DNA of 64,000 nt from Rubrobacter aplysinae. Lineage in GTDB: Bacteria > Actinomycetota > Rubrobacteria > Rubrobacterales > Rubrobacteraceae. Positions 1 to 64,000 of this stretch are shown here, piece after piece (positions within the stretch are counted from its first letter, which is position 1; the number at the start of each line of letters is the position of its first letter). The notes under the pieces were generated by a model. It made no database searches. It had not been told where the DNA came from and saw only the letters and a program-made list of their open reading frames with translations. A program made the position numbers and the translations under genes. The stretch is from positions 1 to 64,000 of the forward strand of contig NZ_LEKH01000011.1 in the NCBI RefSeq assembly GCF_001029505.1, read 5' to 3'.

Positions 1-103
1 TGGTAAGCTCAAGTGCTTCCGGCGTATCGCCACTCGTTACGATAGGAAGGCCCTGTACTATAAGTCTTTCGTGTATCTGGCAGCTTCTCTAATGTGGCTA
101 TGA
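1..103 (+). mobile_element. C-terminal fragment of an IS5-type transposase (cut by window edge)
   Basis: Frame 2 reads 33 codons to a TGA at 101-103. The peptide includes CFRRIATRYDRKALYY and then VYLAASLMWL. This is the typical end of IS5-family DDE transposases, where an RIATRYD-type block is followed by a hydrophobic IYLAA-like tail. The catalytic part lies outside the window. Only 20 bp separate this stop from the lactonase stop codon, so the IS right end must lie against or inside the 3' end of that gene. I could not define a terminal inverted repeat. Confidence 0.7.
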
Positions 104-123
104 TCCGCAAATGTCGATTCTGC

Positions 124-921
124 CTAGGCGTAGTAGTCCGGGGCCTTCTTGAATTTGGGCCAGGCGTCGGGGTCGTGGCCGGTCACGAGGGTCGCGCCCT
201 GGCCCTCCACGGTGCGCCGGACCTTCTCGGTGGAGTAGGCCACGTCGGCGGCGGAGTGGACGAGGCCGGGGAGCGCCTTGTTCTCGTAATGGTCCATCGT
301 GTAGCAGGCGTCCGCCGTAAGCATCATCGGGCCGCTCTCGGGCAGATCCACCAGGAGCGAGGTGTGGCCCGGCGCGTGGCCGGGGGTGAACATCGTCTTC
401 ATGGTGCCGTCGCTGAAGAGATCGTAGCCGTCGTCGTTGGGGCCGTCGAGAAACACCCAGCTAACGTCCTTGTCGAAGTCGGGCCGGATGTAGGCCGGCT
501 TCTGGAACCAGTCCGGCGTGAACGCGTACTGGAGCTCGCGGCGCTGCACGACGTAGCGGGCGTTCGGGAAATGGCCTATCGCGCCGGAGTGGTCGAGGTG
601 CAAATGAGACTGCACGACGTACTTCACGCTCGCCGGGTCCACATCGAGAGCCTGGAGCTGGTCCACGACGAATTCATCGGGGCGCATCACGGGCTGGTAG
701 GCGTCGGCGACCGCGCCCCAGTAGTCGTGGGCGTCCACGTCTCCCGAGACCTCGCGGGCGTTGCCGCCGTCGAAGAGGACGTTGCCCCTGGGGTGTGTGA
801 TCAGGAAAAACGGCACCGGGATCTCGTACGGGTCCCCGAGCCCCTGGTTCATCTTGATGAACTGCACCTGGGTCTTTAGACTGCCGCACTCCATGAAGTA
901 CAGTCGCAAATCTTCAGCCAT
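124..921 (-). CDS. N-acyl homoserine lactonase-like metallo-beta-lactamase-fold hydrolase
   Basis: 265 aa, cytosolic. The metallo-beta-lactamase motif HLHLDHSG gives the HxHxDH zinc site. A later TPGHAPGHTS supplies another His ligand, and D204 in TADACY and H249 in TGHDPDAW fit the rest of the di-zinc centre. The length and the two-zinc layout match the AiiA/AttM lactonase family, which opens lactone rings. The real substrate cannot be told from sequence; small lactones or quorum signals are possible. The ATG is preceded by AAGGAGAAGAGA. The gene sits alone at the edge of the PHA island, convergent with the transposase fragment. Confidence 0.8.
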   Translation of the reverse strand: MAEDLRLYFMECGSLKTQVQFIKMNQGLGDPYEIPVPFFLITHPRGNVLFDGGNAREVSGDVDAHDYWGAVADAYQPVMRPDEFVVDQLQALDVDPASVKYVVQSHLHLDHSGAIGHFPNARYVVQRRELQYAFTPDWFQKPAYIRPDFDKDVSWVFLDGPNDDGYDLFSDGTMKTMFTPGHAPGHTSLLVDLPESGPMMLTADACYTMDHYENKALPGLVHSAADVAYSTEKVRRTVEGQGATLVTGHDPDAWPKFKKAPDYYA

Positions 922-997
922 TCTCTTCTCCTTTCTGTCGTTTCCGCGGTTTCTCTGGTGCGCCTATCTGATGTACCGGAGGTTTACTCTAGTAGTC

Positions 998-2296
998 CTA
1001 CCAATTCTCCAGGGACTCGCGCAGGATATTCGCTAGATCCTCCTCGGTGGCCTCTTTCGGCGCGCCGACGAGCAGCCGCTGCTGCTTCATCGCACCCTCG
1101 ACGAGCGCGCCTATATCCGACTCGTCGTAGCCGAGCTCCCGCACGCCGCGCGGCGCGCCGACATCCTTCATCAGGCTCAGGAGTATGTCCGGCAGCGTGT
1201 TCTCGTCGTGGTTCTGTATGCGCTCCCCGGCGAGCAGCTCGGCGACCTCGCGGTGGCGCTCGGGTTGGGCATCGTAGGTGAAGCGGAAGGCGGCGGGCGC
1301 GGTGACGATGACCGACCAGCCGTGGGGCACGAAGCCGTGGTCCTCCGGGTAACCGGGCGGCTGGTACTCGTGCTTTAGCCCGGCTATGGGGTAGGCGCAG
1401 GCGTGCGGGATGTGGACCCCGGCGGATCCGAAGCCGATCCCGGCGAGCGTCGCCCCGAGCATCATCGCGCCCCGGGCCTCGGTGTCCTCGCCGTCGGCCA
1501 CGGCTCGCCTGAGATACTGCCCACCATACTCCAGCGCCTTCGAGGACCACATGTCCGCTATGGGGTTCGCCCCCTGGTATGGCGGGCGCTCGTCCGGACT
1601 AGAGACCGCCGGGCGCTCGTTGTAGGGCTTCGAGATGTAGGACTCGGCGGCGTGGCAGATCACGTCCAGGCCCGTCGAGGACGTAACCTCCGACGGCAGG
1701 CTCCGCGTGAGCAGCGGGTCCACCACCCCGCGGTCCGGCCGCATGTAGGCGTGGGAGATACCCGTCTTTACCTGTTGCTCGGGGATGTCGAGGATGGCGA
1801 CGGTCGTGGCCTCGGCCCCGGTCCCGGCGGTCGTCGGCACCGCCAGGAGCGGCTTGAGTGGTGAGGGCGGCTTCTTGCCGCCGCCCACGGGCGGGTTGAC
1901 GTAGTCCATGATCTCCCCACCGTGGGTGGAGATGAGATCCGATACCTTCGCCGTATCTATGCTGGTCCCGCCGCCGACGGCGACGAAGCCGTCGAAATCA
2001 CCCTCACGGGCGAAGTCCGCGGCGGCCTGCAGGGAGTCGGCGGTCGGCTCGACGCGGGAGCGGTCCCAGACCTCGACCTGTATCCCCTCCGCCTCTATAA
2101 GCTCGCGGGCCCTACCGGCTATACCGGCCTCGACCACGCCGGGGTCGGTCACCATCATCACCCTGCCGACGCCGAGCCGTTTTAGCTCCCAGCCCACCTC
2201 TTCGGAGGCGCCGGGGCCGTACTTTATCGGCGTCGCCTCCATCGTAAAGATCTGCTCGTAGTTCCCGTTGTCACCAGAGTTACCGTTGGACGGCAT
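998..2296 (-). CDS. Iron-containing alcohol dehydrogenase, hydroxyacid-oxoacid transhydrogenase (HOT/ADHFE1) type
   Basis: 432 aa from the ATG at 2296, which has GAGGAGG about 9 bp upstream; a longer reading to 2476 has no such site. The group III ADH nucleotide motif GGGTSIDTAK is at 108-117. Metal-binding His residues occur in GLDVICHAAES, GVHIPHACAYPIAG and EDHGFVPHGWSV. The last two blocks are close to those of ADHFE1-type HOT enzymes, which couple 4-hydroxybutyrate oxidation to 2-oxoglutarate reduction. Function is therefore inferred as transhydrogenase rather than a generic alcohol dehydrogenase. It is divergent from the acyl-CoA ligase and lies next to PHA synthesis genes, which suggests 4-hydroxybutyrate handling. 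Confidence 0.78.
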   Translation of the reverse strand: MPSNGNSGDNGNYEQIFTMEATPIKYGPGASEEVGWELKRLGVGRVMMVTDPGVVEAGIAGRARELIEAEGIQVEVWDRSRVEPTADSLQAAADFAREGDFDGFVAVGGGTSIDTAKVSDLISTHGGEIMDYVNPPVGGGKKPPSPLKPLLAVPTTAGTGAEATTVAILDIPEQQVKTGISHAYMRPDRGVVDPLLTRSLPSEVTSSTGLDVICHAAESYISKPYNERPAVSSPDERPPYQGANPIADMWSSKALEYGGQYLRRAVADGEDTEARGAMMLGATLAGIGFGSAGVHIPHACAYPIAGLKHEYQPPGYPEDHGFVPHGWSVIVTAPAAFRFTYDAQPERHREVAELLAGERIQNHDENTLPDILLSLMKDVGAPRGVRELGYDESDIGALVEGAMKQQRLLVGAPKEATEEDLANILRESLENW

Positions 2297-2457
2297 CCAG
2301 CGCGCCTCCTCTCCTCTTTTAGGCCCGCTTCGGGGCCCCTGTCCCCTCTGCCGGCAAGACGCCGGCAACCGGATTATTGCAGCGCTCCCATCTCCGGGGC
2401 AAACCGGGCTCCCGTTGCTGTTCGCCGCTGTTCGCCGCTGATAGCTATTGAACGCTG

Positions 2458-2486
2458 TTGACACGCGGCGGCGCACGGTAAAGAAT
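2458..2486 (+). promoter_or_regulatory. Candidate promoter for the acyl-CoA ligase gene
   Basis: TTGACA at 2458-2463 and AAGAAT at 2481-2486 with a 17-bp spacer, about 60 bp before the proposed GTG start. An exact 10-bp tandem repeat (TTCGCCGCTG twice, 2421-2440) lies just upstream and may be incidental. Confidence 0.45.
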
Positions 2487-2544
2487 CAGCTAAAGGGTGC
2501 GCGCCCGGGTCCGAGCCGGGCCGCCGGAGGAAAGAGAGGATCGG

Positions 2545-4215
2545 GTGGAGTCTTCCCCGTATCGCAGCAAGCCGTGGCTGGATCGCTACGCCCCGCACGT
2601 CCCGGCCGAGTTGCCGCCGCCCACGCGAAGCATGATCGACCTCTTCGAAGATTCGGCGCGGAGGCGTCCGGACACAGACGCCATACGCTACTTCGACACT
2701 GCCATCTCCCACGCCGAGCTCGACCGGCTGGCGGAAGGCTTCGCCGCGCTGCTCTCCAGGCACGGGATCGGCAAGGGCGAGCGGGTCGCGGTCTACCTGC
2801 AGAACAACCCGCAGTTTCTCGTGGCCCAGTACGGGGCCTGGAAACGCGGCTGCATCGTGGTCCCCGTAAACCCGATGCTCAAGGCCCGCGAGCTCGACTA
2901 CCACCTGAACGACTCCGGCGCGCGGGCGCTCGTGTGCCTGGAGAGCCTGTACCACGGCGTGGCCCGTGAGGTGGTGCCGCAGAGCTCCGTCGAGTTGGTA
3001 GTCACCACGAGCGAGCTGGACCTGATCCGGGGCGAGATCCCCGAGCCGCTCCAGGGCTCACAGAAGCTGTACTTCGACGAGACGGTAGACCTCATACAAA
3101 ACGCCGAGAACGGCGGAGCGGACCTCGATGCTCGCATCGCCGTCTCGCCGGAGGACGAGGCGTACATCGTCTACACCTCTGGCACCACCGGCAAGCCAAA
3201 GGGAGCGGTCGAGACCCACTCCAACGTCGCGTTCAACGCCGAGGTGTACCGGACCTGGATGCAGATCGGCGACGAGGACTCCGTGTTCGGGGTAGCGCCG
3301 CTATTCCACATAACCGGCCTGGTCGGGCACGCCGCGCTCGCCGGGCTCGCGGGCATCCCGCTCGTGCTCTTGCACCGCTTCGAGCCCCGCGAGGGGATCA
3401 GGCTGATACAGAAGTGGCGTCCCACGATGACGGTCGGCGCGATCACGGCGTTCATCTCCATGATGAACGCGCCCGAGGCGGAGAACGCGGACCTCTCCTC
3501 CCTGACCAAGTGCTACAGCGGCGGCGCGCCCATAGCCCCCTCCATAACCGAAGGATTCGAGACCCGGTTCGGCGTCTACATCCACAACATCTACGGCCTG
3601 ACCGAGTCCAACTCCCCGACCCACGCAACGCCCCTGGGTGGGCGGGCTCCCGTGGACGAGGCGAGCGGCGCGCTCTCGGTCGGGGTGCCGGTCCCGAGTT
3701 GCGACGCACGGCTGGTGAGCCTCGAAGACCCGACGCAAGAGGTGCCGGTCGGGGAGCCCGGCGAGTTCGCCGCGAAGGGGCCGATGGTCTTCCGCGAGTA
3801 CTGGAACAAGCCCGAGGAGACCGAGAACGCCTCCGCCGAGGGATATTTCCTGACCGGCGACGTCGCGATAATGGGCGAGAGCGGCTGGTTCTACATCGTG
3901 GACCGCAAGAAGGACATGATCAACGCCGGAGGCTACAAGGTCTGGCCCCGCGAGGTCGAGGATGTGCTCTACACCCACCCCCGGGTAAAGGAGGCCGCCG
4001 TCGTCGGCGTCCCCGACGAGTACCGGGGCGAGACCGTCCACGCCTTCGTCGCCCTCAAGGAGAGCGCGGAAGAAGCCGCAACGGAACAAGACCTGATCTC
4101 CTTCTGCAAACAGCACATGGCCGACTACAAGTACCCGCGCCACGTCTCGTTCCTGGACGAGATCCCCAAAACGGCCACCGGAAAGTTCCTCCGCCGCGAG
4201 CTCCGAGACGTGTAA
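2545..4215 (+). CDS. AMP-forming acyl-CoA synthetase (medium/long-chain fatty acid type)
   Basis: 556 aa from GTG 2545, preceded by AGAGAGGA and a further GGAGGA; an ATG at 2497 would add 16 poorly conserved residues. ANL-superfamily motifs are complete: YTSGTTGKPKGA (P-loop), YGLTESN, TGD, DRKKDMINAGGYKVWPREVE (hinge) and the C-terminal PKTATGKFLRREL with the catalytic Lys. It activates a carboxylic acid to its CoA thioester through an acyl-adenylate. It lies about 150 bp upstream of phaE on the same strand, so it may feed hydroxyacyl or fatty acyl-CoA to PHA synthesis. Chain-length preference cannot be read from sequence. Confidence 0.85.
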   Translation: MESSPYRSKPWLDRYAPHVPAELPPPTRSMIDLFEDSARRRPDTDAIRYFDTAISHAELDRLAEGFAALLSRHGIGKGERVAVYLQNNPQFLVAQYGAWKRGCIVVPVNPMLKARELDYHLNDSGARALVCLESLYHGVAREVVPQSSVELVVTTSELDLIRGEIPEPLQGSQKLYFDETVDLIQNAENGGADLDARIAVSPEDEAYIVYTSGTTGKPKGAVETHSNVAFNAEVYRTWMQIGDEDSVFGVAPLFHITGLVGHAALAGLAGIPLVLLHRFEPREGIRLIQKWRPTMTVGAITAFISMMNAPEAENADLSSLTKCYSGGAPIAPSITEGFETRFGVYIHNIYGLTESNSPTHATPLGGRAPVDEASGALSVGVPVPSCDARLVSLEDPTQEVPVGEPGEFAAKGPMVFREYWNKPEETENASAEGYFLTGDVAIMGESGWFYIVDRKKDMINAGGYKVWPREVEDVLYTHPRVKEAAVVGVPDEYRGETVHAFVALKESAEEAATEQDLISFCKQHMADYKYPRHVSFLDEIPKTATGKFLRRELRDV

Positions 4216-4253
4216 AGACACATAAGCCACGCCAGCCCGCCTCCAAGCAAGTA

Positions 4254-4270
4254 TATGCTTTTTACACATA
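4254..4270 (+). promoter_or_regulatory. Putative PhaQ/PadR operator upstream of phaE (site 1)
   Basis: TATGCTTTTTACACATA, a TATG-N9-CATA inverted repeat. It overlaps the -35 element of the candidate phaE promoter. Three more copies of this pattern occur in front of phaQ, phaB and the second SDR gene. Confidence 0.6.
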
Positions 4271-4291
4271 AACCCTCGATCCTAGTATAAT
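4261..4291 (+). promoter_or_regulatory. Candidate phaEC promoter
   Basis: TTTACA (4261-4266) and a perfect TATAAT (4286-4291) with a 19-bp spacer; TACACA at 4263-4268 would give 17 bp. It lies about 80 bp upstream of the phaE TTG start. The operator at 4254-4270 covers the -35 region, a repressor geometry. Confidence 0.55.
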
Positions 4292-4371
4292 GATCCCGAG
4301 ATACGGGAAAAGACTGGCGCGGGCCGTACGCGAGGTGCGTCCAGAGGCGCTCAGACGAGGAGGTTTCGAGG

Positions 4372-5400
4372 TTGACGGAAGGTAGCAAGAGCATGGGTGC
4401 CATGGATCCCATGGAGCTGTGGCGGCAGTGGTACGAGACGAGCTCTAAGATGTGGTCCGACGCGATGCAGGGCGGCCGGGAGAGCGCCGTGGACCCTTAC
4501 GGGCTATACCGGCAGTGGGTTAGCGGGATGCAGGAGTTCCAGCAGAAAGCCGAAGAAGGGGCCGAGAGCATACCGCAGTTCGGCGGTGCGGCCAGCATGG
4601 GCGGTGTACCAAACGTAGACCCGGACGAGGTGCGCCAGAACATGCAGCGCTGGATGGACGCCACCGCCGACTCCTACCGGCAGGCAATGGAGGCCAGCCG
4701 GGGCATGATGGATCTCGCGCCCAAGTGGATGCGCGTATTCGAGGACTCCCGGCAGAACCTCATGCAGCAGGAAGGCATACCCTCGGACCCCGTCTCCTTC
4801 GGGGTGCAGTGGTACAACGCCACTAGCGGCCCCGTAGCCGAGTTCGCCGAGGGCGCGCTGCAAAAAGACGAGGTGCTAGGCCCGGCCAGCCGCTTTCTGG
4901 AGAGCTACACCACCTTCTACAACGTCTTCAAGAAAAACGCCGAGGAGAACCTCGGCACGTTGCAGATGCCGAGCCGGTCCGACATCTCGCGCGTGGCGAG
5001 CCTCGTGATCGCGCTGGAAGACAAGGTGGACCGCATCGAGGAGGCCTTCGAGGACTTTGAGTACGGCTACACCGAGCCCGCAAGCTCCGACTCCGTGCAC
5101 AAGCTCGAAGAGCGCATGGACCGCGTCGAGGGCAAGCTCGACCGCCTGCTCTCCGCCGTCGAGAACGGACCGGCGAGCAGTGGTCCGGCGAACGGCTCAC
5201 AGGCCGCCTCCTCTGGCAACGGCTCGTCACAGAGCAGCCCGTCGCAAGCATCGCAGGGTGGGGATCAGGAAGAGGTAAAGGCGACCCAGGCCGCACAACG
5301 CAAGGCCCGGGAGCTAGGCGTGACCCTCTCGGAGGTCAGCGGCACCGGGGCGGACGGCCAGATCACGGTAGAGGACGTGCGTAAGAAAGGAGAGAGCTAG
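4372..5400 (+). CDS. phaE: PHA synthase subunit PhaE-like protein with C-terminal E3-binding-like domain
   Basis: 342 aa. The start is TTG 4372, with GAGGAGG 9 bp upstream. The long helical body is rich in Met, Trp and Tyr. Residues 200-230 (MPSRSDISRVASLVIALEDK and beyond) match the conserved PhaE end that precedes a coiled coil; a second coil covers about 241-263. A Ser/Gly/Gln-rich linker (265-300) leads to residues 303-337, where QAAQRKARELGVTLSEVSGT and ADGQITVEDV follow the pattern of the peripheral subunit-binding domain of 2-oxoacid dehydrogenase E2 proteins. PhaE is the non-catalytic partner of class III PhaC. phaC starts in the very next base, so the two are co-translated. The PSBD-like tail is not part of standard PhaE and could dock another granule protein (inference). 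Confidence 0.82.
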   Translation: MTEGSKSMGAMDPMELWRQWYETSSKMWSDAMQGGRESAVDPYGLYRQWVSGMQEFQQKAEEGAESIPQFGGAASMGGVPNVDPDEVRQNMQRWMDATADSYRQAMEASRGMMDLAPKWMRVFEDSRQNLMQQEGIPSDPVSFGVQWYNATSGPVAEFAEGALQKDEVLGPASRFLESYTTFYNVFKKNAEENLGTLQMPSRSDISRVASLVIALEDKVDRIEEAFEDFEYGYTEPASSDSVHKLEERMDRVEGKLDRLLSAVENGPASSGPANGSQAASSGNGSSQSSPSQASQGGDQEEVKATQAAQRKARELGVTLSEVSGTGADGQITVEDVRKKGES

Positions 5401-6495
5401 ATGGTTCAGGGCACACAGCAGACGGAGCAGCAGTCCCCGGCGGGCTTCGAGGAGTTCTTCGAGAAGTATCAGCAGGGCATGAGCATCGTCCTCGAAGGGG
5501 CCCAGGCCGAGACCGGCAAGACCCCCAAGGAGACGATCTGGACCAAGAACAAGGCCAGCCTCTACCGCTACCAGACCACGGCGGAGAAGAAGTACGATAC
5601 CCCGATACTCTTCGTCTTCGCGCTCATCAACAAGCCCTACATCCTGGACCTCATGCCGGGCAACAGCCTCATAGAGTTCCTCTGCGACCAGGGCTACGAC
5701 GTGTATCTTCTGGACTGGGGCACCCCCGGCGACGAGGACGCGAACATGAGCTTCGAGAACTACGTCCTCGACTACATCCCGCGGGCGGCCCGCAAGGTCC
5801 TCAAGCACTCAGGCGCTGATCAGTTCACCCTCTTCGGCTACTGCATGGGCGGCACCATGAGCGCCATGTACGCCTCGCTCTTCCCCGAGAAGCTGAAGAA
5901 CCTGATCCTGATGACCACCCCGATAGACTTCGACAAGGAAGAGCTCGGGATGTACGGCCTGTTCACCGACGAGCGTTACATAGACGTCGGCACCATGACC
6001 GAGACCTTCGGCAACATCCCCGGTGACATGATCGACACCGGGAATCGCATGCTAAAGCCCGTAACCAACTACGTCGGCACCTACGTGAACATGTGGGAGC
6101 GCATCTTCGAGGACAAGCCGATGGAGACCTGGCTCGCCATGAACAAGTGGGTCAATGATGGCCCGCCGTTCCCCGGCGCGACGTTCAAGCAGTGGATCAC
6201 GGACTTCTACCAGAAGAACAAGCTCTCAAAGGGCGAGATGTACCTGCGGGGCCGCCACATAGACCTCTCGAAGATAGACGTCCCGTTCCTCGTGATCGCC
6301 GGTACCAAGGACCACATCTGCACCCCGCCCCAGGCCGAGGCGGTCATGGACCTCGTCTCCAGCCAGGACAAGGAGTTCTTCACCATGGACGCCGGACACG
6401 TCGGCCTCATGACCGGCCGCGGCTCCAAGAAGATCCTGTGGCCCAAGGTGGACGACTGGCTCTCGGATCGCTCCGAGCTAAAAGCCGAGAGGTAA
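5401..6495 (+). CDS. phaC: Class III-type polyhydroxyalkanoate synthase catalytic subunit
   Basis: 364 aa, the short length of class III/IV PhaC (about 355-370) rather than class I/II (about 560-590). Alpha/beta-hydrolase fold with the synthase box GYCMGG: nucleophile C148, then D304 in GTKDHIC and H333 in AGHVG. This spacing is nearly that of Allochromatium PhaC (C149, D302, H331). It polymerises hydroxyacyl-CoA on the granule surface with PhaE. The ATG follows the phaE TAG directly. A strong hairpin ends the unit downstream. Confidence 0.93.
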   Translation: MVQGTQQTEQQSPAGFEEFFEKYQQGMSIVLEGAQAETGKTPKETIWTKNKASLYRYQTTAEKKYDTPILFVFALINKPYILDLMPGNSLIEFLCDQGYDVYLLDWGTPGDEDANMSFENYVLDYIPRAARKVLKHSGADQFTLFGYCMGGTMSAMYASLFPEKLKNLILMTTPIDFDKEELGMYGLFTDERYIDVGTMTETFGNIPGDMIDTGNRMLKPVTNYVGTYVNMWERIFEDKPMETWLAMNKWVNDGPPFPGATFKQWITDFYQKNKLSKGEMYLRGRHIDLSKIDVPFLVIAGTKDHICTPPQAEAVMDLVSSQDKEFFTMDAGHVGLMTGRGSKKILWPKVDDWLSDRSELKAER

Positions 6496-6538
6496 AACAA
6501 GAAGTAGCCGCTAGCGAATAACCGAATACGTTGAATCC

Positions 6539-6562
6539 GAGGGGGCCGTCCGGCCCCCTCTT
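6539..6562 (+). terminator. Terminator after phaEC
   Basis: Perfect 9-bp stem GAGGGGGCC / GGCCCCCTC with a 4-nt GTCC loop, followed by a short TT. It lies 44 bp after the phaC stop. Confidence 0.75.
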
Positions 6563-6743
6563 CCATCTGTAGAGCCTAATACACTCTAGTCCGGTTCTGT
6601 AGGGAGTCCATGAAGGTCGAGCGCGGGGACCGCGCTTATCGCAACGAGGATAATAGAGAACTCACCTTGCCTTCGGAGTAGCAAAGATGGTGTAACATCA
6701 GGCGTATAGATGTGGGCTTACTCGGTGGAGACTTTGAGGACCA

Positions 6744-7223
6744 TTGGATAATCTGGAAGCCATCCTCTGGGCCGTCGTCGGTGCGCTTACCCTGGTAGGC
6801 GAGGTACTGAGTGTCTCTTTCTTCCTGATTTTCTTTACCTTGGGGGCGGTCGTCGGGCTTGCTCTGGCTCTTCTCGGGTTCGGGCTGACGCTACAAATCA
6901 CGGGATTCATCGCGGTCTCCGTACTGAGTATGCTCGTGTTAAGACCCGCGCTACTAGACCGGCTAGCCGTCCAGAGTGGTGAGAGATACGAAGGCCACAG
7001 GGGAATAGCCGGGAAGAGCGCGACCGTCAGAGAAGTCATAGAGGCCGGTGAAAGCGGAGTCGTCCAACTAGAAGGCGGCGAGTACTGGACGGCCCGGTCT
7101 GCGCTCCCGAAGAGGAGGATAGAGAAGGGCGAGCGGGTCAGGGTACTGGATACGGACGGGATAACGGCCCTGGTCGACACTCTGGACAGCACCGAGGGCC
7201 CGGAGAACGAGACGGAGGTTTAA
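6744..7223 (+). CDS. NfeD-like membrane protein
   Basis: 159 aa from a TTG start. The first 70 residues hold hydrophobic segments (about 7-30 and 33-67) rich in Gly, Leu and Val. Residues about 80-145 form a soluble beta-rich tail with HRGIAGKSATVREVIEAGES and EYWTARSALP, the OB-fold pattern of NfeD C-terminal domains. The next gene, 3 bp downstream, encodes an SPFH/stomatin protein, the usual NfeD partner. The pair is thought to organise membrane microdomains and act in membrane protein quality control. The start is uncertain because the nearest GAGGA lies only 3 bp before the TTG. Confidence 0.82.
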   Translation: MDNLEAILWAVVGALTLVGEVLSVSFFLIFFTLGAVVGLALALLGFGLTLQITGFIAVSVLSMLVLRPALLDRLAVQSGERYEGHRGIAGKSATVREVIEAGESGVVQLEGGEYWTARSALPKRRIEKGERVRVLDTDGITALVDTLDSTEGPENETEV

Positions 7224-7226
7224 AGC

Positions 7227-8246
7227 ATGATTGGCTTGATAGTACTCGGAATCCTCGCGGTAGTCGTGCTGATCGTCGCGGCGCAGACGGTCAGGATCAT
7301 TCCCCAGAGCCGGGTCGCCATAGTGCAGCGCTTCGGGCGCTACCACCGCACGGCGGAGAGCGGTATCACGGCGATCATCCCGGTGGTGGACAAGATGCTC
7401 CCGAGGACCGACCTCAGAGAGCAGGTCGTCGCGTTCCAGCCCCAGGCAGTCATCACCAACGACAACGTCGGGATCCAGATCTCGACGGTCGTCTACTACC
7501 AGATCGTGGACGCCCGGGCGGCGGAGTACGAGGTAGCGAGCCTCCACACGGCGATGGAGCAGATCACCCAGACCAGCCTCAGAAACGTCATCGGGAACAT
7601 GCAGCTCGACCAGACCCTAACCTCCCGGGACGAGATCAACGCAAAGCTCCGCTCCATCCTCGACGAGGTCACAGGCAAGTGGGGTGTGAGGATCACCCGC
7701 GTGGAGCTCAAGGAGATAACGCCTCCGGGCGACATCCAGCAGGCGATGGAGAAGCAGATGCAGGCCGAGCGCAACCGGCGGGCGGCCATACTCACCGCCG
7801 AAGGCGACAAAAAGGCAGCGGTACTGAAGGCGGAGGGCGACAAGGAGGCGGCGATCCAACGCGCCGAGGGCGAGAAGCAGGGCTCTGTACTGCGCGCCGA
7901 GGGCGAGGCCGAAGCCTACCGTAACGTACAGCAGGCCCAGATCGAGATGGCCGGCTCTCTCTTCGAGCGTCTGCATGACTCAGACCTCTCACCAGAGTCC
8001 CTGCGCTATCTGTACCTGAAGACCCTGCCGGAGATGGCTAAGGGAGAAGCGAATAAGCTCTTCGTCGTACCTTCGGAGCTGCAGGACCTCGCCGGTGCGG
8101 TCGGCGCCCTGGCTGGCGGCGCCTCGATGGCGAGCGAAGCTAGCGGGGCCAGCGAGGGCGGCTCTCCCGCATCCCCGGAGGGCAGGGCCAGCAATGGCAG
8201 TAACAGAAAGGGTATCTCGAAGGGAGCAGAGGGCCCCGGCTCCTGA
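7227..8246 (+). CDS. SPFH/Band 7 (stomatin/QmcA-like) membrane protein
   Basis: 339 aa. One N-terminal membrane helix (about 2-22) is followed by a Band 7 domain (about 25-190, including VRIIPQSRVAIVQRFGRYHR). A long charged helix (about 185-240) with repeated AEGDK/AEGEK units follows, as in bacterial stomatins that form oligomeric rings. The tail from about 290 on is Ala/Ser/Gly-rich. It is co-transcribed with the NfeD gene and ends 42 bp from the convergent trmB gene. It is probably a membrane scaffold; a direct PHA role is not shown by sequence. Confidence 0.88.
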   Translation: MIGLIVLGILAVVVLIVAAQTVRIIPQSRVAIVQRFGRYHRTAESGITAIIPVVDKMLPRTDLREQVVAFQPQAVITNDNVGIQISTVVYYQIVDARAAEYEVASLHTAMEQITQTSLRNVIGNMQLDQTLTSRDEINAKLRSILDEVTGKWGVRITRVELKEITPPGDIQQAMEKQMQAERNRRAAILTAEGDKKAAVLKAEGDKEAAIQRAEGEKQGSVLRAEGEAEAYRNVQQAQIEMAGSLFERLHDSDLSPESLRYLYLKTLPEMAKGEANKLFVVPSELQDLAGAVGALAGGASMASEASGASEGGSPASPEGRASNGSNRKGISKGAEGPGS

Positions 8247-8288
8247 GCAACAAGGCCTCGCCCGGGCGTTTGATAGTGGCGGTCCGCT

Positions 8289-8960
8289 CTATTTCTTGAC
8301 GAGGGTAAGAGCGTTGGCAGAGCGACCGCGCCCCTCCCACAGACTCCCGAACCGGGTTTGCGGAGCAGAATCATCGAAACCTTCGTCTGGCGCTAGCCCC
8401 CAACCCTCCGCACGCTCCGCCAGCTCAACCATCCGGCAGAAATACTCCTCGTGGTCGGTGACGGCCACCAGCCTGCCGCCGGTTTCCAGCGCCTCGTGCA
8501 TCTCTTGCAGGAAACGCCCGGAGAAGATCCTCCTCCGGCGCTGACGCTCTTTCATGCCGGGGTCCGGGAACAGGAGGTATGCCGCCGCCAGCGACTCTGG
8601 TACGAGCAGCGGGTACAGTAAATTGAAGTCTGCTCGAACAAAGAGCACGTTGTCCAGCTCTCGTTCGGCGGCCCCGGAGACGGCCCGGTACAACGACTTT
8701 ACGTGCAGGTCGACGCCGACGAAGTTCGTACCGGGGCGACTCTCTGCCCGGGAGCGCAGGAACTCGCCGGTGCCGCAGCCTATCTCCAGTTCTAGCGGCG
8801 CGTCGCTTCTAAAGGGGCCGAATAGAGCCTGCGAGGAGATGCGGGGCAGCGTCTCGGGCTCGTGGTGCAGGCGCTCCCCGGGCAGCCACAGCAGGTAGCG
8901 CCGGGCGGTCTCTTCGTCCGGCGTCTCGACCTTCATCCTGCCTAGCTTTCCGCGGGGCAT
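8289..8960 (-). CDS. trmB: tRNA (guanine-N7)-methyltransferase-like protein
   Basis: 223 aa Rossmann-fold SAM methyltransferase. The SAM loop is LEIGCGTGEF and the acidic motif is FVGVDLHVKSL. The family hallmark appears as LLFPDPGMKERQRRRR in place of the common FPDPWPKKRHHKRR, followed by FDDSAPQTRFGSLWEGRG near the end. TrmB makes m7G46 in tRNA. The Trp-to-Gly change and the lost His in the hallmark make it a divergent member. The start is the ATG with AGGAGA just before it; an in-frame ATG at 8936 is the alternative. Confidence 0.82.
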   Translation of the reverse strand: MPRGKLGRMKVETPDEETARRYLLWLPGERLHHEPETLPRISSQALFGPFRSDAPLELEIGCGTGEFLRSRAESRPGTNFVGVDLHVKSLYRAVSGAAERELDNVLFVRADFNLLYPLLVPESLAAAYLLFPDPGMKERQRRRRIFSGRFLQEMHEALETGGRLVAVTDHEEYFCRMVELAERAEGWGLAPDEGFDDSAPQTRFGSLWEGRGRSANALTLVKK

Positions 8961-9141
8961 GCTCTCCTGGACCTTCTGGCCTCTACGTATACCGTAACCA
9001 TCACGACCGACGTGTAGAAGTTAGCAGCAGGCCTCGCGTCGTCAACCCCCGACTTGTAGTAGCTTACGGGTGTACAGGGAGGTATTCGGTACAGGCGTGG
9101 AGAAGCGTGGAGAACACGGAAAGATACGGAAAGGTGTAGCG

Positions 9142-10413
9142 ATGACCATGAAGCCAGAGTCGGTTCGCGGGGCATCCGGCGCGACGGATTTTATCGGCGT
9201 AGACCGATTGCTCACCGACGAGGAGCGCGAGATGCGCGACCGGACGCGGGCGTTCGTGGACGAGCGGGTTATCCCGGTCGCCGCCGACTACTGGGACAGG
9301 GCCGAGTTTCCGTTCGAGCTCCTGGAGCCTCTGGGCGAGCTGGGCGTTCTCGGCGCGACCTTCGATCCGGAGTACGGCGGGTCGGGCGTGAGCAACGTCG
9401 CCTACGGGCTCGCCATCGCGGAGCTGGCGCGCGGGTCGGGCAGCCTCTCCACCTTCCTGCACGTCCAGAGCGGGCTCGCCATGGCCGCCATCCACTCGCT
9501 GGGTTCGGAGGACCAGAAAGGGGAGTGGCTCCCGGGGCTGGCCCGCTGCGAGAAGATCGGCTGCTTCGGGCTGACAGAGCCCGACGCGGGATCCGACCCG
9601 GGCTCGATGAAGACGACCGCCACCCCCACCGGCGACGGCTACGTGCTAAACGGCGAGAAGAAGTGGATCGGCAACGGCTCGTTCTCCGACGTGGCCGTGA
9701 TCTGGGCCCGCATCAGCGGCGGAGAGGACGACGGCAGGATCTCGGGCTTCCTCGTGCGCGGCGACGCCGCAGGCTACGACGCCGGGATCATCCCGCGCAA
9801 GGGTTCCCAGCGCGCCGTGTGGCAGACTCACATAACCCTCACCGATTGCCACGTGCCGGAGCAGGACCGTCTGCCGGGGGCGAAGGGCCTCGGCTCCACC
9901 CTCTCGGTGCTCGCCCACTCCCGCTACGGCGTCGCCTGGGACGGGCTCGGACAGGCCACGGACTGCTACGAGACAGCCCTGACCTACGCCACCGAGCGCG
10001 AGCAGTTCGGCCACGCTCTGGCGAGCTTCCAGCTCACCCAGCAGAAGCTAGTCGAGATGGTGAACGAGATCTCCCAGATGCAGCTACTATCCATCCAGAT
10101 AGGCCGCCTCAAGGACGACGGCGAGATGACCGCCCCCCAGGTCTCGATGCACAAGATGAACAACCTCAACAAGGCCCGCCGCATAGCGGCCACCGCCCGT
10201 GACGCCCTCGGCGGTAACGGCGTCCTGCTGGACTACCGCGTAATGGAGCACATGGCCGACATAGAGGGCGTCTACTCCTACGAGGGCACCAACGACGTGA
10301 ACACCCTTATAGTGGGACAGGCCATAACCGGACACAAGGCGTTCTCCCCCGCACCGGCGAAGAACCCCGAAAAGAACGGCCGCGCGGAGCGCGCGGAGGA
10401 GAAGCCCGAGTAG
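9142..10413 (+). CDS. Acyl-CoA dehydrogenase, glutaryl-CoA dehydrogenase-related subgroup
   Basis: 423 aa from ATG 9142 (GGAAAGG 7 bp upstream); the longer reading from 9070 lacks a good site. FAD motifs CFGLTEPDAGSDPGSM and KKWIGNGSFSDV are present, and the catalytic Glu is E381 in YSYEGTND. ITGHKAF near the end resembles glutaryl-CoA dehydrogenases. However, the Arg that holds the glutaryl carboxylate (GYRSAMSVQ in human GCDH; GVRTLVSVQ in the enzyme at 28767-29999) is replaced here by Ser in GSLSTFLHVQ, so a non-dicarboxylic substrate is more likely. The tail is charged. It stands alone between trmB and the thiolase. Confidence 0.85.
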   Translation: MTMKPESVRGASGATDFIGVDRLLTDEEREMRDRTRAFVDERVIPVAADYWDRAEFPFELLEPLGELGVLGATFDPEYGGSGVSNVAYGLAIAELARGSGSLSTFLHVQSGLAMAAIHSLGSEDQKGEWLPGLARCEKIGCFGLTEPDAGSDPGSMKTTATPTGDGYVLNGEKKWIGNGSFSDVAVIWARISGGEDDGRISGFLVRGDAAGYDAGIIPRKGSQRAVWQTHITLTDCHVPEQDRLPGAKGLGSTLSVLAHSRYGVAWDGLGQATDCYETALTYATEREQFGHALASFQLTQQKLVEMVNEISQMQLLSIQIGRLKDDGEMTAPQVSMHKMNNLNKARRIAATARDALGGNGVLLDYRVMEHMADIEGVYSYEGTNDVNTLIVGQAITGHKAFSPAPAKNPEKNGRAERAEEKPE

Positions 10414-10599
10414 AGAGCCGCAGAGCCCCATAGAGCCTAGGACAGACGATTAAGACGGTCAGAGCACCGGGAAGTGGAGGCGAAGTTGCGGGCCTCAACG
10501 GCTCCGCCCGGTGGGAAAGACCCTACGACAGGAGCGTAACACGAAGCCTGTCTGCGGGATCAGGGCTCCGGAGCCGCCTCTAAACTGCTTCTGAACGAA

Positions 10600-10638
10600 G
10601 AGGCCCGGCGCTGGGGGCTCCGGGCCTCGAAATTCTTT
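10600..10638. terminator. Bidirectional terminator between convergent genes
   Basis: Perfect 9-bp stem GAGGCCCGG (10600-10608) / CCGGGCCTC (10620-10628) with an 11-nt loop. It is followed by GAAATTCTTT on the plus side and TTCGTT on the minus side. It separates the acyl-CoA dehydrogenase from the thiolase. Confidence 0.7.
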
Positions 10639-10650
10639 CGGACTCCCGGG

Positions 10651-11853
10651 CTAGATCCGCTCGAAGATCGCGGCTATACCCATGCCGCCGCCAATACAGA
10701 GCGTAACCAGACCGTAGCGGCCATTCGTGCGGGCGAGCTCGTGCAGGATCTTGACCATCAGGATGGCTCCCGTGGCCCCGATGGGATGCCCGAGGGCCAC
10801 GGCCCCGCCCATCGGGTTCATCTTCTCGTCCGGCACCCCGAGCTCGCGCCCGACTGCGACGGCGATGGACGCGAAAGCCTCGTTCGCCTCTACGACGTCC
10901 AGATCGTCCACGGTGAGCCCGGCCTTCTTCATGGCCTGCCGGGAGGCCGGGACCATGCCGATACCCATTACCGAGGGGTCCACACCGGCGACGGCGGCGG
11001 AGACGAGCCTGCCGGCGACGGGGAGCCCGAGCTCCTCGGCCTTCTGGGAGCTCGAGACCAGCGCCATCCCCGCACCGTCGTTGATGCCGCTGGCGTTACC
11101 CGCGGTCACCGTGCCGTCTTTGGTGAAGGCCGGCTTGAGCTTGGAGAAGGACTGCTCGTCGGCGTCCCGGCGGACGTGCTCGTGGTCGGTGAACTGGACG
11201 GTATCGCGCTTTTGCTTGATCTCTACGGGCACGATCTGGTCGTCGAAGTAGCCTTCTTCCATGGACTTCTGCGCCCGCTGGTGGCTGCGCAGCGCGTAGG
11301 CGTCCTGCTCCTCGCGGGTAACGTTGTACCGCTCGGCGATGTTCTCGGCGGTCATGCCCATGTGATAGTCGTTGAAGATGTCCCACAGCCCGTCGAAGAC
11401 CATGTGGTCCTGTATCTCGGCGTTCGGCATGCCCATGCGGTAGCCGTAGCGGCCCTTGGGCAGGAGGAACGGCGCCGCGTCCATGTTCTCCGTGCCGCCG
11501 GCCATGACCACCTCGGCGTCGCCGAGGGCAACCTCCTGGGCGGCGGATACTATGGCCTGCAGACCCGAGCCGCACATCCGGTTCAGCGTCATACCCGGCG
11601 TCTCGACCGGGAGCCCGGCTTTCATGCCGACCTGACGTCCCGGGTTCATCCCCTGTCCGGCGGAGAGGATGTTGCCGATTATGACCTGGTCTACCTGCTC
11701 GCCCTCTATACCGGCGCGGGAGAGGACCCCCTCGCCGACCGTCGCGCCGAGGTCGGTGGCCGGGGTGTCCTTGAGCGCCCCGCCGAAGGTCCCTATACCC
11801 GTCCTGAGCGGGGCGGAGATCACGATCTCGCTCCCATTATTGGCGAAGCTCAT
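10651..11853 (-). CDS. phaA: Acetyl-CoA C-acetyltransferase (thiolase), likely PhaA
   Basis: 400 aa, the normal thiolase length. Catalytic residues are C94 in NRMCGSGLQA, H356 in GGAVALGHPIG and C386 in TLCIGGGMG, equivalent to C89/H348/C378 of Zoogloea thiolase. It condenses two acetyl-CoA to acetoacetyl-CoA, the first step of 3-hydroxybutyrate supply. Lying close to phasins, a PhaQ-like repressor and acetoacetyl-CoA reductase-like genes, it is best read as PhaA, although a degradative thiolase would look the same. A strong terminator separates it from the phasin genes upstream on the same strand. Confidence 0.88.
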   Translation of the reverse strand: MSFANNGSEIVISAPLRTGIGTFGGALKDTPATDLGATVGEGVLSRAGIEGEQVDQVIIGNILSAGQGMNPGRQVGMKAGLPVETPGMTLNRMCGSGLQAIVSAAQEVALGDAEVVMAGGTENMDAAPFLLPKGRYGYRMGMPNAEIQDHMVFDGLWDIFNDYHMGMTAENIAERYNVTREEQDAYALRSHQRAQKSMEEGYFDDQIVPVEIKQKRDTVQFTDHEHVRRDADEQSFSKLKPAFTKDGTVTAGNASGINDGAGMALVSSSQKAEELGLPVAGRLVSAAVAGVDPSVMGIGMVPASRQAMKKAGLTVDDLDVVEANEAFASIAVAVGRELGVPDEKMNPMGGAVALGHPIGATGAILMVKILHELARTNGRYGLVTLCIGGGMGIAAIFERI

Positions 11854-11945
11854 GGCTTCTCCTTTCCCTTTCTTCTACTCTTCTCCTACGCTACGTCGCC
11901 GTCCCTTACACGTCACCTGTACGGCCTTTACGCAGCATACAACAA

Positions 11946-11984
11946 AGGACCGGCCTCGGAGCCCTCCCCGAATGCCGGTCCTTG
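11946..11984 (-). terminator. Terminator of the phaQ-phasin unit
   Basis: 10-bp stem AAGGACCGGC (11946-11955) / GCCGGTCCTT (11975-11984). On the minus strand it is followed by TGTTG. It lies between the phasin-like genes and the thiolase. Confidence 0.65.
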
Positions 11985-12041
11985 CTATAGCGCCCTCTTA
12001 TACGGGCCCTGATCATCTGACGACCTGCCCGGCCTCCGGAG

Positions 12042-12368
12042 CTAGCTCCTGGAGCCGCTCCTGCCCTGATAGTAGGAGAGCATGGAGTTGAGAAACTCCA
12101 TGTAGAGGTTCGCCGACTCCTGGGAGAGCGACTGGAAGGCCTCCTGCTGCTTGCGGGTCTGCTCCATCATCTCCTTGGAGATCTGCTCGTTCGAGCGGGA
12201 CTGGCGGTCCAACTCGTGGATCACACCCTCGAAGAAGTTCTGCGTCATCTTCGTGCTCTGCTCCTGGGCTTCCCTGGAGCGATTGCCCATCGTCTCGTAG
12301 GACTCGCGTACGGCCTCGGCGAACTTCTCCGCCGCCTCGTTTACCTTCCTCATCTGCCTGTCGTCCAT
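12042..12368 (-). CDS. Phasin-like PHA granule protein (paralog A)
   Basis: 108 aa, almost wholly alpha-helical and charged. Its second half reads HELDRQSRSNEQISKEMMEQ followed by QQEAFQSLSQES and ends in MLSYYQG. It aligns along its length with the neighbour at 12481-12813 (KELRHQAENNRAMTQQLVE, then QRDAFQTLLEES and SPLTYYKQG). Size, amphipathic helices, high Gln/Glu and location next to a PhaQ-like repressor suggest a granule-coating phasin. It does not carry a recognisable classical phasin signature, so the role is inferred from context. Confidence 0.65.
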   Translation of the reverse strand: MDDRQMRKVNEAAEKFAEAVRESYETMGNRSREAQEQSTKMTQNFFEGVIHELDRQSRSNEQISKEMMEQTRKQQEAFQSLSQESANLYMEFLNSMLSYYQGRSGSRS

Positions 12369-12443
12369 GGCGTGTCTCCTCTTTCGCTCTTTCTTCTCTT
12401 GTGCTATCCGTTCCCCGGGCCCAGCATAGCAAAACGAGAGACA

Positions 12444-12459
12444 CCGGGGCTGACCCCGG
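12444..12459 (-). terminator. Hairpin between the two phasin-like genes
   Basis: CCGGGG / CCCCGG with a 4-nt loop, followed on the minus strand by TGTCTCTCGTTTTGC. It could reduce read-through and set different levels of the two paralogs. Confidence 0.5.
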
Positions 12460-12480
12460 ATCTCCCGCGTCTACCTGGCT

Positions 12481-12813
12481 CTATCTGGAGGCCTTCTTTG
12501 CGGCCTCCAGGCCCTGCTTGTAGTAGGTAAGCGGAGAGTAGAGCAGGTCCATGTAGGCATCCAGAGACTCCTCGAGGAGAGTCTGGAAGGCGTCTCGCTG
12601 CTTCTCGGCCCGCTCGACGAGCTGCTGGGTCATTGCCCGATTGTTCTCGGCCTGATGCCGCAGCTCCTTGATGGAACCTTCCACCATGTCCTGCATGAAG
12701 CGGATATTGCGCTCCTGCAGGCTCACGCCGTGCTCTACCATGCTCTCGTATGAGTCCCGCGTGTTTCGGGCGACCTGCTCGGCGGCCCTGTTGCTCTTCT
12801 CCGCGCTAGCCAC
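12481..12813 (-). CDS. Phasin-like PHA granule protein (paralog B)
   Basis: 110 aa, helical, with no membrane segment or signal peptide. It is a paralog of the product of 12042-12368: the blocks KELRHQAENNRAMTQQLVER, RDAFQTLLEESLDAYMDLLY and SPLTYYKQGLEA align without gaps. The gene follows the PhaQ-like repressor gene by 71 bp on the same strand. In Bacillus megaterium phaQ also neighbours the phasin gene phaP, which supports a granule role. A generic coiled-coil protein is the alternative. Confidence 0.66.
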   Translation of the reverse strand: MASAEKSNRAAEQVARNTRDSYESMVEHGVSLQERNIRFMQDMVEGSIKELRHQAENNRAMTQQLVERAEKQRDAFQTLLEESLDAYMDLLYSPLTYYKQGLEAAKKASR

Positions 12814-12884
12814 TTTACTACTCCCTTTCTCGCGATCCCTCGCGAAAGTCTACGGTGATCCCGGATTCCCGGCTAAGGCTCTGA

Positions 12885-13322
12885 TTAGCTGGCCTCGTCT
12901 TCGTGATCCCCACGGCTCTGTCCGCTCTCTTCTCTACCGGACTCTTCCTGCCGGAGCGGCCGCCCGGTATAGAGCCTGAAGAAAGAGTCCATCGTCCTCT
13001 GATACTGCTCCAGAGAACGGGCCCAGAAGTCTAGGTAGTCCACCCCGGTGTCCGTGATCGAGTACATCCGTCGCGCCGGACCGCCCTTGGAGGTCTCCCA
13101 GCTGGACTCCACTATCCCGTCCTTCTCCATCTGGCGCAGCGTCCGGTACAGCGTGCCGGGATTCATGGCCTCGAAGCCAAATGCCGTGGCCCGCTCCATC
13201 AACTCGTACCCGTAGGAGTTCCATTCCCTCAAGGAGAGCAGTATCACGGGGACCAGCCAGTTCTTCGGCCTGGCCTCCGCCCCGCTCCTCTGCCCCTCTC
13301 GGGGCTCTTTGCCTTCACTCAT
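12885..13322 (-). CDS. phaQ: PadR-family repressor, PhaQ-like (PHA-responsive)
   Basis: 145 aa from ATG 13322, with AGAGAGG just upstream; a 10-residue longer reading is less likely. The PadR winged-helix region covers about 20-95: NWLVPVILLSLREWNSYGYE, PGTLYRTLRQMEKDGIVESS, then a wing containing RRMYSITDTGVDYLD. The C-terminal part, LEQYQRTMDSFFRLYTG, is the dimer helix. PhaQ proteins are PadR members that sense PHA and repress phasin genes. Here it heads a unit with two phasin-like genes. A TATG-N9-CATA palindrome covers its own -10 box, which indicates autorepression. Confidence 0.82.
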   Translation of the reverse strand: MSEGKEPREGQRSGAEARPKNWLVPVILLSLREWNSYGYELMERATAFGFEAMNPGTLYRTLRQMEKDGIVESSWETSKGGPARRMYSITDTGVDYLDFWARSLEQYQRTMDSFFRLYTGRPLRQEESGREESGQSRGDHEDEAS

Positions 13323-13343
13323 GATTACCTCTCTCGCAATCTC

Positions 13344-13360
13344 TATGTGCATTTTACATA
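13344..13360 (-). promoter_or_regulatory. Putative PhaQ operator at its own promoter (site 2)
   Basis: TATGTGCATTTTACATA on the plus strand, the best palindrome of the four. Its reverse complement contains the TAAAAT -10 box of phaQ, so bound repressor would block RNA polymerase. Confidence 0.65.
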
Positions 13361-13378
13361 TACACGGCTGTGAGTCAA
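13351..13378 (-). promoter_or_regulatory. phaQ-phasin promoter
   Basis: On the minus strand TTGACT (13378-13373), a 16-bp spacer, then TAAAAT (13356-13351). It starts transcription of phaQ and probably both phasin-like genes. Confidence 0.6.
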
Positions 13379-13534
13379 GTGTGACCCGGCCGGATCCTCT
13401 CGCGAGGCCGTAACTCCGGCCTCTTCTGCGGCCCCATCCACCTCGGGGGAGAGAGCCGGCGTCGGCGCCTCACATACCCTGAGTACTAGCCCGCCCTCAC
13501 CCGGTACGCCGTGCGGGTGTAGCATCGGACTATA

Positions 13535-13551
13535 TATGCTTATTGTACATA
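13535..13551 (+). promoter_or_regulatory. Putative PhaQ operator upstream of phaB (site 3)
   Basis: TATGCTTATTGTACATA, the same TATG-N9-CATA pattern, 95 bp before the phaB-like start. TTGTAC inside it (13543-13548) could be a -35 element with TTACCT 17 bp further on, but that promoter is weak by eye. Confidence 0.55.
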
Positions 13552-13645
13552 GTTTGAAACTGATTTTACCTACCACTAGACTGGTTCCGCAAGGATTTCA
13601 TGTTTTGGACGGCTAGAGACGTAGAGATACGGGGAAGGAGCTTGA

Positions 13646-14392
13646 GTGGGTAATTTGGAGGGTTCCGTAGCAGTCGTAACCGGCGCGGGCCGGGGGTTGG
13701 GGAGGAGCATAGCCGAAGAGCTCGGAGGCGAGGGGGCGAGCGTGGTGGTCAACTACGCCAACAGCCAGGGTCCCGCCGAGGAGGTCGTCTCCAATCTGGC
13801 GCAGGCGGGCTCCAAGGATTCCGTGGCGATCAAGGCCGACGTCTCGGACGCGGGCGAGGCCTCCTCACTCATAGAGCAGACGCTAGAGAAGTTCGGCAGG
13901 ATAGACGTGCTGGTGAACAATGCCGGCATCACCCGCGACAAGAGCATGAAAAAGCTCTCGACCGACGACTGGGACGCGGTGGTGCAGACCAACCTCAACA
14001 GCTGCTTCTATACGGTAAAGGCCGCGCTAACGCAGTTCACCGAGCAGGGCAGCGGCAAGATCGTGAATATAAGCTCCTTCGTCGGCCAGGCGGGTAACTT
14101 CGGCCAGACCAACTACGCGGCGGCGAAGGCCGGTATTATCGGCTTTACCAAGGCGGCCGCCAAGGAGCTAGCCCGCTACAACGTCTGCGTGAACGCCGTC
14201 TGCCCCGGCTTCATAGAGACCGACATGTTCGCCGGGGTCTCCGAGGAGGTGCAGGAGCAGATCAGGTCTGGCATCCCGCTCGCGCGCCTCGGACAGCCGG
14301 ACGAGGTCGCCCGCGCCGTCCGCTACCTCGTCGTGGAGGGCGACTACATTACCGGCCAGACGCTAAACATAAACGGCGGCGTCTACATCTAG
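13646..14392 (+). CDS. phaB: Short-chain dehydrogenase, probable acetoacetyl-CoA reductase
   Basis: 248 aa, GTG start with GGGGAAGGAG upstream. The NADP-binding TGAGRGLG and NNAG motifs are present. The catalytic set is Ser in NISSFVGQAG plus YAAAK (Tyr, Lys), with the FabG/PhaB ending PGFIETDM ... GGVYI. PhaB reduces acetoacetyl-CoA to (R)-3-hydroxybutyryl-CoA for PhaC; FabG works on ACP substrates and cannot be separated from PhaB by sequence alone. Operator site 3 and the neighbouring PHA genes favour PhaB. A terminator follows. Confidence 0.8.
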   Translation: MGNLEGSVAVVTGAGRGLGRSIAEELGGEGASVVVNYANSQGPAEEVVSNLAQAGSKDSVAIKADVSDAGEASSLIEQTLEKFGRIDVLVNNAGITRDKSMKKLSTDDWDAVVQTNLNSCFYTVKAALTQFTEQGSGKIVNISSFVGQAGNFGQTNYAAAKAGIIGFTKAAAKELARYNVCVNAVCPGFIETDMFAGVSEEVQEQIRSGIPLARLGQPDEVARAVRYLVVEGDYITGQTLNINGGVYI

Positions 14393-14478
14393 CTCCTCTG
14401 CTCCGCACCCGATAAGGAGCTTAGAGAGCCAAGAAGCCGCCAGCGGACGTGTCACGACCGCCGCACTCCGGACCACCC

Positions 14479-14512
14479 GAGCCCTCCAGATGGAGGGCTC
14501 TCTTACGTTTTT
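14479..14512 (+). terminator. Terminator after phaB
   Basis: 9-bp stem GAGCCCTCC / GGAGGGCTC with an AGAT loop (14479-14500), then TCTTACGTTTTT. Confidence 0.78.
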
Positions 14513-14579
14513 ACGTCCGGTGCCCACGCCGGTGGCCAGATCCTCTCGTCCGGCGCTTATCTACGGCACGTATCTACGA

Positions 14580-14608
14580 TACACATATACGTTTAGTACA
14601 TATATAAT
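14580..14608 (+). promoter_or_regulatory. Candidate promoter of the second SDR gene
   Basis: TACACA (14580-14585), 17-bp spacer, perfect TATAAT (14603-14608), inside an unusually AT-rich stretch. Operator site 4 exactly fills the spacer. Confidence 0.5.
14586..14602 (+). promoter_or_regulatory. Putative PhaQ operator upstream of the second SDR (site 4)
   Basis: TATACGTTTAGTACATA, a TATA-N9-CATA variant that keeps the TNTACATA right half. It lies 61 bp before the gene, between -35 and -10. Confidence 0.5.
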
Positions 14609-14662
14609 TGGTAAATGTATATAGCTTTGTCGGTTTACCCTCGTCGAGGAGGAGAGTTTTAG

Positions 14663-15433
14663 ATGGGAAAGTTAGACGGGCGCGTTGCGATCATAACCGG
14701 TGCTGGCCGCGGTATCGGGAGGGCCGAGGCCGAGAGGCTGGCCGAGGACGGGGCCAAGATAGCGGTTCTGGACCTCTCCGCCGAGGCCTGCGGGGACACG
14801 GTCGAGGCCGTGGAGAAGATCGGCTCGGAGGCCATAGCGGTGGCCTGTGACGTGTCGAGCGCGCAGCAGGTCGAGGCGGCTTTCCAGGAGGTGGCCGACC
14901 GTTTCGGTCACGTGGATATCCTGGTGAATAACGCCGGTCTACTCCGGGACAACCTCTCGTTCAAGATGAGCGAGGACGACTGGGACAAGGTGCTCGACGT
15001 ACATCTGAAGGGCAGCTTCCTGTGCTCGCAGGCGGCGCAGAAGTACATGGTGGATCAGGAGCACGGCAAGATCGTGATGACCTCCTCCATCGTCGCGCTC
15101 GGCAACAAGGGCCAGGCCAACTACTCCGCCGCGAAGGGCGCGTTGCAGTCGCTGGCGCGGACGCTGGCGCTGGAGCTCGGACGGTTCAACGTAAACGTGA
15201 ACGCCGTGGCGCCGGGTTGGATCGAGACGGAGATGACCAAGGAGGCCGCCGAGCGGGCCGGCATCAGCATGGAGGACATGAAGGAGCAGTTCTCCAAGGG
15301 CATCCCGCTAAAGCGTTTCGGACGCCCCGAGGACATAGCCAACGTCGTGGCCTTCCTGGTCTCCGACGACGCCTCCTACATCAGTGGCGAGACGCTATAC
15401 GTCGCCGGTGGCCCGTCTAGCTCCGTGGTCTAG
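14663..15433 (+). CDS. Short-chain dehydrogenase, 3-oxoacyl-(ACP/CoA) reductase-like
   Basis: 256 aa, ATG with GAGGAGGAG upstream. The cofactor motif is TGAGRGIG, followed by NNAG. The catalytic Ser is in TSSIVALGNKG and the YSAAK pair follows. PGWIETEM and SGETLYVAGG complete the FabG-like pattern. It is a paralog of the phaB-like gene 270 bp upstream, but has its own terminator-separated promoter and a copy of the putative PhaQ operator. It may reduce longer 3-oxoacyl-CoA for PHA, or act in fatty acid metabolism. Confidence 0.78.
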   Translation: MGKLDGRVAIITGAGRGIGRAEAERLAEDGAKIAVLDLSAEACGDTVEAVEKIGSEAIAVACDVSSAQQVEAAFQEVADRFGHVDILVNNAGLLRDNLSFKMSEDDWDKVLDVHLKGSFLCSQAAQKYMVDQEHGKIVMTSSIVALGNKGQANYSAAKGALQSLARTLALELGRFNVNVNAVAPGWIETEMTKEAAERAGISMEDMKEQFSKGIPLKRFGRPEDIANVVAFLVSDDASYISGETLYVAGGPSSSVV

Positions 15434-15476
15434 GTCCGTAATCTAGGACCGAGACCACCCGATATCCGCATCACCG

Positions 15477-15505
15477 GAGGGGTGGGGCTCGTCCCGCCCC
15501 TCTTT
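15477..15505. terminator. Terminator between convergent SDR and CDF genes
   Basis: 10-bp stem with one G-T pair (15477-15486 / 15493-15502), GCTCGT loop, then TTTCC on the plus strand. It serves the SDR gene and may also act on the CDF gene from the other side. Confidence 0.65.
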
Positions 15506-15517
15506 CCGGTCTCCGGG

Positions 15518-16474
15518 CTAGCCGGTCCTCTCCCGGCGGGAGATGAACCGCAGGCGCTCTCCCGTGGCCGCGTGGTCTCCCGCGTGATCCACCTGGAGGG
15601 TCGTGTGCTCGATGCCGTACTCGTTTATCAGCAGTGACTCTAGCTCGCGCCGCCGCCCGTGACAGTCCTCTTCCGCGCCGACCAGCACGTGCGCCGCGAG
15701 CGCCGGAAAGCCCGAGGTGACGGTCCAGATGTGCAGGTCGTGGACCTCCGTAACGCCCTCCATGCTCGCCATCCTCTGCCCCACCTCCTCGGCGTCTATG
15801 CCGGGTGGCGAGCCTTCGAGCAGGACGCCCACCGAGTCCCTGAGAAGCTTGTAGGAGCTAACGAGGATGAGCGCCCCTATAAAGGCACTGATTATGGGGT
15901 CCGCGTAGCTCCAGCCGGTCACGACGATGACCACCGCCGCCACGATAACCCCGATGGATCCCAGCAAGTCCGCCATTACGTGCCTCAGGGCGCCCTGCAT
16001 GTTCAGGTTCTCCCCGGCGGAGCGGGTGAGGATGATGGTCCCGGCGAGGTTGACCAGCAGCCCCACGACGGCGACGATCATCATCCACCCGCCGAGGACC
16101 TCGGGGGGGTCCTGTAGACGCTGGTAGGCCTCGTAGAAGATCCACAAAGATACCGCGACGATGGTGATCCCGTTGAACAGGGCGGCCAGGATCTCGGTCC
16201 GCTTGTAACCGAAGCTCCGGTTCGGCGTCGGGGGCTTGGCCGAGAGCCAGAAGGCGAAAAGCGCGAGCCCGAGCGCCACGTTGTCCGAGGCCATGTGCGC
16301 CGCGTCCGCCAGTAGCGCCAGCGAGCCGGTTATCAAGCCGCCCACGATCTCGGCGACCATGTACGTCAGGGTGAGGGCGAGCACCACGGCGAGAGCCTTC
16401 TTGTTCGCCCCCGCGCCGTGACCGTGCGAGTGTTCCCCGGACGAATGCCCCTGCTCCGCGTGAGAGTGCGACAT
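15518..16474 (-). CDS. Cation diffusion facilitator metal exporter (Zn2+-type)
   Basis: 318 aa. The true start is the ATG at 16474, which overlaps the stop of the upstream small gene as TAATG; a longer reading is an artefact. The His-rich N-terminus is SHSHAEQGHSSGEHSHGHG. Six membrane helices span about 28-210. The metal-site motifs are LADAAHMASDN in TM2 and MADLLGSIGV in TM5, and a cytoplasmic C-terminal domain carries HDLHIWTVTSGFPALAAHV. This matches CzcD/ZitB-type proton antiporters that expel Zn2+. It forms a module with the 75-aa protein and the ArsR sensor upstream. Confidence 0.9.
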   Translation of the reverse strand: MSHSHAEQGHSSGEHSHGHGAGANKKALAVVLALTLTYMVAEIVGGLITGSLALLADAAHMASDNVALGLALFAFWLSAKPPTPNRSFGYKRTEILAALFNGITIVAVSLWIFYEAYQRLQDPPEVLGGWMMIVAVVGLLVNLAGTIILTRSAGENLNMQGALRHVMADLLGSIGVIVAAVVIVVTGWSYADPIISAFIGALILVSSYKLLRDSVGVLLEGSPPGIDAEEVGQRMASMEGVTEVHDLHIWTVTSGFPALAAHVLVGAEEDCHGRRRELESLLINEYGIEHTTLQVDHAGDHAATGERLRFISRRERTG

Positions 16475-16701
16475 TACCGCGCCGGTCCCCCGTACTGCCG
16501 CAGGGCGATCCAGAGCCCGCCGCCGAGCTCGGCGGCGGCCAGCGCCCGGACCAGACCGGGACGCTCGGCGAACCCCTCCATCATCCTCCGGTAGCCCTCC
16601 GGACCGAACTTCCACAGCAGCATGTGCCGCCGGGGCGCGACGAGCCCTACCACCCCTTCTCCTATACCGAGTAACGCAACCAGCTCCGCAAGGTTCCTCA
16701 T
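16474..16701 (-). CDS. Small membrane protein translationally coupled to the CDF exporter
   Basis: 75 aa. It has two hydrophobic stretches (about 3-22 and 52-66) around a basic stretch (PRRHMLLWKFGPEGYRRMME). Its TAA stop overlaps the exporter ATG, so the two are translated together. I do not recognise a family. Conserved coupling would suggest an accessory subunit or regulator of metal export. Confidence 0.6.
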   Translation of the reverse strand: MRNLAELVALLGIGEGVVGLVAPRRHMLLWKFGPEGYRRMMEGFAERPGLVRALAAAELGGGLWIALRQYGGPAR

Positions 16702-16745
16702 GCCGGTAACTATCCTCTCTCCAGACTCTCGTGAAGGACCAGCTT

Positions 16746-16765
16746 ATATGAACACTTACTCATCT
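16746..16765 (-). promoter_or_regulatory. Candidate ArsR/SmtB operator before the zinc export unit
   Basis: ATATGAACACTTACTCATCT contains the imperfect repeat ATGA-N8-TCAT, like the 12-2-12 ArsR/SmtB operators that carry TGAAC / GTTCA halves. It lies 45 bp before the small membrane gene and would be bound by the ArsR protein encoded next door. Confidence 0.45.
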
Positions 16766-16854
16766 TACATAACATGAGCGTACAATCATGCGATCTGGAT
16801 GTCAAGCTACGGGTTCACGGGGCCTCGTGTTTAGAGCGGGAGGCTGCCAGACGT

Positions 16855-17226
16855 CTAGTCGTGGCGGATGTGCTCTACCACCAGGGTAATGAGGTCGAGG
16901 ACGTGGTCGTCGGCCAGGGAATAGTAGACGGTCTTCCACTCTCTGCGGTACTTGACCAGGTTGGCGTCGCGGAGGCTCCGTAGCTGGTGGGAGACGGCGG
17001 ACTGGCTCATGTCGAGGCTCTGCTGGAGGTCGCTCACGGAGAGCTCACCCCGGAGCAGGGCGCAGAGTATGCGCATCCGGGTAAGGTCGCCGACGACCTT
17101 CAGGAGATCGCTGGCCCTCCGTATCTCGTCGGGCGAGGGTTCGTAAGCGGCTCTAGCCTCTCCAGAGGCAAAGTCCGCCCGCGAACCGGCGGGATCTTCC
17201 GGGAGCGCCTGGCACCTGTCTTGCAT
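16855..17226 (-). CDS. ArsR/SmtB-family zinc sensor repressor (CzrA-like alpha-5 site)
   Basis: 123 aa from ATG 17226. The winged helix (about 33-104) has the recognition helix SVSDLQQSLDMSQSAVSHQL. The C-terminal helix carries D106, H108, H119 and H122 (DDHVLDLITLVVEHIRH). This is exactly the D-x-H-x10-H-x2-H spacing of CzrA/NmtR alpha-5 sites, which bind Zn2+ or Co2+/Ni2+. The alpha-3 Cys motif of arsenic and cadmium sensors is absent, so it senses Zn-like ions. It lies upstream of the CDF exporter on the same strand, with an operator-like repeat between them. Confidence 0.85.
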   Translation of the reverse strand: MQDRCQALPEDPAGSRADFASGEARAAYEPSPDEIRRASDLLKVVGDLTRMRILCALLRGELSVSDLQQSLDMSQSAVSHQLRSLRDANLVKYRREWKTVYYSLADDHVLDLITLVVEHIRHD

Positions 17227-17390
17227 ACGAGGATTGTACAGCCCCGGCACTCGCGGCATCCACGGGGCGCAAGAAAGAGAGCGGGGACGTCACGTCGAGT
17301 GTGTCGCAGCCTTTGCGGAACTCCATCTCCGTGGGCGGTCCTACCCCAGAGCAGGCTCCCCAGAGCAGCCTGCCATCGTCCGCTCCGGTG

Positions 17391-18218
17391 TCAGTCCTGG
17401 ATACTCACGAGCCACATCGCTATCGCGTTCATCAGTAGCCCGAACGCCCCGACTATCAGGAGCGACTGGGTCAGGGTGACGAGGTGATCGCCGATGGTTA
17501 TTCCGAGCCCGGCCTGTCCGAACGCCTCACTCGTGACGCCCTGGGCACCGAGCACTATTCTTCGCAGGGGGTCTATGGCGTAGCTTACGGGGTTGAACTG
17601 CACCAGCCAGCTCATCCAGGTCGGCAGCCCCTGCAGTGGGAAGAATACGCCAGAGAGGAAGACGAGCGGGAAGATCACGAACTGGCTTACCAGCTGAAAT
17701 CCCTGGGTGCTGCTCATCCTGGCCGCAAGCGCCACGCCCATCGAAGAAAGCGCGAACGCACCGAGCAGCATCACGGGCAGGATCTGGAGTACCATCGTCA
17801 CCGTAAGCTGTATACCGACGAGCGGCGCGAGCAGCAGGACCAGAGAGCCCTGGAGACTAGCCACGGTCGCGCCGCCAAGCGTCTTGCCCAGGGCGACCGC
17901 CGCCCGGTTTATAGGGGCCACGATCACCTCTTTCAGCACGCCGTACTCGCGGTCCTGGACGAGTGATATTCCGTTGAACACGGCTCCTATGAGCACGTTG
18001 AACCCGATAATGCCGGGAAAGATGAACTGCTTGAAGTCTATGGACGGTCCGCCGCCGCTTCCGCCTATTAGCGAGCCCATAGCTCCAGATAGGCCGCTGC
18101 CGAAAACGAACAGAAAGATCAGGGGAAAGCTCAGAGAGCCGACGATTCGGAGCTTGTCGCGCCACCACCGGATCATCTCCCGCTTCCAGATGGCGTACAC
18201 GGCTTCTAGGGACTGCAT
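17391..18218 (-). CDS. ABC-2 type exporter permease (DrrB-like)
   Basis: 275 aa. An amphipathic N-terminus (AIWKREMIRWWRDKLR) is followed by six membrane helices and the ABC-2 motif region FLSGVFFPLQGLPTWMSWL / NPVSYAIDPLRR. It pairs with the ATPase gene 12 bp upstream. Such DrrAB-like half systems export drugs or lipids, but the substrate here is unknown. Expression is probably controlled by the divergent MarR gene. Confidence 0.87.
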   Translation of the reverse strand: MQSLEAVYAIWKREMIRWWRDKLRIVGSLSFPLIFLFVFGSGLSGAMGSLIGGSGGGPSIDFKQFIFPGIIGFNVLIGAVFNGISLVQDREYGVLKEVIVAPINRAAVALGKTLGGATVASLQGSLVLLLAPLVGIQLTVTMVLQILPVMLLGAFALSSMGVALAARMSSTQGFQLVSQFVIFPLVFLSGVFFPLQGLPTWMSWLVQFNPVSYAIDPLRRIVLGAQGVTSEAFGQAGLGITIGDHLVTLTQSLLIVGAFGLLMNAIAMWLVSIQD

Positions 18219-18230
18219 AATTTAACCTCT

Positions 18231-19286
18231 CTACCTACGCGCGCCGCTGCCGGATGTTCTCGTTCCGGAGGATTGCCCGCCAGAGGGCTCCCCCGCCTCC
18301 TCCGGGCCGGCTCCCGGGTCTCTGAGGCTCCGGCCCGTGAGGTTCAGGAACACGTCGTCGAGGGTCGGCCGCCGGACGCTGACGGCCTCGACTGTGGCGG
18401 GGAGCTCGCCGAGTAACCGGGGCACGAAGCGCGTGCCGTTCTCGACCTCGAAGTACAGCTCCATATACCCATCCTCCCCGCCCCGGACGGTCACCCCTTT
18501 ATCTTCGGCGAAGCTCCTGAGCTGGGTGGCGGCGCTCTCATCCACGGGCGTCACACTGACGACGTCTGAGCCAACCCTCCCCTTGAGATCCTCGGGCGCA
18601 CCTTCCTCGACGACCTTGCCGCCGTCCATAATGGCGATGCGATCACAGTACTCGGCTTCGTCCATGTAGTGTGTGGTCATGAACACCGTAACGTCGCTCT
18701 CCTCGCGCAGTTTCAGAAGGTGCTCCCAGATGCTGTTCCGGGTCTGGGGGTCGAGGCCCTGCGTCGGCTCGTCCAAAAACAGCACGCGCGGGGTGTGCAA
18801 GAGGCCGCGGGCTATCTCCAACCGGCGCTTCATGCCGCCGGAGAACTCCTCTATCTTCTGATCGGCCCTGTCTTCGAGGTCAACGGTCTGCAAGACTTCG
18901 GCGGCCCGCTTTTTACGCTCGCGGCGCGGGACGCCGTAGAGCACGGCGTGGAAGTCCAGGTTCTCGCGGGCCGTGAGCTTCTCGTCTATGCTCTGCTCCT
19001 GGAAGACCATCCCTATGGCCCGCCGGACGGCGGCCTGCTCCTCTACTATGTCGTGTCCGTCTATCGTGGCGGTCCCCGAGGTCGGCTTTAGAAGGGTGGT
19101 TAGCATGGAGATCGTGGTCGTCTTACCGGCCCCGTTCGGCCCGAGAAAACCGTAGATCTCACCCCGCCCGACGTCCAGATCCACGTTATCCACCGCCGTG
19201 AACTCCCCGTAACACCGGACGAGCCCCCTGACCTCTATGACGTTGTCGTTCTTCGTCGTGCCCCTCTTCGTGCTCCTCTGCGGCAT
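18231..19286 (-). CDS. ABC-2 type exporter ATPase (DrrA-like)
   Basis: 351 aa from the ATG at 19286 (GAAGAGGGG upstream); an extra 40 residues read from 19406 are not conserved-looking. It has Walker A GPNGAGKTT, Q-loop VFQEQS, signature FSGGMKRRLEIARG, Walker B VLFLDEPTQGLDP and the H-loop in MTTHYMDEAEYC. The C-terminal domain after about 235 is of the DrrA/DUF4162 kind, ending in RRPTLDDVFLNLTGRSL. It powers the permease at 17391-18218. A Pro/Gly/Ser-rich tail of about 25 residues is unusual. Confidence 0.9.
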   Translation of the reverse strand: MPQRSTKRGTTKNDNVIEVRGLVRCYGEFTAVDNVDLDVGRGEIYGFLGPNGAGKTTTISMLTTLLKPTSGTATIDGHDIVEEQAAVRRAIGMVFQEQSIDEKLTARENLDFHAVLYGVPRRERKKRAAEVLQTVDLEDRADQKIEEFSGGMKRRLEIARGLLHTPRVLFLDEPTQGLDPQTRNSIWEHLLKLREESDVTVFMTTHYMDEAEYCDRIAIMDGGKVVEEGAPEDLKGRVGSDVVSVTPVDESAATQLRSFAEDKGVTVRGGEDGYMELYFEVENGTRFVPRLLGELPATVEAVSVRRPTLDDVFLNLTGRSLRDPGAGPEEAGEPSGGQSSGTRTSGSGARR

Positions 19287-19429
19287 GCCGCCCCTCTTCC
19301 CTGGATCCAAGCTAAGAGATGTGTATAGAGGACGTACATCCACGCCCCCGCACTGGACCGGCCGGTCTGCGCCGGTTCTACCGACTGCCGAGCCTGTGTA
19401 ACCCACGAAGCTCCCTCCGGAGCCCGCCC

Positions 19430-19452
19430 ATAGTTTGTACTGTACAAACTAT
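19430..19452. promoter_or_regulatory. Perfect 23-bp palindromic operator (MarR site 1)
   Basis: ATAGTTTGTAC, a central T, then GTACAAACTAT: a perfect 11-1-11 inverted repeat. It lies between the divergent ABC exporter and MarR genes, 144 bp before the ATPase start. It is a typical autoregulated MarR operator. Confidence 0.7.
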
Positions 19453-19462
19453 AAGTTTCAAG

Positions 19463-19491
19463 TTGACAACATATAGTTGGTGCGATACAAA
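19463..19491 (+). promoter_or_regulatory. Candidate MarR gene promoter
   Basis: Consensus TTGACA (19463-19468), 17-bp spacer, weak TACAAA (19486-19491) inside operator site 2. TTGTCA on the opposite strand in the same stretch could serve the exporter genes. Confidence 0.4.
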
Positions 19492-19497
19492 CTATAT
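19471..19497. promoter_or_regulatory. Imperfect palindromic operator (MarR site 2)
   Basis: ATATAGTT at 19471-19478 and AAACTATAT at 19489-19497 are the ends of a degenerate copy of site 1, with mismatches near the centre. Centre-to-centre distance to site 1 is about 43 bp, roughly four helical turns. Confidence 0.6.
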
Positions 19498-19537
19498 GCC
19501 CGGCAGTCATCCCCCCCTCCAGACGCCGGCGGATCAA

Positions 19538-19567
19538 CCGGTGGGGCTCCCCGGGGAGCCCCACCGG
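19538..19567 (+). repeat. 15-bp perfect inverted repeat in the MarR leader
   Basis: CCGGTGGGGCTCCCC directly followed by its reverse complement, then CGCTTTAG. Folded, it is a very stable hairpin between the operators and the MarR start codon. It could be an attenuator-like terminator or an mRNA stabiliser. Confidence 0.7.
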
Positions 19568-19723
19568 CGCTTTAGTCTGGTCCGGGAGCCCGGAGAGAAG
19601 TTCTGGAGGAAAATTCGGTATGACACCATGGGAGACTATGAGAGACGGAAGAGCAGGACCGGGTCTTTCATGCCCCACTTGAGGCGGGACGGGAAGTTTA
19701 TATCGGGGAGGCGGAGAGCAGAG

Positions 19724-20179
19724 ATGGAAGACAGACAGCGGTTGGTGGATGAGATCCTCGCGATGGACGAGAAGCTACAGAGGATATATCTGGCCGACGA
19801 CTCCAACCCTTTGCTGGCTCTGGATCTCACCATCCAGCAGCTCAAGGCGCTTCTCATACTGTCGTTTAGCGGCAGCGCTTCGGGCCAGGAGCTCTCCGAG
19901 GGGCTCGGCATACACCTCGCCACGGCGACCGGGCTGGTCGACCGGCTGGTGGCCCAGGGCATGGCCTACCGGGCGGAGGACTCGGAGGATCGGCGTGTAA
20001 GACGCGCCTACCCGACCACGGAAGGCACGGCGACGGTAGAGCGTATCTATAGCGCGGGCATGGAGCAGAAGCGCAAGGTTTTAAGCGAGCTAAGCCTGGA
20101 GGGCCTGGAGAAGCTGCGGGACGCGACCGAGGAGCTCGGGACGGTGGCCGCGGAACAGGTATCGGCCCGGTCGAGCTAG
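19724..20179 (+). CDS. MarR-family transcriptional regulator
   Basis: 151 aa from ATG 19724 (GGAG 7 bp upstream). An in-frame ATG at 19628 would add 32 basic residues (MGDYERRKSRTGSFMPHLRR...), and reading still further upstream would include the operator region. The winged helix includes QQLKALLILSFSGSASGQEL, IHLATATGLVDRLVAQGMAY and the DXRXXR wing EDSEDRRVRRAYPT. It is divergent from the DrrAB-like exporter, with two palindromes between, so it probably represses both until an exported compound binds. The ligand is unknown. Confidence 0.82.
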   Translation: MEDRQRLVDEILAMDEKLQRIYLADDSNPLLALDLTIQQLKALLILSFSGSASGQELSEGLGIHLATATGLVDRLVAQGMAYRAEDSEDRRVRRAYPTTEGTATVERIYSAGMEQKRKVLSELSLEGLEKLRDATEELGTVAAEQVSARSS

Positions 20180-20269
20180 CAGGAGCCTGAAAGAAGCCTG
20201 CATCCATACACGGCCTGTAACGCGCAAGAGTAGTGCGGTAGTGAGAGCGGCAGTTCGAGGAGGAGCAAG

Positions 20270-21316
20270 GTGGAGTACAGAACGCTCGGCAGGACCGGCG
20301 TAAAGGTTAGCCCACTGTGTCTGGGCACGATGATGTTCGGAGCCTGGGGCAACCCGGATCACGAGGACTCGGTGAGAATCATCCACCGGGCGCTGGACGT
20401 GGGAGTGAACTTCGTGGACACGGCGGACGTGTACTCTGATGGTGAGTCCGAGGAGATCGTCGGCAAAGCTCTAAAGGACGGCAGGCGCGACGACGTGGTG
20501 CTCGCGACCAAGGCCCACGGCCAGATGGGCGAGGACGCCAACACCCGCGGGAACTCCCGCCGGTGGATCGTGCGGGAGGTAGAGAACAGCCTGCGCCGCC
20601 TGGGAACGGACTACATAGACCTGTACCAGATCCATCGCCCCGATCCCGACACGGACATCGAGGAGACTCTTTCGGCGCTCACGGACCTGGTGCGCGACGG
20701 CAAGATCCTGTACGCCGGAAGCTCCACGTTCCCCGCCCACGAGATGGTGGAGGCGCAGTGGGTGTCGGAGAGCCGGGGCCTCACGCGGTTCGTCACCGAG
20801 CAGCCGCCCTACTCCATACTCACCCGCGGTATAGAGTCCAGCGTGCTGCCGGTCGCCCGCAAGTACGGTATGGGCGTGATCCCGTGGAGCCCGCTCGCCG
20901 GCGGCATGCTCAGCGGCAAGTACCGCAAGGGACAGAGCCCGGAGCCCTCCCACCGCGACCAGATGATGGCCCGGATGGGCAGGTCCACCGAAGGCCCCGA
21001 GCAGGAGGCGAAGCGTATAGCGGCAGAGGAGCTCGGAGAGGTGGCGGAGGAGCACGGTCTGAGCACCATAGAGCTTGCCCTGGCGTTCGTTATAAAGCAT
21101 CCCGCCGTCACCTCAGCCATCATCGGCCCCCGGACGATGGAGCAGCTGGAGTCTCAGCTTTCGGCCTCGGAAGTTTCGCTATCGGAAGAGCTTCTGGACC
21201 GGGTGGACGAGATCGTGCCGCCGGGGAGAAACCTGGACCCAGCGGACGCCGGATGGACCCCGGCTAGCCTCGACGCCGAGAACCGGCGCCGCGAGCCCGC
21301 CCGCCAGTCCTCCTGA
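20270..21316 (+). CDS. Aldo/keto reductase (AKR, YajO/Tas-like)
   Basis: 348 aa, GTG start after GAGGAGGAG. TIM-barrel AKR motifs: N-terminal MEYRTLGRTGVKVSPLCLGT, catalytic D50 and Y55 in VDTADVYSDG, Lys in LATKAHG, and His in YQIHRPD; then VIPWSPLAGGMLSGKYR and IIGPRTMEQLESQL for NADPH binding. It reduces carbonyls with NADPH; the substrate is unknown. It follows the MarR gene by 90 bp on the same strand and could be co-regulated. Confidence 0.88.
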   Translation: MEYRTLGRTGVKVSPLCLGTMMFGAWGNPDHEDSVRIIHRALDVGVNFVDTADVYSDGESEEIVGKALKDGRRDDVVLATKAHGQMGEDANTRGNSRRWIVREVENSLRRLGTDYIDLYQIHRPDPDTDIEETLSALTDLVRDGKILYAGSSTFPAHEMVEAQWVSESRGLTRFVTEQPPYSILTRGIESSVLPVARKYGMGVIPWSPLAGGMLSGKYRKGQSPEPSHRDQMMARMGRSTEGPEQEAKRIAAEELGEVAEEHGLSTIELALAFVIKHPAVTSAIIGPRTMEQLESQLSASEVSLSEELLDRVDEIVPPGRNLDPADAGWTPASLDAENRRREPARQSS

Positions 21317-21757
21317 AAGAGCGATCTACGTCCGGGAGGCCCGAGTCTCGCGGTCAACTCTCGGGGTTGGAGCCGGGCGTGCGCGAGCCTATTATGGCCG
21401 CCGTCGGCTCTAGAACCGGCTCCACCCTCGAGAATCCGCAAAAGTGAGCGTAAATCGTGGACCATTTCCTCGAACAACCCCGGCTTGATCCATCACCGGG
21501 TTTGCTGGTGGGCCTCCCCCGCGGCACCAAGTCTTGAGGCGTGTATCTCCCCAGGTAGCCTGCGCGAGCCACCCGCCTTGGTCAGTCGAGTATCTCGCGT
21601 AGGTCATGATCGCACCGAGGAGCGTCTTCCAGGACAAGCGTCTTATACGAGGCGGCAAACGCACCTCCTTCGTCTGAGACGTCGCTTGAGTGCGACTCTC
21701 GGATAGTCACGGCCGGACGCTAACGCTCATAATAGCCTCTAGAACCTCTCACCGGGA
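21317..21757. other. 441-bp gap without a convincing gene
   Basis: Short open frames exist here, the longest 84 codons on the minus strand (21410-21664), but none has a ribosome site or a family pattern I recognise. A weak CCCGAG / CTCGGG hairpin at 21340-21365 may end the aldo/keto reductase transcript. Decayed coding sequence is possible but not shown. Confidence 0.4.
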
Positions 21758-23278
21758 CTATTCAGAGGCTCGGGCGCGGAGAGAGGCTTTCAGGATCTTC
21801 CCGGTGGTGTTACGCGGCAACGCCTCTACCTCTTCCAGCTTGCGCGGCATCTTGTAGTCGGCGAGCTTGTCCTCGGCGAAGGAGCGCAGCTCTTCGAGCG
21901 TCGGAGCTTGCCGAGAAGCGGCCAGCACCACTATCGCCGCCACGGTCTCCCCCCACTCCTCGTGCGGGACGCCGACGACCGCCACCTCGGAGATGCCGGG
22001 ATGTTCCACGAGCGCCCGCTCCACCTCCGTGGGATAGACGTTTACGCCCCCGGAGATTATGACGTCCTTCTTGCGGTCGGCGATCCAGAGGTAGCCGTCG
22101 CCGTCCCGGCGGGCCAGGTCGCCGGTGCGGAGCCAGCCCTCATCATCGAGCACCTCTTGTGTGGCCTCTGGCTTGCCGCGGTAGCCCCGCATCATGGACT
22201 CCGAGCGCAGCCAGATCTCCCCCATCTCGCCTTCGGCCACCTCGTCGCCTTCGTCCGTCACCAGACGAGCCTCGCAGGTCAGGGTGGACCGCCAGCCGAT
22301 GCTCCCGGCTTTGTCGGCGTGGTCCTCGTGATCCAGCAGCGTCCCGTTCGGCCCCGCCTCGGTGGGGCCGTAGACCGCCATCCACCGGGCGCTATTTTGT
22401 TGGGAGCCACCATAGCCCCGCATGACGGCCTCCACCTGCTCCTTCGACATCGGCGAGCCTCCGTACATCCAGCATCGCATGCCGGAGAGGTCGCGGGAGG
22501 CAGAGCCCGCCTTGAGACCGAGCATGTAGGCCACCGGGGCCGCGAAGGTGTGGGTCGTCTCGTGGCGAGCGGCCTCCTCCGGGAGCATCCCGGGCCTCCG
22601 AACGGGATCGAAGGTGCCGACCACCTGGGCGGCCCCGGCGTAGAAGCTGCCATAGGCCATCAGGTGTAGCGGCGCGGAGTGCGTGAGGGGCATTAGCTGC
22701 AGGACCCTGTCGAGGGGGCGGATGCGGGCTTCCGAGACTATAACTCGCGCCGCCGCGAGCGCCGCCCGGTGGGAGATCTCGACCCCTTTTGGCCTGCCGG
22801 TGGTCCCGGAGGTGTACATGATCGCCGAGATCGCATCCTCCGAGAGTTCACCGGGGCCGGGAACCGCTCCTCTTCGCCCCGCACCCTCCGCACCGGTCAG
22901 CTCCCCGACGCTCATCCGGAAGCCGCTCCAGTCGTCCGGCAAGGCGTCTTCGAGGCTCTCATCGTACACCACGCCCCGGGCCCCGGAGTCTTTGAGTATG
23001 TACTCGATCTCCTCCTGGGCGAGCCTGATGTTGATGGGTACGATGGCGCTCCCGGCTCTCTGAATGCCGAGCGCCGCGAGCAGATAGACACCGGAGTTGG
23101 GGACAAGGAGGGCTACGGGCTCCCCGGCGTCCTCATCTCCCGCAAGCATCCCGGCAGCGGCCTCTACAGACTCCGCGGCCCGCGCATAGCTCGTTGCGGC
23201 TCCGTCGTGGGACTCGATCCAGGCCGCCGACTCCGGCTGGCGGCGGGCGGTACGGGCGAACACTTCCTCAACGCGCAT
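21758..23278 (-). CDS. AMP-forming acyl-CoA synthetase
   Basis: 506 aa, ATG with GAGAGGAGA upstream. Motifs: MYTSGTTGRPKGVEIS, YGPTEAGPNG, TGDLARRDGDGYLWI, DRKKDVIISGGVNVYPTEVE and the catalytic Lys in PRNTTGKILK. ANL-family ligase for a carboxylic acid of unknown type. It lies 156 bp downstream of the AidB-like dehydrogenase gene on the same strand. With the MerR gene above, it may form one acyl degradation unit. Confidence 0.85.
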   Translation of the reverse strand: MRVEEVFARTARRQPESAAWIESHDGAATSYARAAESVEAAAGMLAGDEDAGEPVALLVPNSGVYLLAALGIQRAGSAIVPINIRLAQEEIEYILKDSGARGVVYDESLEDALPDDWSGFRMSVGELTGAEGAGRRGAVPGPGELSEDAISAIMYTSGTTGRPKGVEISHRAALAAARVIVSEARIRPLDRVLQLMPLTHSAPLHLMAYGSFYAGAAQVVGTFDPVRRPGMLPEEAARHETTHTFAAPVAYMLGLKAGSASRDLSGMRCWMYGGSPMSKEQVEAVMRGYGGSQQNSARWMAVYGPTEAGPNGTLLDHEDHADKAGSIGWRSTLTCEARLVTDEGDEVAEGEMGEIWLRSESMMRGYRGKPEATQEVLDDEGWLRTGDLARRDGDGYLWIADRKKDVIISGGVNVYPTEVERALVEHPGISEVAVVGVPHEEWGETVAAIVVLAASRQAPTLEELRSFAEDKLADYKMPRKLEEVEALPRNTTGKILKASLRARASE

Positions 23279-23434
23279 TAATTATCTCCTCTCTACGGGC
23301 TTTACAGCCGACTCCGGGGACCACACGTTGCCCCGGTACCCCGAACACGCCGTTGAACGTGCCGTGTAACAGCGCCTTGTCGTGACCTGCGGGCTCTCCC
23401 GGAAGCGTACGATCTCAGTCTGATCTCATGCGTT

Positions 23435-25150
23435 TCACGTTTTGCTGGTCTGTAGTGGCTCGTGCGGTTCTCCGCTTTGTCTCTCGCCCTTTTCATCTAC
23501 TTCGCGTCCGGAGGGCTCCGGGCGTGCGCGATCCACTATGGTCTTTAGGTCCAGGCCTTTCGGGAGGGTGCCGAAGGCGTGTCCCCAGTCACCGCCGAAC
23601 CGGGAGGCGCAGAAGGCGTCGGCGGTCGCCGGGCCGCCGCGCCGGACGAGCAGGGAGCCTTGCAGGGCGAGCGCCATACGCTCGACTACCATGCGGGCCC
23701 GGCTCTCCAGGTCCTCCGGGTCAGAAAGCTCCTTCTTCAGAGCGCGGACCGCCTGATCGAGCCTACGGTCGGCCCCGGCGGCCTCGTCGAGCTCCGCCAG
23801 GAAGGTGTCCACGCCCTCGGGCTCCCGGCTCATGGCCCGCAGCACGTCGAGCGCGGCGACGTTGCCGGAGCCCTCCCACACGCTCTGGATGGGCGCTTCC
23901 CGGTACAGGCGGGGCATGCCGGACTCCTCCACGTAGCCGTTGCCGCCCAGGCACTCCAGGGCTTCGGCGGCGTGCATGGGCCACCGCTTGGTCACCCAGT
24001 ACTTCGACACCGCTCCGGCGAGCCGCTTGAACGCCTCCTCGCTCTCGTCTCCGGCGAGCGAGCGGTCTACCGCCCCGGCGAGCCGCATCGAGAGCATCAT
24101 CGCCGCCTCTGACTCGACGGCCAGGTCGGCGAGCACGTTCGTCATCAGGGGCTGCTCGATGAGGAGCTTGCCAAACGCCTGACGGTGGGCGGCGTGGTGC
24201 ACGGCCTGATGGACGCCCCACCTCATGCCGCCGGAGGCCCCGATTACGCAGTCCAGGCGTGTCATGTTGACCATCTCGACTATGGTCCTGACGCCCCGGC
24301 CCTCCTCGCCGACGCGCCAGGCGATGGCCTCATCGTACTCGACCTCGGAGGAGGCGTTTGAGCGGTTACCGAGCTTGTCCTTGAGCCTCTGCAGGTGCAT
24401 CCGGTTGCGCTCGCCGCCGGGCAGCACGCGCGGCAGCATAAAGCAGGTCAAGCCTCCGGGGGCCTGCGCCAGCACGAGGAAGAGGTCGCTCATCGGCGCG
24501 GAGCAGAACCACTTGTGTCCCGTGAGCCGGTACGTCGCCTCGCCGGTGTCGTCCGGCACGGCGCGGGTGGTGTTGGCGCGCACGTCGGATCCACCCTGCT
24601 TCTCGGTCATGGCCATGCCTGCGATCAGGCCGCGCTTGGCCTCGGGCGGGCGGAGCCCGAAGTCGTACTCACCGGAGGCGAGCAGGGGCTCGAAACGCTC
24701 CGCGAGCTCCGGCTGCCGGCGCAGGACCGGCACGGCGGCGTAGGTCATCGTTACGGGGCAGCAGCTCCCTTGCTCTGGCTGCGTGGCCCACACGACGTAC
24801 TTGGCCGCCCGCGCCACGTGGGCGCCCGATCCAGTCTCGGTCCAGGGCTTGCCGTGCAGCCCGTGCCGGACCGCGGTGTCCATGAGCTCGTGCCAGGCGG
24901 GGTGGAACTCGACCTCGTCTACGCGATGGCCGTAGCGGTCGTGGGTGCGGAGCTTTGGCGGGTACTCGCTCGCGAGCCACGTCTGCTCCTGCACCTCCGC
25001 CGAGCCCACGATCTTGCCGATCTCGCGTACCTCGGGTTCGGCCTCCGCGCCTCCTTCTCCGCGCAGACTCTCGATAAGCGCCGGGTCCGCGGCGGCATCG
25101 TAGTCCACCAGCGGCGGGGCCTGATTGGTTACCTCGTGTGTCGTGCGCAC
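23435..25150 (-). CDS. AidB-like acyl-CoA dehydrogenase
   Basis: 571 aa, longer than classical acyl-CoA dehydrogenases (about 380) and typical of the AidB subfamily. Seen: MAMTEKQGGSDVRANTTRA and GHKWFCSAPMSD (FAD/substrate loops), LKDKLGNRSNASSEVEY, and CLGGNGYVEESGMPRLYREA with SVWEGSGN near 415. AidB proteins bind FAD and have been linked to alkylation damage, although many relatives serve acyl-CoA oxidation. The GTG start overlaps the MerR stop by one base, so the two are co-expressed. The acyl-CoA ligase downstream favours a catabolic role. Confidence 0.85.
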   Translation of the reverse strand: MRTTHEVTNQAPPLVDYDAAADPALIESLRGEGGAEAEPEVREIGKIVGSAEVQEQTWLASEYPPKLRTHDRYGHRVDEVEFHPAWHELMDTAVRHGLHGKPWTETGSGAHVARAAKYVVWATQPEQGSCCPVTMTYAAVPVLRRQPELAERFEPLLASGEYDFGLRPPEAKRGLIAGMAMTEKQGGSDVRANTTRAVPDDTGEATYRLTGHKWFCSAPMSDLFLVLAQAPGGLTCFMLPRVLPGGERNRMHLQRLKDKLGNRSNASSEVEYDEAIAWRVGEEGRGVRTIVEMVNMTRLDCVIGASGGMRWGVHQAVHHAAHRQAFGKLLIEQPLMTNVLADLAVESEAAMMLSMRLAGAVDRSLAGDESEEAFKRLAGAVSKYWVTKRWPMHAAEALECLGGNGYVEESGMPRLYREAPIQSVWEGSGNVAALDVLRAMSREPEGVDTFLAELDEAAGADRRLDQAVRALKKELSDPEDLESRARMVVERMALALQGSLLVRRGGPATADAFCASRFGGDWGHAFGTLPKGLDLKTIVDRARPEPSGREVDEKGERQSGEPHEPLQTSKT

Positions 25151-25578
25151 TACTGCCTCCTCTCGTCACGCAGGACGCCGGGAGTCCCGGATACGGCCGG
25201 CGGCTCGTCTCTCTTCTCCCGGAGAAGCTCGATGAAGCGTCTCTCGAAGCCCCGGAGATCGGCTAGGGTGGCCTCCACGTCTTCTCTCTGACGCTCGAGG
25301 GCGGCAATCTTGTCGCGGCCCACCTCTATGCAGTGCTCTAGCTGCCGGGCCTCTCCATCGTCTAGCTCGTAGAGACTCAGCATCTCCCGGACCTCCTCGA
25401 GATCAAACCCCAGACGCTTTCCCCGCAGGATGAGCCGCAACCGGACCCGGTCCCGCTCGTCGTAGACCCGGGTCCTGGCGTTCCTGTCCGGGGAGATCAA
25501 ACCCCGCTCCTCGTAGAACCGGATGGTCCGCGCCGTAACGTCAAACTCCTCTACCAGCTCCCCGATCATGTAACCCAA
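25150..25578 (-). CDS. MerR-family regulator (LiuR-like)
   Basis: 142 aa, TTG start with GAGGAGG 6 bp upstream; ATG at 25569 is the alternative. N-terminal MerR helix-turn-helix IGELVEEFDVTARTIRFYEE with wing ARTRVYDERDRVRLRLILRG, then a long coiled coil (about 75-130). No Cys metal site. LiuR-type MerR proteins control branched-chain amino acid and fatty acid oxidation. It is the first gene of a unit with an AidB-like dehydrogenase and an acyl-CoA ligase, and a palindromic site precedes it. Confidence 0.82.
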   Translation of the reverse strand: MGYMIGELVEEFDVTARTIRFYEERGLISPDRNARTRVYDERDRVRLRLILRGKRLGFDLEEVREMLSLYELDDGEARQLEHCIEVGRDKIAALERQREDVEATLADLRGFERRFIELLREKRDEPPAVSGTPGVLRDERRQ

Positions 25579-25615
25579 ATCTCTCCTCCTCGTTAAACAA
25601 GGACATTAAATTACG

Positions 25616-25631
25616 TTTACGTTAACGTCAA
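25616..25631 (-). promoter_or_regulatory. Candidate MerR/LiuR operator
   Basis: TTTACGTTAACGTCAA with the perfect core ACGTTAACGT, 38 bp before the MerR start. It resembles LiuR-type sites described in other bacteria, TTGACGT and ACGTAAA arms. Autoregulation is likely. Confidence 0.55.
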
Positions 25632-25852
25632 GTAAGCTGGAAGAGCCTCAAGCCTGATAAGCATTACGAGCGTCACCGAGGGTAAACGACTCCGTCGGCT
25701 CGGCGAGGTGAGTTGGGGACTGCGCGGAACCACTCGCGGGCCAGGCCTGAATCAACGCCAGGAAACCTGCGTATGCGTGTATACATGCTTCAGTTTGTCT
25801 TCGGTGCCGGTGGCCTGTTTCGAGCTCACTGCCTCGCGTAGACTCGCACAGG

Positions 25853-26791
25853 CTAGGAGCCGGGCCGCAGCTCCTCCCGGAGGAGTTTTATGTGCTCGGG
25901 GCCTATGCCGCAGCAGCCGCCTATGGCGGTGGCCCCAAGGTCGCGCCAGCGGCAGGCTTCGGCGACAAAGTCTTCTGGTGAGATCACGCCCTCGAACTGC
26001 CAGTGGGGCATGATGAACCTGCCCGAGTGCGGGTACGCCCCGAGTGGTCCGTGCCAGTGGGTCCCTATCTCCTCCAGCGCCTCCGGCGCGTCCTCGGTCA
26101 GGGTGTGCATGACGGAGACGAGCGAAGGCCCGAGCGGAGCCAGCTCCGCCACGCCCTCGGCGAGGGTCTGGCCGCCCTCCCAGAGCACGAGCCAGCCGTT
26201 CTCGTCGCGGGTGGCGCTGAAGCCGAGCCACACGGGCAGGCCGGTCTCCAGCGCGGCGGAGAGCGCCAGGCGCGTCTTTTCTACGTCCCGGACCATCTCG
26301 AAGGCGATTAGGTCCGCCCCGGCCCCGGCCAGTATCCGGGCCTGATCCCGGTAGTTCTCCAGCGCCCGCTCCGGGGACGGGTTGTAGGCCGGGTCCAGGC
26401 GCGGCGGGAAGGTGGAGATGGAGCCCGCCACGTACACCGGATACTCCGAGTTCCCGGCGGCGCGCTCACGGGCCTCCCTCGCGAGCCCGACGCCCCGGGC
26501 ATTTAGCTCCTCGAAGCGGTCCCCGAGCCCGGCCTCCTCGAGTATGTGGCGGGAGGTGGTGAAGGTGTTGGCTATGATCACCTCCGCCCCGGCCCGGATG
26601 TAGCTCTCGTGTACCTCCCGCACGACCTCCGGGTGGCTGTCCAGGGCGGCGGCGCACCACGAGGCGTCGTCCATCGGCACGCCGCGCTTCTCGATCTCGG
26701 TGCCCGTCCCGCCGTCTATTATTAGCGGGGAGCTTTCCCGTAGCCTGTGGTCCAGATCGCTCAAGACGCCTTCTCCGGTCTCATCGTCCAC
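25853..26791 (-). CDS. Homocysteine S-methyltransferase family protein
   Basis: 312 aa, GTG start. TIM-barrel domain: LIIDGGTGTEIEKRG at the N-terminus, VIIANTFTTS with the first-strand Asn/Thr, and the zinc ligands GGCCGIGP near residue 293; the upstream Cys ligand of the Cys-CysCys set is not obvious, since the block AFEMVRDVEKT carries no Cys. Family members move methyl groups from betaine, S-methylmethionine or methyl-THF to homocysteine. A betaine-type donor would suit the methylated-glycine cluster 5 kb away, but this is inference. It lies upstream of the MerR gene on the same strand, separated by 274 bp. Confidence 0.78.
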   Translation of the reverse strand: MDDETGEGVLSDLDHRLRESSPLIIDGGTGTEIEKRGVPMDDASWCAAALDSHPEVVREVHESYIRAGAEVIIANTFTTSRHILEEAGLGDRFEELNARGVGLAREARERAAGNSEYPVYVAGSISTFPPRLDPAYNPSPERALENYRDQARILAGAGADLIAFEMVRDVEKTRLALSAALETGLPVWLGFSATRDENGWLVLWEGGQTLAEGVAELAPLGPSLVSVMHTLTEDAPEALEEIGTHWHGPLGAYPHSGRFIMPHWQFEGVISPEDFVAEACRWRDLGATAIGGCCGIGPEHIKLLREELRPGS

Positions 26792-26833
26792 GATGCTCTA
26801 GTTCGCCGTTGATTTCTGGCGCAGCCCCACAGG

Positions 26834-27640
26834 CTAGGCTCGGTCGAGGAAGTTCTGCAGCAGAGAGCCAACCTTTCCCGGGGCCTCTATCTGGGGGCTG
26901 TGGGTGACGCCGGACAGCAGGACGTGCTCTCCAGCGGGAAAGCGGCGCGCCGTGGCCTCGGCCGATGAAGGTGGCACGAGAGTGTCGCGGTCGCCGGAGA
27001 CGACGAGCACTGGGCCGTGGTAGCGCGATGCCTCACCGTTTACGCTCTCCTCGGAGAGCATGCGGGCGTTGCCGGCGAAGCCCTTGGGGTGCATCTTTCC
27101 AGCCTCCTCGACCAGCTCCTCGATGTACTCCGGGATCCGGCTACGCATCATCCGTTTGAGGGCGCGGCGCAGGGCGCGCCGGTCGTGGCGCAGGGCCTTG
27201 AGCAGTGGGTACATGTAGTCCGGCGTCTGGAGGCCGCCCGGCGGGGCGGGGCTCAGGAGCATCATGCCGGGGAAACGATCCGGATCGGAGAGCGCGAGCT
27301 GCATGGCCACCGCGCCTCCCATGGAATGCCCGACCAGCACGGCCTCGTCCACGTCGAGAGAGTCCAGAAAGCCGTGGAGGGCGTCCACGTAGAGCTTCAT
27401 GGAGGGTACGAAGTGGCGTCCGGCCAGGCTGTCGCCGAAGCCGGGGAGATCGGGAGCCAGGAGCCGCGAGCCCTCGGGCGGCTCCTCGTAGAGCTCGCGC
27501 CACCAGTTCTTGCCGGAGAAGTTACCGTGTATCATGAGCACGTTCTTCTCCGCGAGCGATCCAGAGGCTCCACCGTGGGCCTCCAGATAGCTAAGATGCG
27601 GGGTTCCGGGCCTTACCCAGGGCTCGCTCCGCTGGGCCAA
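26834..27640 (-). CDS. Alpha/beta-hydrolase
   Basis: 268 aa, TTG start one base after the quinone reductase stop, so translationally linked. The oxyanion region is MIHGNFSGKNWW; the nucleophile elbow GHSMGG holds the Ser. The Asp is in VVSGDRDTLVPP and the His in SGVTHSPQIEAPGK. The lid (about 140-200) is highly charged. Family members hydrolyse esters, lactones or C-C bonds; the substrate is not predictable. Confidence 0.85.
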   Translation of the reverse strand: MAQRSEPWVRPGTPHLSYLEAHGGASGSLAEKNVLMIHGNFSGKNWWRELYEEPPEGSRLLAPDLPGFGDSLAGRHFVPSMKLYVDALHGFLDSLDVDEAVLVGHSMGGAVAMQLALSDPDRFPGMMLLSPAPPGGLQTPDYMYPLLKALRHDRRALRRALKRMMRSRIPEYIEELVEEAGKMHPKGFAGNARMLSEESVNGEASRYHGPVLVVSGDRDTLVPPSSAEATARRFPAGEHVLLSGVTHSPQIEAPGKVGSLLQNFLDRA

Positions 27641-27641
27641 T

Positions 27642-28625
27642 TTAGGGGTTCAGCACGATCTTGCCGGTGGTCCTGCGGCCTTCGAGATCGGAGTGAGCCT
27701 GCTCAGCGTCCTGTAGCTTGTAGCTGGCCCCGAGGGTAAGCCTGACCTCGCCCGAGGAGATCCAGCCCAGCATCTCCTGCAGGCTCGGCACGAAGAGGTC
27801 GGGACGGCTCATCACCTGCGGCAAGAAAAACCCTATGATGGAGTGATTCTTGCGCAGGAGCTCCATCGGGGAGATCTCCCCGCGCTCGCCGCTCGCCGCC
27901 CCGAAGACGACCATCCGGCCCCAGGCGTTCATGCAGCGCAGGTTCTTCTCTATAAAGTCGCCGCCGACCATCTCCAGGATCACGTCCGCGCCCGCACCGT
28001 CCGTCGCCTCCCGGACCTTCTCGGGCCAGTCCTCCTCGGTGTAGTCGATCAGGACGTCCGCGCCGAGATCCTTCGCGAGGTCCAGCTTCTTCTGGGAGCT
28101 GGCCGTGGCGATGACCGGGCTCGCGCCCATGATCTTGGCCATCTGCACCGCGAGCGTCCCGACCCCTCCGGCGGCGGCGTGTACCAGCACCGACTCGCCC
28201 TCCTTTAGCTGCCCGGAGGTCTTGAGGACGTGGTAGGCGGTCAGGCCCTGTAGCGGGATGGCGGCGGCCGTGTCGAAGTCCAGCTCGTCGGGGATCGGGA
28301 TCAGGGCCTGCGACGAGGCCAGCGCGTACTCCGCATAAGCCCCCTCGCCGACCAGCGAGACCACCCGGTCGCCGACCGACACTCCCTCCACACCCTCGCC
28401 AAGCTCGGTGACGACGCCCGCGATCTCTGCGCCAGGCACGAACGGTAGCTCCTGACGGATCACGTACTGGTTGCGCCGGCGCATGGTGTCGGCGTAGTTG
28501 ACGCCGACGGAGCGCACCTCCACCAGCACCTCGCCCATCGAGGGCTCGGGACGCTCGGCGTCCTCGTATCTCAGTACCTCGGGCTCGCCGAACTCCTCTA
28601 CCCGGACAGCCTTCATCTGTGCCAC
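27642..28625 (-). CDS. NADPH:quinone reductase-like zinc-free MDR protein
   Basis: 327 aa, GTG start (or ATG at 28616). Medium-chain dehydrogenase fold: N-terminal GroES-like domain with GVNYADTMRRRNQY and PFVPGAEIAGVV, then the Rossmann motif HAAAGGVGTLAVQMAK. No structural zinc Cys cluster is present. Such QOR proteins reduce quinones or enoyl compounds with NADPH. It is followed without a gap by the alpha/beta-hydrolase. Confidence 0.86.
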   Translation of the reverse strand: MAQMKAVRVEEFGEPEVLRYEDAERPEPSMGEVLVEVRSVGVNYADTMRRRNQYVIRQELPFVPGAEIAGVVTELGEGVEGVSVGDRVVSLVGEGAYAEYALASSQALIPIPDELDFDTAAAIPLQGLTAYHVLKTSGQLKEGESVLVHAAAGGVGTLAVQMAKIMGASPVIATASSQKKLDLAKDLGADVLIDYTEEDWPEKVREATDGAGADVILEMVGGDFIEKNLRCMNAWGRMVVFGAASGERGEISPMELLRKNHSIIGFFLPQVMSRPDLFVPSLQEMLGWISSGEVRLTLGASYKLQDAEQAHSDLEGRRTTGKIVLNP

Positions 28626-28766
28626 GTTCCTCCCCTGCTATTACTGCCGTTGCCTCTGTTAGCTGCGCTTAATTACGCTACCGCAGATATTTTACCCGCA
28701 TCGGAGAGCCGGCAATCAGCCCCCTTCGCGCCCCGCCGAACCGCGTTAGGTAGCCTTCTCCCAGGG

Positions 28767-29999
28767 CTATCTGAACGCCTGTATACCGGTGATGGCCTGG
28801 CCGAGCACGAGGGTGTGTACCTCGCTCGTTCCCTCGTAGGTCAGGACGCTTTCCAGGTTCGCCATGTGGCGCATCACGGGGTACTCTCCGGTGACGCCGT
28901 TGCCCCCGAGTATGGTCCGGGCCTCGCGGGCTACGTCCAAAGCCTCACGCACGTTGTTCAGCTTGCCGAAGGAGATCTGCTGCGGCGTCGCGCGTCCGGC
29001 CTCTTTCTCGCGGCCGATGTGCAGCGCGAGCAGAAGGCCCTTCTCTATCTCCAGCTTCATCTCCACGAGCTTCTGCTGGGTTAGCTGGAAACCGGCGACG
29101 GGCTTTCCGAACTGCTCCCGCTGCGTGGAGTAATTCAGCGCCGTCTCGTAGCAGTCGCGGGCCGCGCCCAGAACCCCCCAAACTATCCCGTAGCGGGCCT
29201 CGTTCAGGCACGCGAACGGTCCCTTGAGACCCTCCACGCCGGGCAGCAGCGCCTCCTCGCCGACCTCGACGCCGTTCAGCTCTATGTCGCACTGGATTGA
29301 GGCGCGCATGGAGTGCTTCTGGCGGATCTCGGTGGCCTCGAAGCCCGGCGAGTTGGTCGGCACGAGGAAGCCGCGCACCTTGCCGCTCTCTTCGTCCCGG
29401 GCCCAGACCACTACCACGTCGGCGACAGTCGCGAGCCCGATCCAACGCTTCGCCCCGTCTATAATCCAACCGCCATCCGCTGAACGCCGCGCGGTGGTGG
29501 TCATGGAGCCGGGGTCACTCCCGGCGCCGGGCTCGGTTAGCCCGAAGCTACCGAGCTTCTCTCCACGGGCCATCGGCGGCAGCCACTCCTGTTTCTGCTC
29601 CTCGGTGCCGAACTTGTGGATCGCGCTCATAGCCAACGAGCCCTGGACGCTCACCAGGGTTCTGACCCCAGAATCCCCGGCCTCTAGCTCCATGCACGCC
29701 AGCCCGTAGGCCACCGCCCCCTTACCGGCGCAGCCGTAGCCTTCGAGGTGCATCCCGAAAAGCCCGAGCTCCGCCAGCTCGGGGATGAGCTCCCTACTGA
29801 AGCTGGCCGACTCGAAAGAGTCCTCTATGGAGGGCTTCAGGCTCTCCCGGACGAAGCTCCGCACGCGGCTCCTCACGTCCTTCTCGTCCCCGGTGAGCTG
29901 GGACTCGATACCGAGGATGTAGTCGTCTTGGGCGCCTTGGACGGTAACGTCTTCTTCGGTGCGCCCGGCGGCCGTCTGGGATGTGGTTGATGCTGTCAT
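28767..29999 (-). CDS. Glutaryl-CoA dehydrogenase-type acyl-CoA dehydrogenase
   Basis: 410 aa from ATG 29999 (GGAGG 5 bp upstream); reading from 30113 adds unlikely sequence. FAD motifs SFGLTEPGAGSDPGSM and KRWIGLATVADV. R113 in GVRTLVSVQGSL sits where human GCDH Arg94 binds the distal carboxylate. The catalytic Glu is E389 in TYEGTSE, and the end ITGIQAF matches GCDH. It likely oxidises and decarboxylates glutaryl-CoA to crotonyl-CoA, which could join PHA precursors. It is related to the product of 9142-10413, which lacks the Arg. Confidence 0.84.
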   Translation of the reverse strand: MTASTTSQTAAGRTEEDVTVQGAQDDYILGIESQLTGDEKDVRSRVRSFVRESLKPSIEDSFESASFSRELIPELAELGLFGMHLEGYGCAGKGAVAYGLACMELEAGDSGVRTLVSVQGSLAMSAIHKFGTEEQKQEWLPPMARGEKLGSFGLTEPGAGSDPGSMTTTARRSADGGWIIDGAKRWIGLATVADVVVVWARDEESGKVRGFLVPTNSPGFEATEIRQKHSMRASIQCDIELNGVEVGEEALLPGVEGLKGPFACLNEARYGIVWGVLGAARDCYETALNYSTQREQFGKPVAGFQLTQQKLVEMKLEIEKGLLLALHIGREKEAGRATPQQISFGKLNNVREALDVAREARTILGGNGVTGEYPVMRHMANLESVLTYEGTSEVHTLVLGQAITGIQAFR

Positions 30000-30114
30000 C
30001 TCTGCCTCCGTCTCCCTGTTTCGGTCTGCTAATTGTCCCACAATTCGTAACCCCAGGGAGAAAACGCGCACACAACGGGCGGCCGGGGCATAGTCGCAGG
30101 CCCGGCCGAACATG

Positions 30115-30153
30115 AAGGACCATTCGAGAGGTCACTCCGGGAGGGAGGTCCTT
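30115..30153 (-). terminator. Weak terminator-like hairpin
   Basis: AAGGACC (30115-30121) and GGTCCTT (30147-30153) pair across a 25-nt loop. On the minus strand this lies after the hypothetical gene and before the dehydrogenase gene. No clear T-run. Confidence 0.35.
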
Positions 30154-30316
30154 TGCCACCGGGTGTCGGCGCTTCGGGTTCACCAGACATGCGGCCCGCC
30201 TGCCAGCGCGTTACCGTCGGACTTGAAGGACCCGAGAGCCTGGCCCGGATACCTTCCTGGATACTACGGACGAGCCGGTCACGGTGCTTTCAGTGGACGG
30301 AGTAGACGTCCCCGAG

Positions 30317-30838
30317 CTAGGCTACTCCGCACCACTCCAGATCCAGGGCCAGCTCCCGGCCCCGCTCTATGGCCTCGGGGGTAGCCCTGATGAGGCGGCG
30401 CTCGTACCCGCCGCCCATGCGCGTCGTGAGCAGCACCCAGGTTCCGGCGTCCAGACCACCCCGCGACATCAGGACGGGGAGCGGTAGAGGTGGCGCGAGG
30501 TCCGCCGCCGCGCCGGCGTCCCCGTGGCGCGCGCCGCAGAGCGGTCCGTAGAGCTTTGCCGTCCCGCGGGTCTCATCCACGTACACCACGTCCGCCCGTG
30601 TACCACTGGTTACGACAGGGCCCCGCCCGACGAGCGAGAGGTCGTCGACCAGCACGAGCTCGGCCTCGTCAGCGTCCAGCTCCCCGTCCACGGTAATGTC
30701 CAGGACTTCCGCGTCGAGCCCGGACAAGATCGCCCCCAGGTACCGCCCTATAAACTCTCCGCTATACCTCTTGGGATATGACCTCTCCACCGCTCCTCCG
30801 TTGCGCAGAACGAAACTTTTTCTCTCTACGCGATTCAT
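30317..30838 (-). CDS. Hypothetical protein of unknown family
   Basis: 173 aa from ATG 30838, with GGTGG upstream; a 14-residue longer form is possible. Soluble, acidic middle (DITVDGELDADEAELVLVDD) and mixed beta/alpha pattern, ending ERGRELALDLEWCGVA. No signal peptide or membrane segment. I recognise no domain. It lies 200 bp after the IclR gene on the same strand and may be its own unit. Confidence 0.6.
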   Translation of the reverse strand: MNRVERKSFVLRNGGAVERSYPKRYSGEFIGRYLGAILSGLDAEVLDITVDGELDADEAELVLVDDLSLVGRGPVVTSGTRADVVYVDETRGTAKLYGPLCGARHGDAGAAADLAPPLPLPVLMSRGGLDAGTWVLLTTRMGGGYERRLIRATPEAIERGRELALDLEWCGVA

Positions 30839-31022
30839 ACCACCGTGCTCGATGCGATTCAAGAGGAGATCGTGCCGCACTCACCTTGCCCTGCGAGGGA
30901 GTAAGCGGGAAGCGCGAGCCGAGCGCCGCAAAGCGGGCCCGGTAGAGGACTTCGGAGAGCTTCAGAGGACTACAACGAATCTGGAGCGACTACCCGCGAC
31001 TACTTTTGGTTACTCGTTTACC

Positions 31023-31036
31023 CGGGGTTATCCCCG
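31023..31036 (-). terminator. Short hairpin just past the IclR gene
   Basis: CGGGG / CCCCG with a TTAT loop; no T-run. It is weak evidence for the end of the 31-43 kb unit. Confidence 0.3.
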
Positions 31037-31037
31037 A

Positions 31038-31895
31038 TTATCGGCCGGTGGTGGCGCCGCGATGATAGCCGAAGCGTCGGGAGATGTCCGAGCCCGCTCC
31101 GGCGGTCAGCCGGCCGTAGTCGGGGATGGATTCGAGCGGCAGCCGGAACGCCGGGCCGGAGAGGCTTACGGCGCCGACGACGTTGCCGTCGGAGGCGTGG
31201 ATGGGGGCTCCCACGGCGTTCAGGCCGACCTCGAGCTCCTCAACGGTGTAGCCGTAGCCGCTTTCCCGGATCTCCTGGAACTGCTCGCGCAGGTGGTCCG
31301 GCTCCACGATGGTGTTATCCGTCTTCGCCTCCAGCTGCTTTCTGAGCAGCCCGTTCACGCGCCGGGAAGGCATGTGGGCCATGAGGACCTTGCCCGAGGC
31401 CGTGCAGTGCAACGGCGTGTGAGATCCCGACCAGTCCGCCCCCAGGACCGACGAGGAGGAGATGCTCTGGTGGATGATCACCGCCTCGTTGCCCTCTAGT
31501 ACCTCCAGCGTCACCGTCTCCTCGGTCTCGTCAGAGAGGCTCTGGCAGATGCCCCGAGAGTGGCGCACGATGTCGAGGTCGGCGGTCACCGATCCCGCCA
31601 TCGCCGCCAGCCCGAAGCCGAGCCGGTACCTCTCGGTGTCGGGGTCCTGCTCTACTATGCCCCGGTACTCCAGGGTCGCCAGGAGCCGGTAGACGGTTGA
31701 CTTGTGTATATCTAGCTCGTTCGCGATCTCCGTTAGACTAGATAGACCTTGCCTGGAGAGAAACTCCATGACCGATACGGCACGGTCTACAGACTGCACG
31801 GGGGCGCTCTTTCGATTAGCAGGCATATGTATGGAGTTTACATTCTTTACCCCGGAAGTACCGCCCGTATTGCCGTTTTTCGGCCTCTCTACCAA
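31038..31895 (-). CDS. IclR-family transcriptional regulator
   Basis: 285 aa, TTG start with AGGAGG 10 bp upstream, overlapping the sarcosine oxidase-like stop by 7 bp; ATG 31826 is an alternative. The winged helix (about 33-90) has SLTEIANELDIHKSTVYRLL. The effector domain (about 105-270) contains HQSISSSSVLGADWSGSHTP and HCTASGKVLMAH, typical for IclR ligand binding, and ends GAVSLSGPAFRL. Position at the end of the methylated-glycine cluster makes it the likely local regulator; an IclR-type palindrome lies upstream of the first gene of that cluster. Confidence 0.87.
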   Translation of the reverse strand: MVERPKNGNTGGTSGVKNVNSIHMPANRKSAPVQSVDRAVSVMEFLSRQGLSSLTEIANELDIHKSTVYRLLATLEYRGIVEQDPDTERYRLGFGLAAMAGSVTADLDIVRHSRGICQSLSDETEETVTLEVLEGNEAVIIHQSISSSSVLGADWSGSHTPLHCTASGKVLMAHMPSRRVNGLLRKQLEAKTDNTIVEPDHLREQFQEIRESGYGYTVEELEVGLNAVGAPIHASDGNVVGAVSLSGPAFRLPLESIPDYGRLTAGAGSDISRRFGYHRGATTGR

Positions 31896-33151
31896 AAGGT
31901 CTCGACCTCCTCCGAGCGCCGGAAACCACGCCCCAAAGGCCGTGTGCGGGCGGATTTACCGTTTGTCTCCGCCCTTGCATCCGGCGTGTGACGCTGTGTG
32001 AAAAGCCTCTCAAGCCCGAAGAATCTGGTGTCGTGACGGGTGGTCCCCGTCTCGGCGAGGTCGGCCATCACCTCCCCGACCACGCTGGCGAACTTGAACC
32101 CGTGCCCCGAACACGGCGATGCCAGGGCTACCTGCGGATACTCGGGATGCATGTCCAGGATAAAATGCTTGTCCGGCGTGTTGGTGAACATGCAGGCTTG
32201 CAGATCCATCGTGGGCCCACAGCCGTCCGGGAAGTATCGGGCGGCGAAGCCCCGCAGGAGCTCCTCGTCCTGGTCGTGGACCCGCCAGTCCACCTCGTCG
32301 GCGCGGCCCTGCTCCTGGAGGTGGTGGTACTTGCCGAACTTGAAGCCCGGCACACCGTACACCGGGAACCCATAGAAGCGGCCTTCCTCGGCCAGCAGGT
32401 TGAATACCGGGAAGTTGTCGGGGCGGAAGCTCTCGGGGAGGGTGGGCTGCAGCCAGGCCAGGACCTGACGCTCCGGCGTGGCGAGGCCGTCCAGCACGCC
32501 GAGCATATCCTGCATCCAGGCCCCGGTGGTAAAGACTATTCTTTCGGCCTCGTAGGAGCCGTGGCGGGTGTGGACGCGCACCCCGCCTTCCAGGGGCTCC
32601 CAGTCGAGGACGGGCTCGTGGCCGTGGATCTCGGCGCCTTCCGCCTGCGCCGCCCGCACGTAGGAGACTATGCACCGCTCGGGCTCCAGAAAGCCGCCGT
32701 CGGGCTGGAAGAGGGCGAGGTGATCCTTCGGCAGATGGTAGCCGGGGTGGCGGCGTCTAAGCTCCGCGCCGGTCAGGACCTCGTGGGGCAGGTCGTGCAG
32801 TCTACAGGAGTCCCAGGAGCCCTTGAAGACCCAGGACTCCTCGGGGCCGGCGTCGATGGAGCCGGTAGTGTGCAGGAGACGCTCCCCGACCGTATCTTCG
32901 AGCTCGCGCCACAGCTCGTGGGCGCGCAGGATCAGGGGCACGTAAGACGGGTCTTCGTAGTAGGCGAGCCGGATAATCCGGGTGTGACCGTGCGAGGAGC
33001 CCATATTGTGCGGGATGCCGTACCGCTCCAGGCCGAGCACCCTTTTTCCACGCCGGGCCAGTTGGTAGGCGGTTGCGCTGCCCATCGCGCCGACTCCGGC
33101 CACGATCACGTCGTAGCGCCCGCTGCGGTTCGTGTGGCCCACTGGTCTCAT
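31889..33151 (-). CDS. Monomeric sarcosine oxidase-like FAD-dependent oxidoreductase
   Basis: 420 aa. N-terminal FAD motif YDVIVAGVGAMGSATAYQLA. SSHGHTRIIRLAY matches the monomeric SoxA/MTOX family. C-terminal CMFTNTPDKHFILD carries the Cys that binds FAD covalently in that family; CSGHGFKF follows. It would oxidise sarcosine or another N-methyl amine to the free amine plus formaldehyde and H2O2. The GcvT-like gene ends 7 bp upstream and IclR overlaps downstream, so it is part of the demethylation unit. A tail of about 35 residues after FTQRHT is extra. Confidence 0.86.
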   Translation of the reverse strand: MRPVGHTNRSGRYDVIVAGVGAMGSATAYQLARRGKRVLGLERYGIPHNMGSSHGHTRIIRLAYYEDPSYVPLILRAHELWRELEDTVGERLLHTTGSIDAGPEESWVFKGSWDSCRLHDLPHEVLTGAELRRRHPGYHLPKDHLALFQPDGGFLEPERCIVSYVRAAQAEGAEIHGHEPVLDWEPLEGGVRVHTRHGSYEAERIVFTTGAWMQDMLGVLDGLATPERQVLAWLQPTLPESFRPDNFPVFNLLAEEGRFYGFPVYGVPGFKFGKYHHLQEQGRADEVDWRVHDQDEELLRGFAARYFPDGCGPTMDLQACMFTNTPDKHFILDMHPEYPQVALASPCSGHGFKFASVVGEVMADLAETGTTRHDTRFFGLERLFTQRHTPDARAETNGKSARTRPLGRGFRRSEEVETFW

Positions 33152-33158
33152 GGGAGCC

Positions 33159-34481
33159 CTACCTGCTCCCGCCCGTGGGGCTGCCGTTGTGCGGGCTTCC
33201 GTTGGAGGGCGCCGGAGCGCCGAGGGTAGACGGGGCTCCGGGGCCGGGAGCCGGCGAGAGCCGCGCCTGCCGCTCGTCGTCGGCGGGCTTAGCCCGGACG
33301 CGGGACCACTCGGGGTCGAAGAACGGGGTCGGGGCCACGCGGGCGAGCACGGGATGCCCGCCGACCTCGACGAGCAGGTTGCGGCCCGGCCAGCAGTGAG
33401 CCGTGTCCACGTAGGCCAGGGCGAGCGTCTCGCCGACGGTGTGGCCGCGGGCGCTGGACGTAATACGCCCGACCCGGCTCTCGCCCGGCATCAGGTCGTC
33501 CTCGTACTGCCCGGCCTCCGCGCCGTTCTCGACCAGCTCGCGGAAGGTCGCGACGTCGCTTATGGAGTGGACCGCGTCGCCCGGTGCGGCCGGGGCCTCG
33601 CTCTGCAGGATCAGGCCGACCCACCGCTCGTCCAGGCCTTGCTCCTGCATCCGGAGGAGTGCCTCCCGCCCGACGAAATCCCGCTTGCGGAAGGAGATCC
33701 AACGTTCGAGACCGACGTGGAACGGGGTCTGGCTCTCGCCTATGTCCGGCCCGTACAGCGGCAACGCCTTCTCGATACGCAGGCTCTGCATGGCTTCGAG
33801 GCCGTATGGTCTGAGGCCGAACTCCTTGCCGGTTTGCAGGATGTGCTCCCACAGGTAACCGGCCTCCTCTGCGGGGACGTACAGCTCGTAGCCGAGCTCG
33901 CCGGTGTAGCCGGAGCGGGAGACGATGACCTCCACGCCGCCGATGCGGCCGGTGGCGAAGCGGAAGAAGCGCAGGGAGTCGAGGTCTACGTCCTCTACGA
34001 CGGACTTGAGGTACAGCCGCGAGCGGGGACCCTGGATCACTGGCAGCGCCAGGGCGGCGGTCACGTCGGTGACGTAGGCGCTAGATCCACGGGCGTGATC
34101 TGAGATCCAACGCACGGACTTCTTGCGTGGCCCAGAGCTCGCAACGACCATGAAGTGCTCGTCGTCGAACTTGTACACGGTCACGTCGTCCACGACACCG
34201 CCGGCCTCGTTGCACATGGTGGAGTAGCGGAGCTGTCCGGGCTGGAGGTCCAGCACCTCGTTCACCAGCAACCGGTTCAGGAGCCGCTCGGCTCCGGGTC
34301 CTTTCACGTCGATCTCACCCATCGTCGAGAGGTCCTGCATCCCGACGTTGGTGCGCACGTTTCGGTGCTCCTCGACGGGCGAGGCGTAGGAGGTCGGGAA
34401 CATGAACTCCCCGCCGCCCTTTATGAGGTCGCGCGCGGAGCGCAGGTGGTAATCGTAGAAGGGTGTCCTTCTCTCGGTCAT
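33159..34481 (-). CDS. GcvT-like THF-dependent aminomethyltransferase paralog
   Basis: 440 aa from ATG 34481 with GGAAAGGAGG upstream; an N-terminal extension read from 34634 is Pro/Arg-rich and unlikely. The GcvT fold shows SYASPVEEHRNVRTNVGMQD, MCNEAGGVVDDVTVYKFDDE, the folate-site block SGYTGELGYELYVP and YGLEAMQSLRIEKALPLYG. The last 30 residues are Pro/Gly/Ser-rich. It is probably a folate-binding partner that traps the one-carbon unit released by the sarcosine oxidase-like protein encoded 7 bp downstream, since that enzyme has no folate domain. Not the glycine-cleavage T protein itself, as gcvH and gcvP are absent here. Confidence 0.82.
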   Translation of the reverse strand: MTERRTPFYDYHLRSARDLIKGGGEFMFPTSYASPVEEHRNVRTNVGMQDLSTMGEIDVKGPGAERLLNRLLVNEVLDLQPGQLRYSTMCNEAGGVVDDVTVYKFDDEHFMVVASSGPRKKSVRWISDHARGSSAYVTDVTAALALPVIQGPRSRLYLKSVVEDVDLDSLRFFRFATGRIGGVEVIVSRSGYTGELGYELYVPAEEAGYLWEHILQTGKEFGLRPYGLEAMQSLRIEKALPLYGPDIGESQTPFHVGLERWISFRKRDFVGREALLRMQEQGLDERWVGLILQSEAPAAPGDAVHSISDVATFRELVENGAEAGQYEDDLMPGESRVGRITSSARGHTVGETLALAYVDTAHCWPGRNLLVEVGGHPVLARVAPTPFFDPEWSRVRAKPADDERQARLSPAPGPGAPSTLGAPAPSNGSPHNGSPTGGSR

Positions 34482-34566
34482 CGTGGCCTCCTTTCCCGGG
34501 CCACCGCTCTTCCGGGCCTTGCCGGTGGCGGCCTCGTGTTGGGCGTCCGCACTTCTTTCCCCCGTT

Positions 34567-35193
34567 CTATTCCCCGCCGGAGAGACGCCGCGCCAGGGCG
34601 GCGGTCTCTTGATAGAGGCCGGTGGCGCGGTCACGGCGGTCTCTGGCGTCTGCGGCTCCGTTGCCGTGGATCTCCTCCACGTTCAGCCTCACGAGCTCCG
34701 CGGCGGATCTGGCCGCGGCCTCGGACAGATACAGGGCTGTGAGGGCGTCGCCCCGCAGGTTGGGGTTGCCCTCCTCGGCGAGCCGGGCGGCGATCTCTGC
34801 CGTCTCCCGGGCGAGCTCCGCGACCCGGAGCGGCACGTCGGCGGCCTCTCCGAAAGCCAGATCCAGAGCCTCCCGGCGTCCGGGCTCTCCGGCCGGGAGA
34901 CGCAGCGCCGCCAGCACCCGCCCGTAGGCCTCGCCGTCGGCGCGGGCCAGGGGCAAGGCCTGCCCGCGCAGGCCCTCGGCGCGCCCGGCTAGCTCTCCGG
35001 CGTCCTCCACATGCTTCTCCGAGAGCCGGGCGGACATACAGACCAGCCCGGCGGCGAGCGAGGCCGTTACGGCAGCGGCCCCGCCACCGCCCGGCGCGGG
35101 GCTGTCGGAGGCGACCGAGTCCAGGAACTCCCCGAGCGAGAGCCCCTGGTAGTCCGGCGCTCGGGCCGGGCGGGTGGAGTCCGCTCTGCTCAC
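34567..35193 (-). CDS. fchA: Cyclodeaminase/methenyl-THF cyclohydrolase-like protein (FTCD_C family)
   Basis: 208 aa. The GTG start overlaps the formate-THF ligase TGA (GTGA). It is helical, with SLGEFLDSVASDSPAPGGGG AAAVTASLAAGLVCMSA split here for length, then ADGEAYGRVL, GNPNLRGDALTAL and ARSAAELVRLNVEEI: the pattern of formiminotransferase-cyclodeaminase C domains and FchA. It converts 5,10-methenyl-THF to 10-formyl-THF. Pairing with formate-THF ligase supports this over a histidine-degradation role. Confidence 0.83.
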   Translation of the reverse strand: MSRADSTRPARAPDYQGLSLGEFLDSVASDSPAPGGGGAAAVTASLAAGLVCMSARLSEKHVEDAGELAGRAEGLRGQALPLARADGEAYGRVLAALRLPAGEPGRREALDLAFGEAADVPLRVAELARETAEIAARLAEEGNPNLRGDALTALYLSEAAARSAAELVRLNVEEIHGNGAADARDRRDRATGLYQETAALARRLSGGE

Positions 35194-36923
35194 GAGAGGC
35201 CGACCACCTCCCCGTTCTCGTCCAGGTCGATGTTCTCCGCGGCGGGGGTCGCGCTCAGGCCGGGCATGGTGCGCATCTCGCCGCAGATCGGGTACACGAA
35301 GCCCGCGCCGGCGGAGAGCCGGGCCTCGCGCACCGGCAGGGTCCAGCCCTTGGGCGCGCCGAGCAGGGTCGGGTCGCTGGAGATCGAGAGGTGGGTCTTT
35401 GCGATGCACACCGGCAGGTTGCCGTAGCCGGAGCTCTCGTAGGAGTCGAGCTGTCCGGCGGCGAGCGGGGAGTAGTCCACGCCGGAGGCCCCGTACACCT
35501 CGCTCGCGATGGTCTCGATCTTCTCCCGCAGGCTGGCGGAGTCCGGGTAGAGCAGCGCGAAGCCCGAAGGCTCCTCGGCTGCCTCCGCGACGGCCTCGGC
35601 GAGCTCCGTGGCCCCCTTGCCGCCCTCGGTGAAGTGCTCGGAGACCGCGACGCGGACACCCATCTCCTCGGAGATCTCACGAATCGCGGCGTGCTCGGAG
35701 GCGTGGTCCGTGGGGAAGGCGTTTATGGCGACCACGGGCGAGACGCCGTGCAGCTTTATGTTGGAGATCTGCTTCCGCAGGTTATCCGCCCCGGCGTACA
35801 CGTCGTCGGGGTTCTCCTCCAGAAGCTCCGGCGGCAGCGGCTTCCCGGCGGCGACCTTGTGACGGCCGGAGTGGACCTTGAGCGCGCGCACGGTTGCGAC
35901 GAGCACGGCGGCGTCCGGGGCGATGCCGGAGGCGCGGCTCTTGATGTTGAAGAACCGCTCCGCGCCCATGTCGGCCCCGAAACCGGCCTCGGTTATGAGG
36001 TAATCCCCGGCGCGGGCGCCGACCCGGTCGGCCACGATGGAGGAGTTGCCGTGGGCGATGTTGCCGAACGGCCCGGCGTGGACCAGCACCGGCGTGTTCT
36101 CCAGCGTCTGCATCAGGTTCGGCTTCAGGGCCTCGCGCAATATTACCGCCATGGCCCCGGCGGCCTTTATGTCCTCGGCGGTGACCGGGTATCCGTCGAC
36201 GTCGTTGGCGACCACGATGCGCCCGAGCCGCTGCCGCAGGTCACCGAGCGAGTCCGCCAGAGCGAGCACGGCCATGACCTCGCTGGCGGCGGTGATGTCG
36301 AAGCCGGACTGGTTCGGTACTCCGTCTCCCCGCGCCCCGAGGCCGCTAACTATGTTGCGCAGGGAGCGGTCGTTCACGTCCATGACGCGCCGCCAGCGCA
36401 CGTCGCGCGGGTCGAGCCTGGGCTCGCCGCCCTGGTGGATGTGGTTGTCCACCATCGCGGAGAGCAGATTGTGGGCGGCGGTTACGGCGTGCATGTCGCC
36501 GGTCAGGTGCAGGTTCAGCGTCTCCATCGGCACGACCTGGCTGTAGCCGCCGCCGGCGGCTCCGCCCTTGATGCCGAAGGTCGGCCCCATCGAGGGCTGG
36601 CGCACGGCAACGGTCGCCTTCTTGCCGAGGTGGGAGAACGCCTGGCCGAGCCCGACGGTCGTCGTGGTCTTGCCCTCACCGAGCGGCGTCGGCGTAATCG
36701 CCGAGACGACGACGTACTTTGCCCTCGGACGGTCGGCCAGCTCGTCTATGGCCCCGAGCTTTACCTTGGCAACGTTCTCGCCGTAGGGCTCTAGCAGATG
36801 AGGCCCGATCCCCATGCCGGAAGCTACCTCCTGCATCGGCACGAGTCGTGCCTGACGGGCTATCTCGAGATCCGATGGAAACTTTTTCGTCTCTTTGGTC
36901 TCTTTGTTCTGCGTGGTAAACAT
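35190..36923 (-). CDS. fhs: Formate-tetrahydrofolate ligase
   Basis: 577 aa, slightly longer than usual (about 555). P-loop TPLGEGKTTT at 79-88; RQPSMGPTFGIKGGAAGGGY, NDVDGYPVTAED, HAGPFGNIAHGNSS and VVAINAFPTD are diagnostic. It interconverts formate + ATP + THF with 10-formyl-THF; in a demethylation pathway it can run backwards and yield ATP and formate. The cyclohydrolase gene overlaps downstream and metF lies 42 bp upstream. N-terminus ENKETKETK-like and Lys-rich. Confidence 0.93.
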   Translation of the reverse strand: MFTTQNKETKETKKFPSDLEIARQARLVPMQEVASGMGIGPHLLEPYGENVAKVKLGAIDELADRPRAKYVVVSAITPTPLGEGKTTTTVGLGQAFSHLGKKATVAVRQPSMGPTFGIKGGAAGGGYSQVVPMETLNLHLTGDMHAVTAAHNLLSAMVDNHIHQGGEPRLDPRDVRWRRVMDVNDRSLRNIVSGLGARGDGVPNQSGFDITAASEVMAVLALADSLGDLRQRLGRIVVANDVDGYPVTAEDIKAAGAMAVILREALKPNLMQTLENTPVLVHAGPFGNIAHGNSSIVADRVGARAGDYLITEAGFGADMGAERFFNIKSRASGIAPDAAVLVATVRALKVHSGRHKVAAGKPLPPELLEENPDDVYAGADNLRKQISNIKLHGVSPVVAINAFPTDHASEHAAIREISEEMGVRVAVSEHFTEGGKGATELAEAVAEAAEEPSGFALLYPDSASLREKIETIASEVYGASGVDYSPLAAGQLDSYESSGYGNLPVCIAKTHLSISSDPTLLGAPKGWTLPVREARLSAGAGFVYPICGEMRTMPGLSATPAAENIDLDENGEVVGLS

Positions 36924-36965
36924 CTCCGTGCCTCTTCTCCTCGCGCGGATTTTACACCGCTGTAG

Positions 36966-37886
36966 TTAGGCGGGGCTCTCGCTCGCCCCGGCCTCCGGGT
37001 TGAGCCACTCACTCTCCAGAATGTCGAGCATCTCCCACCGCCAGCTCTCGGTGCTCTCGGCCTGGTTGAAGGTGTTTATGTGGAACCCGGCAAGACCGTA
37101 GTACGTGTCGCCGAAGTATGGTGCGAGAGATTCCACGAGCTCGTCCGGCCTGTAGCCGCCGGGCTTGACGAGCCGCGTCGCGAGCCCGGCCTGCTTCTTC
37201 AGGAACCGGGCCGAGTCTCCGACGCCGATCTTCATCGAGATCGAGAGCAGCTTCTTGCGCTCCACCGCGCCCGGCAGCCCGACATACACCGGCAACTCCA
37301 CGCCCCGCTCGCGCAGGCCGGAGAGCCAGCTCGCCACCACGCTCGAATCGAAGCAGATCTGGGTCACCGCATAGTGCGCGAACTGCTGCTTTTCTCGCAA
37401 CGCCTCGACCAGTTCCTCGTCGCCGATCAGCGGGTGCGACTCGGGATAGGCGGTAACGCCTATACGCTCGACGCCGTGATCCAGCCCGGACATCTCGTGC
37501 AGCAACGTAGCAGCACTATAAAACGGGCCCACGGGCTCGCGGGCGTCACCGCCGACGACGAAGATTTCCTGCATCCCGGCGGCGTCCAAGCGGTGCAGGA
37601 TGTTTTGCAGATGCTCGCGGCTCTGTACGAGGCGGGCCGAGAGGTGCGGTACCACCCGGAAACCGCTCTGCGCGAGCCGCTCCGAGAGCTCAAGGGTGTT
37701 CTCCTGTCCCAGTGTCGGTGAGCAGGTGACCGTAATCTGCGCCCCGCGGGGGAGCTTCCAGGCCTCGTTTTCGGCGCCGGCTATGGGTATGATCTCGAAC
37801 CGGGGATCGGCCATCGCCGGGACGACGCCGGGCATGGTCCCCGCCACCCGGATCGGCACTTCCTTTGCGTCTCTGTCGTATATCAC
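36966..37886 (-). CDS. metF: Methylenetetrahydrofolate reductase family protein
   Basis: 306 aa, GTG start with GGGAGGAG. TIM-barrel MTHFR features: ITVTCSPTLGQENTLELSE in place of the usual FE(L/V)xPP segment, HLSARLVQSREHLQNIL, EIFVVGGDAREPVGPF, IGVTAYPESHPL and QICFDSSVVASWL. The divergent N-terminus suggests an unusual subgroup. It links 5-methyl-THF and methylene-THF. Between a DmdA-like methyltransferase and formate-THF ligase, it probably runs in the oxidative direction. Confidence 0.85.
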   Translation of the reverse strand: MIYDRDAKEVPIRVAGTMPGVVPAMADPRFEIIPIAGAENEAWKLPRGAQITVTCSPTLGQENTLELSERLAQSGFRVVPHLSARLVQSREHLQNILHRLDAAGMQEIFVVGGDAREPVGPFYSAATLLHEMSGLDHGVERIGVTAYPESHPLIGDEELVEALREKQQFAHYAVTQICFDSSVVASWLSGLRERGVELPVYVGLPGAVERKKLLSISMKIGVGDSARFLKKQAGLATRLVKPGGYRPDELVESLAPYFGDTYYGLAGFHINTFNQAESTESWRWEMLDILESEWLNPEAGASESPA

Positions 37887-37948
37887 CCTATTCTCCTCCC
37901 GTCGCCGGGCCGGACTTGTAGATCCCGGCCCGGCGGCATGTGCTCGGG

Positions 37949-39217
37949 CTAGACCGTCCTCAGGGAGGCCTTCGGGATCTCCTTGTTCGGGTCCACGAAC
38001 GGCCTCTGGACGACCGTCGCCGGATGGACGCCGGTGGGGGTCTTTATCTCCAGGGCGGTGCCGTACTCGATGTAGTCTATGGGGACCATCGCGTAGCCGA
38101 TGTTCTTCTCGATGCGCGGCGAGTAGCAGGCCGAGGAGACGTAGCCGATCTTCGAGCCCTGGTCGAGCACGTCGTAGTAGTCGATCATGGAGCTGTCGTT
38201 GAACGCGCCCATCTTCGGGCCACCGATCTCGACGCCGACCAGCTTGCGGCCCACGCCCTGGCTCTTGATCCTCTCCAGAGCCGCCCGGCCCATGAAGTCG
38301 GCCTCCTGGTCGAGGTCAACCATCCACTCGTAGCCGTAGTTGACCTCGAACGGGTTGGTGTCGAGGCGAATGTCGCAGCCCCAGGAGAGGATGCCACCCT
38401 CGATGCGCCGGATGTGACACGGCCCTATAACGCTCATGTCGTAGGGCTTTCCGGCCTCCCAGACCGTCTCCCAGAACCTGTCGCCGTCGCGGGAGGCGTT
38501 CTTGAGGTAGATCTCGAACCCGAGCTCCGAGGTGTAGCCGGTGCGGCTTATAACGACCTCCATGCCGTCCAGCTCGGCGTAATCCAGGTAGTAGTACGGG
38601 ATGTCCAGCACGCTCTCGCCGAAGAGGTCCACCATCACGTCCTTGCTCTTCGGGCCCTGGACCTGCACCGGCCCGACGTCCGGCTCCGTGACCTCCACGT
38701 CGTAGCCGTAGGCCGTGGCGAGAGCCCGCGCCCACAGCAGCACGTCGCTGTCGGCCAGAGAGAGCCAGAAGTGGTTCTCGTCCAGGCGCAGCAGCACCGG
38801 GTCGTTGATGATGCCGCCGTCCTCGGCGGTGATGAAGGTGTACTTGCACTGGCCCACGTTGCACTTGTGCAGGTCGCGCGGGATCAGGAGGTTCGTGAAG
38901 TCGAAGGCGTCGGGGCCGGTGATCTCGACCTGACGCTCGGCCGCCCCGACGTCCCACAGGGTGACGTTGTTCAGGAGCGCCTCGTACTCGGCGAACGGGT
39001 CGCCGTAGTGCCGCGGGTGGTAGCTGTGGTTGTACACGCTGTACTGTGCCACGCCGTGCTTGCGCGACGAGTAGAAGAACGGTCCGCGCCTAAGGCGCGG
39101 GTACTGCAGTATTTCGGGATGCGGGTTCGTCTTGTCCACGATACTCTCCTGGTGCCCGTTTTCGCTTCCGTTGGTGCTTCCGTTGGTGTGCTCTGTATGC
39201 TCGTTGATCTCGGTCAT
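37949..39217 (-). CDS. DmdA-like THF-dependent methyltransferase (GcvT fold)
   Basis: 422 aa, ATG with AGAGAGGAT. Blocks VYNHSYHPRHYG, LWDVGAAERQVEITGPDAFD, LLIPRDLHKCNVGQ, INDPVLLRLDENHFWLSLAD, VTEPDVGPVQVQGPKSKDVM and SRTGYTSELGFEIY line up with dimethylsulfoniopropionate demethylase DmdA, which moves a methyl group to THF. The DmdA SK-QGGFEIY block is TSELGFEIY here, so the substrate may differ. Glycine betaine, a DMSP analogue, would suit the dimethylglycine and sarcosine enzymes beside it. metF directly downstream would process the 5-methyl-THF formed. Confidence 0.78.
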   Translation of the reverse strand: MTEINEHTEHTNGSTNGSENGHQESIVDKTNPHPEILQYPRLRRGPFFYSSRKHGVAQYSVYNHSYHPRHYGDPFAEYEALLNNVTLWDVGAAERQVEITGPDAFDFTNLLIPRDLHKCNVGQCKYTFITAEDGGIINDPVLLRLDENHFWLSLADSDVLLWARALATAYGYDVEVTEPDVGPVQVQGPKSKDVMVDLFGESVLDIPYYYLDYAELDGMEVVISRTGYTSELGFEIYLKNASRDGDRFWETVWEAGKPYDMSVIGPCHIRRIEGGILSWGCDIRLDTNPFEVNYGYEWMVDLDQEADFMGRAALERIKSQGVGRKLVGVEIGGPKMGAFNDSSMIDYYDVLDQGSKIGYVSSACYSPRIEKNIGYAMVPIDYIEYGTALEIKTPTGVHPATVVQRPFVDPNKEIPKASLRTV

Positions 39218-39278
39218 GAGATCCTCTCTTTCTCGGTATCCACTCTCTCGGTTAACGCCGGACTCTGAGGCTACTCAA

Positions 39279-40256
39279 CTACTTCGTCGCATCCCCCACC
39301 CCCTCGACGCTGACAAAGTCCGTTGGCTCCTCGGGTGCCAGCCTTTCGGCCAGGTACTTCTCCCCCTCGTCGCAGAGCACGGTCACCACGCTCCGCAGCC
39401 CGTACTCCTCCTGCACCTTGCGCGCCGCTATGACGTGAGCCCCGCTGGACGGCCCGACGAACAGACCATAGTCCCTGGCGAGCCTGCGGGCCTCGGCGAC
39501 CGCCGCGTCGCTGGAGACCGGGATCAGGCCGTCCACCATGCCGCCGTGGCGGTCGAAGATGCCGGGCACGAAACCGTCGGAGATCCCCTCGACCAGGTGA
39601 CGCCCGATCTCACCGCAAAGCAGCGTGCACGACTCGTCGGGCTCGACCCCGAACAGCTTCGCCTCCTGGTTCGCATCCCGGAAAGCCTGCCCAACCCCGA
39701 CGAGCGTCCCGCCCGTCCCCACGCCCATCACGAGGGCATCCGGCGTCTCGCCTGGGGGCAGGTCGGAGAGGATCTCCGGCCCGAGCCAGCTCCGGTTCTC
39801 CTCGACGTTGTGCTCGCTCTCGAACTGCGCAGGACAGAAGTAGCCGTCCCGCTCACCGAGCTCACGGGCCTTCTCCAGAGCCTCGTTCACGTGGAAGTCG
39901 CCGACCTCCAGCACCTCGGCCCCGAAGAGCCGGCTTATGGCGAGCCGTTCGCTCGACATACCTTCCGGCATCACCACGAGCATGCGGTAACCCTTCACGG
40001 CTGCCACCATCGCCAGGGCGTTTCCGGTGTTCCCGCTCGACGCCTCGACGATGGTGTCGCCGGGCGAGAGCAGACCCTCTTCCTCGGCGCGCTCGACCAT
40101 GTACTTGGCGATGCGGGCCTTTATTGAACCGGAGGGATTCAGATACTCGCACTTGGCCCACACGCCATCCACCGGGACCAGCGGCGTGCCGCCGATGCCG
40201 TCCAGCACGCTACGGCTGGCGGAACGGGGCTCGCGGGACTCTCTCAGCGGCATCAC
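39279..40256 (-). CDS. Cysteine synthase / cystathionine beta-synthase family PLP enzyme
   Basis: 325 aa, GTG start (ATG at 40253 also possible). Fold type II PLP enzyme: Schiff-base Lys in NPSGSIKARIAKY, EASSGNTGNALAMVAAVKGY, the phosphate loop GVGTGGTLVGVGQ, and GPSSGAHVIAARK near the end. It makes cysteine from O-acetylserine or O-phosphoserine, or condenses serine and homocysteine; no CBS domains are attached. Lying inside the one-carbon cluster, it may use serine made from the glycine released by demethylation. Confidence 0.83.
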   Translation of the reverse strand: MMPLRESREPRSASRSVLDGIGGTPLVPVDGVWAKCEYLNPSGSIKARIAKYMVERAEEEGLLSPGDTIVEASSGNTGNALAMVAAVKGYRMLVVMPEGMSSERLAISRLFGAEVLEVGDFHVNEALEKARELGERDGYFCPAQFESEHNVEENRSWLGPEILSDLPPGETPDALVMGVGTGGTLVGVGQAFRDANQEAKLFGVEPDESCTLLCGEIGRHLVEGISDGFVPGIFDRHGGMVDGLIPVSSDAAVAEARRLARDYGLFVGPSSGAHVIAARKVQEEYGLRSVVTVLCDEGEKYLAERLAPEEPTDFVSVEGVGDATK

Positions 40257-40452
40257 GACGAGCCTCCCGGACGACGGGCAACCGGGACTAGAAACTTAGG
40301 GATGATCTTGTTAGAATCGTGGCGTTGCAAGGTGACTCCTAGTAGATCCTTGTGGCTTTGCCGGACGGTTCGCGTGGTCGCCAAACCTAGTGTTGCGGGC
40401 CGTCCCGGCGGTTTCTTCTGGGGTTAGGTCACGGTTTCTCCCAAAAGCTCTC

Positions 40453-42933
40453 CTATCCCGCTTTCGTCAGTGGTCGCGGCGACTTGCTCGACGAACCCCG
40501 CATCCGCTTCATCTCCGGGTCGAACATCGGCTCCTCAGCCACCGTCGCCGGGTGCCGCTCATCGAAGTACTCGACGGCGAGGCCAGTGCCGGGCTCGGCC
40601 AGTTCCGGCGGCAGCCAGGCGTAGGCGATGCTCTGCCCGAGGCTGTAGCCGTAGGCGGCGCTCGTGACGTAGCCGACGGCGCAGTCGCCGCTCCACACAG
40701 GCTCGCCGCCCATCACGACCTCGCCGTCGTCTACCGTGAGCGGGGCCAGCCTGCGGCGCGGCCCCTCGGCAAAGCGGTTCATCAGGGCCTCCCGGCCCAC
40801 GAACTCGCCCTTGTCCAGCTTCACGGCGAAGCCCAGCCCCGCCTCGTAGGGATCGTGCTCGGTCGTCATGTCGCCGCCGTAGGAGCGGTAGCCCTTCTCC
40901 AGGCGCAGCCCGTTGAACGCCCCACGCCCGCCCGCGACGATTCCGTATGGCTGGCCGGCCTCCCACAGCCGGTCCCAGAGCCTGAGCCCGAGGTCGGCGG
41001 TAGTGTACAGCTCCCAGCCGAGCTCCCCGACGTAGGAGACGCGCAGCGCGAGCACCGGGACCTCACCGACGTATACGTGGCGGCAGTTGAAGAAGCCGAA
41101 GGACTCGTTAGAGAGGTCGTCGGGGCTGATGCTCTGCACCAGATCCCTCGCGTGAGGCCCCCACACCCCGACGCAGCAGGTGCCGGAGGTGGTATCCCGC
41201 ACCTGTACCGTGCCGTCGGCGGGGAGATGCTTTTCGAGCCACACCACGTCGCGCGGGCCGTTGATGCCGAGCTGGAAGCTCTCCTCTCCGGTGCGGGCGA
41301 CGGTAATGTCGCTGCGGATTCCGGCGTTCACGTCCAGCATCAGGGTGTAGACGACCTTACCGACCGGCTTATCCAGCTCGTTGGTGCATAACTTCTGCAA
41401 GTAGTCGAGCGCGCCCGGCCCCCACACCTCGGCGGTCTTGAGGGCGGTCATGTCGAACATGGCGACGCTTTCGCGGGTGGCCCGATGCTCGACCGGGATC
41501 GCCGGGGACCAGTAACGGGCGGCCCACTCGCCGGGCCGGGGCGCCATCTCTTCTTCCGAGGAGGGCAAGTTCGCCTCGTACCACTGCGGGCGCTCCCAGC
41601 CCGAGGCTTCGAGGAAGTACGCGCCGAGCCCCTGCTGACGCGGGTAGAACGGGCTGGTGCGCAGCGGGCGCGGGCTCTCTATGGGCTGCTGCGGGTGGAT
41701 CACGTCGTACACCTCGGAGAAGGACTGCGAGCTGCGCGACACGACGTACTCGGGGCTGCGGGCATGGGCCTCGAAGCGGTTCACATCCGCCCCGGAGACG
41801 TCTATGCTCGGGGCACCCTTAACGAGCCACTCGGCCATCACGCGGCCGACACCCGCGCCGTGCGTGATCCAGACCGCCTCCGCGCTCCAGAAGCCCTTTA
41901 CGCGCCGCGACTCTCCGAGTAGAGGTCCGCCGTCCGGGGTGAACGAGAACAGCCCGTTCATCGTCGAGTCGAACTCCGCGCCTTCCAGGGCGGGCAGCAT
42001 GCGCACCGCCTCTCGCCACGGACCCTCGAAGTCCTCGGGGGTGAACTCCATCATCGAGGGCATGCGCTCGGCGTCGGCGTAGCGTGGGATGTCGTCGGAG
42101 GAGATGGGCATCGCCCGGTGCCGGTAAGAGCCTATGCCGTAGCCTTCGCCGCGCTGGCGGAAGTACATGGAGTGATCCTGGTGGCGGAGCATGACGTGAT
42201 CGGACTCCGAGGTCGTCCCGGCAAGCTCCTCGAGCGGCCCGGTCCACGCGAACTGGTGCTGCATCGGGGTGAGTAGCGGCGTCTCGATGCCGGCCATGCG
42301 CATGATGCGCGGCCCCCACATCCCGGCGCAGCTAAGCACGGTGTTGGTCTCGATCCTGCCCCGGTCCGTCTCCACGGCCCGCACTCGGCCCCGCTCGGCC
42401 TCTATATCCAGTACCTCGGTCTCACCCTGGAACCGCACCCCCTCGGCTTCCGCCCGGCGGGCCATCGCCTCGCAGGCCCTGATGGCCTTGGCGATCCCGT
42501 CCGAAGGCACGTACAACCCGCCGTAGACGTTGTGGTGATCCAGCAGCGGGCTCTTCTCGGCGCATTCCTCGGGCGTGATCAGATGCGCCTCCAGGCCCCA
42601 GGAGCTGGCCAGCCCACGCTTGCGCTTGAGATCGTTCCACCGCTCCGGTGTGGCGGCGACCTCCACGCTGCCGACGTCGTAGAAACAAGGCTCGCCGTCC
42701 AGCTCCAGCTCGGAGTAGTGCCGCACACTATAGGAGGCCAGCGCGGTCGTGGACTTCGAGGCGTTGGTCTGGAACATCAGCCCCGGCGCGTGAGACGTCG
42801 AGCCGCCGGTCTTGAAGAGCGGCCCCTGATCCAGAACCACCACGTCCGTCCGCCCCAGACGCGCCAGGTGCTCCGCCACGGCGCACCCTACGATCCCGGC
42901 CCCGATTATTACAGTATTTGCACTCGTCTCCAC
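40453..42933 (-). CDS. Dimethylglycine oxidase/dehydrogenase-like flavoprotein fused to GcvT folate domain
   Basis: 826 aa, the length of Arthrobacter dimethylglycine oxidase (830). Domains: FAD oxidoreductase (1-370; VIIGAGIVGCAVAEHLARLG and GGSTSHAPGL, with H48 at the covalent flavin position), a linker domain (about 371-430), GcvT (about 435-690; KLCTNELDKPVGKVVYTLML, VSYVGELGWELYTTADLG) and GcvT C-barrel (about 710-800; CAVGYVTSAAYGYSLGQSIA). It removes a methyl group from dimethylglycine or sarcosine and hands the C1 unit to THF through its internal tunnel. GTG start. First gene of the demethylation unit. Confidence 0.9.
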   Translation of the reverse strand: METSANTVIIGAGIVGCAVAEHLARLGRTDVVVLDQGPLFKTGGSTSHAPGLMFQTNASKSTTALASYSVRHYSELELDGEPCFYDVGSVEVAATPERWNDLKRKRGLASSWGLEAHLITPEECAEKSPLLDHHNVYGGLYVPSDGIAKAIRACEAMARRAEAEGVRFQGETEVLDIEAERGRVRAVETDRGRIETNTVLSCAGMWGPRIMRMAGIETPLLTPMQHQFAWTGPLEELAGTTSESDHVMLRHQDHSMYFRQRGEGYGIGSYRHRAMPISSDDIPRYADAERMPSMMEFTPEDFEGPWREAVRMLPALEGAEFDSTMNGLFSFTPDGGPLLGESRRVKGFWSAEAVWITHGAGVGRVMAEWLVKGAPSIDVSGADVNRFEAHARSPEYVVSRSSQSFSEVYDVIHPQQPIESPRPLRTSPFYPRQQGLGAYFLEASGWERPQWYEANLPSSEEEMAPRPGEWAARYWSPAIPVEHRATRESVAMFDMTALKTAEVWGPGALDYLQKLCTNELDKPVGKVVYTLMLDVNAGIRSDITVARTGEESFQLGINGPRDVVWLEKHLPADGTVQVRDTTSGTCCVGVWGPHARDLVQSISPDDLSNESFGFFNCRHVYVGEVPVLALRVSYVGELGWELYTTADLGLRLWDRLWEAGQPYGIVAGGRGAFNGLRLEKGYRSYGGDMTTEHDPYEAGLGFAVKLDKGEFVGREALMNRFAEGPRRRLAPLTVDDGEVVMGGEPVWSGDCAVGYVTSAAYGYSLGQSIAYAWLPPELAEPGTGLAVEYFDERHPATVAEEPMFDPEMKRMRGSSSKSPRPLTKAG

Positions 42934-43045
42934 CTAGAGACCCCCTATAAGACAGCAGGGGGCAGACCGCCGGGCGCCACCAGAGAACCGGACGACCGGC
43001 CTCGTGCAGCTAACGCGGAGCGGCTCCCCCACCCTTACCCCTTGC

Positions 43046-43080
43046 GTTTCGTTTTGGAAAATTGTTTTCCATATTGAAAC
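43046..43080. promoter_or_regulatory. IclR-type 35-bp nested palindrome
   Basis: The core TGGAAAATTGTTTTCCA (43055-43071) is a perfect 7-3-7 repeat, close to the E. coli IclR consensus. Outer arms GTTTC (43046-43050) and GAAAC (43076-43080) sit symmetrically 4 bp outside it. It lies 113 bp before the dimethylglycine oxidase gene, and the IclR gene at the other end of the cluster is the likely binder. Confidence 0.65.
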
Positions 43081-43343
43081 TAGTATCATTCACGACCATC
43101 GAGTTCAAGGGTGAAAAAGCTCACCTCCGGGAAATTTTTTCGATTTTCTTAATATTTGGCCATTTGGCCCATTGGTAGGCGTGTTTATCAGCCTGTATCG
43201 CGGCTTTTTACCGGCCCGGTTCGCGGCTATTTCAAAGCTTTTACGACGTCCAGGGGGCCAACCACGCCCGGAGCCCGGGATAGCCCGGGGAGACACGGGG
43301 ATCATCCGGGGAGCTTTATCCGGCGCCGGCTTCGTACACGATG
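43081..43343. other. Intergenic region between the demethylation cluster and the ilv leader
   Basis: No gene seen. It starts AT-rich (poly-T near 43134 and 43145) and then turns GC-rich with repeated CCCGG units around 43265-43325. TTTGGCC occurs twice near 43156-43171. Confidence 0.4.
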
Positions 43344-43373
43344 TTACGTGCATTACGTGCGTCTGGCACGTAT
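43344..43373 (+). repeat. Clustered TTACGTGC repeats before the ilv promoter
   Basis: TTACGTGC at 43344-43351 and 43353-43360, then an inverted GCACGTA at 43366-43372. The cluster ends 7 bp before the -35 element, a position suited to an activator or repressor. Confidence 0.5.
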
Positions 43374-43379
43374 TATCCC

Positions 43380-43406
43380 TTGACACGCGGGTGCGGCCCA
43401 TATAGT
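43380..43406 (+). promoter_or_regulatory. Candidate ilvBNCE promoter
   Basis: Consensus TTGACA (43380-43385) and TATAGT (43401-43406) with a 15-bp spacer, shorter than ideal. It is placed 35 bp before the leader ORF and about 300 bp before ilvB. Confidence 0.5.
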
Positions 43407-43440
43407 GTTCTTTCCAGCCGTTTGTTAGCGAGTAGCAAGG

Positions 43441-43611
43441 ATGCTCTTGAGCGGAGTTTCTGAAGAGGCGCGGATTTTGGTTTCGGGGGGTCTCCCCGGG
43501 ACGCTGCGCCTGCTCGCGCCACCGATTCACCCACGAGTACCCAGGGATGGCTACGTCCTACCCGCCCTAATTATCGGGGCGGGCCGGGGCCTAGTCATCC
43601 GGTCCGCCTAG
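43441..43611 (+). CDS. Candidate ilv leader peptide (56 aa)
   Basis: A 56-codon ORF, ATG to TAG, between the promoter and ilvB. About 20 of its codons are Leu, Ile or Val, in runs such as ARILVSGG, TLRLLAPP, VLPALIIGAG and RGLVIRSA. It ends two bases before a terminator-like hairpin. Attenuation of ilvBNC by a BCAA-rich leader peptide is known in Corynebacterium and Streptomyces. This peptide is longer than those, and AAGG is a weak ribosome site, so it is a candidate only. Confidence 0.45.
   Translation: MLLSGVSEEARILVSGGLPGTLRLLAPPIHPRVPRDGYVLPALIIGAGRGLVIRSA
43561..43583 (+). promoter_or_regulatory. Hairpin inside the ilv leader ORF
   Basis: CCCGCCC / GGGCGGG, perfect 7-bp stem with a 9-nt loop. 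It spans the ALII codons, so a ribosome held there would open it. It may be the pause or antiterminator part of an attenuator. Confidence 0.45.
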
Positions 43612-43612
43612 A

Positions 43613-43647
43613 GCCGCCGGGGCGTAACCCGTTCCGCGGCCAGTTTT
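43613..43647 (+). terminator. Attenuator terminator-like hairpin before ilvB
   Basis: GCCGC-CGGG pairs with CCCG-(TTCC)-GCGGC (43613-43640), followed by CAGTTTTCT. It starts right after the leader stop and precedes ilvB by about 60 bp. Confidence 0.5.
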
Positions 43648-43703
43648 CTGGACGAGTTTCCTTTGAAGAGCTAGAACAGAGCAAGAAGAGGAATGGGGTA
43701 GCC

Positions 43704-45449
43704 GTGGAGAATACCGCTTTTAAAGATTTGAATAGCCTGAATGTAGAGTACAAGCCGCGCACCGGCAGCGAGGCCATGTGTGAGGCTCTACTGGATGAAG
43801 GTGTTGAGCACCTCTTCGGGTATCCGGGGGGTGCGATCATGCCTTTCTACGACGCCATCTACGACTATCCGCTAAAGCACGTGCTGGTACGCCACGAGCA
43901 GGGCGCCGCCCACGCCGCCGACGGGTACGCCCGGGCGACAAACAGGGTCGGCGTGTGCGTGGCGACGAGTGGCCCCGGAGCGACCAACATCGTCACCGGG
44001 CTGGCGACGGCGCAGATGGACTCCGTGCCGATGGTCGCCGTCACCGGGCAGGTCGGTAGAGGCGCGATGGGCAAGGACTCCTTCCAGGAGACCAACGTGA
44101 TGGGCATGACGCTGCCCTTCACCAAGCACTCGTTCCTCGTCGAGGACCCGGACGAGCTGTACGAGACCATGCGTAGGGCGTTCGAGATCGCCCGCAGCGG
44201 CAGGCCCGGACCCGTGCTCGTGGACGTGCCCAAGGACGTGCAGCAGGCCGCCTGCGCCGCGTCCAACGGCGGCGGAGCCGGATACCGCAGGCTCAGGGAG
44301 GCCGAGCCGCCCGTCTCCCCGCCCGCGCTCGAAGCGGCGGCAACACTGCTCGGTCGGGCCAAGCGTCCGGTCATCCTCGCCGGGCATGGTGTCACGCTCT
44401 CCGGCGCGGAGAAGGAGCTCAGGCTGCTCGCCGAGCGCAGCGGCGCGCCCGTCTCGACGACGCTGCTCGGGATCAGCGCCTTCCCCGAGGCGCATCCGCT
44501 GTATATAGGGTGGCCCGGCATGCACGGCCAGGCCTCGGTGAACCGGGCCATAGACAAGGCGGACCTCATCTTCGCCGTCGGGATGCGCTTCGACGACAGG
44601 ATCACGGGCGACCCCTCCCGGTTCGCCCCGAACGCGAAGGTCGTGCACATAGACGCCGACCCCGCCGAGCTCGGCAAGGTCATAAAGCCTACCGTCGGCA
44701 TCGCCGCCGACGCGAGGATAGCCCTGCGCGGCGTGCTGGAGCATTTCGACGCCGACCCCGAGAAGCGGCTGCAGGGCTGCGCAGATTGGGTGGCCGAGAT
44801 CTCCGAGTCCCAGAAGCCGGAACAGCGCCGGGAGGACAAGGCTCGCGGCGAGTACGGCCCGGTCCGGATAATGGACGCGATCCGGGAGGCCGCCGGCCCC
44901 GACCTGCGGGTCGTCACCGACGTCGGCCAGCATCAGATGTGGGCGGCGCAGTTCTTCAAGTTCAACAAGCACAACACCCACATCACGAGCGGCGGGCTCG
45001 GCACGATGGGCTTCTCGCTGCCCGCTGCAATGGGCGTCGCCTTCGCCTACCCGGACGACCCGGTGTGGATCATCGCCGGTGACGGCAGCTTCCAGATGAA
45101 CATCCAGGAACTCGCCACCATCCGGGACTTCGGGCTGAACATAAAGGTAGCCATCCTCAACAACGGCTATCTCGGCATGGTGCGGCAGTGGCAGCACTTC
45201 TTCCACAAGGACCGCTACTCGGAGACTCCGATCACCGGGCCGGAGTACCCGCAGCTCGCCGCCGCCTACGGTCTCGCCGGACGGGCGGTGAACCCCGGCG
45301 ACGACGTCGAGGAGGCCGTGCGCTGGGCCGAGGATCAGAACGGCTGCACGATACTCGACTTCCGCATAGATCCGGAGGCGAACGTGTATCCCATGATCCC
45401 GTCCGGCGCGAGCGTGAACGAGATCATAGAAGCGCACGAGGGTGAGTAA
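43704..45449 (+). CDS. ilvB: Acetolactate synthase large subunit
   Basis: 581 aa, GTG start; an ATG at 43693 is followed by a stop. ThDP enzyme: catalytic Glu in VLVRHEQGAAHAADGYAR, VATSGPGATNIVTGLATAQM, and the Mg/ThDP motif GDGSFQMNIQELATI with NNGYLGMVRQWQ near 470. It joins two pyruvates to 2-acetolactate, or pyruvate and 2-oxobutyrate to acetohydroxybutyrate, for Val, Leu and Ile. First gene of ilvBNCE. The N-terminal 20 residues before TGSEAMCEAL are not conserved. Confidence 0.95.
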   Translation: MENTAFKDLNSLNVEYKPRTGSEAMCEALLDEGVEHLFGYPGGAIMPFYDAIYDYPLKHVLVRHEQGAAHAADGYARATNRVGVCVATSGPGATNIVTGLATAQMDSVPMVAVTGQVGRGAMGKDSFQETNVMGMTLPFTKHSFLVEDPDELYETMRRAFEIARSGRPGPVLVDVPKDVQQAACAASNGGGAGYRRLREAEPPVSPPALEAAATLLGRAKRPVILAGHGVTLSGAEKELRLLAERSGAPVSTTLLGISAFPEAHPLYIGWPGMHGQASVNRAIDKADLIFAVGMRFDDRITGDPSRFAPNAKVVHIDADPAELGKVIKPTVGIAADARIALRGVLEHFDADPEKRLQGCADWVAEISESQKPEQRREDKARGEYGPVRIMDAIREAAGPDLRVVTDVGQHQMWAAQFFKFNKHNTHITSGGLGTMGFSLPAAMGVAFAYPDDPVWIIAGDGSFQMNIQELATIRDFGLNIKVAILNNGYLGMVRQWQHFFHKDRYSETPITGPEYPQLAAAYGLAGRAVNPGDDVEEAVRWAEDQNGCTILDFRIDPEANVYPMIPSGASVNEIIEAHEGE

Positions 45450-45451
45450 GG

Positions 45452-45994
45452 GTGAGTAGATCCCGCGGGCCGTCCGGCGGGGCGGCCTCCGGTAAAAACA
45501 CCGGCAACAGCGGTCAGAAACTTCCTTACGGTTTCCTTACCGGCTCGGCGGATAACGCCGTGGAGGTCCGGCTGAAGGGCGACTCGACCGCCCTCACCCG
45601 CTTCGTAATGACGCTCCAAAACAAGCGCATGCCTCTGCGCGGACTTACTATGGGCCGCGACGGCGAGGGGATCAGGCTGACGCTCCTCGTGGAGGGCGAC
45701 GAGGAGTCCGCCCGCCGCTACACCACGCTGCTCTCGGGGCTTGAAGACGTGCGCGGCATAGAGGCCACGAAAGACACTCTCCAGGTCGTGCTGGTGAAAT
45801 TCTCACCCGGAACCACGGAAGATAGGTGGCGTGAGAGCGCAGAACGGCACGGCGTGCGGGCGCACGAGTCCGGGGGTACGATCGTGGCCTCCGGCCAGCC
45901 GGAGAGCGTCGAGGAGTGGCTCGGCGGATTAGACGGAATCGAGGAAGCGATCAGGCTCGGGCCGACGGCCCGGCCCGGGAACGGAGGAGAATAG
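45452..45994 (+). CDS. ilvN: Acetolactate synthase small (regulatory) subunit, divergent
   Basis: 180 aa, GTG start 2 bp after ilvB. After a Ser/Gly-rich start (1-30), residues about 36-105 have an ACT-domain pattern ([60 protein letters not shown]). The rest resembles the IlvN C-domain with VVLVKFSPG in place of the usual ELALIKV. The usual first-ACT valine-site segment (NRPGVLARV) is replaced, so feedback control may differ. The call rests on position plus fold pattern. Confidence 0.75.
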
Positions 45995-45995
45995 T

Positions 45996-46988
<993 letters not shown>

Positions 46989-47004
46989 GCCGGAGGGTTA
47001 GACG

Positions 47005-47982
47005 ATGACGGACCAGACACAGCAAAGAGAGCGCAAGGCGTTTACCGCCTCGGACGCCGACTGGATGTATCACGGCGGCGGGTACGTGAGGATGGGCGGC
47101 GTGCGTCTCTCGCCCGCCACCCACGGTCTCAACTACGGCACCGGCGTCTTTGAAGGAATCAGGGCGTACTGGAACGAGCAGAAAGAGACGCTACAGGTCC
47201 TCAAGCTGCGCGAGCACTACGAGCGGTTCGAGCAGTCCTGCAAGCTCCTCCGCATAGACCTGCCGCACACGATAGACGAGCTGTGCGACATAACCATCGA
47301 GGTGCTAAAGAAAAACGCCCCGCGCGAGGACACCTACATCCGGCCGCTGGCGTACAAGTCCGCCACCGCCATCGGCGTGAAGTTGGCGCTGGACGCCGAG
47401 CTCTCCATATTCACCGTGCCGATGGGCAACTACGTCGAGCTTACCGGCCTGAGGTGCGCCGTTAGCTCGTGGCGGCGGACCTCGGACAACGCCATACCGG
47501 CCCGCGCAAAGCTTACCGGCTCGTACATAAACACCGCGCTCGCCGTGGACGAGGCGCAAAGAGGCGGCTACGACGACGCCATCTTCCTCACGGAGGACGG
47601 GCAGGTATCGGAGGCCAGCGCCGCGAACATCTTTATCGTGCGCAAGGGCGCGCTCTCCACCCCGACCGGCACGGCGGACATCCTGGAGGGCATAACCAGA
47701 GACGCGGTCATGGATCTTGCCCGCAGAGAGCTGGACATACCGGTGATCGCCCGCGACGTGGACCGCACCGAGCTGTACGCCGCTGACGAGGTATTTCTGA
47801 CGGGCACGGGTTTCCAGATCGCACCCGTCACCGAGATAGACGGCCGCGTGATCGGTAGCGGCAAGGTCGGGCCGGTGGCTGAGCGGCTGCAGGAACTGTA
47901 CTTCCGCGCCGCCCGCGGCGAGAACCCCGACTACGCCGACTGGACCGTCGCCGTAGACGTTGCGAATGGTTCACGGGACTGA
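47005..47982 (+). CDS. ilvE: Branched-chain amino acid aminotransferase
   Basis: 325 aa, ATG after GGAGGG. Fold type IV PLP aminotransferase: HGLNYGTGVFEGIRAYW, RPLAYKSATAIGV, PLP Lys in PARAKLTGSYINTALAVDEA, and FLTEDGQVSEASAANIFIVR. It performs the last step of Val, Leu and Ile synthesis. Follows ilvC by 16 bp. The C-terminal IGSGKVGPVAERLQELYFRA is typical. Confidence 0.93.
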   Translation: MTDQTQQRERKAFTASDADWMYHGGGYVRMGGVRLSPATHGLNYGTGVFEGIRAYWNEQKETLQVLKLREHYERFEQSCKLLRIDLPHTIDELCDITIEVLKKNAPREDTYIRPLAYKSATAIGVKLALDAELSIFTVPMGNYVELTGLRCAVSSWRRTSDNAIPARAKLTGSYINTALAVDEAQRGGYDDAIFLTEDGQVSEASAANIFIVRKGALSTPTGTADILEGITRDAVMDLARRELDIPVIARDVDRTELYAADEVFLTGTGFQIAPVTEIDGRVIGSGKVGPVAERLQELYFRAARGENPDYADWTVAVDVANGSRD

Positions 47983-47996
47983 GATACTAAAAGCAT

Positions 47997-48200
47997 ATGA
48001 GTATGAGTCATAAAGCCCCTGCAATAGTTACTCTTCTGAGCGGTTTAACTTGGTTTCTTTACTTCCTGGTGACCGGCTTTGAGTCAAGTACGTTGATCTC
48101 GAACGTCTTGCAGGGCGCTTTTATATTCGCGGCAGCGCTCTTGTTCGGATACATCGTAGGGCTCGCGTTGAATGTCGATACTCTGGCAGGAAAAGACTAA
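47997..48200 (+). CDS. Small hypothetical membrane protein
   Basis: 67 aa with two hydrophobic helices (about 9-27 and 38-59) and a short charged end. It starts 14 bp after ilvE without a clear ribosome site, is less GC-rich than its neighbours, and ends just before the leu leader ORF. Family unknown. Confidence 0.55.
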   Translation: MSMSHKAPAIVTLLSGLTWFLYFLVTGFESSTLISNVLQGAFIFAAALLFGYIVGLALNVDTLAGKD

Positions 48201-48201
48201 G

Positions 48202-48351
48202 GTGTACTCAGTGAGCCTTGAAACCTCTCATGGTCTCCAGAACCACGCCACTGGGGCAAAGCTGCGACTACTACGACTAGCCGGGGTGGACCGCGGTCTC
48301 CCCGGCCTCCGCAGCCGGCACGCCAGGCGAATTATCCGTCCCGGCGTCTAG
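48202..48351 (+). CDS. Candidate leu leader peptide (49 aa, Leu-Arg rich)
   Basis: ORF from GTG 48202 to TAG 48349-48351. Codons 21-26 read CTG CGA CTA CTA CGA CTA (Leu-Arg-Leu-Leu-Arg-Leu); CTA is little used in the neighbouring genes. A GCCGGGG / CCCCGGC hairpin starts right after these codons. Stalling at Leu codons is the usual signal of leuA attenuation in actinobacteria. A shorter form could begin at GTG 48211; neither start has a strong ribosome site. Confidence 0.5.
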   Translation: MYSVSLETSHGLQNHATGAKLRLLRLAGVDRGLPGLRSRHARRIIRPGV

Positions 48352-48356
48352 CCGGG
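48280..48356 (+). promoter_or_regulatory. leuA attenuator-like alternating hairpins
   Basis: Segment 1 GCCGGGG (48280-48286) pairs with segment 2 CCCCGGC (48300-48306). Segment 3 CCCGGC (48340-48345) pairs with segment 4 GCCGGG (48351-48356). Segments 1 and 4 share sequence, as do 2 and 3, so 1:2 plus 3:4 competes with 2:4. No T-run follows, so the output may be Rho or translation rather than intrinsic termination. Confidence 0.45.
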
Positions 48357-48462
48357 CGGGGCCTGTACCGAGTCTCTGTGGCCACCTAAAACACCAGGTC
48401 TAAAAGCCGTAGCATCGAAAGTCTTACGAGCCTTGGCTGTATAGAAGAATAGGAGAGAGGTT

Positions 48463-50022
48463 ATGGAAGGTAAGGAAGGCACGGAGCGAGTACACATCTT
48501 CGACACCACCCTGCGCGACGGCGAGCAGTCGCCCGGTATCTCACTCTCGGTAGAGGAAAAGGTAGAGATCGCCCAGCAGCTCGGGCGGCTCAAGGTAGAC
48601 GTAATAGAGGCCGGGTTCCCCATTACGAGCGAGGGCGACTTCGAGTCCGTAAGCCGCATCGCAAGCGAGGTGCGGGGCCCCATAATTACCGGTCTCGCCC
48701 GCGTACACGAGGCGGACATCGTCCGCGCCTGGGAGGCGGTGCAGTGGTCCGAGCGGCCCCGCATCCACACCTTCGTCGGCACCTCCGATCTCCACATCGA
48801 GCATCAGATGCGCTCCAACAAGGAGGACATCGTGAAGATGGCCCGTGAGGCCGTCGGGCACGCGAAGTCGCTCTCGCCGGACGTTGAGTTCTCCCCGATG
48901 GACGCGACCCGCACGGATATCGGCTTTCTGTCCGAGGTGGTCGCCGCGGCGGTCGAGGCCGGGGCGGACGTAGTGAACATCGCCGACACCGTCGGCTACA
49001 CCACCCCGGTGGAGTTCGCCGCTTTCCTGCGCGATCTGAAGGAGCGCGTACCCGAGCTTGCGGAGCGTACCCTCTCCGTCCACTGCCACGATGACCTGGG
49101 GCTCGCGGTTGCGAACTCTCTGGCTGGCGTGACTGCGGGGGCGCGTCAGATCGAGGTCGCGGTGAACGGCATCGGCGAGCGGGCCGGGAATGCCTCTCTA
49201 GAGGAGGTCGTGATGGCGCTCGCCACCCGGGAAGACTTCTACGGCGTGGAGGTCGGCACCGAGACGCGCCAGCTCTCGAACACGTCGCGCCTGATCTCCA
49301 ACGTCACCGGCTACGACGTGCCGCCGAACAAGGCGATCGTCGGGCGCAACGCCTTCGCCCACGAGTCCGGCATCCACCAGGACGGCGTCTTAAAGGACCG
49401 GCGGACGTTCGAGATCATGAAGCCCGAGGACATCGGCCTCGACTCCAACAACATCTTCCTCGGCAAGCACTCCGGCCGCCACGCCCTCTCCGACGCCCTC
49501 GCAGAGCTCGGCTACCACCTCGAAGGCGAGCCGCTCAAGCGGGCCTTCGAGCGGTTCAAGGAGATAGCGGACCACAAGAAGAGCGTCACCGCCGCCGACC
49601 TCGAAGCCATCGCCGCCGACGAGGTCGGGGCCTTCGAGGGCAAGTACGTCCTCGAGTCGTTCCGCGTCGTCGCCGCAACGGGCCGCCAGAGCCGGGCCGC
49701 CGTTACCATCTCGCACGCCGACCACGGCACCTTCGAGGCCGAGGCCGAGGGCGACGGTCCCGTGGACTCCGTTTTCCGCGCCGTGGACGCGGCGACCGGC
49801 GTGAAGGGCCGCCTCACCGACTTCCGCATAGACGCCGTTACCGGTGGCAAGGACGCCCTCGGCGAGGTTCGGGTCACGGTAGAGTTCGACGGCGCGGAGT
49901 ACTCGGGCCGCGGCCTCTCCCAGGACGTCGTGGACGCCGCCGCCCGCGCCTACGTGCGGGCCGCAAACGTGTACGCCACCGGCAAGAAGCTGAGCGCGGA
50001 TTGGGCCGCGAGCACGCCGTAG
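48463..50022 (+). CDS. leuA: 2-isopropylmalate synthase
   Basis: 519 aa, ATG after AGGAGAGAGG. HMG-CoA lyase-like barrel: FDTTLRDGEQSPGISLSVEE, VHCHDDLGLAVANSLAG, NGIGERAGNASLEEVVMALA, and the FAHESGIHQDGVLK motif. The C-terminal regulatory LeuA dimer domain (about 385-510) ends GRGLSQDVVDAAARAYVRA, so leucine feedback is expected. It condenses acetyl-CoA with 2-oxoisovalerate. An attenuator-like leader precedes it. Confidence 0.94.
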   Translation: MEGKEGTERVHIFDTTLRDGEQSPGISLSVEEKVEIAQQLGRLKVDVIEAGFPITSEGDFESVSRIASEVRGPIITGLARVHEADIVRAWEAVQWSERPRIHTFVGTSDLHIEHQMRSNKEDIVKMAREAVGHAKSLSPDVEFSPMDATRTDIGFLSEVVAAAVEAGADVVNIADTVGYTTPVEFAAFLRDLKERVPELAERTLSVHCHDDLGLAVANSLAGVTAGARQIEVAVNGIGERAGNASLEEVVMALATREDFYGVEVGTETRQLSNTSRLISNVTGYDVPPNKAIVGRNAFAHESGIHQDGVLKDRRTFEIMKPEDIGLDSNNIFLGKHSGRHALSDALAELGYHLEGEPLKRAFERFKEIADHKKSVTAADLEAIAADEVGAFEGKYVLESFRVVAATGRQSRAAVTISHADHGTFEAEAEGDGPVDSVFRAVDAATGVKGRLTDFRIDAVTGGKDALGEVRVTVEFDGAEYSGRGLSQDVVDAAARAYVRAANVYATGKKLSADWAASTP

Positions 50023-50768
50023 ACTCCGTAACCCGGGACGGGGCGGCGTTGCCGGAGTACCCCCGGCTGGAGGGCGAGAACGGGGCCGTGGTCCGCCACG
50101 CCCCGCACCTCCCGCTGCTGGGCCGGGAGGTACTTGCCCACCTGGAGACGGGGCTCGCCGCGCTGCCAGAGATGCTCGGCATTTCGGCACCGGCTCTGGA
50201 GGCGCTGGTCGTCGCCGGCGACGACTGGGACGCGGCCCCCAGGGACAACTCGCGCCCCTATCCTCGCGGACTGCCGTACTTCACCCGCGCTACGGAGCCC
50301 CCGGCGCTCGTAATTCCTGAGAGGCTATCCGGGGCGATACAGCCCCGGACCGGGGCGACGCTGCCGCTGGTAGTCCACCATGAGCTGGCCCACGCTTTCC
50401 TGGCCGGAGTGGTAGCCGTCCGCATCCCATCCTGGCTGCGCGAGCTGCCGCCTCAGGCCGCCTCCGCCGCCGTTGCCCGCAGGGAGGCGCTACCGCTAGA
50501 CGAACATCTGACTCGCATGGAGAGCCCCGGCTTCACGATCCGGGGATTTCATACGCCGGCGGCGGCCGGTGAGCAGATGGCCTTCCAGAACCTGCTGCTG
50601 AGGCTCGGCGCGGCGGCGCTCGCGGGCTTCGGCGAGGCGTTCCTGCCGCGGCTGGTCGCGGCGCTGCGGCGCGAGACAGAGTTAGACGAGTCGCGGGCGG
50701 AGGATCTGCTGGCGGAGGCGCTCGGACCCGGGGGACGGGAGTGGCTAGACTCACAGGAGGAGTTCTAA
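50001..50768 (+). CDS. Uncharacterised HExxH (peptidase MA-like) protein
   Basis: 255 aa from TTG 50001, overlapping leuA by 22 bp; TTG 50049 is an alternative start. The zinc motif H127-E128-x-x-H131 (VVHHELAHAFL) is followed by PSWLREL, where E147 is 19 residues after the second... metal His region and fits a gluzincin third ligand (usually PxWLxEG). No signal peptide. The C-terminus is helical and acidic. It is a likely zinc peptidase or an inactive relative; there is no known role in leucine synthesis. Confidence 0.65.
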   Translation: MGREHAVDSVTRDGAALPEYPRLEGENGAVVRHAPHLPLLGREVLAHLETGLAALPEMLGISAPALEALVVAGDDWDAAPRDNSRPYPRGLPYFTRATEPPALVIPERLSGAIQPRTGATLPLVVHHELAHAFLAGVVAVRIPSWLRELPPQAASAAVARREALPLDEHLTRMESPGFTIRGFHTPAAAGEQMAFQNLLLRLGAAALAGFGEAFLPRLVAALRRETELDESRAEDLLAEALGPGGREWLDSQEEF

Positions 50769-50803
50769 CAGTGACGCATTGTCATAATGTAAGGAGATTT
50801 TAG

Positions 50804-51910
50804 ATGAGCCAGTCTTACAAGATACTGCTACTCCCCGGCGACGGCATCGGCCCGGAGGTCGTCGGCGCGGCGCGGGAGGTACTGGACGCGGCGGCGGGGC
50901 GCTTCGGCTTCGAGGTCGAGTACGAAGAGCGGCTCGCGGGGGCGGGGGCGATCCGCTCCGAAGGAGCCCCGATCTCCGATGAGACGCTGGAGGCGGCCCG
51001 GGGCTCGGACGCGGTCTTGCTCGGAGCGGTCGGCCACCCGGACTACGACGGCGGCTCCGTAAGGCCCGAGGCGGGACTACTCAAACTGCGCAGCGCCCTG
51101 GAGGTTTTCGCCAACCTCCGCCCCGTCGCCTCCAACCCGGCGCTCACGCCATACTCACCGCTAAAGCCCGAGGTCGTCGAGGGTGTGGATCTCCTCATAG
51201 TGCGCGAGCTCACCGGCGGCATGTACTTCGGCGAGAAAGAGGAGGCCGGCGAGAGCGGGGATCTCGCCTCGGACTCGGTCGTCTACACAACAGAGGAGAT
51301 AAGGCGCGTCGCCCGCGTCGCCTTCGAGGCCGCCCGGGGCCGTAACGGGAAGCTCACCTCGGTGGACAAGGCAAACGTCGTCGCCACGAGCCGCCTGTGG
51401 CGCCGGGTGGTAAACGAGCTAGCGGCGGAGTACCCGGATGTGGAGCTGGAGCACGTGCTGGTGGACGCAGCGGCGATGTATCTCGTGCAGAACCCCAAGC
51501 GCTTCGACGTGATCGTGACCGAGAACCTCTTCGGCGACATTCTCTCCGACGAGGCTGCGATGCTGCCGGGCTCGATGGGCATGCTCCCCTCCGCCTCGCT
51601 CGGGGCCCCCGGAAAGCCCGGCCTGTACGAGCCGGTCCACGGCTCGGCACCGGACATCGCCGGTCAGGGCGTGGCGAACCCCTACGCCGCGATCCTCTCG
51701 GCGGCGCTGCTCCTGCGCCACTCGCTGGGAGAGGCCACGGCGGCTGACGCCATCGAGCAGGCGGTACACGTCTCCACAGAGAACGGCATCCTCACCCGCG
51801 ACCTCGGCGGGGAGAGCGGAACGGAGGAGGCCACGCGGGCGGTCCTGGAGCATATGTCTAATACAAGTAACACGCAGCAGGGACAGAAAGAACAGGAGGA
51901 GGCGCGATGA
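50804..51910 (+). CDS. leuB: 3-isopropylmalate dehydrogenase
   Basis: 368 aa, ATG after AAGGAGATTTTAG. Decarboxylating dehydrogenase pattern: LLPGDGIGPEVV, LLKLRSALEVFANLRP, VRELTGGMYFGE, SVDKANVVATSRLWR (Lys), TENLFGDILSDEAAMLPGS and the NAD site PVHGSAPDIAGQGVANPYA. Oxidises 3-isopropylmalate in leucine synthesis. It overlaps cimA by 4 bp (ATGA). The last 18 residues are Gln/Asn-rich. Confidence 0.95.
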   Translation: MSQSYKILLLPGDGIGPEVVGAAREVLDAAAGRFGFEVEYEERLAGAGAIRSEGAPISDETLEAARGSDAVLLGAVGHPDYDGGSVRPEAGLLKLRSALEVFANLRPVASNPALTPYSPLKPEVVEGVDLLIVRELTGGMYFGEKEEAGESGDLASDSVVYTTEEIRRVARVAFEAARGRNGKLTSVDKANVVATSRLWRRVVNELAAEYPDVELEHVLVDAAAMYLVQNPKRFDVIVTENLFGDILSDEAAMLPGSMGMLPSASLGAPGKPGLYEPVHGSAPDIAGQGVANPYAAILSAALLLRHSLGEATAADAIEQAVHVSTENGILTRDLGGESGTEEATRAVLEHMSNTSNTQQGQKEQEEAR

Positions 51911-53499
51911 GCGTCAGGCTATTCGACACGACGCTGCGTGACGGGACACAGCGCGAGGGCGTTACTCTAACCACCGAGGACAAGATCCGGATAGCCCGCG
52001 AGCTAGACACCCTCGGCATCCACTACATCGAGGCTGGTTTCCCGGCCTCCAATCCCAAGGATCTGGAGTTCTTCGAGGGCTTCGACGCCTCCGAGCTCGA
52101 GACCGCCAGGATAGTGGCCTTCACTCGCGCCCGTCGTCCAAATGGCCGCGCCGACGATGATCCCGCGGTAACGCTTCTGGCCTCACTCTCCGCTCCGGTG
52201 GCGTGCATCGTGGCCAAGAGTTGGCGGATGCAGGTCGAGAAGGTGCTCGGCACCACCCCGGAAGAGAACCTGGCCTCCATAGGCGACACCGTGCGCTACC
52301 TCGCGGCGGCGGACAAGGAGGTCATCTTCGACGCCGAGCACTACTTCGACGGCTACAAGGACGATCCCGGACACGCCCTCTCCACGCTGCGGGCGGCGGC
52401 GGAGGCGGGGGCGAATACGGTGGTCCTCTGCGACACCAACGGCGGCACGGTACCGGGCGAGCTACAGGGGATCGTGTCGGAGACGGTCGGAGAGATCACC
52501 CGCGTCCACCCGGGCGTCGAGGTCGGCATCCACACCCACAACGACTCGGGGTGCGGCGTGGCAAACGCCCTAGCCGCGGTAGAGGCGGGGGGGACCCACG
52601 TGCAGGGCACCATCAACGGCGTCGGCGAGCGTTGCGGCAACTGTGACCTGGTGCCCGTAATCGCGAACCTGCAGCTAAAGATGGACCATCGGATCGTGGG
52701 CGAAGATCAGCTCACCCGCCTCACCGAGGCGTCCAACTACATCTCCGAGCTGATGAACCTCACCCCCGACACCCACCGGCCGTACGTCGGGCGCAGCGCC
52801 TTCGCCCACAAGGGCGGGCTGCACGTGGACGGCATCTCCAAGGACCCTGGCACCTACGAGCACGTCGCTCCCGAGAGCGTTGGCAACGTCCGAAGGATGC
52901 CCGTCGGCGAGCTATCGGGCAAGAACACCATCCGGCGCAAGGCCGAGGAGCTCGGCATCCGGGAGGTGGACGCGAACGCGGTGCTCGAAGCCATAAAGCG
53001 CCGCGAGTACGAGGGATACCACTACGAGGCCGCCGACGCCTCGCTGGCGCTCTTGATCGGACGCACCTCCGGCGAGGACGCGCCGCTCTTCGAGCTCGAG
53101 ACGTTCAGGATCATCTCCGAGAAACGTTCCGACGGAGAAGCGATCACCGAGGCCACCATAAAGCTGTGGGTAAAGGGACAGCGCGTCATTACCACCGCCG
53201 AGGGCAACGGCCCCGTAAGCGCCCTGGACCGCGCTCTGCGCCGCGCCATAGAGTCTCACTACCCAGAGCTCGCCGAGATACACCTCACCAACTACAAGGT
53301 GCGCATTTTGGACGAGCACCGCGCCACCGACGCGACGACCCGCGTACTAATAGACTCCTCCGACGGCAAGAAGCTCTGGGGCGCGGTCGGAGTCGGCGAG
53401 AACATCATCGAGGCCTCCTGGCAGGCCCTGGTGGACGGTCTGGAGTACGGTGTAACCGAGGCCCGGCAGCCTTCGGGCTCCGAGACGGGGCGTGGCTAG
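51907..53499 (+). CDS. cimA: (R)-citramalate synthase
   Basis: 530 aa, ATG overlapping leuB. Same superfamily as LeuA but with CimA traits: LFDTTLRDGTQREGVTLTTE, HYIEAGFPASNPKD, DAEHYFDGYKDDP, LCDTNGGTVPGEL, HTHNDSGCGVANALAAVEAG and NGVGERCGNCDLVPVIANLQ. The C-terminal regulatory domain follows residue 390. It makes citramalate from pyruvate and acetyl-CoA, a threonine-independent route to 2-oxobutyrate and isoleucine. Confidence 0.93.
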   Translation: MSVRLFDTTLRDGTQREGVTLTTEDKIRIARELDTLGIHYIEAGFPASNPKDLEFFEGFDASELETARIVAFTRARRPNGRADDDPAVTLLASLSAPVACIVAKSWRMQVEKVLGTTPEENLASIGDTVRYLAAADKEVIFDAEHYFDGYKDDPGHALSTLRAAAEAGANTVVLCDTNGGTVPGELQGIVSETVGEITRVHPGVEVGIHTHNDSGCGVANALAAVEAGGTHVQGTINGVGERCGNCDLVPVIANLQLKMDHRIVGEDQLTRLTEASNYISELMNLTPDTHRPYVGRSAFAHKGGLHVDGISKDPGTYEHVAPESVGNVRRMPVGELSGKNTIRRKAEELGIREVDANAVLEAIKRREYEGYHYEAADASLALLIGRTSGEDAPLFELETFRIISEKRSDGEAITEATIKLWVKGQRVITTAEGNGPVSALDRALRRAIESHYPELAEIHLTNYKVRILDEHRATDATTRVLIDSSDGKKLWGAVGVGENIIEASWQALVDGLEYGVTEARQPSGSETGRG

Positions 53500-54304
53500 C
53501 ATAGCGGGTGACGAGAGCGGCGTCGTAGAGCTCCTGGGCAGGCGCGTCCGGCTCCTAGACCTGAGCCGGACCGTAGGACCGACCCCGGGCGAGCCGGATC
53601 CCCCACGGCTGCGATACACCTCCCACGAAGAAGGCGCGGAGCTCTGGCGGCACCTCTTCGGCATTCCTCCGGAGGCTCTGCCCTCGGGCCTGGGCCTCGC
53701 CGGCGAGAAGGCCAAGCTCTCTACCCACGCCGGGACCCACATGGATGCTCCCTGGCATTATGCTCCGGTCTCTGAGGGTGAGCCGGCGCACAAGATCGAC
53801 GAGACGCCCCTGAGCCTCTGCGTAGGCCCCGCGATCGTGCTCGACGTATCGGACCTGCCAACGGGATACCTGGTAACCCCGGCAGAGATACAAGAACGTC
53901 TCCAAGGCCTGGATCATACACTGTCCCCGGGAGACATCGTGCTTTTCCGGACCGGGGCGGACGCCCTGTGGGGCACCGAGGAGTACTTCACTTACGGCTG
54001 TGGCCTCGGGCGGGAGGCGGTTCTCTACCTGGCGGATCGGGGCGTAAGGCTCACAGGGACCGACGCCTGGAGCCTCGACAGACCGTACACGCTAATAGGT
54101 GAGGAGTGGCGGGAGAAGAAAGACCCTTCCCTACTCTGGCCCGCCCACTACGCCGGGCTAGAGCGGAGCTACTGGCACCTGGAAAAGCTCGCCAACCTGG
54201 CGAAGCTACCGGCACTGGGCGCCACACTCCTGGCATTGCCGATCAAACTAGAAAAAGCCAGCGGCGCGTGGGTAAGGGCGGTGGGTCTCGTTCCCGTGGA
54301 GTAA
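53492..54304 (+). CDS. Cyclase/kynurenine formamidase-like protein
   Basis: 270 aa, GTG start overlapping cimA by 8 bp. The cyclase-family metal motif HAGTHMDAPWHY (HxGTHxDxPxH) lies near 76-87. DIVLFRTGADALWG and LTGTDAWSLDRPY follow the family pattern. Such enzymes hydrolyse N-formylkynurenine or related amides, or act on cyclic compounds; the reaction here is unknown. Overlap with cimA suggests co-expression with amino acid synthesis. Confidence 0.82.
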   Translation: MASIAGDESGVVELLGRRVRLLDLSRTVGPTPGEPDPPRLRYTSHEEGAELWRHLFGIPPEALPSGLGLAGEKAKLSTHAGTHMDAPWHYAPVSEGEPAHKIDETPLSLCVGPAIVLDVSDLPTGYLVTPAEIQERLQGLDHTLSPGDIVLFRTGADALWGTEEYFTYGCGLGREAVLYLADRGVRLTGTDAWSLDRPYTLIGEEWREKKDPSLLWPAHYAGLERSYWHLEKLANLAKLPALGATLLALPIKLEKASGAWVRAVGLVPVE

Positions 54305-54331
54305 CGCCGAGCTTCTGAATAGACTCGCTTT

Positions 54332-56443
54332 CTAGTCGAACAGCCTCGCCTGGGTGCCGGGCTCGTCCGGACGGCGGAAGTGGGCGGTCGAGAGCGGGGC
54401 GCGGCCTTCGGGGATTCCGGCCCGGCGGCGGCTTATGGCGAAGAGCTGGTGGATCCCTTCGGCGAAGATGTCCTCGCCCTGCATGCGGGATCCGAACCGC
54501 GGGTCGTTGAGACGGCCGCCGCGCATCGAGCGTAGCCGGTTGAGAACCTTCTCCTTGCGGTCGGGGAGGTTCCTCTCCAGCCAGTCCTCGAAGAGCGGTG
54601 CCACCGCGCCCGGCAGCCGCACCACCGTATGGGCGGCGAACTGCGCGCCTGCATCCGCCGCGGCCCGCAGTAGGTCGGGGAGCTTGTGATCGTTGACGGC
54701 GGGTATGATCGGGGCCGTCATCACCCCGACGGGTACGCCCGCCTCGGCGAGAAGCTCTACTGCGGCGAGACGGCGCTTCGGAGGCGAGGTACGGGGCTCC
54801 AGCACCCGCTTTAGCTCCGGGTCCAGGGTGGTGAGCGAGATGGCGACGGAGACAGCATCGTAGTGCGCCAGCTCTGCGAGCAGGTCCACGTCGCGGGTGA
54901 CGAGGTGATTCTTGGTAACCACGGCGACGGGGTTGCGGGCCTCGGCGAGCACCTCCAGACAGCCGCGGGTGATGCGCAGCCTGCGCTCCACCGGCTGGTA
55001 GGGATCGGTAACGCCGCTCATGGCGAGGGTCTTCGGCTCCCAGCTCTTGGACGAGAGCTTCCGGCGCAGCAAGGTCGGGGCGTCACGCTTGGCCATCACC
55101 TTGCTCTCGAAGTCCAGCCCGGCAGAGAGCCCGAGATACTCGTGGGTTGGACGGGCGTAGCAGTTGTGGCTCACCACTCCGTTGGCGATAAAGTCTCCGG
55201 TGCCCGTGGTGATGTCGTACATCCTCATGGTGCCGACCGGCTCGATGGAGGCCACCCGGAGGTCTGCCCCGTTCTTGACAGCCTGCCCGGAGATGTCGCG
55301 CTTTCGCCCGATTGTCGGGTCCACGAGGTGGAAGAAACGCAGGTGCTCGCCGAGGCCTCCTCGAACCCGTATCGACTTCAGCGGCTCCGTCCGGCTGCCG
55401 GCGCGCTCTTCTGTTACCGTTTCGAATCCCAGTGAGCCGAGACGACGCAGGACACGCTCGATGATCTCGGTATCCGTATTGAAGATGCGCAGCACGCCGT
55501 TACGGTAGCTTCCCTCTGCATCGAAGATACCCGCGAGAAACCCTTTACTCCAGGCTCCGCAGTAGTCATCGGGCCATGCAATGGTCTCCTTTACGAGCTC
55601 CACGCTGGCTAGTGCCGAGGCGCGGATGCCCCGCATCTCCTTCCCGGTGGTAGTGGCTTTCTGAAAGAGGAAATCGTGCGTGGGAACCTCGAAGTCCAGC
55701 AGGTAACGGCTCGCGCGCGTCAGGGCCTCTTCGTCGGATAGTGCGAGCCGGGACTGGTGTTGGTTTCCGTGGGCGCGTCCGGCACGTTCGTACTTATATG
55801 AGGCGAGGTGACCATCTCCGCGGATGATCCCGCAGAGATACCCTCGCCGGTAGTCGTAATCCTTCTCGGGTGGCCGGGCGAATGAGCCAACGCCCATCAG
55901 ACTGTTGTTCGACGTCAGGTGAGGCCTCTGTCCGTCTCCGTGACCGGAGCCGGTCACGTACTTCCAGCCGCGTTCGGTGAGGAAGCGGTGGTCTCCGCTG
56001 GCGATGAGTTGCGTGCCGTCTTCCAGGGTGAGGCGGTAGGCTCGCTTTATCGTGCTCCAGTGGGCCAGCACGGAAGTTCTCGTGTAGCGACGGTAGTAGC
56101 CGTCTCTGGTGGTGCCGTAGATCCCCTCCCCAACCCGCAAGTCTTGCAGCTCGCGGGTGCTCCCGTCCGCCAGCAGTACGGGAGTGTCGCCGGAGAGGCA
56201 GTAGGCGCAGCCATGTTCGCAGCCCCGGTAGGGGTTGAGGCTCGCGGAGAAGGGGATGTCCGGGCTGTCGTTGGTGGTGATGATCGAACGCGAAGAGTCC
56301 TCGTAGAACCGCGTCGTGGGAGAAGGGTCTCCGGCGGTTTCTTCCGGGTCGGGCTCTATCTCAATGGGCTCGAAGCGGCCCGCGGGGTTCAGGCCGGCAC
56401 CACGCCCGCGATTACTCCCGCCTTGCGTATCAGACTGCTCCAT
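54332..56443 (-). CDS. Rv2578c-family radical SAM protein interrupted by an intein
   Basis: 703 aa precursor. The host exteins (1-81 and 428-703) form a SplB/Rv2578c-like radical SAM protein: YRGCEHGCAYC gives C75, C79 and C82 of CxxxCxxC, followed after splicing by YARPTHEYLGL; later SVAISLTTLDPELKRVLEPR and GVMTAPIIPAVND are barrel strands. Residues 82-427 are an intein. Splicing would join ...CEHGCAY to CYARPTHEY and restore the third cluster Cys. The function of the family is not established. It converges on the cyclase-like gene. Confidence 0.88.
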   Translation of the reverse strand: MEQSDTQGGSNRGRGAGLNPAGRFEPIEIEPDPEETAGDPSPTTRFYEDSSRSIITTNDSPDIPFSASLNPYRGCEHGCAYCLSGDTPVLLADGSTRELQDLRVGEGIYGTTRDGYYRRYTRTSVLAHWSTIKRAYRLTLEDGTQLIASGDHRFLTERGWKYVTGSGHGDGQRPHLTSNNSLMGVGSFARPPEKDYDYRRGYLCGIIRGDGHLASYKYERAGRAHGNQHQSRLALSDEEALTRASRYLLDFEVPTHDFLFQKATTTGKEMRGIRASALASVELVKETIAWPDDYCGAWSKGFLAGIFDAEGSYRNGVLRIFNTDTEIIERVLRRLGSLGFETVTEERAGSRTEPLKSIRVRGGLGEHLRFFHLVDPTIGRKRDISGQAVKNGADLRVASIEPVGTMRMYDITTGTGDFIANGVVSHNCYARPTHEYLGLSAGLDFESKVMAKRDAPTLLRRKLSSKSWEPKTLAMSGVTDPYQPVERRLRITRGCLEVLAEARNPVAVVTKNHLVTRDVDLLAELAHYDAVSVAISLTTLDPELKRVLEPRTSPPKRRLAAVELLAEAGVPVGVMTAPIIPAVNDHKLPDLLRAAADAGAQFAAHTVVRLPGAVAPLFEDWLERNLPDRKEKVLNRLRSMRGGRLNDPRFGSRMQGEDIFAEGIHQLFAISRRRAGIPEGRAPLSTAHFRRPDEPGTQARLFD
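55163..56200 (-). mobile_element. 346-aa intein with LAGLIDADG homing endonuclease
   Basis: Starts with C82 in CLSGDTPVLLADGSTREL (block A). Block B reads GTQLIASGDHRFLTERGW. The two dodecapeptide motifs are GYLCGIIRGDGHL (about 201-213) and GFLAGIFDAEGSY (about 301-313), both with acidic catalytic residues. Block F/G reads MYDITTGTGDFIANGVVSHN, with the terminal HN and the next residue C428. All splicing residues are present, so it should be active. The endonuclease may still be functional. Confidence 0.88.
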
Positions 56444-56500
56444 CCGTTGAGGATACGGGTGATCTCTGGGGCTACCAACGGTGACATGGCATTCTACTCG

Positions 56501-57268
56501 CTAGCGCCGGTCGCCTCCGATGTGACGGTCCAGCTCGTCTACCCGCTTCTCCAGAGAGTCGAGCTTCTCAAGGATGCGGTCCAGCCGATCGTCCTCCCCA
56601 CGCCCCTCCCCGGAGGAGCTCTCGACGAAGTAGGCCGCGATCCCGGCTGTCAACACACCGAAGACCGTTATGCCGACTACCATGACGACAAAGGCTACAG
56701 TGCGCCCTGCGGGAGTCACCGGATAAACGTCCCCGTAGCCCACGGAGGTAACGGTGGCGAGCGCCCACCACAGCGCGTCCCCAAAGCTCTGTATGGGACC
56801 GCCGGTATCGTGCTCGGAGATCAAGACCAGACCCGTACCGGCTAGTAGCGTCGCGCCGCCGAGCACCAGCACATTCGCGCCCTGATAGTTGCCCAGCACG
56901 CGCTTCACGCCCGCAAGGCCCCGCAAGATGAAGGGGAGAGCTCTCAACACCGCCAGTACCCGGAGCGGTCTCAAGAAAGGCAAAATCACGATTGCAACCT
57001 GAATCCAGTTCTCTTTCAGATAGGCGAGCCGGGGCCGGGCGACGGCAACCTTCACGGCCAGCTCGGCGGCGAAGGCGGCAACGATCACACCCTCCACAAA
57101 CAGGGCGTTCTGGAGTAGACCGGAGCCCGGCTCGGATAGATAGCCCGCGACGAGCACGAACACGTAGACCAGTGAGAGCAGGAGCATGGGAAGCTCGGTA
57201 ACGCGCTCCACCCTCTCCACCAGCCTGCCGTAACGACCGTCGCTCCGGGGATTTATCCTGACTCTCAC
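56501..57268 (-). CDS. Voltage-gated-type potassium channel
   Basis: 255 aa, GTG start. Six membrane segments (about 27-43, 54-72, 88-100, 101-118, 131-150, 190-213) with an S4-like basic stretch LRPLRVLAVLRALPFILRG. The selectivity filter TVTSVGYGD is at 172-180. A C-terminal coiled coil (about 222-248, DRLDRILEKLDSLEKRVDEL) likely forms the tetramer. It conducts K+ across the inner membrane. Confidence 0.9.
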   Translation of the reverse strand: MRVRINPRSDGRYGRLVERVERVTELPMLLLSLVYVFVLVAGYLSEPGSGLLQNALFVEGVIVAAFAAELAVKVAVARPRLAYLKENWIQVAIVILPFLRPLRVLAVLRALPFILRGLAGVKRVLGNYQGANVLVLGGATLLAGTGLVLISEHDTGGPIQSFGDALWWALATVTSVGYGDVYPVTPAGRTVAFVVMVVGITVFGVLTAGIAAYFVESSSGEGRGEDDRLDRILEKLDSLEKRVDELDRHIGGDRR

Positions 57269-57304
57269 CCGCCCAAAGTACCGCCACGTACTGGAGACTG
57301 CAAA

Positions 57305-57781
57305 CTACAGCGCCACGATGCGGGCCTCGATCTCTCCTCCGTCCGTCTCCAGGACGGCGAAGGTGTACTCCGGCTGGCGGCGCTTATCGGTCGGGCTGCC
57401 GGGGTTGAGGAGCATCAAGCCGCCTTCATCCTCCAGTAATGGTATGTGCGAGTGCCCGAATACGACCACGCGAGCCTCCGGGAAGCGACGCGACATCCTC
57501 CTGCGGCGGCCCTCCTTGCGCCCGGAGTCGTGGATCATGGCGACCCGCACCCCACCGAGATCGAGCTCAACCGTCTCCGGCAGCCCGGCCTCCGGTGGGT
57601 CGAGGTTGCCCCGGACGGCGTAGGTCGGAGCGTATCCAGCCAGCGTATCCAGCACAGCGGGGTCCATGAGGTCTCCGGCGTGCAGGATCGCGTCCGCCCG
57701 CTCCAGATAGGGCCGCAGCGCCTCCGGCAACGCTTTCGCCCGGCGTGGGATGTGGGTGTCGGCGAGCACGAGAGCGAGCAT
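57305..57781 (-). CDS. YfcE/MJ0936-like metallophosphoesterase
   Basis: 158 aa. Metal motifs: LADTHIPR, HAGDLMD, VRGNLD, IHDSGRKEG, FGHSHIP and LNPGS. Members are small phosphodiesterases acting on unknown physiological substrates. The ATG is next to the DNA methyltransferase stop upstream, so the two form one transcript. Confidence 0.87.
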   Translation of the reverse strand: MLALVLADTHIPRRAKALPEALRPYLERADAILHAGDLMDPAVLDTLAGYAPTYAVRGNLDPPEAGLPETVELDLGGVRVAMIHDSGRKEGRRRRMSRRFPEARVVVFGHSHIPLLEDEGGLMLLNPGSPTDKRRQPEYTFAVLETDGGEIEARIVAL

Positions 57782-58615
57782 CTAACCGGTATCCGAGGGC
57801 CCGCGCAGGGCTTCCAGTCTCTCCAGTGTCGAGCCCCGGCGGGCGGCTGCGATGCGCCGGGCGGCGAGCTCCGCGAACTCCTCTTCTAGCTCCGCGCCGA
57901 CGAAGGCCCGGCCGAGCTCCTTGGCGGCGACGGCGGTGGTGCCGGAGCCGGCGAAAGGGTCGAGCACGAGGTCTCCCTCGCGGGTGGAGGCCAGGAGCGC
58001 CCGGCGCACCAGGCGTAGCGGCTTCTGGGTCGGGTGGCCGCCGTGGCGTTTCTCGGCACGCGAGACCGGCCTCATGCGCCACACGCTGGAGAGCTGGTCA
58101 GAAGGGTCGGGGCTGTTCACGAGGTTCACGAGATCGTGGTTGAAGGTGTGGCGGGAGGCGCGGCTCTTTGAGGCCCAGATCAGGGACTCGTGCGCGTGTT
58201 TGAAGCTCGTGCGGGACGCGTTTGGCGGCGGGTCTGGCTTCTCCCACACCACGTGGTTAAGGACCCTGAAGCCGAGGCTTTGTAGCGCGTATCCGAGACT
58301 GAATATGATGTGATGCGTCCCCGTCACCCACAGCGTGCCGTCCGGTTTCAGTACCCGTTGCGCTTCGGAGAGCCACCGGACGTTGAAATCGTGATCCTCC
58401 GTGAAACCTCGGGGCCGGTCCCACTCGCCCTTGTCCACGGACCGGAGCCTCCCGCCCTTCACGGTGACGCCGCCGCCCGAAAGCCGGTACGGCGGGTCGG
58501 CGAAGACGGCGTCCACGCAGCCGGCGGGCATCATGCGCATCAGGCGCACGCAGTCGGCCCGGTACACGACCGCCCCCGGCTCGCCGTGGCTCGGTAGTTG
58601 GCTCAAGCTCTCCAC
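57782..58615 (-). CDS. Orphan beta-class DNA methyltransferase (N6-adenine/N4-cytosine)
   Basis: 277 aa, GTG start. Motif IV ADPPYRLSGGG (DPPY at 40-43) comes before motif I DPFAGSGTT (219-227), the beta order. HPTQKPLRLVRRAL is the usual block before motif I. DPPY favours adenine methylation. No restriction endonuclease gene is adjacent; the partner is a phosphoesterase. It may be a solitary regulatory or phage-protection enzyme. Recognition sequence unknown. Confidence 0.87.
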   Translation of the reverse strand: MESLSQLPSHGEPGAVVYRADCVRLMRMMPAGCVDAVFADPPYRLSGGGVTVKGGRLRSVDKGEWDRPRGFTEDHDFNVRWLSEAQRVLKPDGTLWVTGTHHIIFSLGYALQSLGFRVLNHVVWEKPDPPPNASRTSFKHAHESLIWASKSRASRHTFNHDLVNLVNSPDPSDQLSSVWRMRPVSRAEKRHGGHPTQKPLRLVRRALLASTREGDLVLDPFAGSGTTAVAAKELGRAFVGAELEEEFAELAARRIAAARRGSTLERLEALRGPSDTG

Positions 58616-58631
58616 GACGCCTCATTGTGTA

Positions 58632-58647
58632 GCATTCTGTAGAATGC
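58632..58647. promoter_or_regulatory. Palindrome between divergent methyltransferase and ribokinase genes
   Basis: GCATTC-TGTA-GAATGC, a perfect 6-4-6 repeat. TATAAA at 58659-58664 is a possible -10 box for the ribokinase gene, which would put the palindrome on its -35 region. Confidence 0.5.
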
Positions 58648-58678
58648 CGCGAGGTTCGTATAAACGAGGAGGCACAGC

Positions 58679-59602
58679 GTGGCCGGAATCTTCGTAGTTG
58701 GCTCCATAAACCAGGACTACGTGTTGCGGCTGGATCGCCGCCCCGGGCCGGGCGAGACGGTTACGGACGCGGAGCTTGAGCTATTCCCCGGAGGCAAGGG
58801 GGCAAACCAGGCGGTCGCCGCCGCCCGGCTGCTCGAACCAGACGGCTCGAACAGGGTCTCGATGCTCGGTCGTGTCGGAGGAGACGCGGCCGGACCACGT
58901 CTGGTACAGAACCTCGCGGACAACGGCGTGGACACCGCCCACGTAGAGACCATCAGGGGAGAGACCTCGGGCTCGGCCTTCATAACCGTCACGCCGGATG
59001 GGGAGAACGCTATCGCGGTCTCCCCCGGGGCGAACCGCCGCTTCGGGCCGGATGAGATAGACGCCGCCAGCGGGGCCCTGCGGGAGGCGTCGGTGCTCGT
59101 GGCCCAGATGGAGGTCGAGGCCGGGGCCATACGGCGGGCGGCGGAGATAGTCACCGGGGCCGGAGGCCGGGTGATGCTGAACCTGGCCCCGGCGCGCGAG
59201 CTCCCCTCCTCCCTGCTGGCGCTGCTCGACCCGCTGGTGGTCAACGAGCACGAGGCCGCCTTTCTGCTAGGAGACGAGAATGCTCGTACCCCGGAAGGCA
59301 CGGCGGAGGCACTGCTGGAGCTCGGGCCCCGCTCGGCCGTGATCACGCTCGGCGCGGTGGGCGCGGCGCTCACCTCACCGCACGGCACCGCTGTGTACGC
59401 CGCGTCCCGGACGAAACCCGTAGACACCACGGGCGCGGGCGACGCCTTCGCCGGGGCGCTGGCCGCCAGGCTGGCGCAAGGGTATGACCTTCCGGATGCG
59501 GTGCCCTACGCCGTAAAGGCCGGGACCGCGGCGGTCGCCAAACCGGGGGCACAGGGGGCGTTGCCCTACCCCGAGGAGCTAGAGGAGCTGGAGACGGGCT
59601 AA
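58679..59602 (+). CDS. rbsK: Ribokinase (PfkB family)
   Basis: 307 aa, GTG after GAGGAGG. VVGSINQDYVLRLDRRPGPG and FPGGKGANQAVAAARL are ribokinase-type PfkB motif 1. TKPVDTTGAGDAFAGALAAR holds the catalytic Asp and the GAGD anion hole. VNEHEAAFLLGDE and ITLGAVGAAL are also typical. Phosphorylates ribose with ATP. No ribose transporter is near. Confidence 0.88.
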   Translation: MAGIFVVGSINQDYVLRLDRRPGPGETVTDAELELFPGGKGANQAVAAARLLEPDGSNRVSMLGRVGGDAAGPRLVQNLADNGVDTAHVETIRGETSGSAFITVTPDGENAIAVSPGANRRFGPDEIDAASGALREASVLVAQMEVEAGAIRRAAEIVTGAGGRVMLNLAPARELPSSLLALLDPLVVNEHEAAFLLGDENARTPEGTAEALLELGPRSAVITLGAVGAALTSPHGTAVYAASRTKPVDTTGAGDAFAGALAARLAQGYDLPDAVPYAVKAGTAAVAKPGAQGALPYPEELEELETG

Positions 59603-59619
59603 CGGGAGGAAGCTAGCCC

Positions 59620-60090
59620 TCAACCCTTGCGGTTGAAGTCCTCTTCGGAGCGGCCCTCGAAATCCGCGACGGCGGAGAGGAACCAGTCGGGGCGGGGGCG
59701 TATCTCTTCCTCGTCGGGATCGTAGAAGACGAGGGCGGTCGAGGCCTGGGCTGCTACGCGCCCGGTCTCGTAGCTCTCTCCGACCCGGAGCTCGTACTCC
59801 ATGCCGCACGAGCGGTTCGAGACGTAGGTGATCCGGGCCGCGCCGTGGACCGTGTCGTCCAGGAAGATCGGGGCCTTGTAACGGAGGCTCGCCTCGGCGA
59901 CCAGGTAACGCACGCCGGGTATGTCGCCGGCTTCGAGGTCCCCGAGGCCCATACCACGTGCAAGCCCCCGCATGTATGCGACCCTGACCGACTCACACAG
60001 GGCCAGGTGGACCGCGTTGTTGACGTGACCGTAAGGGTCGAGATCCTGATAGCGAATCGCAAGCCTCTCGGTAATCGGCGGGTTCTCCAA
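59620..60090 (-). CDS. 4HBT hotdog acyl-CoA thioesterase
   Basis: 156 aa, TTG start after GGTGAGAA. RYQDLDPYGHVNNAVHLAL contains the catalytic Asp and the DxxGHVNN signature of the 4-hydroxybenzoyl-CoA thioesterase/YbgC type. A central SLRYKAPIFLDDTVHGAARI strand pair follows. Hydrolyses an acyl-CoA of unknown length. Converges on ribokinase. Confidence 0.86.
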   Translation of the reverse strand: MENPPITERLAIRYQDLDPYGHVNNAVHLALCESVRVAYMRGLARGMGLGDLEAGDIPGVRYLVAEASLRYKAPIFLDDTVHGAARITYVSNRSCGMEYELRVGESYETGRVAAQASTALVFYDPDEEEIRPRPDWFLSAVADFEGRSEEDFNRKG

Positions 60091-60176
60091 ATTCTCACCT
60101 GTCTCTAAACGTCTGTAAATGTCTCTGAATCTCGAATGGACCGGACGATTGTATCGTAGGCCTATTCTCGCCGCCT

Positions 60177-60225
60177 CGCTTCATTGCACTTCACTTCGTT
60201 GCGTTTCATTTCATTACGTTCACCG
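60177..60225. repeat. Low-complexity TTCAyT/CGTT stretch
   Basis: Imperfect repeats of TTCATT, TTCACT and GCGTT units in the spacer between the thioesterase and TPR genes. Role unknown. Confidence 0.4.
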
Positions 60226-60301
60226 GCATACCGGGCGTGCGCTATGGGCGCAATGAGGCGGGGTGGGCGCGGGTTCCCCATCTGATTTAATCTATGGGGT
60301 G

Positions 60302-61642
60302 ATGGAGTACGAGAACCTTCTGGAGCAGGGCGAGACGCTGGCCGGCGAGGGCCTCGTCGAGGATGCCCTCTCCCGCTTCGAGCAGGCTCTGGCGCTGGCC
60401 CCGGAGGAGCCGGAGGTCATAGAGGCGGTCGGTCGCGCCTTGCTGGAGCTCGGGCGGCTGGAGGAGGCCGAGGCGAGCTTCGTGGATGCTCTGGATCTCG
60501 ACCCCGCCTGGCCCGCGCCCCGGCTCGGGCTGGCCGCGGTCTGTACCCGCCGGGAGGAGCCCTTCAAGGTCGTCCACCACCTGGAGCGCGCCATAGAGGC
60601 CGACCCGGATGCGGCGGAGACCTACGCCGAGCTCGGCCGCTACTACGGGAATCTGGGTGAGGTGGATCTCGCGCGGGCCACCTTCGAGCGTTGGACGGAC
60701 TCCCACTCCGAGGACCCGGACATGTTCATAAACGCCGGCCTGACCCTCTTCGACGCCGGGGACTACCCGAACGCCCTGGGATTTTTCGAGGCGGCGCTGG
60801 AGACGGCGGCAGACCCGCAGCAGGTCAGCGGTGCCCGCACCTTCCGGGCCAACGCCCTGGACATGCTCGGTAGATACCCCGAGGCCGTCGAGGCCTACGA
60901 GGAGGTTATCGAGGCAACCCCGGACTGGTGGGAGGCCCACGCCAACCTCGGCATCTGTCACGCCCGCAACGCGCGCTCGGAGGCCGCCGAATCGGCTCTG
61001 AGACGCGGCCTCGCGGAGTGTCCGGGATCGCCCGAGATCCGGGACGAGCTCGCCGCGCATCTGCTATCAGAAAGCCGCAGCGGCGCGGCGCTCCAGGAGG
61101 CCCTCTCGCTGGCCGAAGAGGCGGTGGCGCTCGGTAGAGACGAGCCCCGGCACCTGCACACCCTGGCCGAGTCCCGGCTGGCAAACGGCGATACCGACGG
61201 GGCCGCCTCCTCCTACCAGAGTGTGCTGGAGCTGGATCCCGCCGACCCCGCAGCCCATCTGGAGCTCGGCCTGATCCAGGAGAGCCTGGGCGCGACGCCG
61301 GAGGCCGAGCGGCACTTCATGGAGTCGCTGAAGGGCGACCCGGCCAACCCGCGCGCCCTGTACTCCTACGCCAGCCTCTACTACGCCTCCGAGAACTTCG
61401 AGGCCGCCGAGGAGCTACTGATGCGCTCGCTCGCCGCCGAGCCCGGCTACTCGCCCGCCCTCTCCGCGCTCGCCAGCATCCGGGCCCGGGGCGGCGACTA
61501 CGAGAGCGCCCTGGAGTACATCGAGCGCGCCGTCGAGGCCGGCGAACGCGACGTGGAGCACTTCAAGAGCTCCCAGGAGTTCCTCCCGCTACACGACGAC
61601 CCCGAGTTCCGGGCGCTGCTGCTGCGCATGGTCGAGGACTAG
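60302..61642 (+). CDS. Tetratricopeptide repeat protein
   Basis: 446 aa from ATG 60302 (GGGGTG upstream); reading from 60263 adds 13 residues. At least eight TPR-like units, for example AEASFVDALDLDPAWPAPRL, ETYAELGRYYGNLGEVDLAR and SYQSVLELDPADPAAHLELG. Very acidic, no signal peptide or membrane helix, so a cytoplasmic protein-binding scaffold. Partner unknown. A small membrane gene follows by 14 bp. Confidence 0.88.
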   Translation: MEYENLLEQGETLAGEGLVEDALSRFEQALALAPEEPEVIEAVGRALLELGRLEEAEASFVDALDLDPAWPAPRLGLAAVCTRREEPFKVVHHLERAIEADPDAAETYAELGRYYGNLGEVDLARATFERWTDSHSEDPDMFINAGLTLFDAGDYPNALGFFEAALETAADPQQVSGARTFRANALDMLGRYPEAVEAYEEVIEATPDWWEAHANLGICHARNARSEAAESALRRGLAECPGSPEIRDELAAHLLSESRSGAALQEALSLAEEAVALGRDEPRHLHTLAESRLANGDTDGAASSYQSVLELDPADPAAHLELGLIQESLGATPEAERHFMESLKGDPANPRALYSYASLYYASENFEAAEELLMRSLAAEPGYSPALSALASIRARGGDYESALEYIERAVEAGERDVEHFKSSQEFLPLHDDPEFRALLLRMVED

Positions 61643-61656
61643 AAAGGATACAGACG

Positions 61657-61896
61657 GTGGTTACCGGGGCTGCCATCCTGCTTGGCCTCGTAGGTCTCGC
61701 CGTGATCCTCTTCGGCGTGTACGCCATGATCCGGGGCGGCCGTGACGGCAACAACGACAGCGGCGGAGCCTCGGGAGACAGAGGCGGTCTCGGCCCGATC
61801 CCCGAGCGCGGCATCCACGTGCTGGCCGGCATCCGGCTCGTTATCTTCGGCCTGGTGTGTCTGGCAGCCGCGGCGTTCGCCCTGTTCCGGTTCTAG
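61657..61896 (+). CDS. Small membrane protein
   Basis: 79 aa, GTG start, 14 bp after the TPR gene. Two helices (about 3-25 and 55-78) around a Gly/Asp-rich loop. No family recognised; may anchor the TPR protein (inference from spacing). Confidence 0.6.
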   Translation: MVTGAAILLGLVGLAVILFGVYAMIRGGRDGNNDSGGASGDRGGLGPIPERGIHVLAGIRLVIFGLVCLAAAAFALFRF

Positions 61897-61916
61897 CAGA
61901 GGCAAACCCCGGCGCG

Positions 61917-62216
61917 TCAGGGAGCCAGGAAATACTCTATGGCCTGGATCGCCACCGTAGCGAAGGCCACGAAGATGAGCACGCCGGTCACCGCCCTGTC
62001 CCCGGAGCCGAGATAGCCCCGGATGGCGAGCAGCACGACGCCGAGGGCGAGGATTATGCTCCCGAAGAATATCTCGTATAGCGCGCCGACCGTGAGCCCG
62101 ACCGCGAACAGGATCACGATAGCCACGTTCAAGACGAGCTTGGTACCGGGCTTCCCGGGGCTGCCGGGTTCTCTGGAATTCCTGGTGCGCTCGCCTCTGT
62201 CCTGGATGCGGCTCAC
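61917..62216 (-). CDS. Small membrane protein with three helices
   Basis: 99 aa from GTG 62216 (GGTGGA upstream); reading from 62267 is longer but poor. A basic N-terminus (about 25 residues) is followed by three hydrophobic segments (about 27-46, 49-66, 75-96). Family unknown. Confidence 0.55.
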   Translation of the reverse strand: MSRIQDRGERTRNSREPGSPGKPGTKLVLNVAIVILFAVGLTVGALYEIFFGSIILALGVVLLAIRGYLGSGDRAVTGVLIFVAFATVAIQAIEYFLAP

Positions 62217-62233
62217 GGCTCCACCCCGAGAAC

Positions 62234-62737
62234 TTACGCGTCGTATAGCCCGTGGCGGCGGTGCCACTCCTCTAGGGACTCATCGGGGAAGCCCTGGAAG
62301 TGCCGCTCGCCGCGGGCGGCCTCGCCCTCCGGCACCTCGGCCCACGAGGCGCGGTTCGCGAGCATCATCCTGACCATCTCCGGCGGCTCGGGGAGCGGGG
62401 TATCCACCGCCGAGGCAAAGGGGTGCACGAGCTCGGGCCAGCGAGGATCATAGACCCACAGCGCGGTCGCGCACAGCGAGCAGAAGCTCCGGCGCCCCGG
62501 GCTAGCTTCGGCGTCACCAGGGTCATCCTCATCGCGCATCAGCGCGTTGTAGACGCCGATATTCTCCCCGCCTTCTACCTCTAGCGTCGAGGAGTCCGCG
62601 CCGAGGTTTATGGCGTAGCCGCCCCCTCCATCGGTCTTGCGACAGATGCTGCAGTAGCAGAGCAGATATGGATGGGGCATGGCGCTCTCGACGCTGAACC
62701 GAACCGCTCCGCAGTGACACGAGCCCTCTAACAGCAT
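62234..62737 (-). CDS. GFA (glutathione-dependent formaldehyde-activating)-like protein
   Basis: 167 aa from ATG 62737, with GGAGG 5 bp before; the GTG at 62743 lies inside that ribosome site. Zinc Cys motifs: GSCHCGAVRFSVE, CYCSICRKTDGGGG and FCSLCATALWVYDP. Mss4-like fold. Despite the name most members have unknown activity. Possible link to formaldehyde from the demethylation cluster is only speculative. Confidence 0.83.
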   Translation of the reverse strand: MLLEGSCHCGAVRFSVESAMPHPYLLCYCSICRKTDGGGGYAINLGADSSTLEVEGGENIGVYNALMRDEDDPGDAEASPGRRSFCSLCATALWVYDPRWPELVHPFASAVDTPLPEPPEMVRMMLANRASWAEVPEGEAARGERHFQGFPDESLEEWHRRHGLYDA

Positions 62738-62772
62738 TTGCACCTCCGGCCTGTAAGACTGCTAGAGACTGC

Positions 62773-63744
62773 TTACCCGGTACGCACGCCGGAAAACCGG
62801 GTTACCTGGATCGCCGCCCGCTCGTTTGGCCCCTCGGGTCCTTCCGGGAAAGCCTCCGGGTGCAGGATGCGGGCCAGCGTCTCTACCCCGTCGACGAGCC
62901 GGGGCGCGGGCCGGGAGAAGTACGAGCTCGCGTCCACGGCCCACACCTTATTTTCCCTGACCGCCGGTACCCTGCTCCAGCCGGCCGCCTCCTCCAGAAT
63001 GCGGGCCTCCGTGGCGGCGCGCCCGGCGTCGAAGCCGCAGGGCATCAGCACGACCACCCCCGGCTCGGTCTGCGCGAAGTGCTCCCACGAGATGCGCGCG
63101 GATGGCTCTCCGGGGGCCGCGAGCGCGTCCTCGCCACCGGCGGCGCGGACCATCTCCGGGACCCAGTGTCCGCCGGAGAACAGCGGGTCGAGCCACTCCA
63201 GGCAGGCCACGCGGGGCCGGGGGAGGCCACGGACACGGTCCTCGACGTCGGCGAGCCTCTGGCGCAGGGAGTCCCGCTCGCGGCGGGCATCGTCTCCGCG
63301 TCCGACCGCCTCACCGACGGTAACGACGTCGTCGAGCACCTCGGAGAGCGAGGAGGGGTTCAGGGATATCAGGCGCGGCACCGGGTCCAGGTCGGAGACG
63401 CCCCGCTCGACCACGCTCATGGAGACGGCGCACACGTCGCAGACGCCCTGGGTGAGCACGAGGTCCGGTGCGAGCTCGGCGAGCAGGTCGGTCTGCAGCC
63501 CGTAGATGCTGCCCTCGTCGGTAAGGGCGCCCGAAGCTCCGGCGGACGATCCGAGACTCGTTACGGCGGCGTCTATCTCGGCGCTCGTCATGCGGGAGGG
63601 GTCTATGGGGGTGGTGGTAAGCTTCGGCAGACGCTCCACGCCGGGCGGGTGGTCGCACTCGTGGGTGACCCCGACCAGGTCGTCCCCGGCCCCGACGAGG
63701 GCCGCGATCTCTGTGGCTCCGGGCAGAAGCGAAGCTATGCGCAC
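62773..63744 (-). CDS. BtuF-like cobalamin/Fe-type periplasmic-binding-fold protein without signal peptide
   Basis: 323 aa. Starts directly with IASLLPGATEIAALVGAGDD, the first strand of class III binding proteins (PF01497). GVTHECDHPPGV, LVLTQGVCDVCAVS, LEWLDPLFSGGHWVPEMVRA and DASSYFSRPAPRLVDGVE match cobalamin-binding relatives. No signal peptide or lipobox, and no ABC transporter gene nearby, so it may work in the cytoplasm. Confidence 0.82.
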   Translation of the reverse strand: MRIASLLPGATEIAALVGAGDDLVGVTHECDHPPGVERLPKLTTTPIDPSRMTSAEIDAAVTSLGSSAGASGALTDEGSIYGLQTDLLAELAPDLVLTQGVCDVCAVSMSVVERGVSDLDPVPRLISLNPSSLSEVLDDVVTVGEAVGRGDDARRERDSLRQRLADVEDRVRGLPRPRVACLEWLDPLFSGGHWVPEMVRAAGGEDALAAPGEPSARISWEHFAQTEPGVVVLMPCGFDAGRAATEARILEEAAGWSRVPAVRENKVWAVDASSYFSRPAPRLVDGVETLARILHPEAFPEGPEGPNERAAIQVTRFSGVRTG

Positions 63745-63785
63745 GGCGCTCTCCTTTGTACCTCTACGGTACCTCTACTGTACTT

Positions 63786-64000
63786 CTACTTCGACGCCTC
63801 TCTCAGGAGGCTCGCCTGTCCGACGTCCTCGGTGGTCAGCATCCCGACGAGCTCGCCGTCCCGGAGCACCGGCAGGGCGCGCATCCCGCTCTCCTGTAGC
63901 AGGCGCTGGCCGTCCTGGAAGAGGTCGGCCTCGGGCGAGACGGTCGGGTACTCGGTCTTCATCAGGTCGCGGACGGTCAGGAACTTGTCCGAGGAGTGGG
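63786..64000 (-). CDS. C-terminal end of a CBS-domain protein (cut by window edge)
   Basis: 71 codons to TAG at 63786. FLTVRDLMKTEYPTVSPEAD and GMRALPVLRDGELVGMLTTE form one CBS motif. Proteins ending like this include site-2 proteases and IMPDH-like regulators; the rest is outside the window. Confidence 0.8.
   Translation of the reverse strand, partial: HSSDKFLTVRDLMKTEYPTVSPEADLFQDGQRLLQESGMRALPVLRDGELVGMLTTEDVGQASLLREASK

Follow-up and report, generated by a model that had tools for sequence, protein, structure and literature searches.

Peripheral subunit-binding domains (PSBDs) constitute textbook parts of pyruvate-dehydrogenase-type complexes, and the presence of such a domain at the end of a PHA synthase subunit raises the question of whether it is genuine and, if so, what it would bind. 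The gene concerned is located in a stretch of 64,000 nucleotides of Rubrobacter aplysinae (contig NZ_LEKH01000011.1, positions 1 to 64,000), hereafter the window, and encodes a PhaE-like protein for which an initial annotation, made from the sequence alone, had proposed a PSBD tail able to recruit a phasin, reductase or dehydrogenase to the granule. Rubrobacter phaE genes were already reported, and said to resemble phaE and phaR alike, in a paper from whose text the linker and the PSBD are absent (PMC8146576). In the open-licence papers that were searched, no E3-binding domain was found on a PHA synthase or a phasin.

The phaEC operon

The phaE gene of the window (Table 1) begins with a TTG start codon downstream of a GAGGAGG motif (approximately 4358-4364), and its translated reading frame ends in EEVKATQAAQRKARELGVTLSEVSGTGADGQITVEDVRKKGES followed by the stop codon, immediately after which comes the ATG of phaC, on the same + strand. 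PhaC scores above the cut-off of the class III model TIGR01836 (392.1 vs 365.3 bits). PhaE scored 12.9 bits with PF09712 (PHA_synth_III_E), under its cut-off of 25.7, and 45.4 bits with TIGR02132 (Bacillus-type PhaR), under its cut-off of 148.4 and over residues 188-265 only. The PhaE body is homologous to that of the PhaE encoded upstream of PhaC in Ktedonobacterales, and LEERLDRVEGKLDRLL is kept among relatives in its last helix. Gene context and homology together indicate that the product works as a PhaE. E3_binding was the only family above cut-off in a Pfam scan of this protein, with no lipoyl domain and no acyltransferase-type core.

Table 1. Features of the phaEC locus, in window coordinates.
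Feature	Position	Strand	Basis
phaE-like gene, 342 aa, class III PHA synthase accessory subunit with C-terminal PSBD	4372..5400	+	ORF/DNA
Final helix predicted for the PhaE body (residues 239-264), resembling a coiled coil	5086..5163	+	AlphaFold, helix 239-264
Flexible Ser/Gly/Gln/Asn-rich linker, residues 265-302	5164..5277	+	Low pLDDT, variable among relatives
PSBD (E3_binding), residues 303-337	5278..5382	+	PF02817, genome search, fold match, conservation
C-terminal end KKGES after the PSBD	5383..5397	+	K339 96%, G340 100% in family alignment
phaC, catalytic subunit, class III PHA synthase	5401..6495	+	TIGR01836

The PhaE tail is a PSBD on a flexible tether

PF02817 (E3_binding) matched PhaE residues 304-337 with an E value of 2.1e-9 and 37.9 bits (cut-off 23.7), and scored 42.8 bits against the tail alone; a search of the whole genome with the same model placed the window match exactly at 5278-5382. 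The nearest PDB sequence to residues 300-342 was 1w4i, the PSBD of a pyruvate dehydrogenase E2 (E 6.8e-9). When modelled alone with AlphaFold, the tail reached a pLDDT of 89.1 and displayed helices at 10-19 and 37-45, that is, the two parallel helices and structured loop, within some 35 residues, of a PSBD. PSBDs constituted all 35 best matches of this model in a Foldseek search against the PDB, with top values for 2eq9_C (E 8.5e-4) and 1w4i (TM 0.81, rmsd 1.0). In the AlphaFold model of full-length PhaE, made with 21 relatives as input, the pLDDT averaged 58 overall, was 83-93 in the tail, and fell below 50 at residues 263-299 of the linker. PhaE thus ends in a genuine PSBD-fold docking domain on a flexible tether. 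A chance match as the source of the signal is ruled out by the E value of about 2e-9, the fold, and the conservation described below.

The initial annotation had read a PSBD pattern at residues 303-337 behind a flexible Ser/Gly/Gln linker, and had called for a PF02817 search, a structure prediction of the tail, and a survey of PhaE proteins for the same fusion; all three bear it out, the last one in the following section, and the linker is variable in sequence between relatives. Compared with the E2 PSBDs of Pyrobaculum (1w4i), Thermus (2eq9) and Bacillus (1w85, 1ebd), the tail has the same length, the same GTGxxGxI/VxxxDV core, the same fold by prediction (TM at best 0.81, rmsd approximately 1), and a similar placement behind a flexible linker. 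Unlike the E2 chains, its host is a PHA synthase subunit devoid of lipoyl and acyltransferase domains, in which the PSBD stands at the C-terminus.

The tail is conserved in Rubrobacteraceae and absent from sister PhaE proteins

All 39 Rubrobacteraceae genomes, many of them metagenome assemblies, matched the PhaE query, some in the tail alone, and the PSBD occupies the extreme C-terminus in 27 of the 28 extracted PhaEs whose C-terminus is uncut (that of L032 is cut by a contig end). The sole exception, L024, apparently the same gene as L088, has a disrupted C-terminus with an early stop inside the PSBD. In most of these genomes PhaE directly precedes phaC. A quirk of a single strain is ruled out by these 27 relatives. 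Tail positions A304, T305, A308, R310, A312, L319, G324, T325, G326, G329, T332, D335, V336, R337 and G340 are invariant, and the PSBD is more conserved than the linker, which drifts in length and sequence. Since surface positions specific to the PhaE tails (RR at 309-310, Q330 and the RKKG end) are conserved next to this drifting linker, selection on a contact is suggested.

Beyond Rubrobacteraceae the surveys were samples. Among the matches listed for 180 genomes of other actinobacterial families no homologue of the PhaE body appeared; all of them were PSBD matches, and they lay in long reading frames of the kind that E2 genes would have. In a plasmid collection, the search hit two E2 genes of Halocatena and nothing else. 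Ktedonobacterales (Chloroflexota) yielded five strong PhaE bodies, and the PSBD is absent from the four with readable C-termini (L096, L097, L192, L194), the fifth being masked near its end. These class III PhaEs share with those of Rubrobacteraceae the same body and the same gene order, phasin-phaE-phaC, whereas only the latter carry the PSBD. The tail is therefore not typical of PhaE proteins in general, and sequence comparison indicates that it was gained in, or kept solely by, Rubrobacteraceae. Furthermore, PhaC of Ktedonobacterales (L096) and PhaC of the window are 63% identical with a single gap, and no compensating insertion able to receive the tail was seen in this comparison. Because the Ktedonobacterales pairs lack the tail and their PhaC is this similar, catalysis and PhaE-PhaC assembly are probably independent of it.

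Other proteins carry related PSBDs

The genome of R. aplysinae holds nine E3_binding matches, distributed among three E2-like genes, PhaE, and a cluster on another contig (C4), in which five copies are spread over three genes with amphipathic or helical products. A gene without PSBD adjoining them matches Phasin_2, with apolipoprotein models below cut-off. This cluster (L040:3176-9596, equivalent to C4:225175-231595) encodes phasin- or LEA-like amphipathic proteins with 1-4 PSBDs, as well as an unnamed conserved domain (DVLLDVPxLxVEEINLELxDLRA...), and clusters of the same type recur across the family (L099-L102, L104, L105, L171, L178-L183); they possibly form the coat of a granule or a desiccation-protein system.

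Relatives hold up to 15 PSBDs per genome. The non-E2 hosts that were read comprise amphipathic or LEA-like proteins (1-4 copies), phasin-like proteins, small coiled-coil proteins and the ribosomal protein bL20. Two of these lie beside phaEC: a PSBD-tailed phasin homologue (L094:4194-5099, -), 38% identical to the phasin upstream of phaEC in Ktedonobacterales, and another PSBD-tailed phasin-like or amphipathic protein (L164:566-1681, +). The initial annotation had regarded phasins as possible cargo of the tail; recruitment of a phasin via the PSBD is not supported as such, and some phasin-like proteins of relatives carry the same domain themselves. One large host, a protein of 1172 aa (L180:554-4069, -), has LEA-like repeats interspersed with four PSBDs, followed by a C-terminal region that by eye is possibly PRC-barrel-like or of stress type. 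Genes for small, lysine-rich coiled-coil proteins with a single PSBD at the end are located at L107:5174-5980, L113:5625-6314, L166:1225-1650, L168:1549-1983 and L172:1479-2087; the two that were scanned (L107 and L113) showed no named family above cut-off other than E3_binding.

Nearly all Rubrobacteraceae genomes have a single bL20 gene, and a profile scan of a PSBD-bearing bL20 from a relative recovered PF00453 (1.2e-40) together with two E3_binding copies. Among the bL20 genes listed, 16 of the 29 that were read bear 1-3 PSBDs on a C-terminal extension, with examples at L103:7217-8101, L106:6201-7133, L108:5515-6306, L114:5681-6541 and L202-L227. The bL20 frame of R. aplysinae itself has 127 aa, the extended form being found only in relatives. 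In four genomes (G013, G014, G015 and G025) the PSBD matches consist of E2-type genes and PhaE only, which makes PhaE the most universal non-E2 host.

PhaE tails diverge from E2-type docking domains

A domain tree (FastTree) was built from 142 distinct PSBDs, 96 non-E2 and 46 E2, over 37 columns. All 96 non-E2 PSBDs were separated from the E2s without error (support 0.66), the PhaE tails grouping in one clade with the other non-E2 PSBDs of Rubrobacteraceae, and 45 of the 46 E2 PSBDs formed a clade at 0.96; the support of the tree is moderate overall and, because the PSBD is short, weak at its base. Each PhaE tail scored higher, by 12-51 bits (log2), with a profile of the non-E2 tails from which PhaE was left out than with the E2 profile.

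The residues involved point in the same direction. At positions 132-156, in Bacillus stearothermophilus E2 numbering, Pro132 occurs in 45/46 E2 PSBDs vs 0/26 PhaE tails, a hydrophobic residue at 137 in 42/46 vs 0/26, Arg156 in 45/46 vs 3/26, and Pro153 in 26/46 vs 2/26; the tails would thus have lost these features in 26, 26, 23 and 24 of 26 cases, respectively, and the E2 kind of proline patch (132/153) with hydrophobic 137 is not seen in them. The human PSBD binds peripheral subunits through a hydrophobic patch of Pro133 and Pro154 (PMC11700594). These two prolines are 21 positions apart, as are columns 132 and 153 of the present alignment. Other features are shared with E2: helix I is basic, with a mean charge of +1.9 in PhaE vs +1.2 in E2, and the equivalent of Arg135 is kept in 24/26 PhaE tails, neither being kept in the bL20 tails. 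PhaE of the window itself has Gln at the Arg135 position. The domain has almost no net charge in PhaE, whereas it carries -1.2 in the amphipathic hosts and -6.9 in the tails of bL20.

These data bear on the proposal of the initial annotation that the tail docks a dehydrogenase, in which case E3 (dihydrolipoyl dehydrogenase) or a 2-oxoacid dehydrogenase E1 would supply acetyl-CoA or NADH beside the granule. The fold is the same, its nearest solved relatives being E2 PSBDs that include the E3-bound 2eq9, 2eq7 and 1ebd, and the basic helix I and the Arg135 equivalent fit as well; E1 and E3 should be available in a genome with three E2-like genes, and such docking would also be workable in genomes with no non-E2 host besides PhaE. 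Which side chains a PSBD uses for binding differs between complexes. However, the proline patch, hydrophobic 137 and mostly Arg156 are replaced, which together with the placement of the tails in the non-E2 clade weakens this model, as does the Gln of the window protein, and PhaE has no lipoyl domain, so that a docked E1 or E3 would be without a substrate arm there. We consider this explanation unlikely.

Putative role of the tail

Recruitment to the granule by the tail is plausible. Our preferred explanation, put forward tentatively as one somewhat short of probable, is that the tail is a docking tag, derived from a PSBD and specific to the family, through which a putative partner is recruited to the synthase on the granule. 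The PhaE body would hold PhaC at the growing granule, and the tethered PSBD would reach out and bind a partner protein reading the signature shared by the non-E2 PSBDs; PSBD-tailed proteins would thereby be gathered at a common site, either the granule or the cell interior. The face used by E2 PSBDs for E1 and E3 is altered, and for this reason a protein or surface specific to Rubrobacteraceae is the probable partner. A known counterpart is E3BP/PDHX of mitochondrial pyruvate dehydrogenase, which, non-catalytic like PhaE, brings a partner into a large assembly by means of its PSBD (PMC11700594), although it keeps a lipoyl domain, a core domain and the proline patch, all three of which PhaE lacks.

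Alternatively, the PSBDs could assemble with one another or with the synthase, the chains of PhaE, the PSBD-tailed amphipathic proteins, or PhaE and PhaC cross-linking the granule coat. Several hosts with 2-4 copies would suit multivalent cross-linking, helix I of PhaE and the bL20 PSBDs are oppositely charged, and the retention of the tail where PhaE is the sole host would be accounted for; nevertheless, sister PhaE-PhaC pairs do without the tail, PhaC has no matching insertion, and we know of no report of strong self-association by isolated PSBDs, which makes this reading quite unlikely. The domain might instead be a spreading or solubility module with no specific partner, a small fast-folding cap, in agreement with its many unrelated hosts and varying copy number within one family; the strong conservation of the PhaE-specific surface positions beside a drifting linker speaks against this, and we regard it as decidedly unlikely. 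Granules are tethered elsewhere to nucleoid by PhaM/PhaF-type proteins, and small helix-loop-helix folds resemble one another generally; still, a nucleic-acid-binding helix-extended-loop-helix (SAP/Lsr2-like) that tethers granules to nucleoid or RNA is highly improbable, despite one host being a ribosomal protein, as the strong PDB fold matches are all E2 PSBDs, none of them a DNA-binding domain, and the domain charge is near zero or acidic.

A wider form of the docking-tag explanation, possible but rather doubtful, is that the PSBD serves Rubrobacteraceae as a general C-terminal recruitment tag, first or most universally on PhaE and later on coat proteins of phasin type, on repeat proteins of stress type and on the sole bL20; all would be read by one putative hub protein, which would amount to a docking code used throughout the family and separate from 2-oxoacid dehydrogenases. 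Given the four genomes in which PhaE is the sole non-E2 host, any such hub would have to work with PhaE alone as well. A conserved divergent PSBD clade on a PHA synthase subunit, granule-type proteins and a ribosomal protein shows that the domain is reusable outside the dehydrogenase context, and provides a testable handle on protein recruitment to PHA granules across a whole bacterial family; should a partner come to light, the tail, 40 residues long, would lend itself directly as a natural tag to place enzymes on bioplastic granules.

Genes surrounding phaEC

Across 26 loci, the only genes recurring often within 5 kb of phaE were those for an iron-type alcohol dehydrogenase (17 loci), a lactonase-like protein (12) and an acyl-CoA synthetase (11). 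As conserved neighbours these three were considered as partners of the tail and set aside, none having an obvious PSBD-receptor character. In the window, a lactonase-like gene (metallo-beta-lactamase fold by eye) and an iron-type alcohol dehydrogenase lie upstream of the pha genes (124-2476, -). A thiolase (10651-11853) is located near two short phasin-like genes without PSBD (frames 12045-12470 and 12484-12849; region 12045-12849, -), which are followed by a PadR-like regulator (frame 12888-13469); homologues of these phasins and of the PadR gene are also found near phaEC in Ktedonobacterales.
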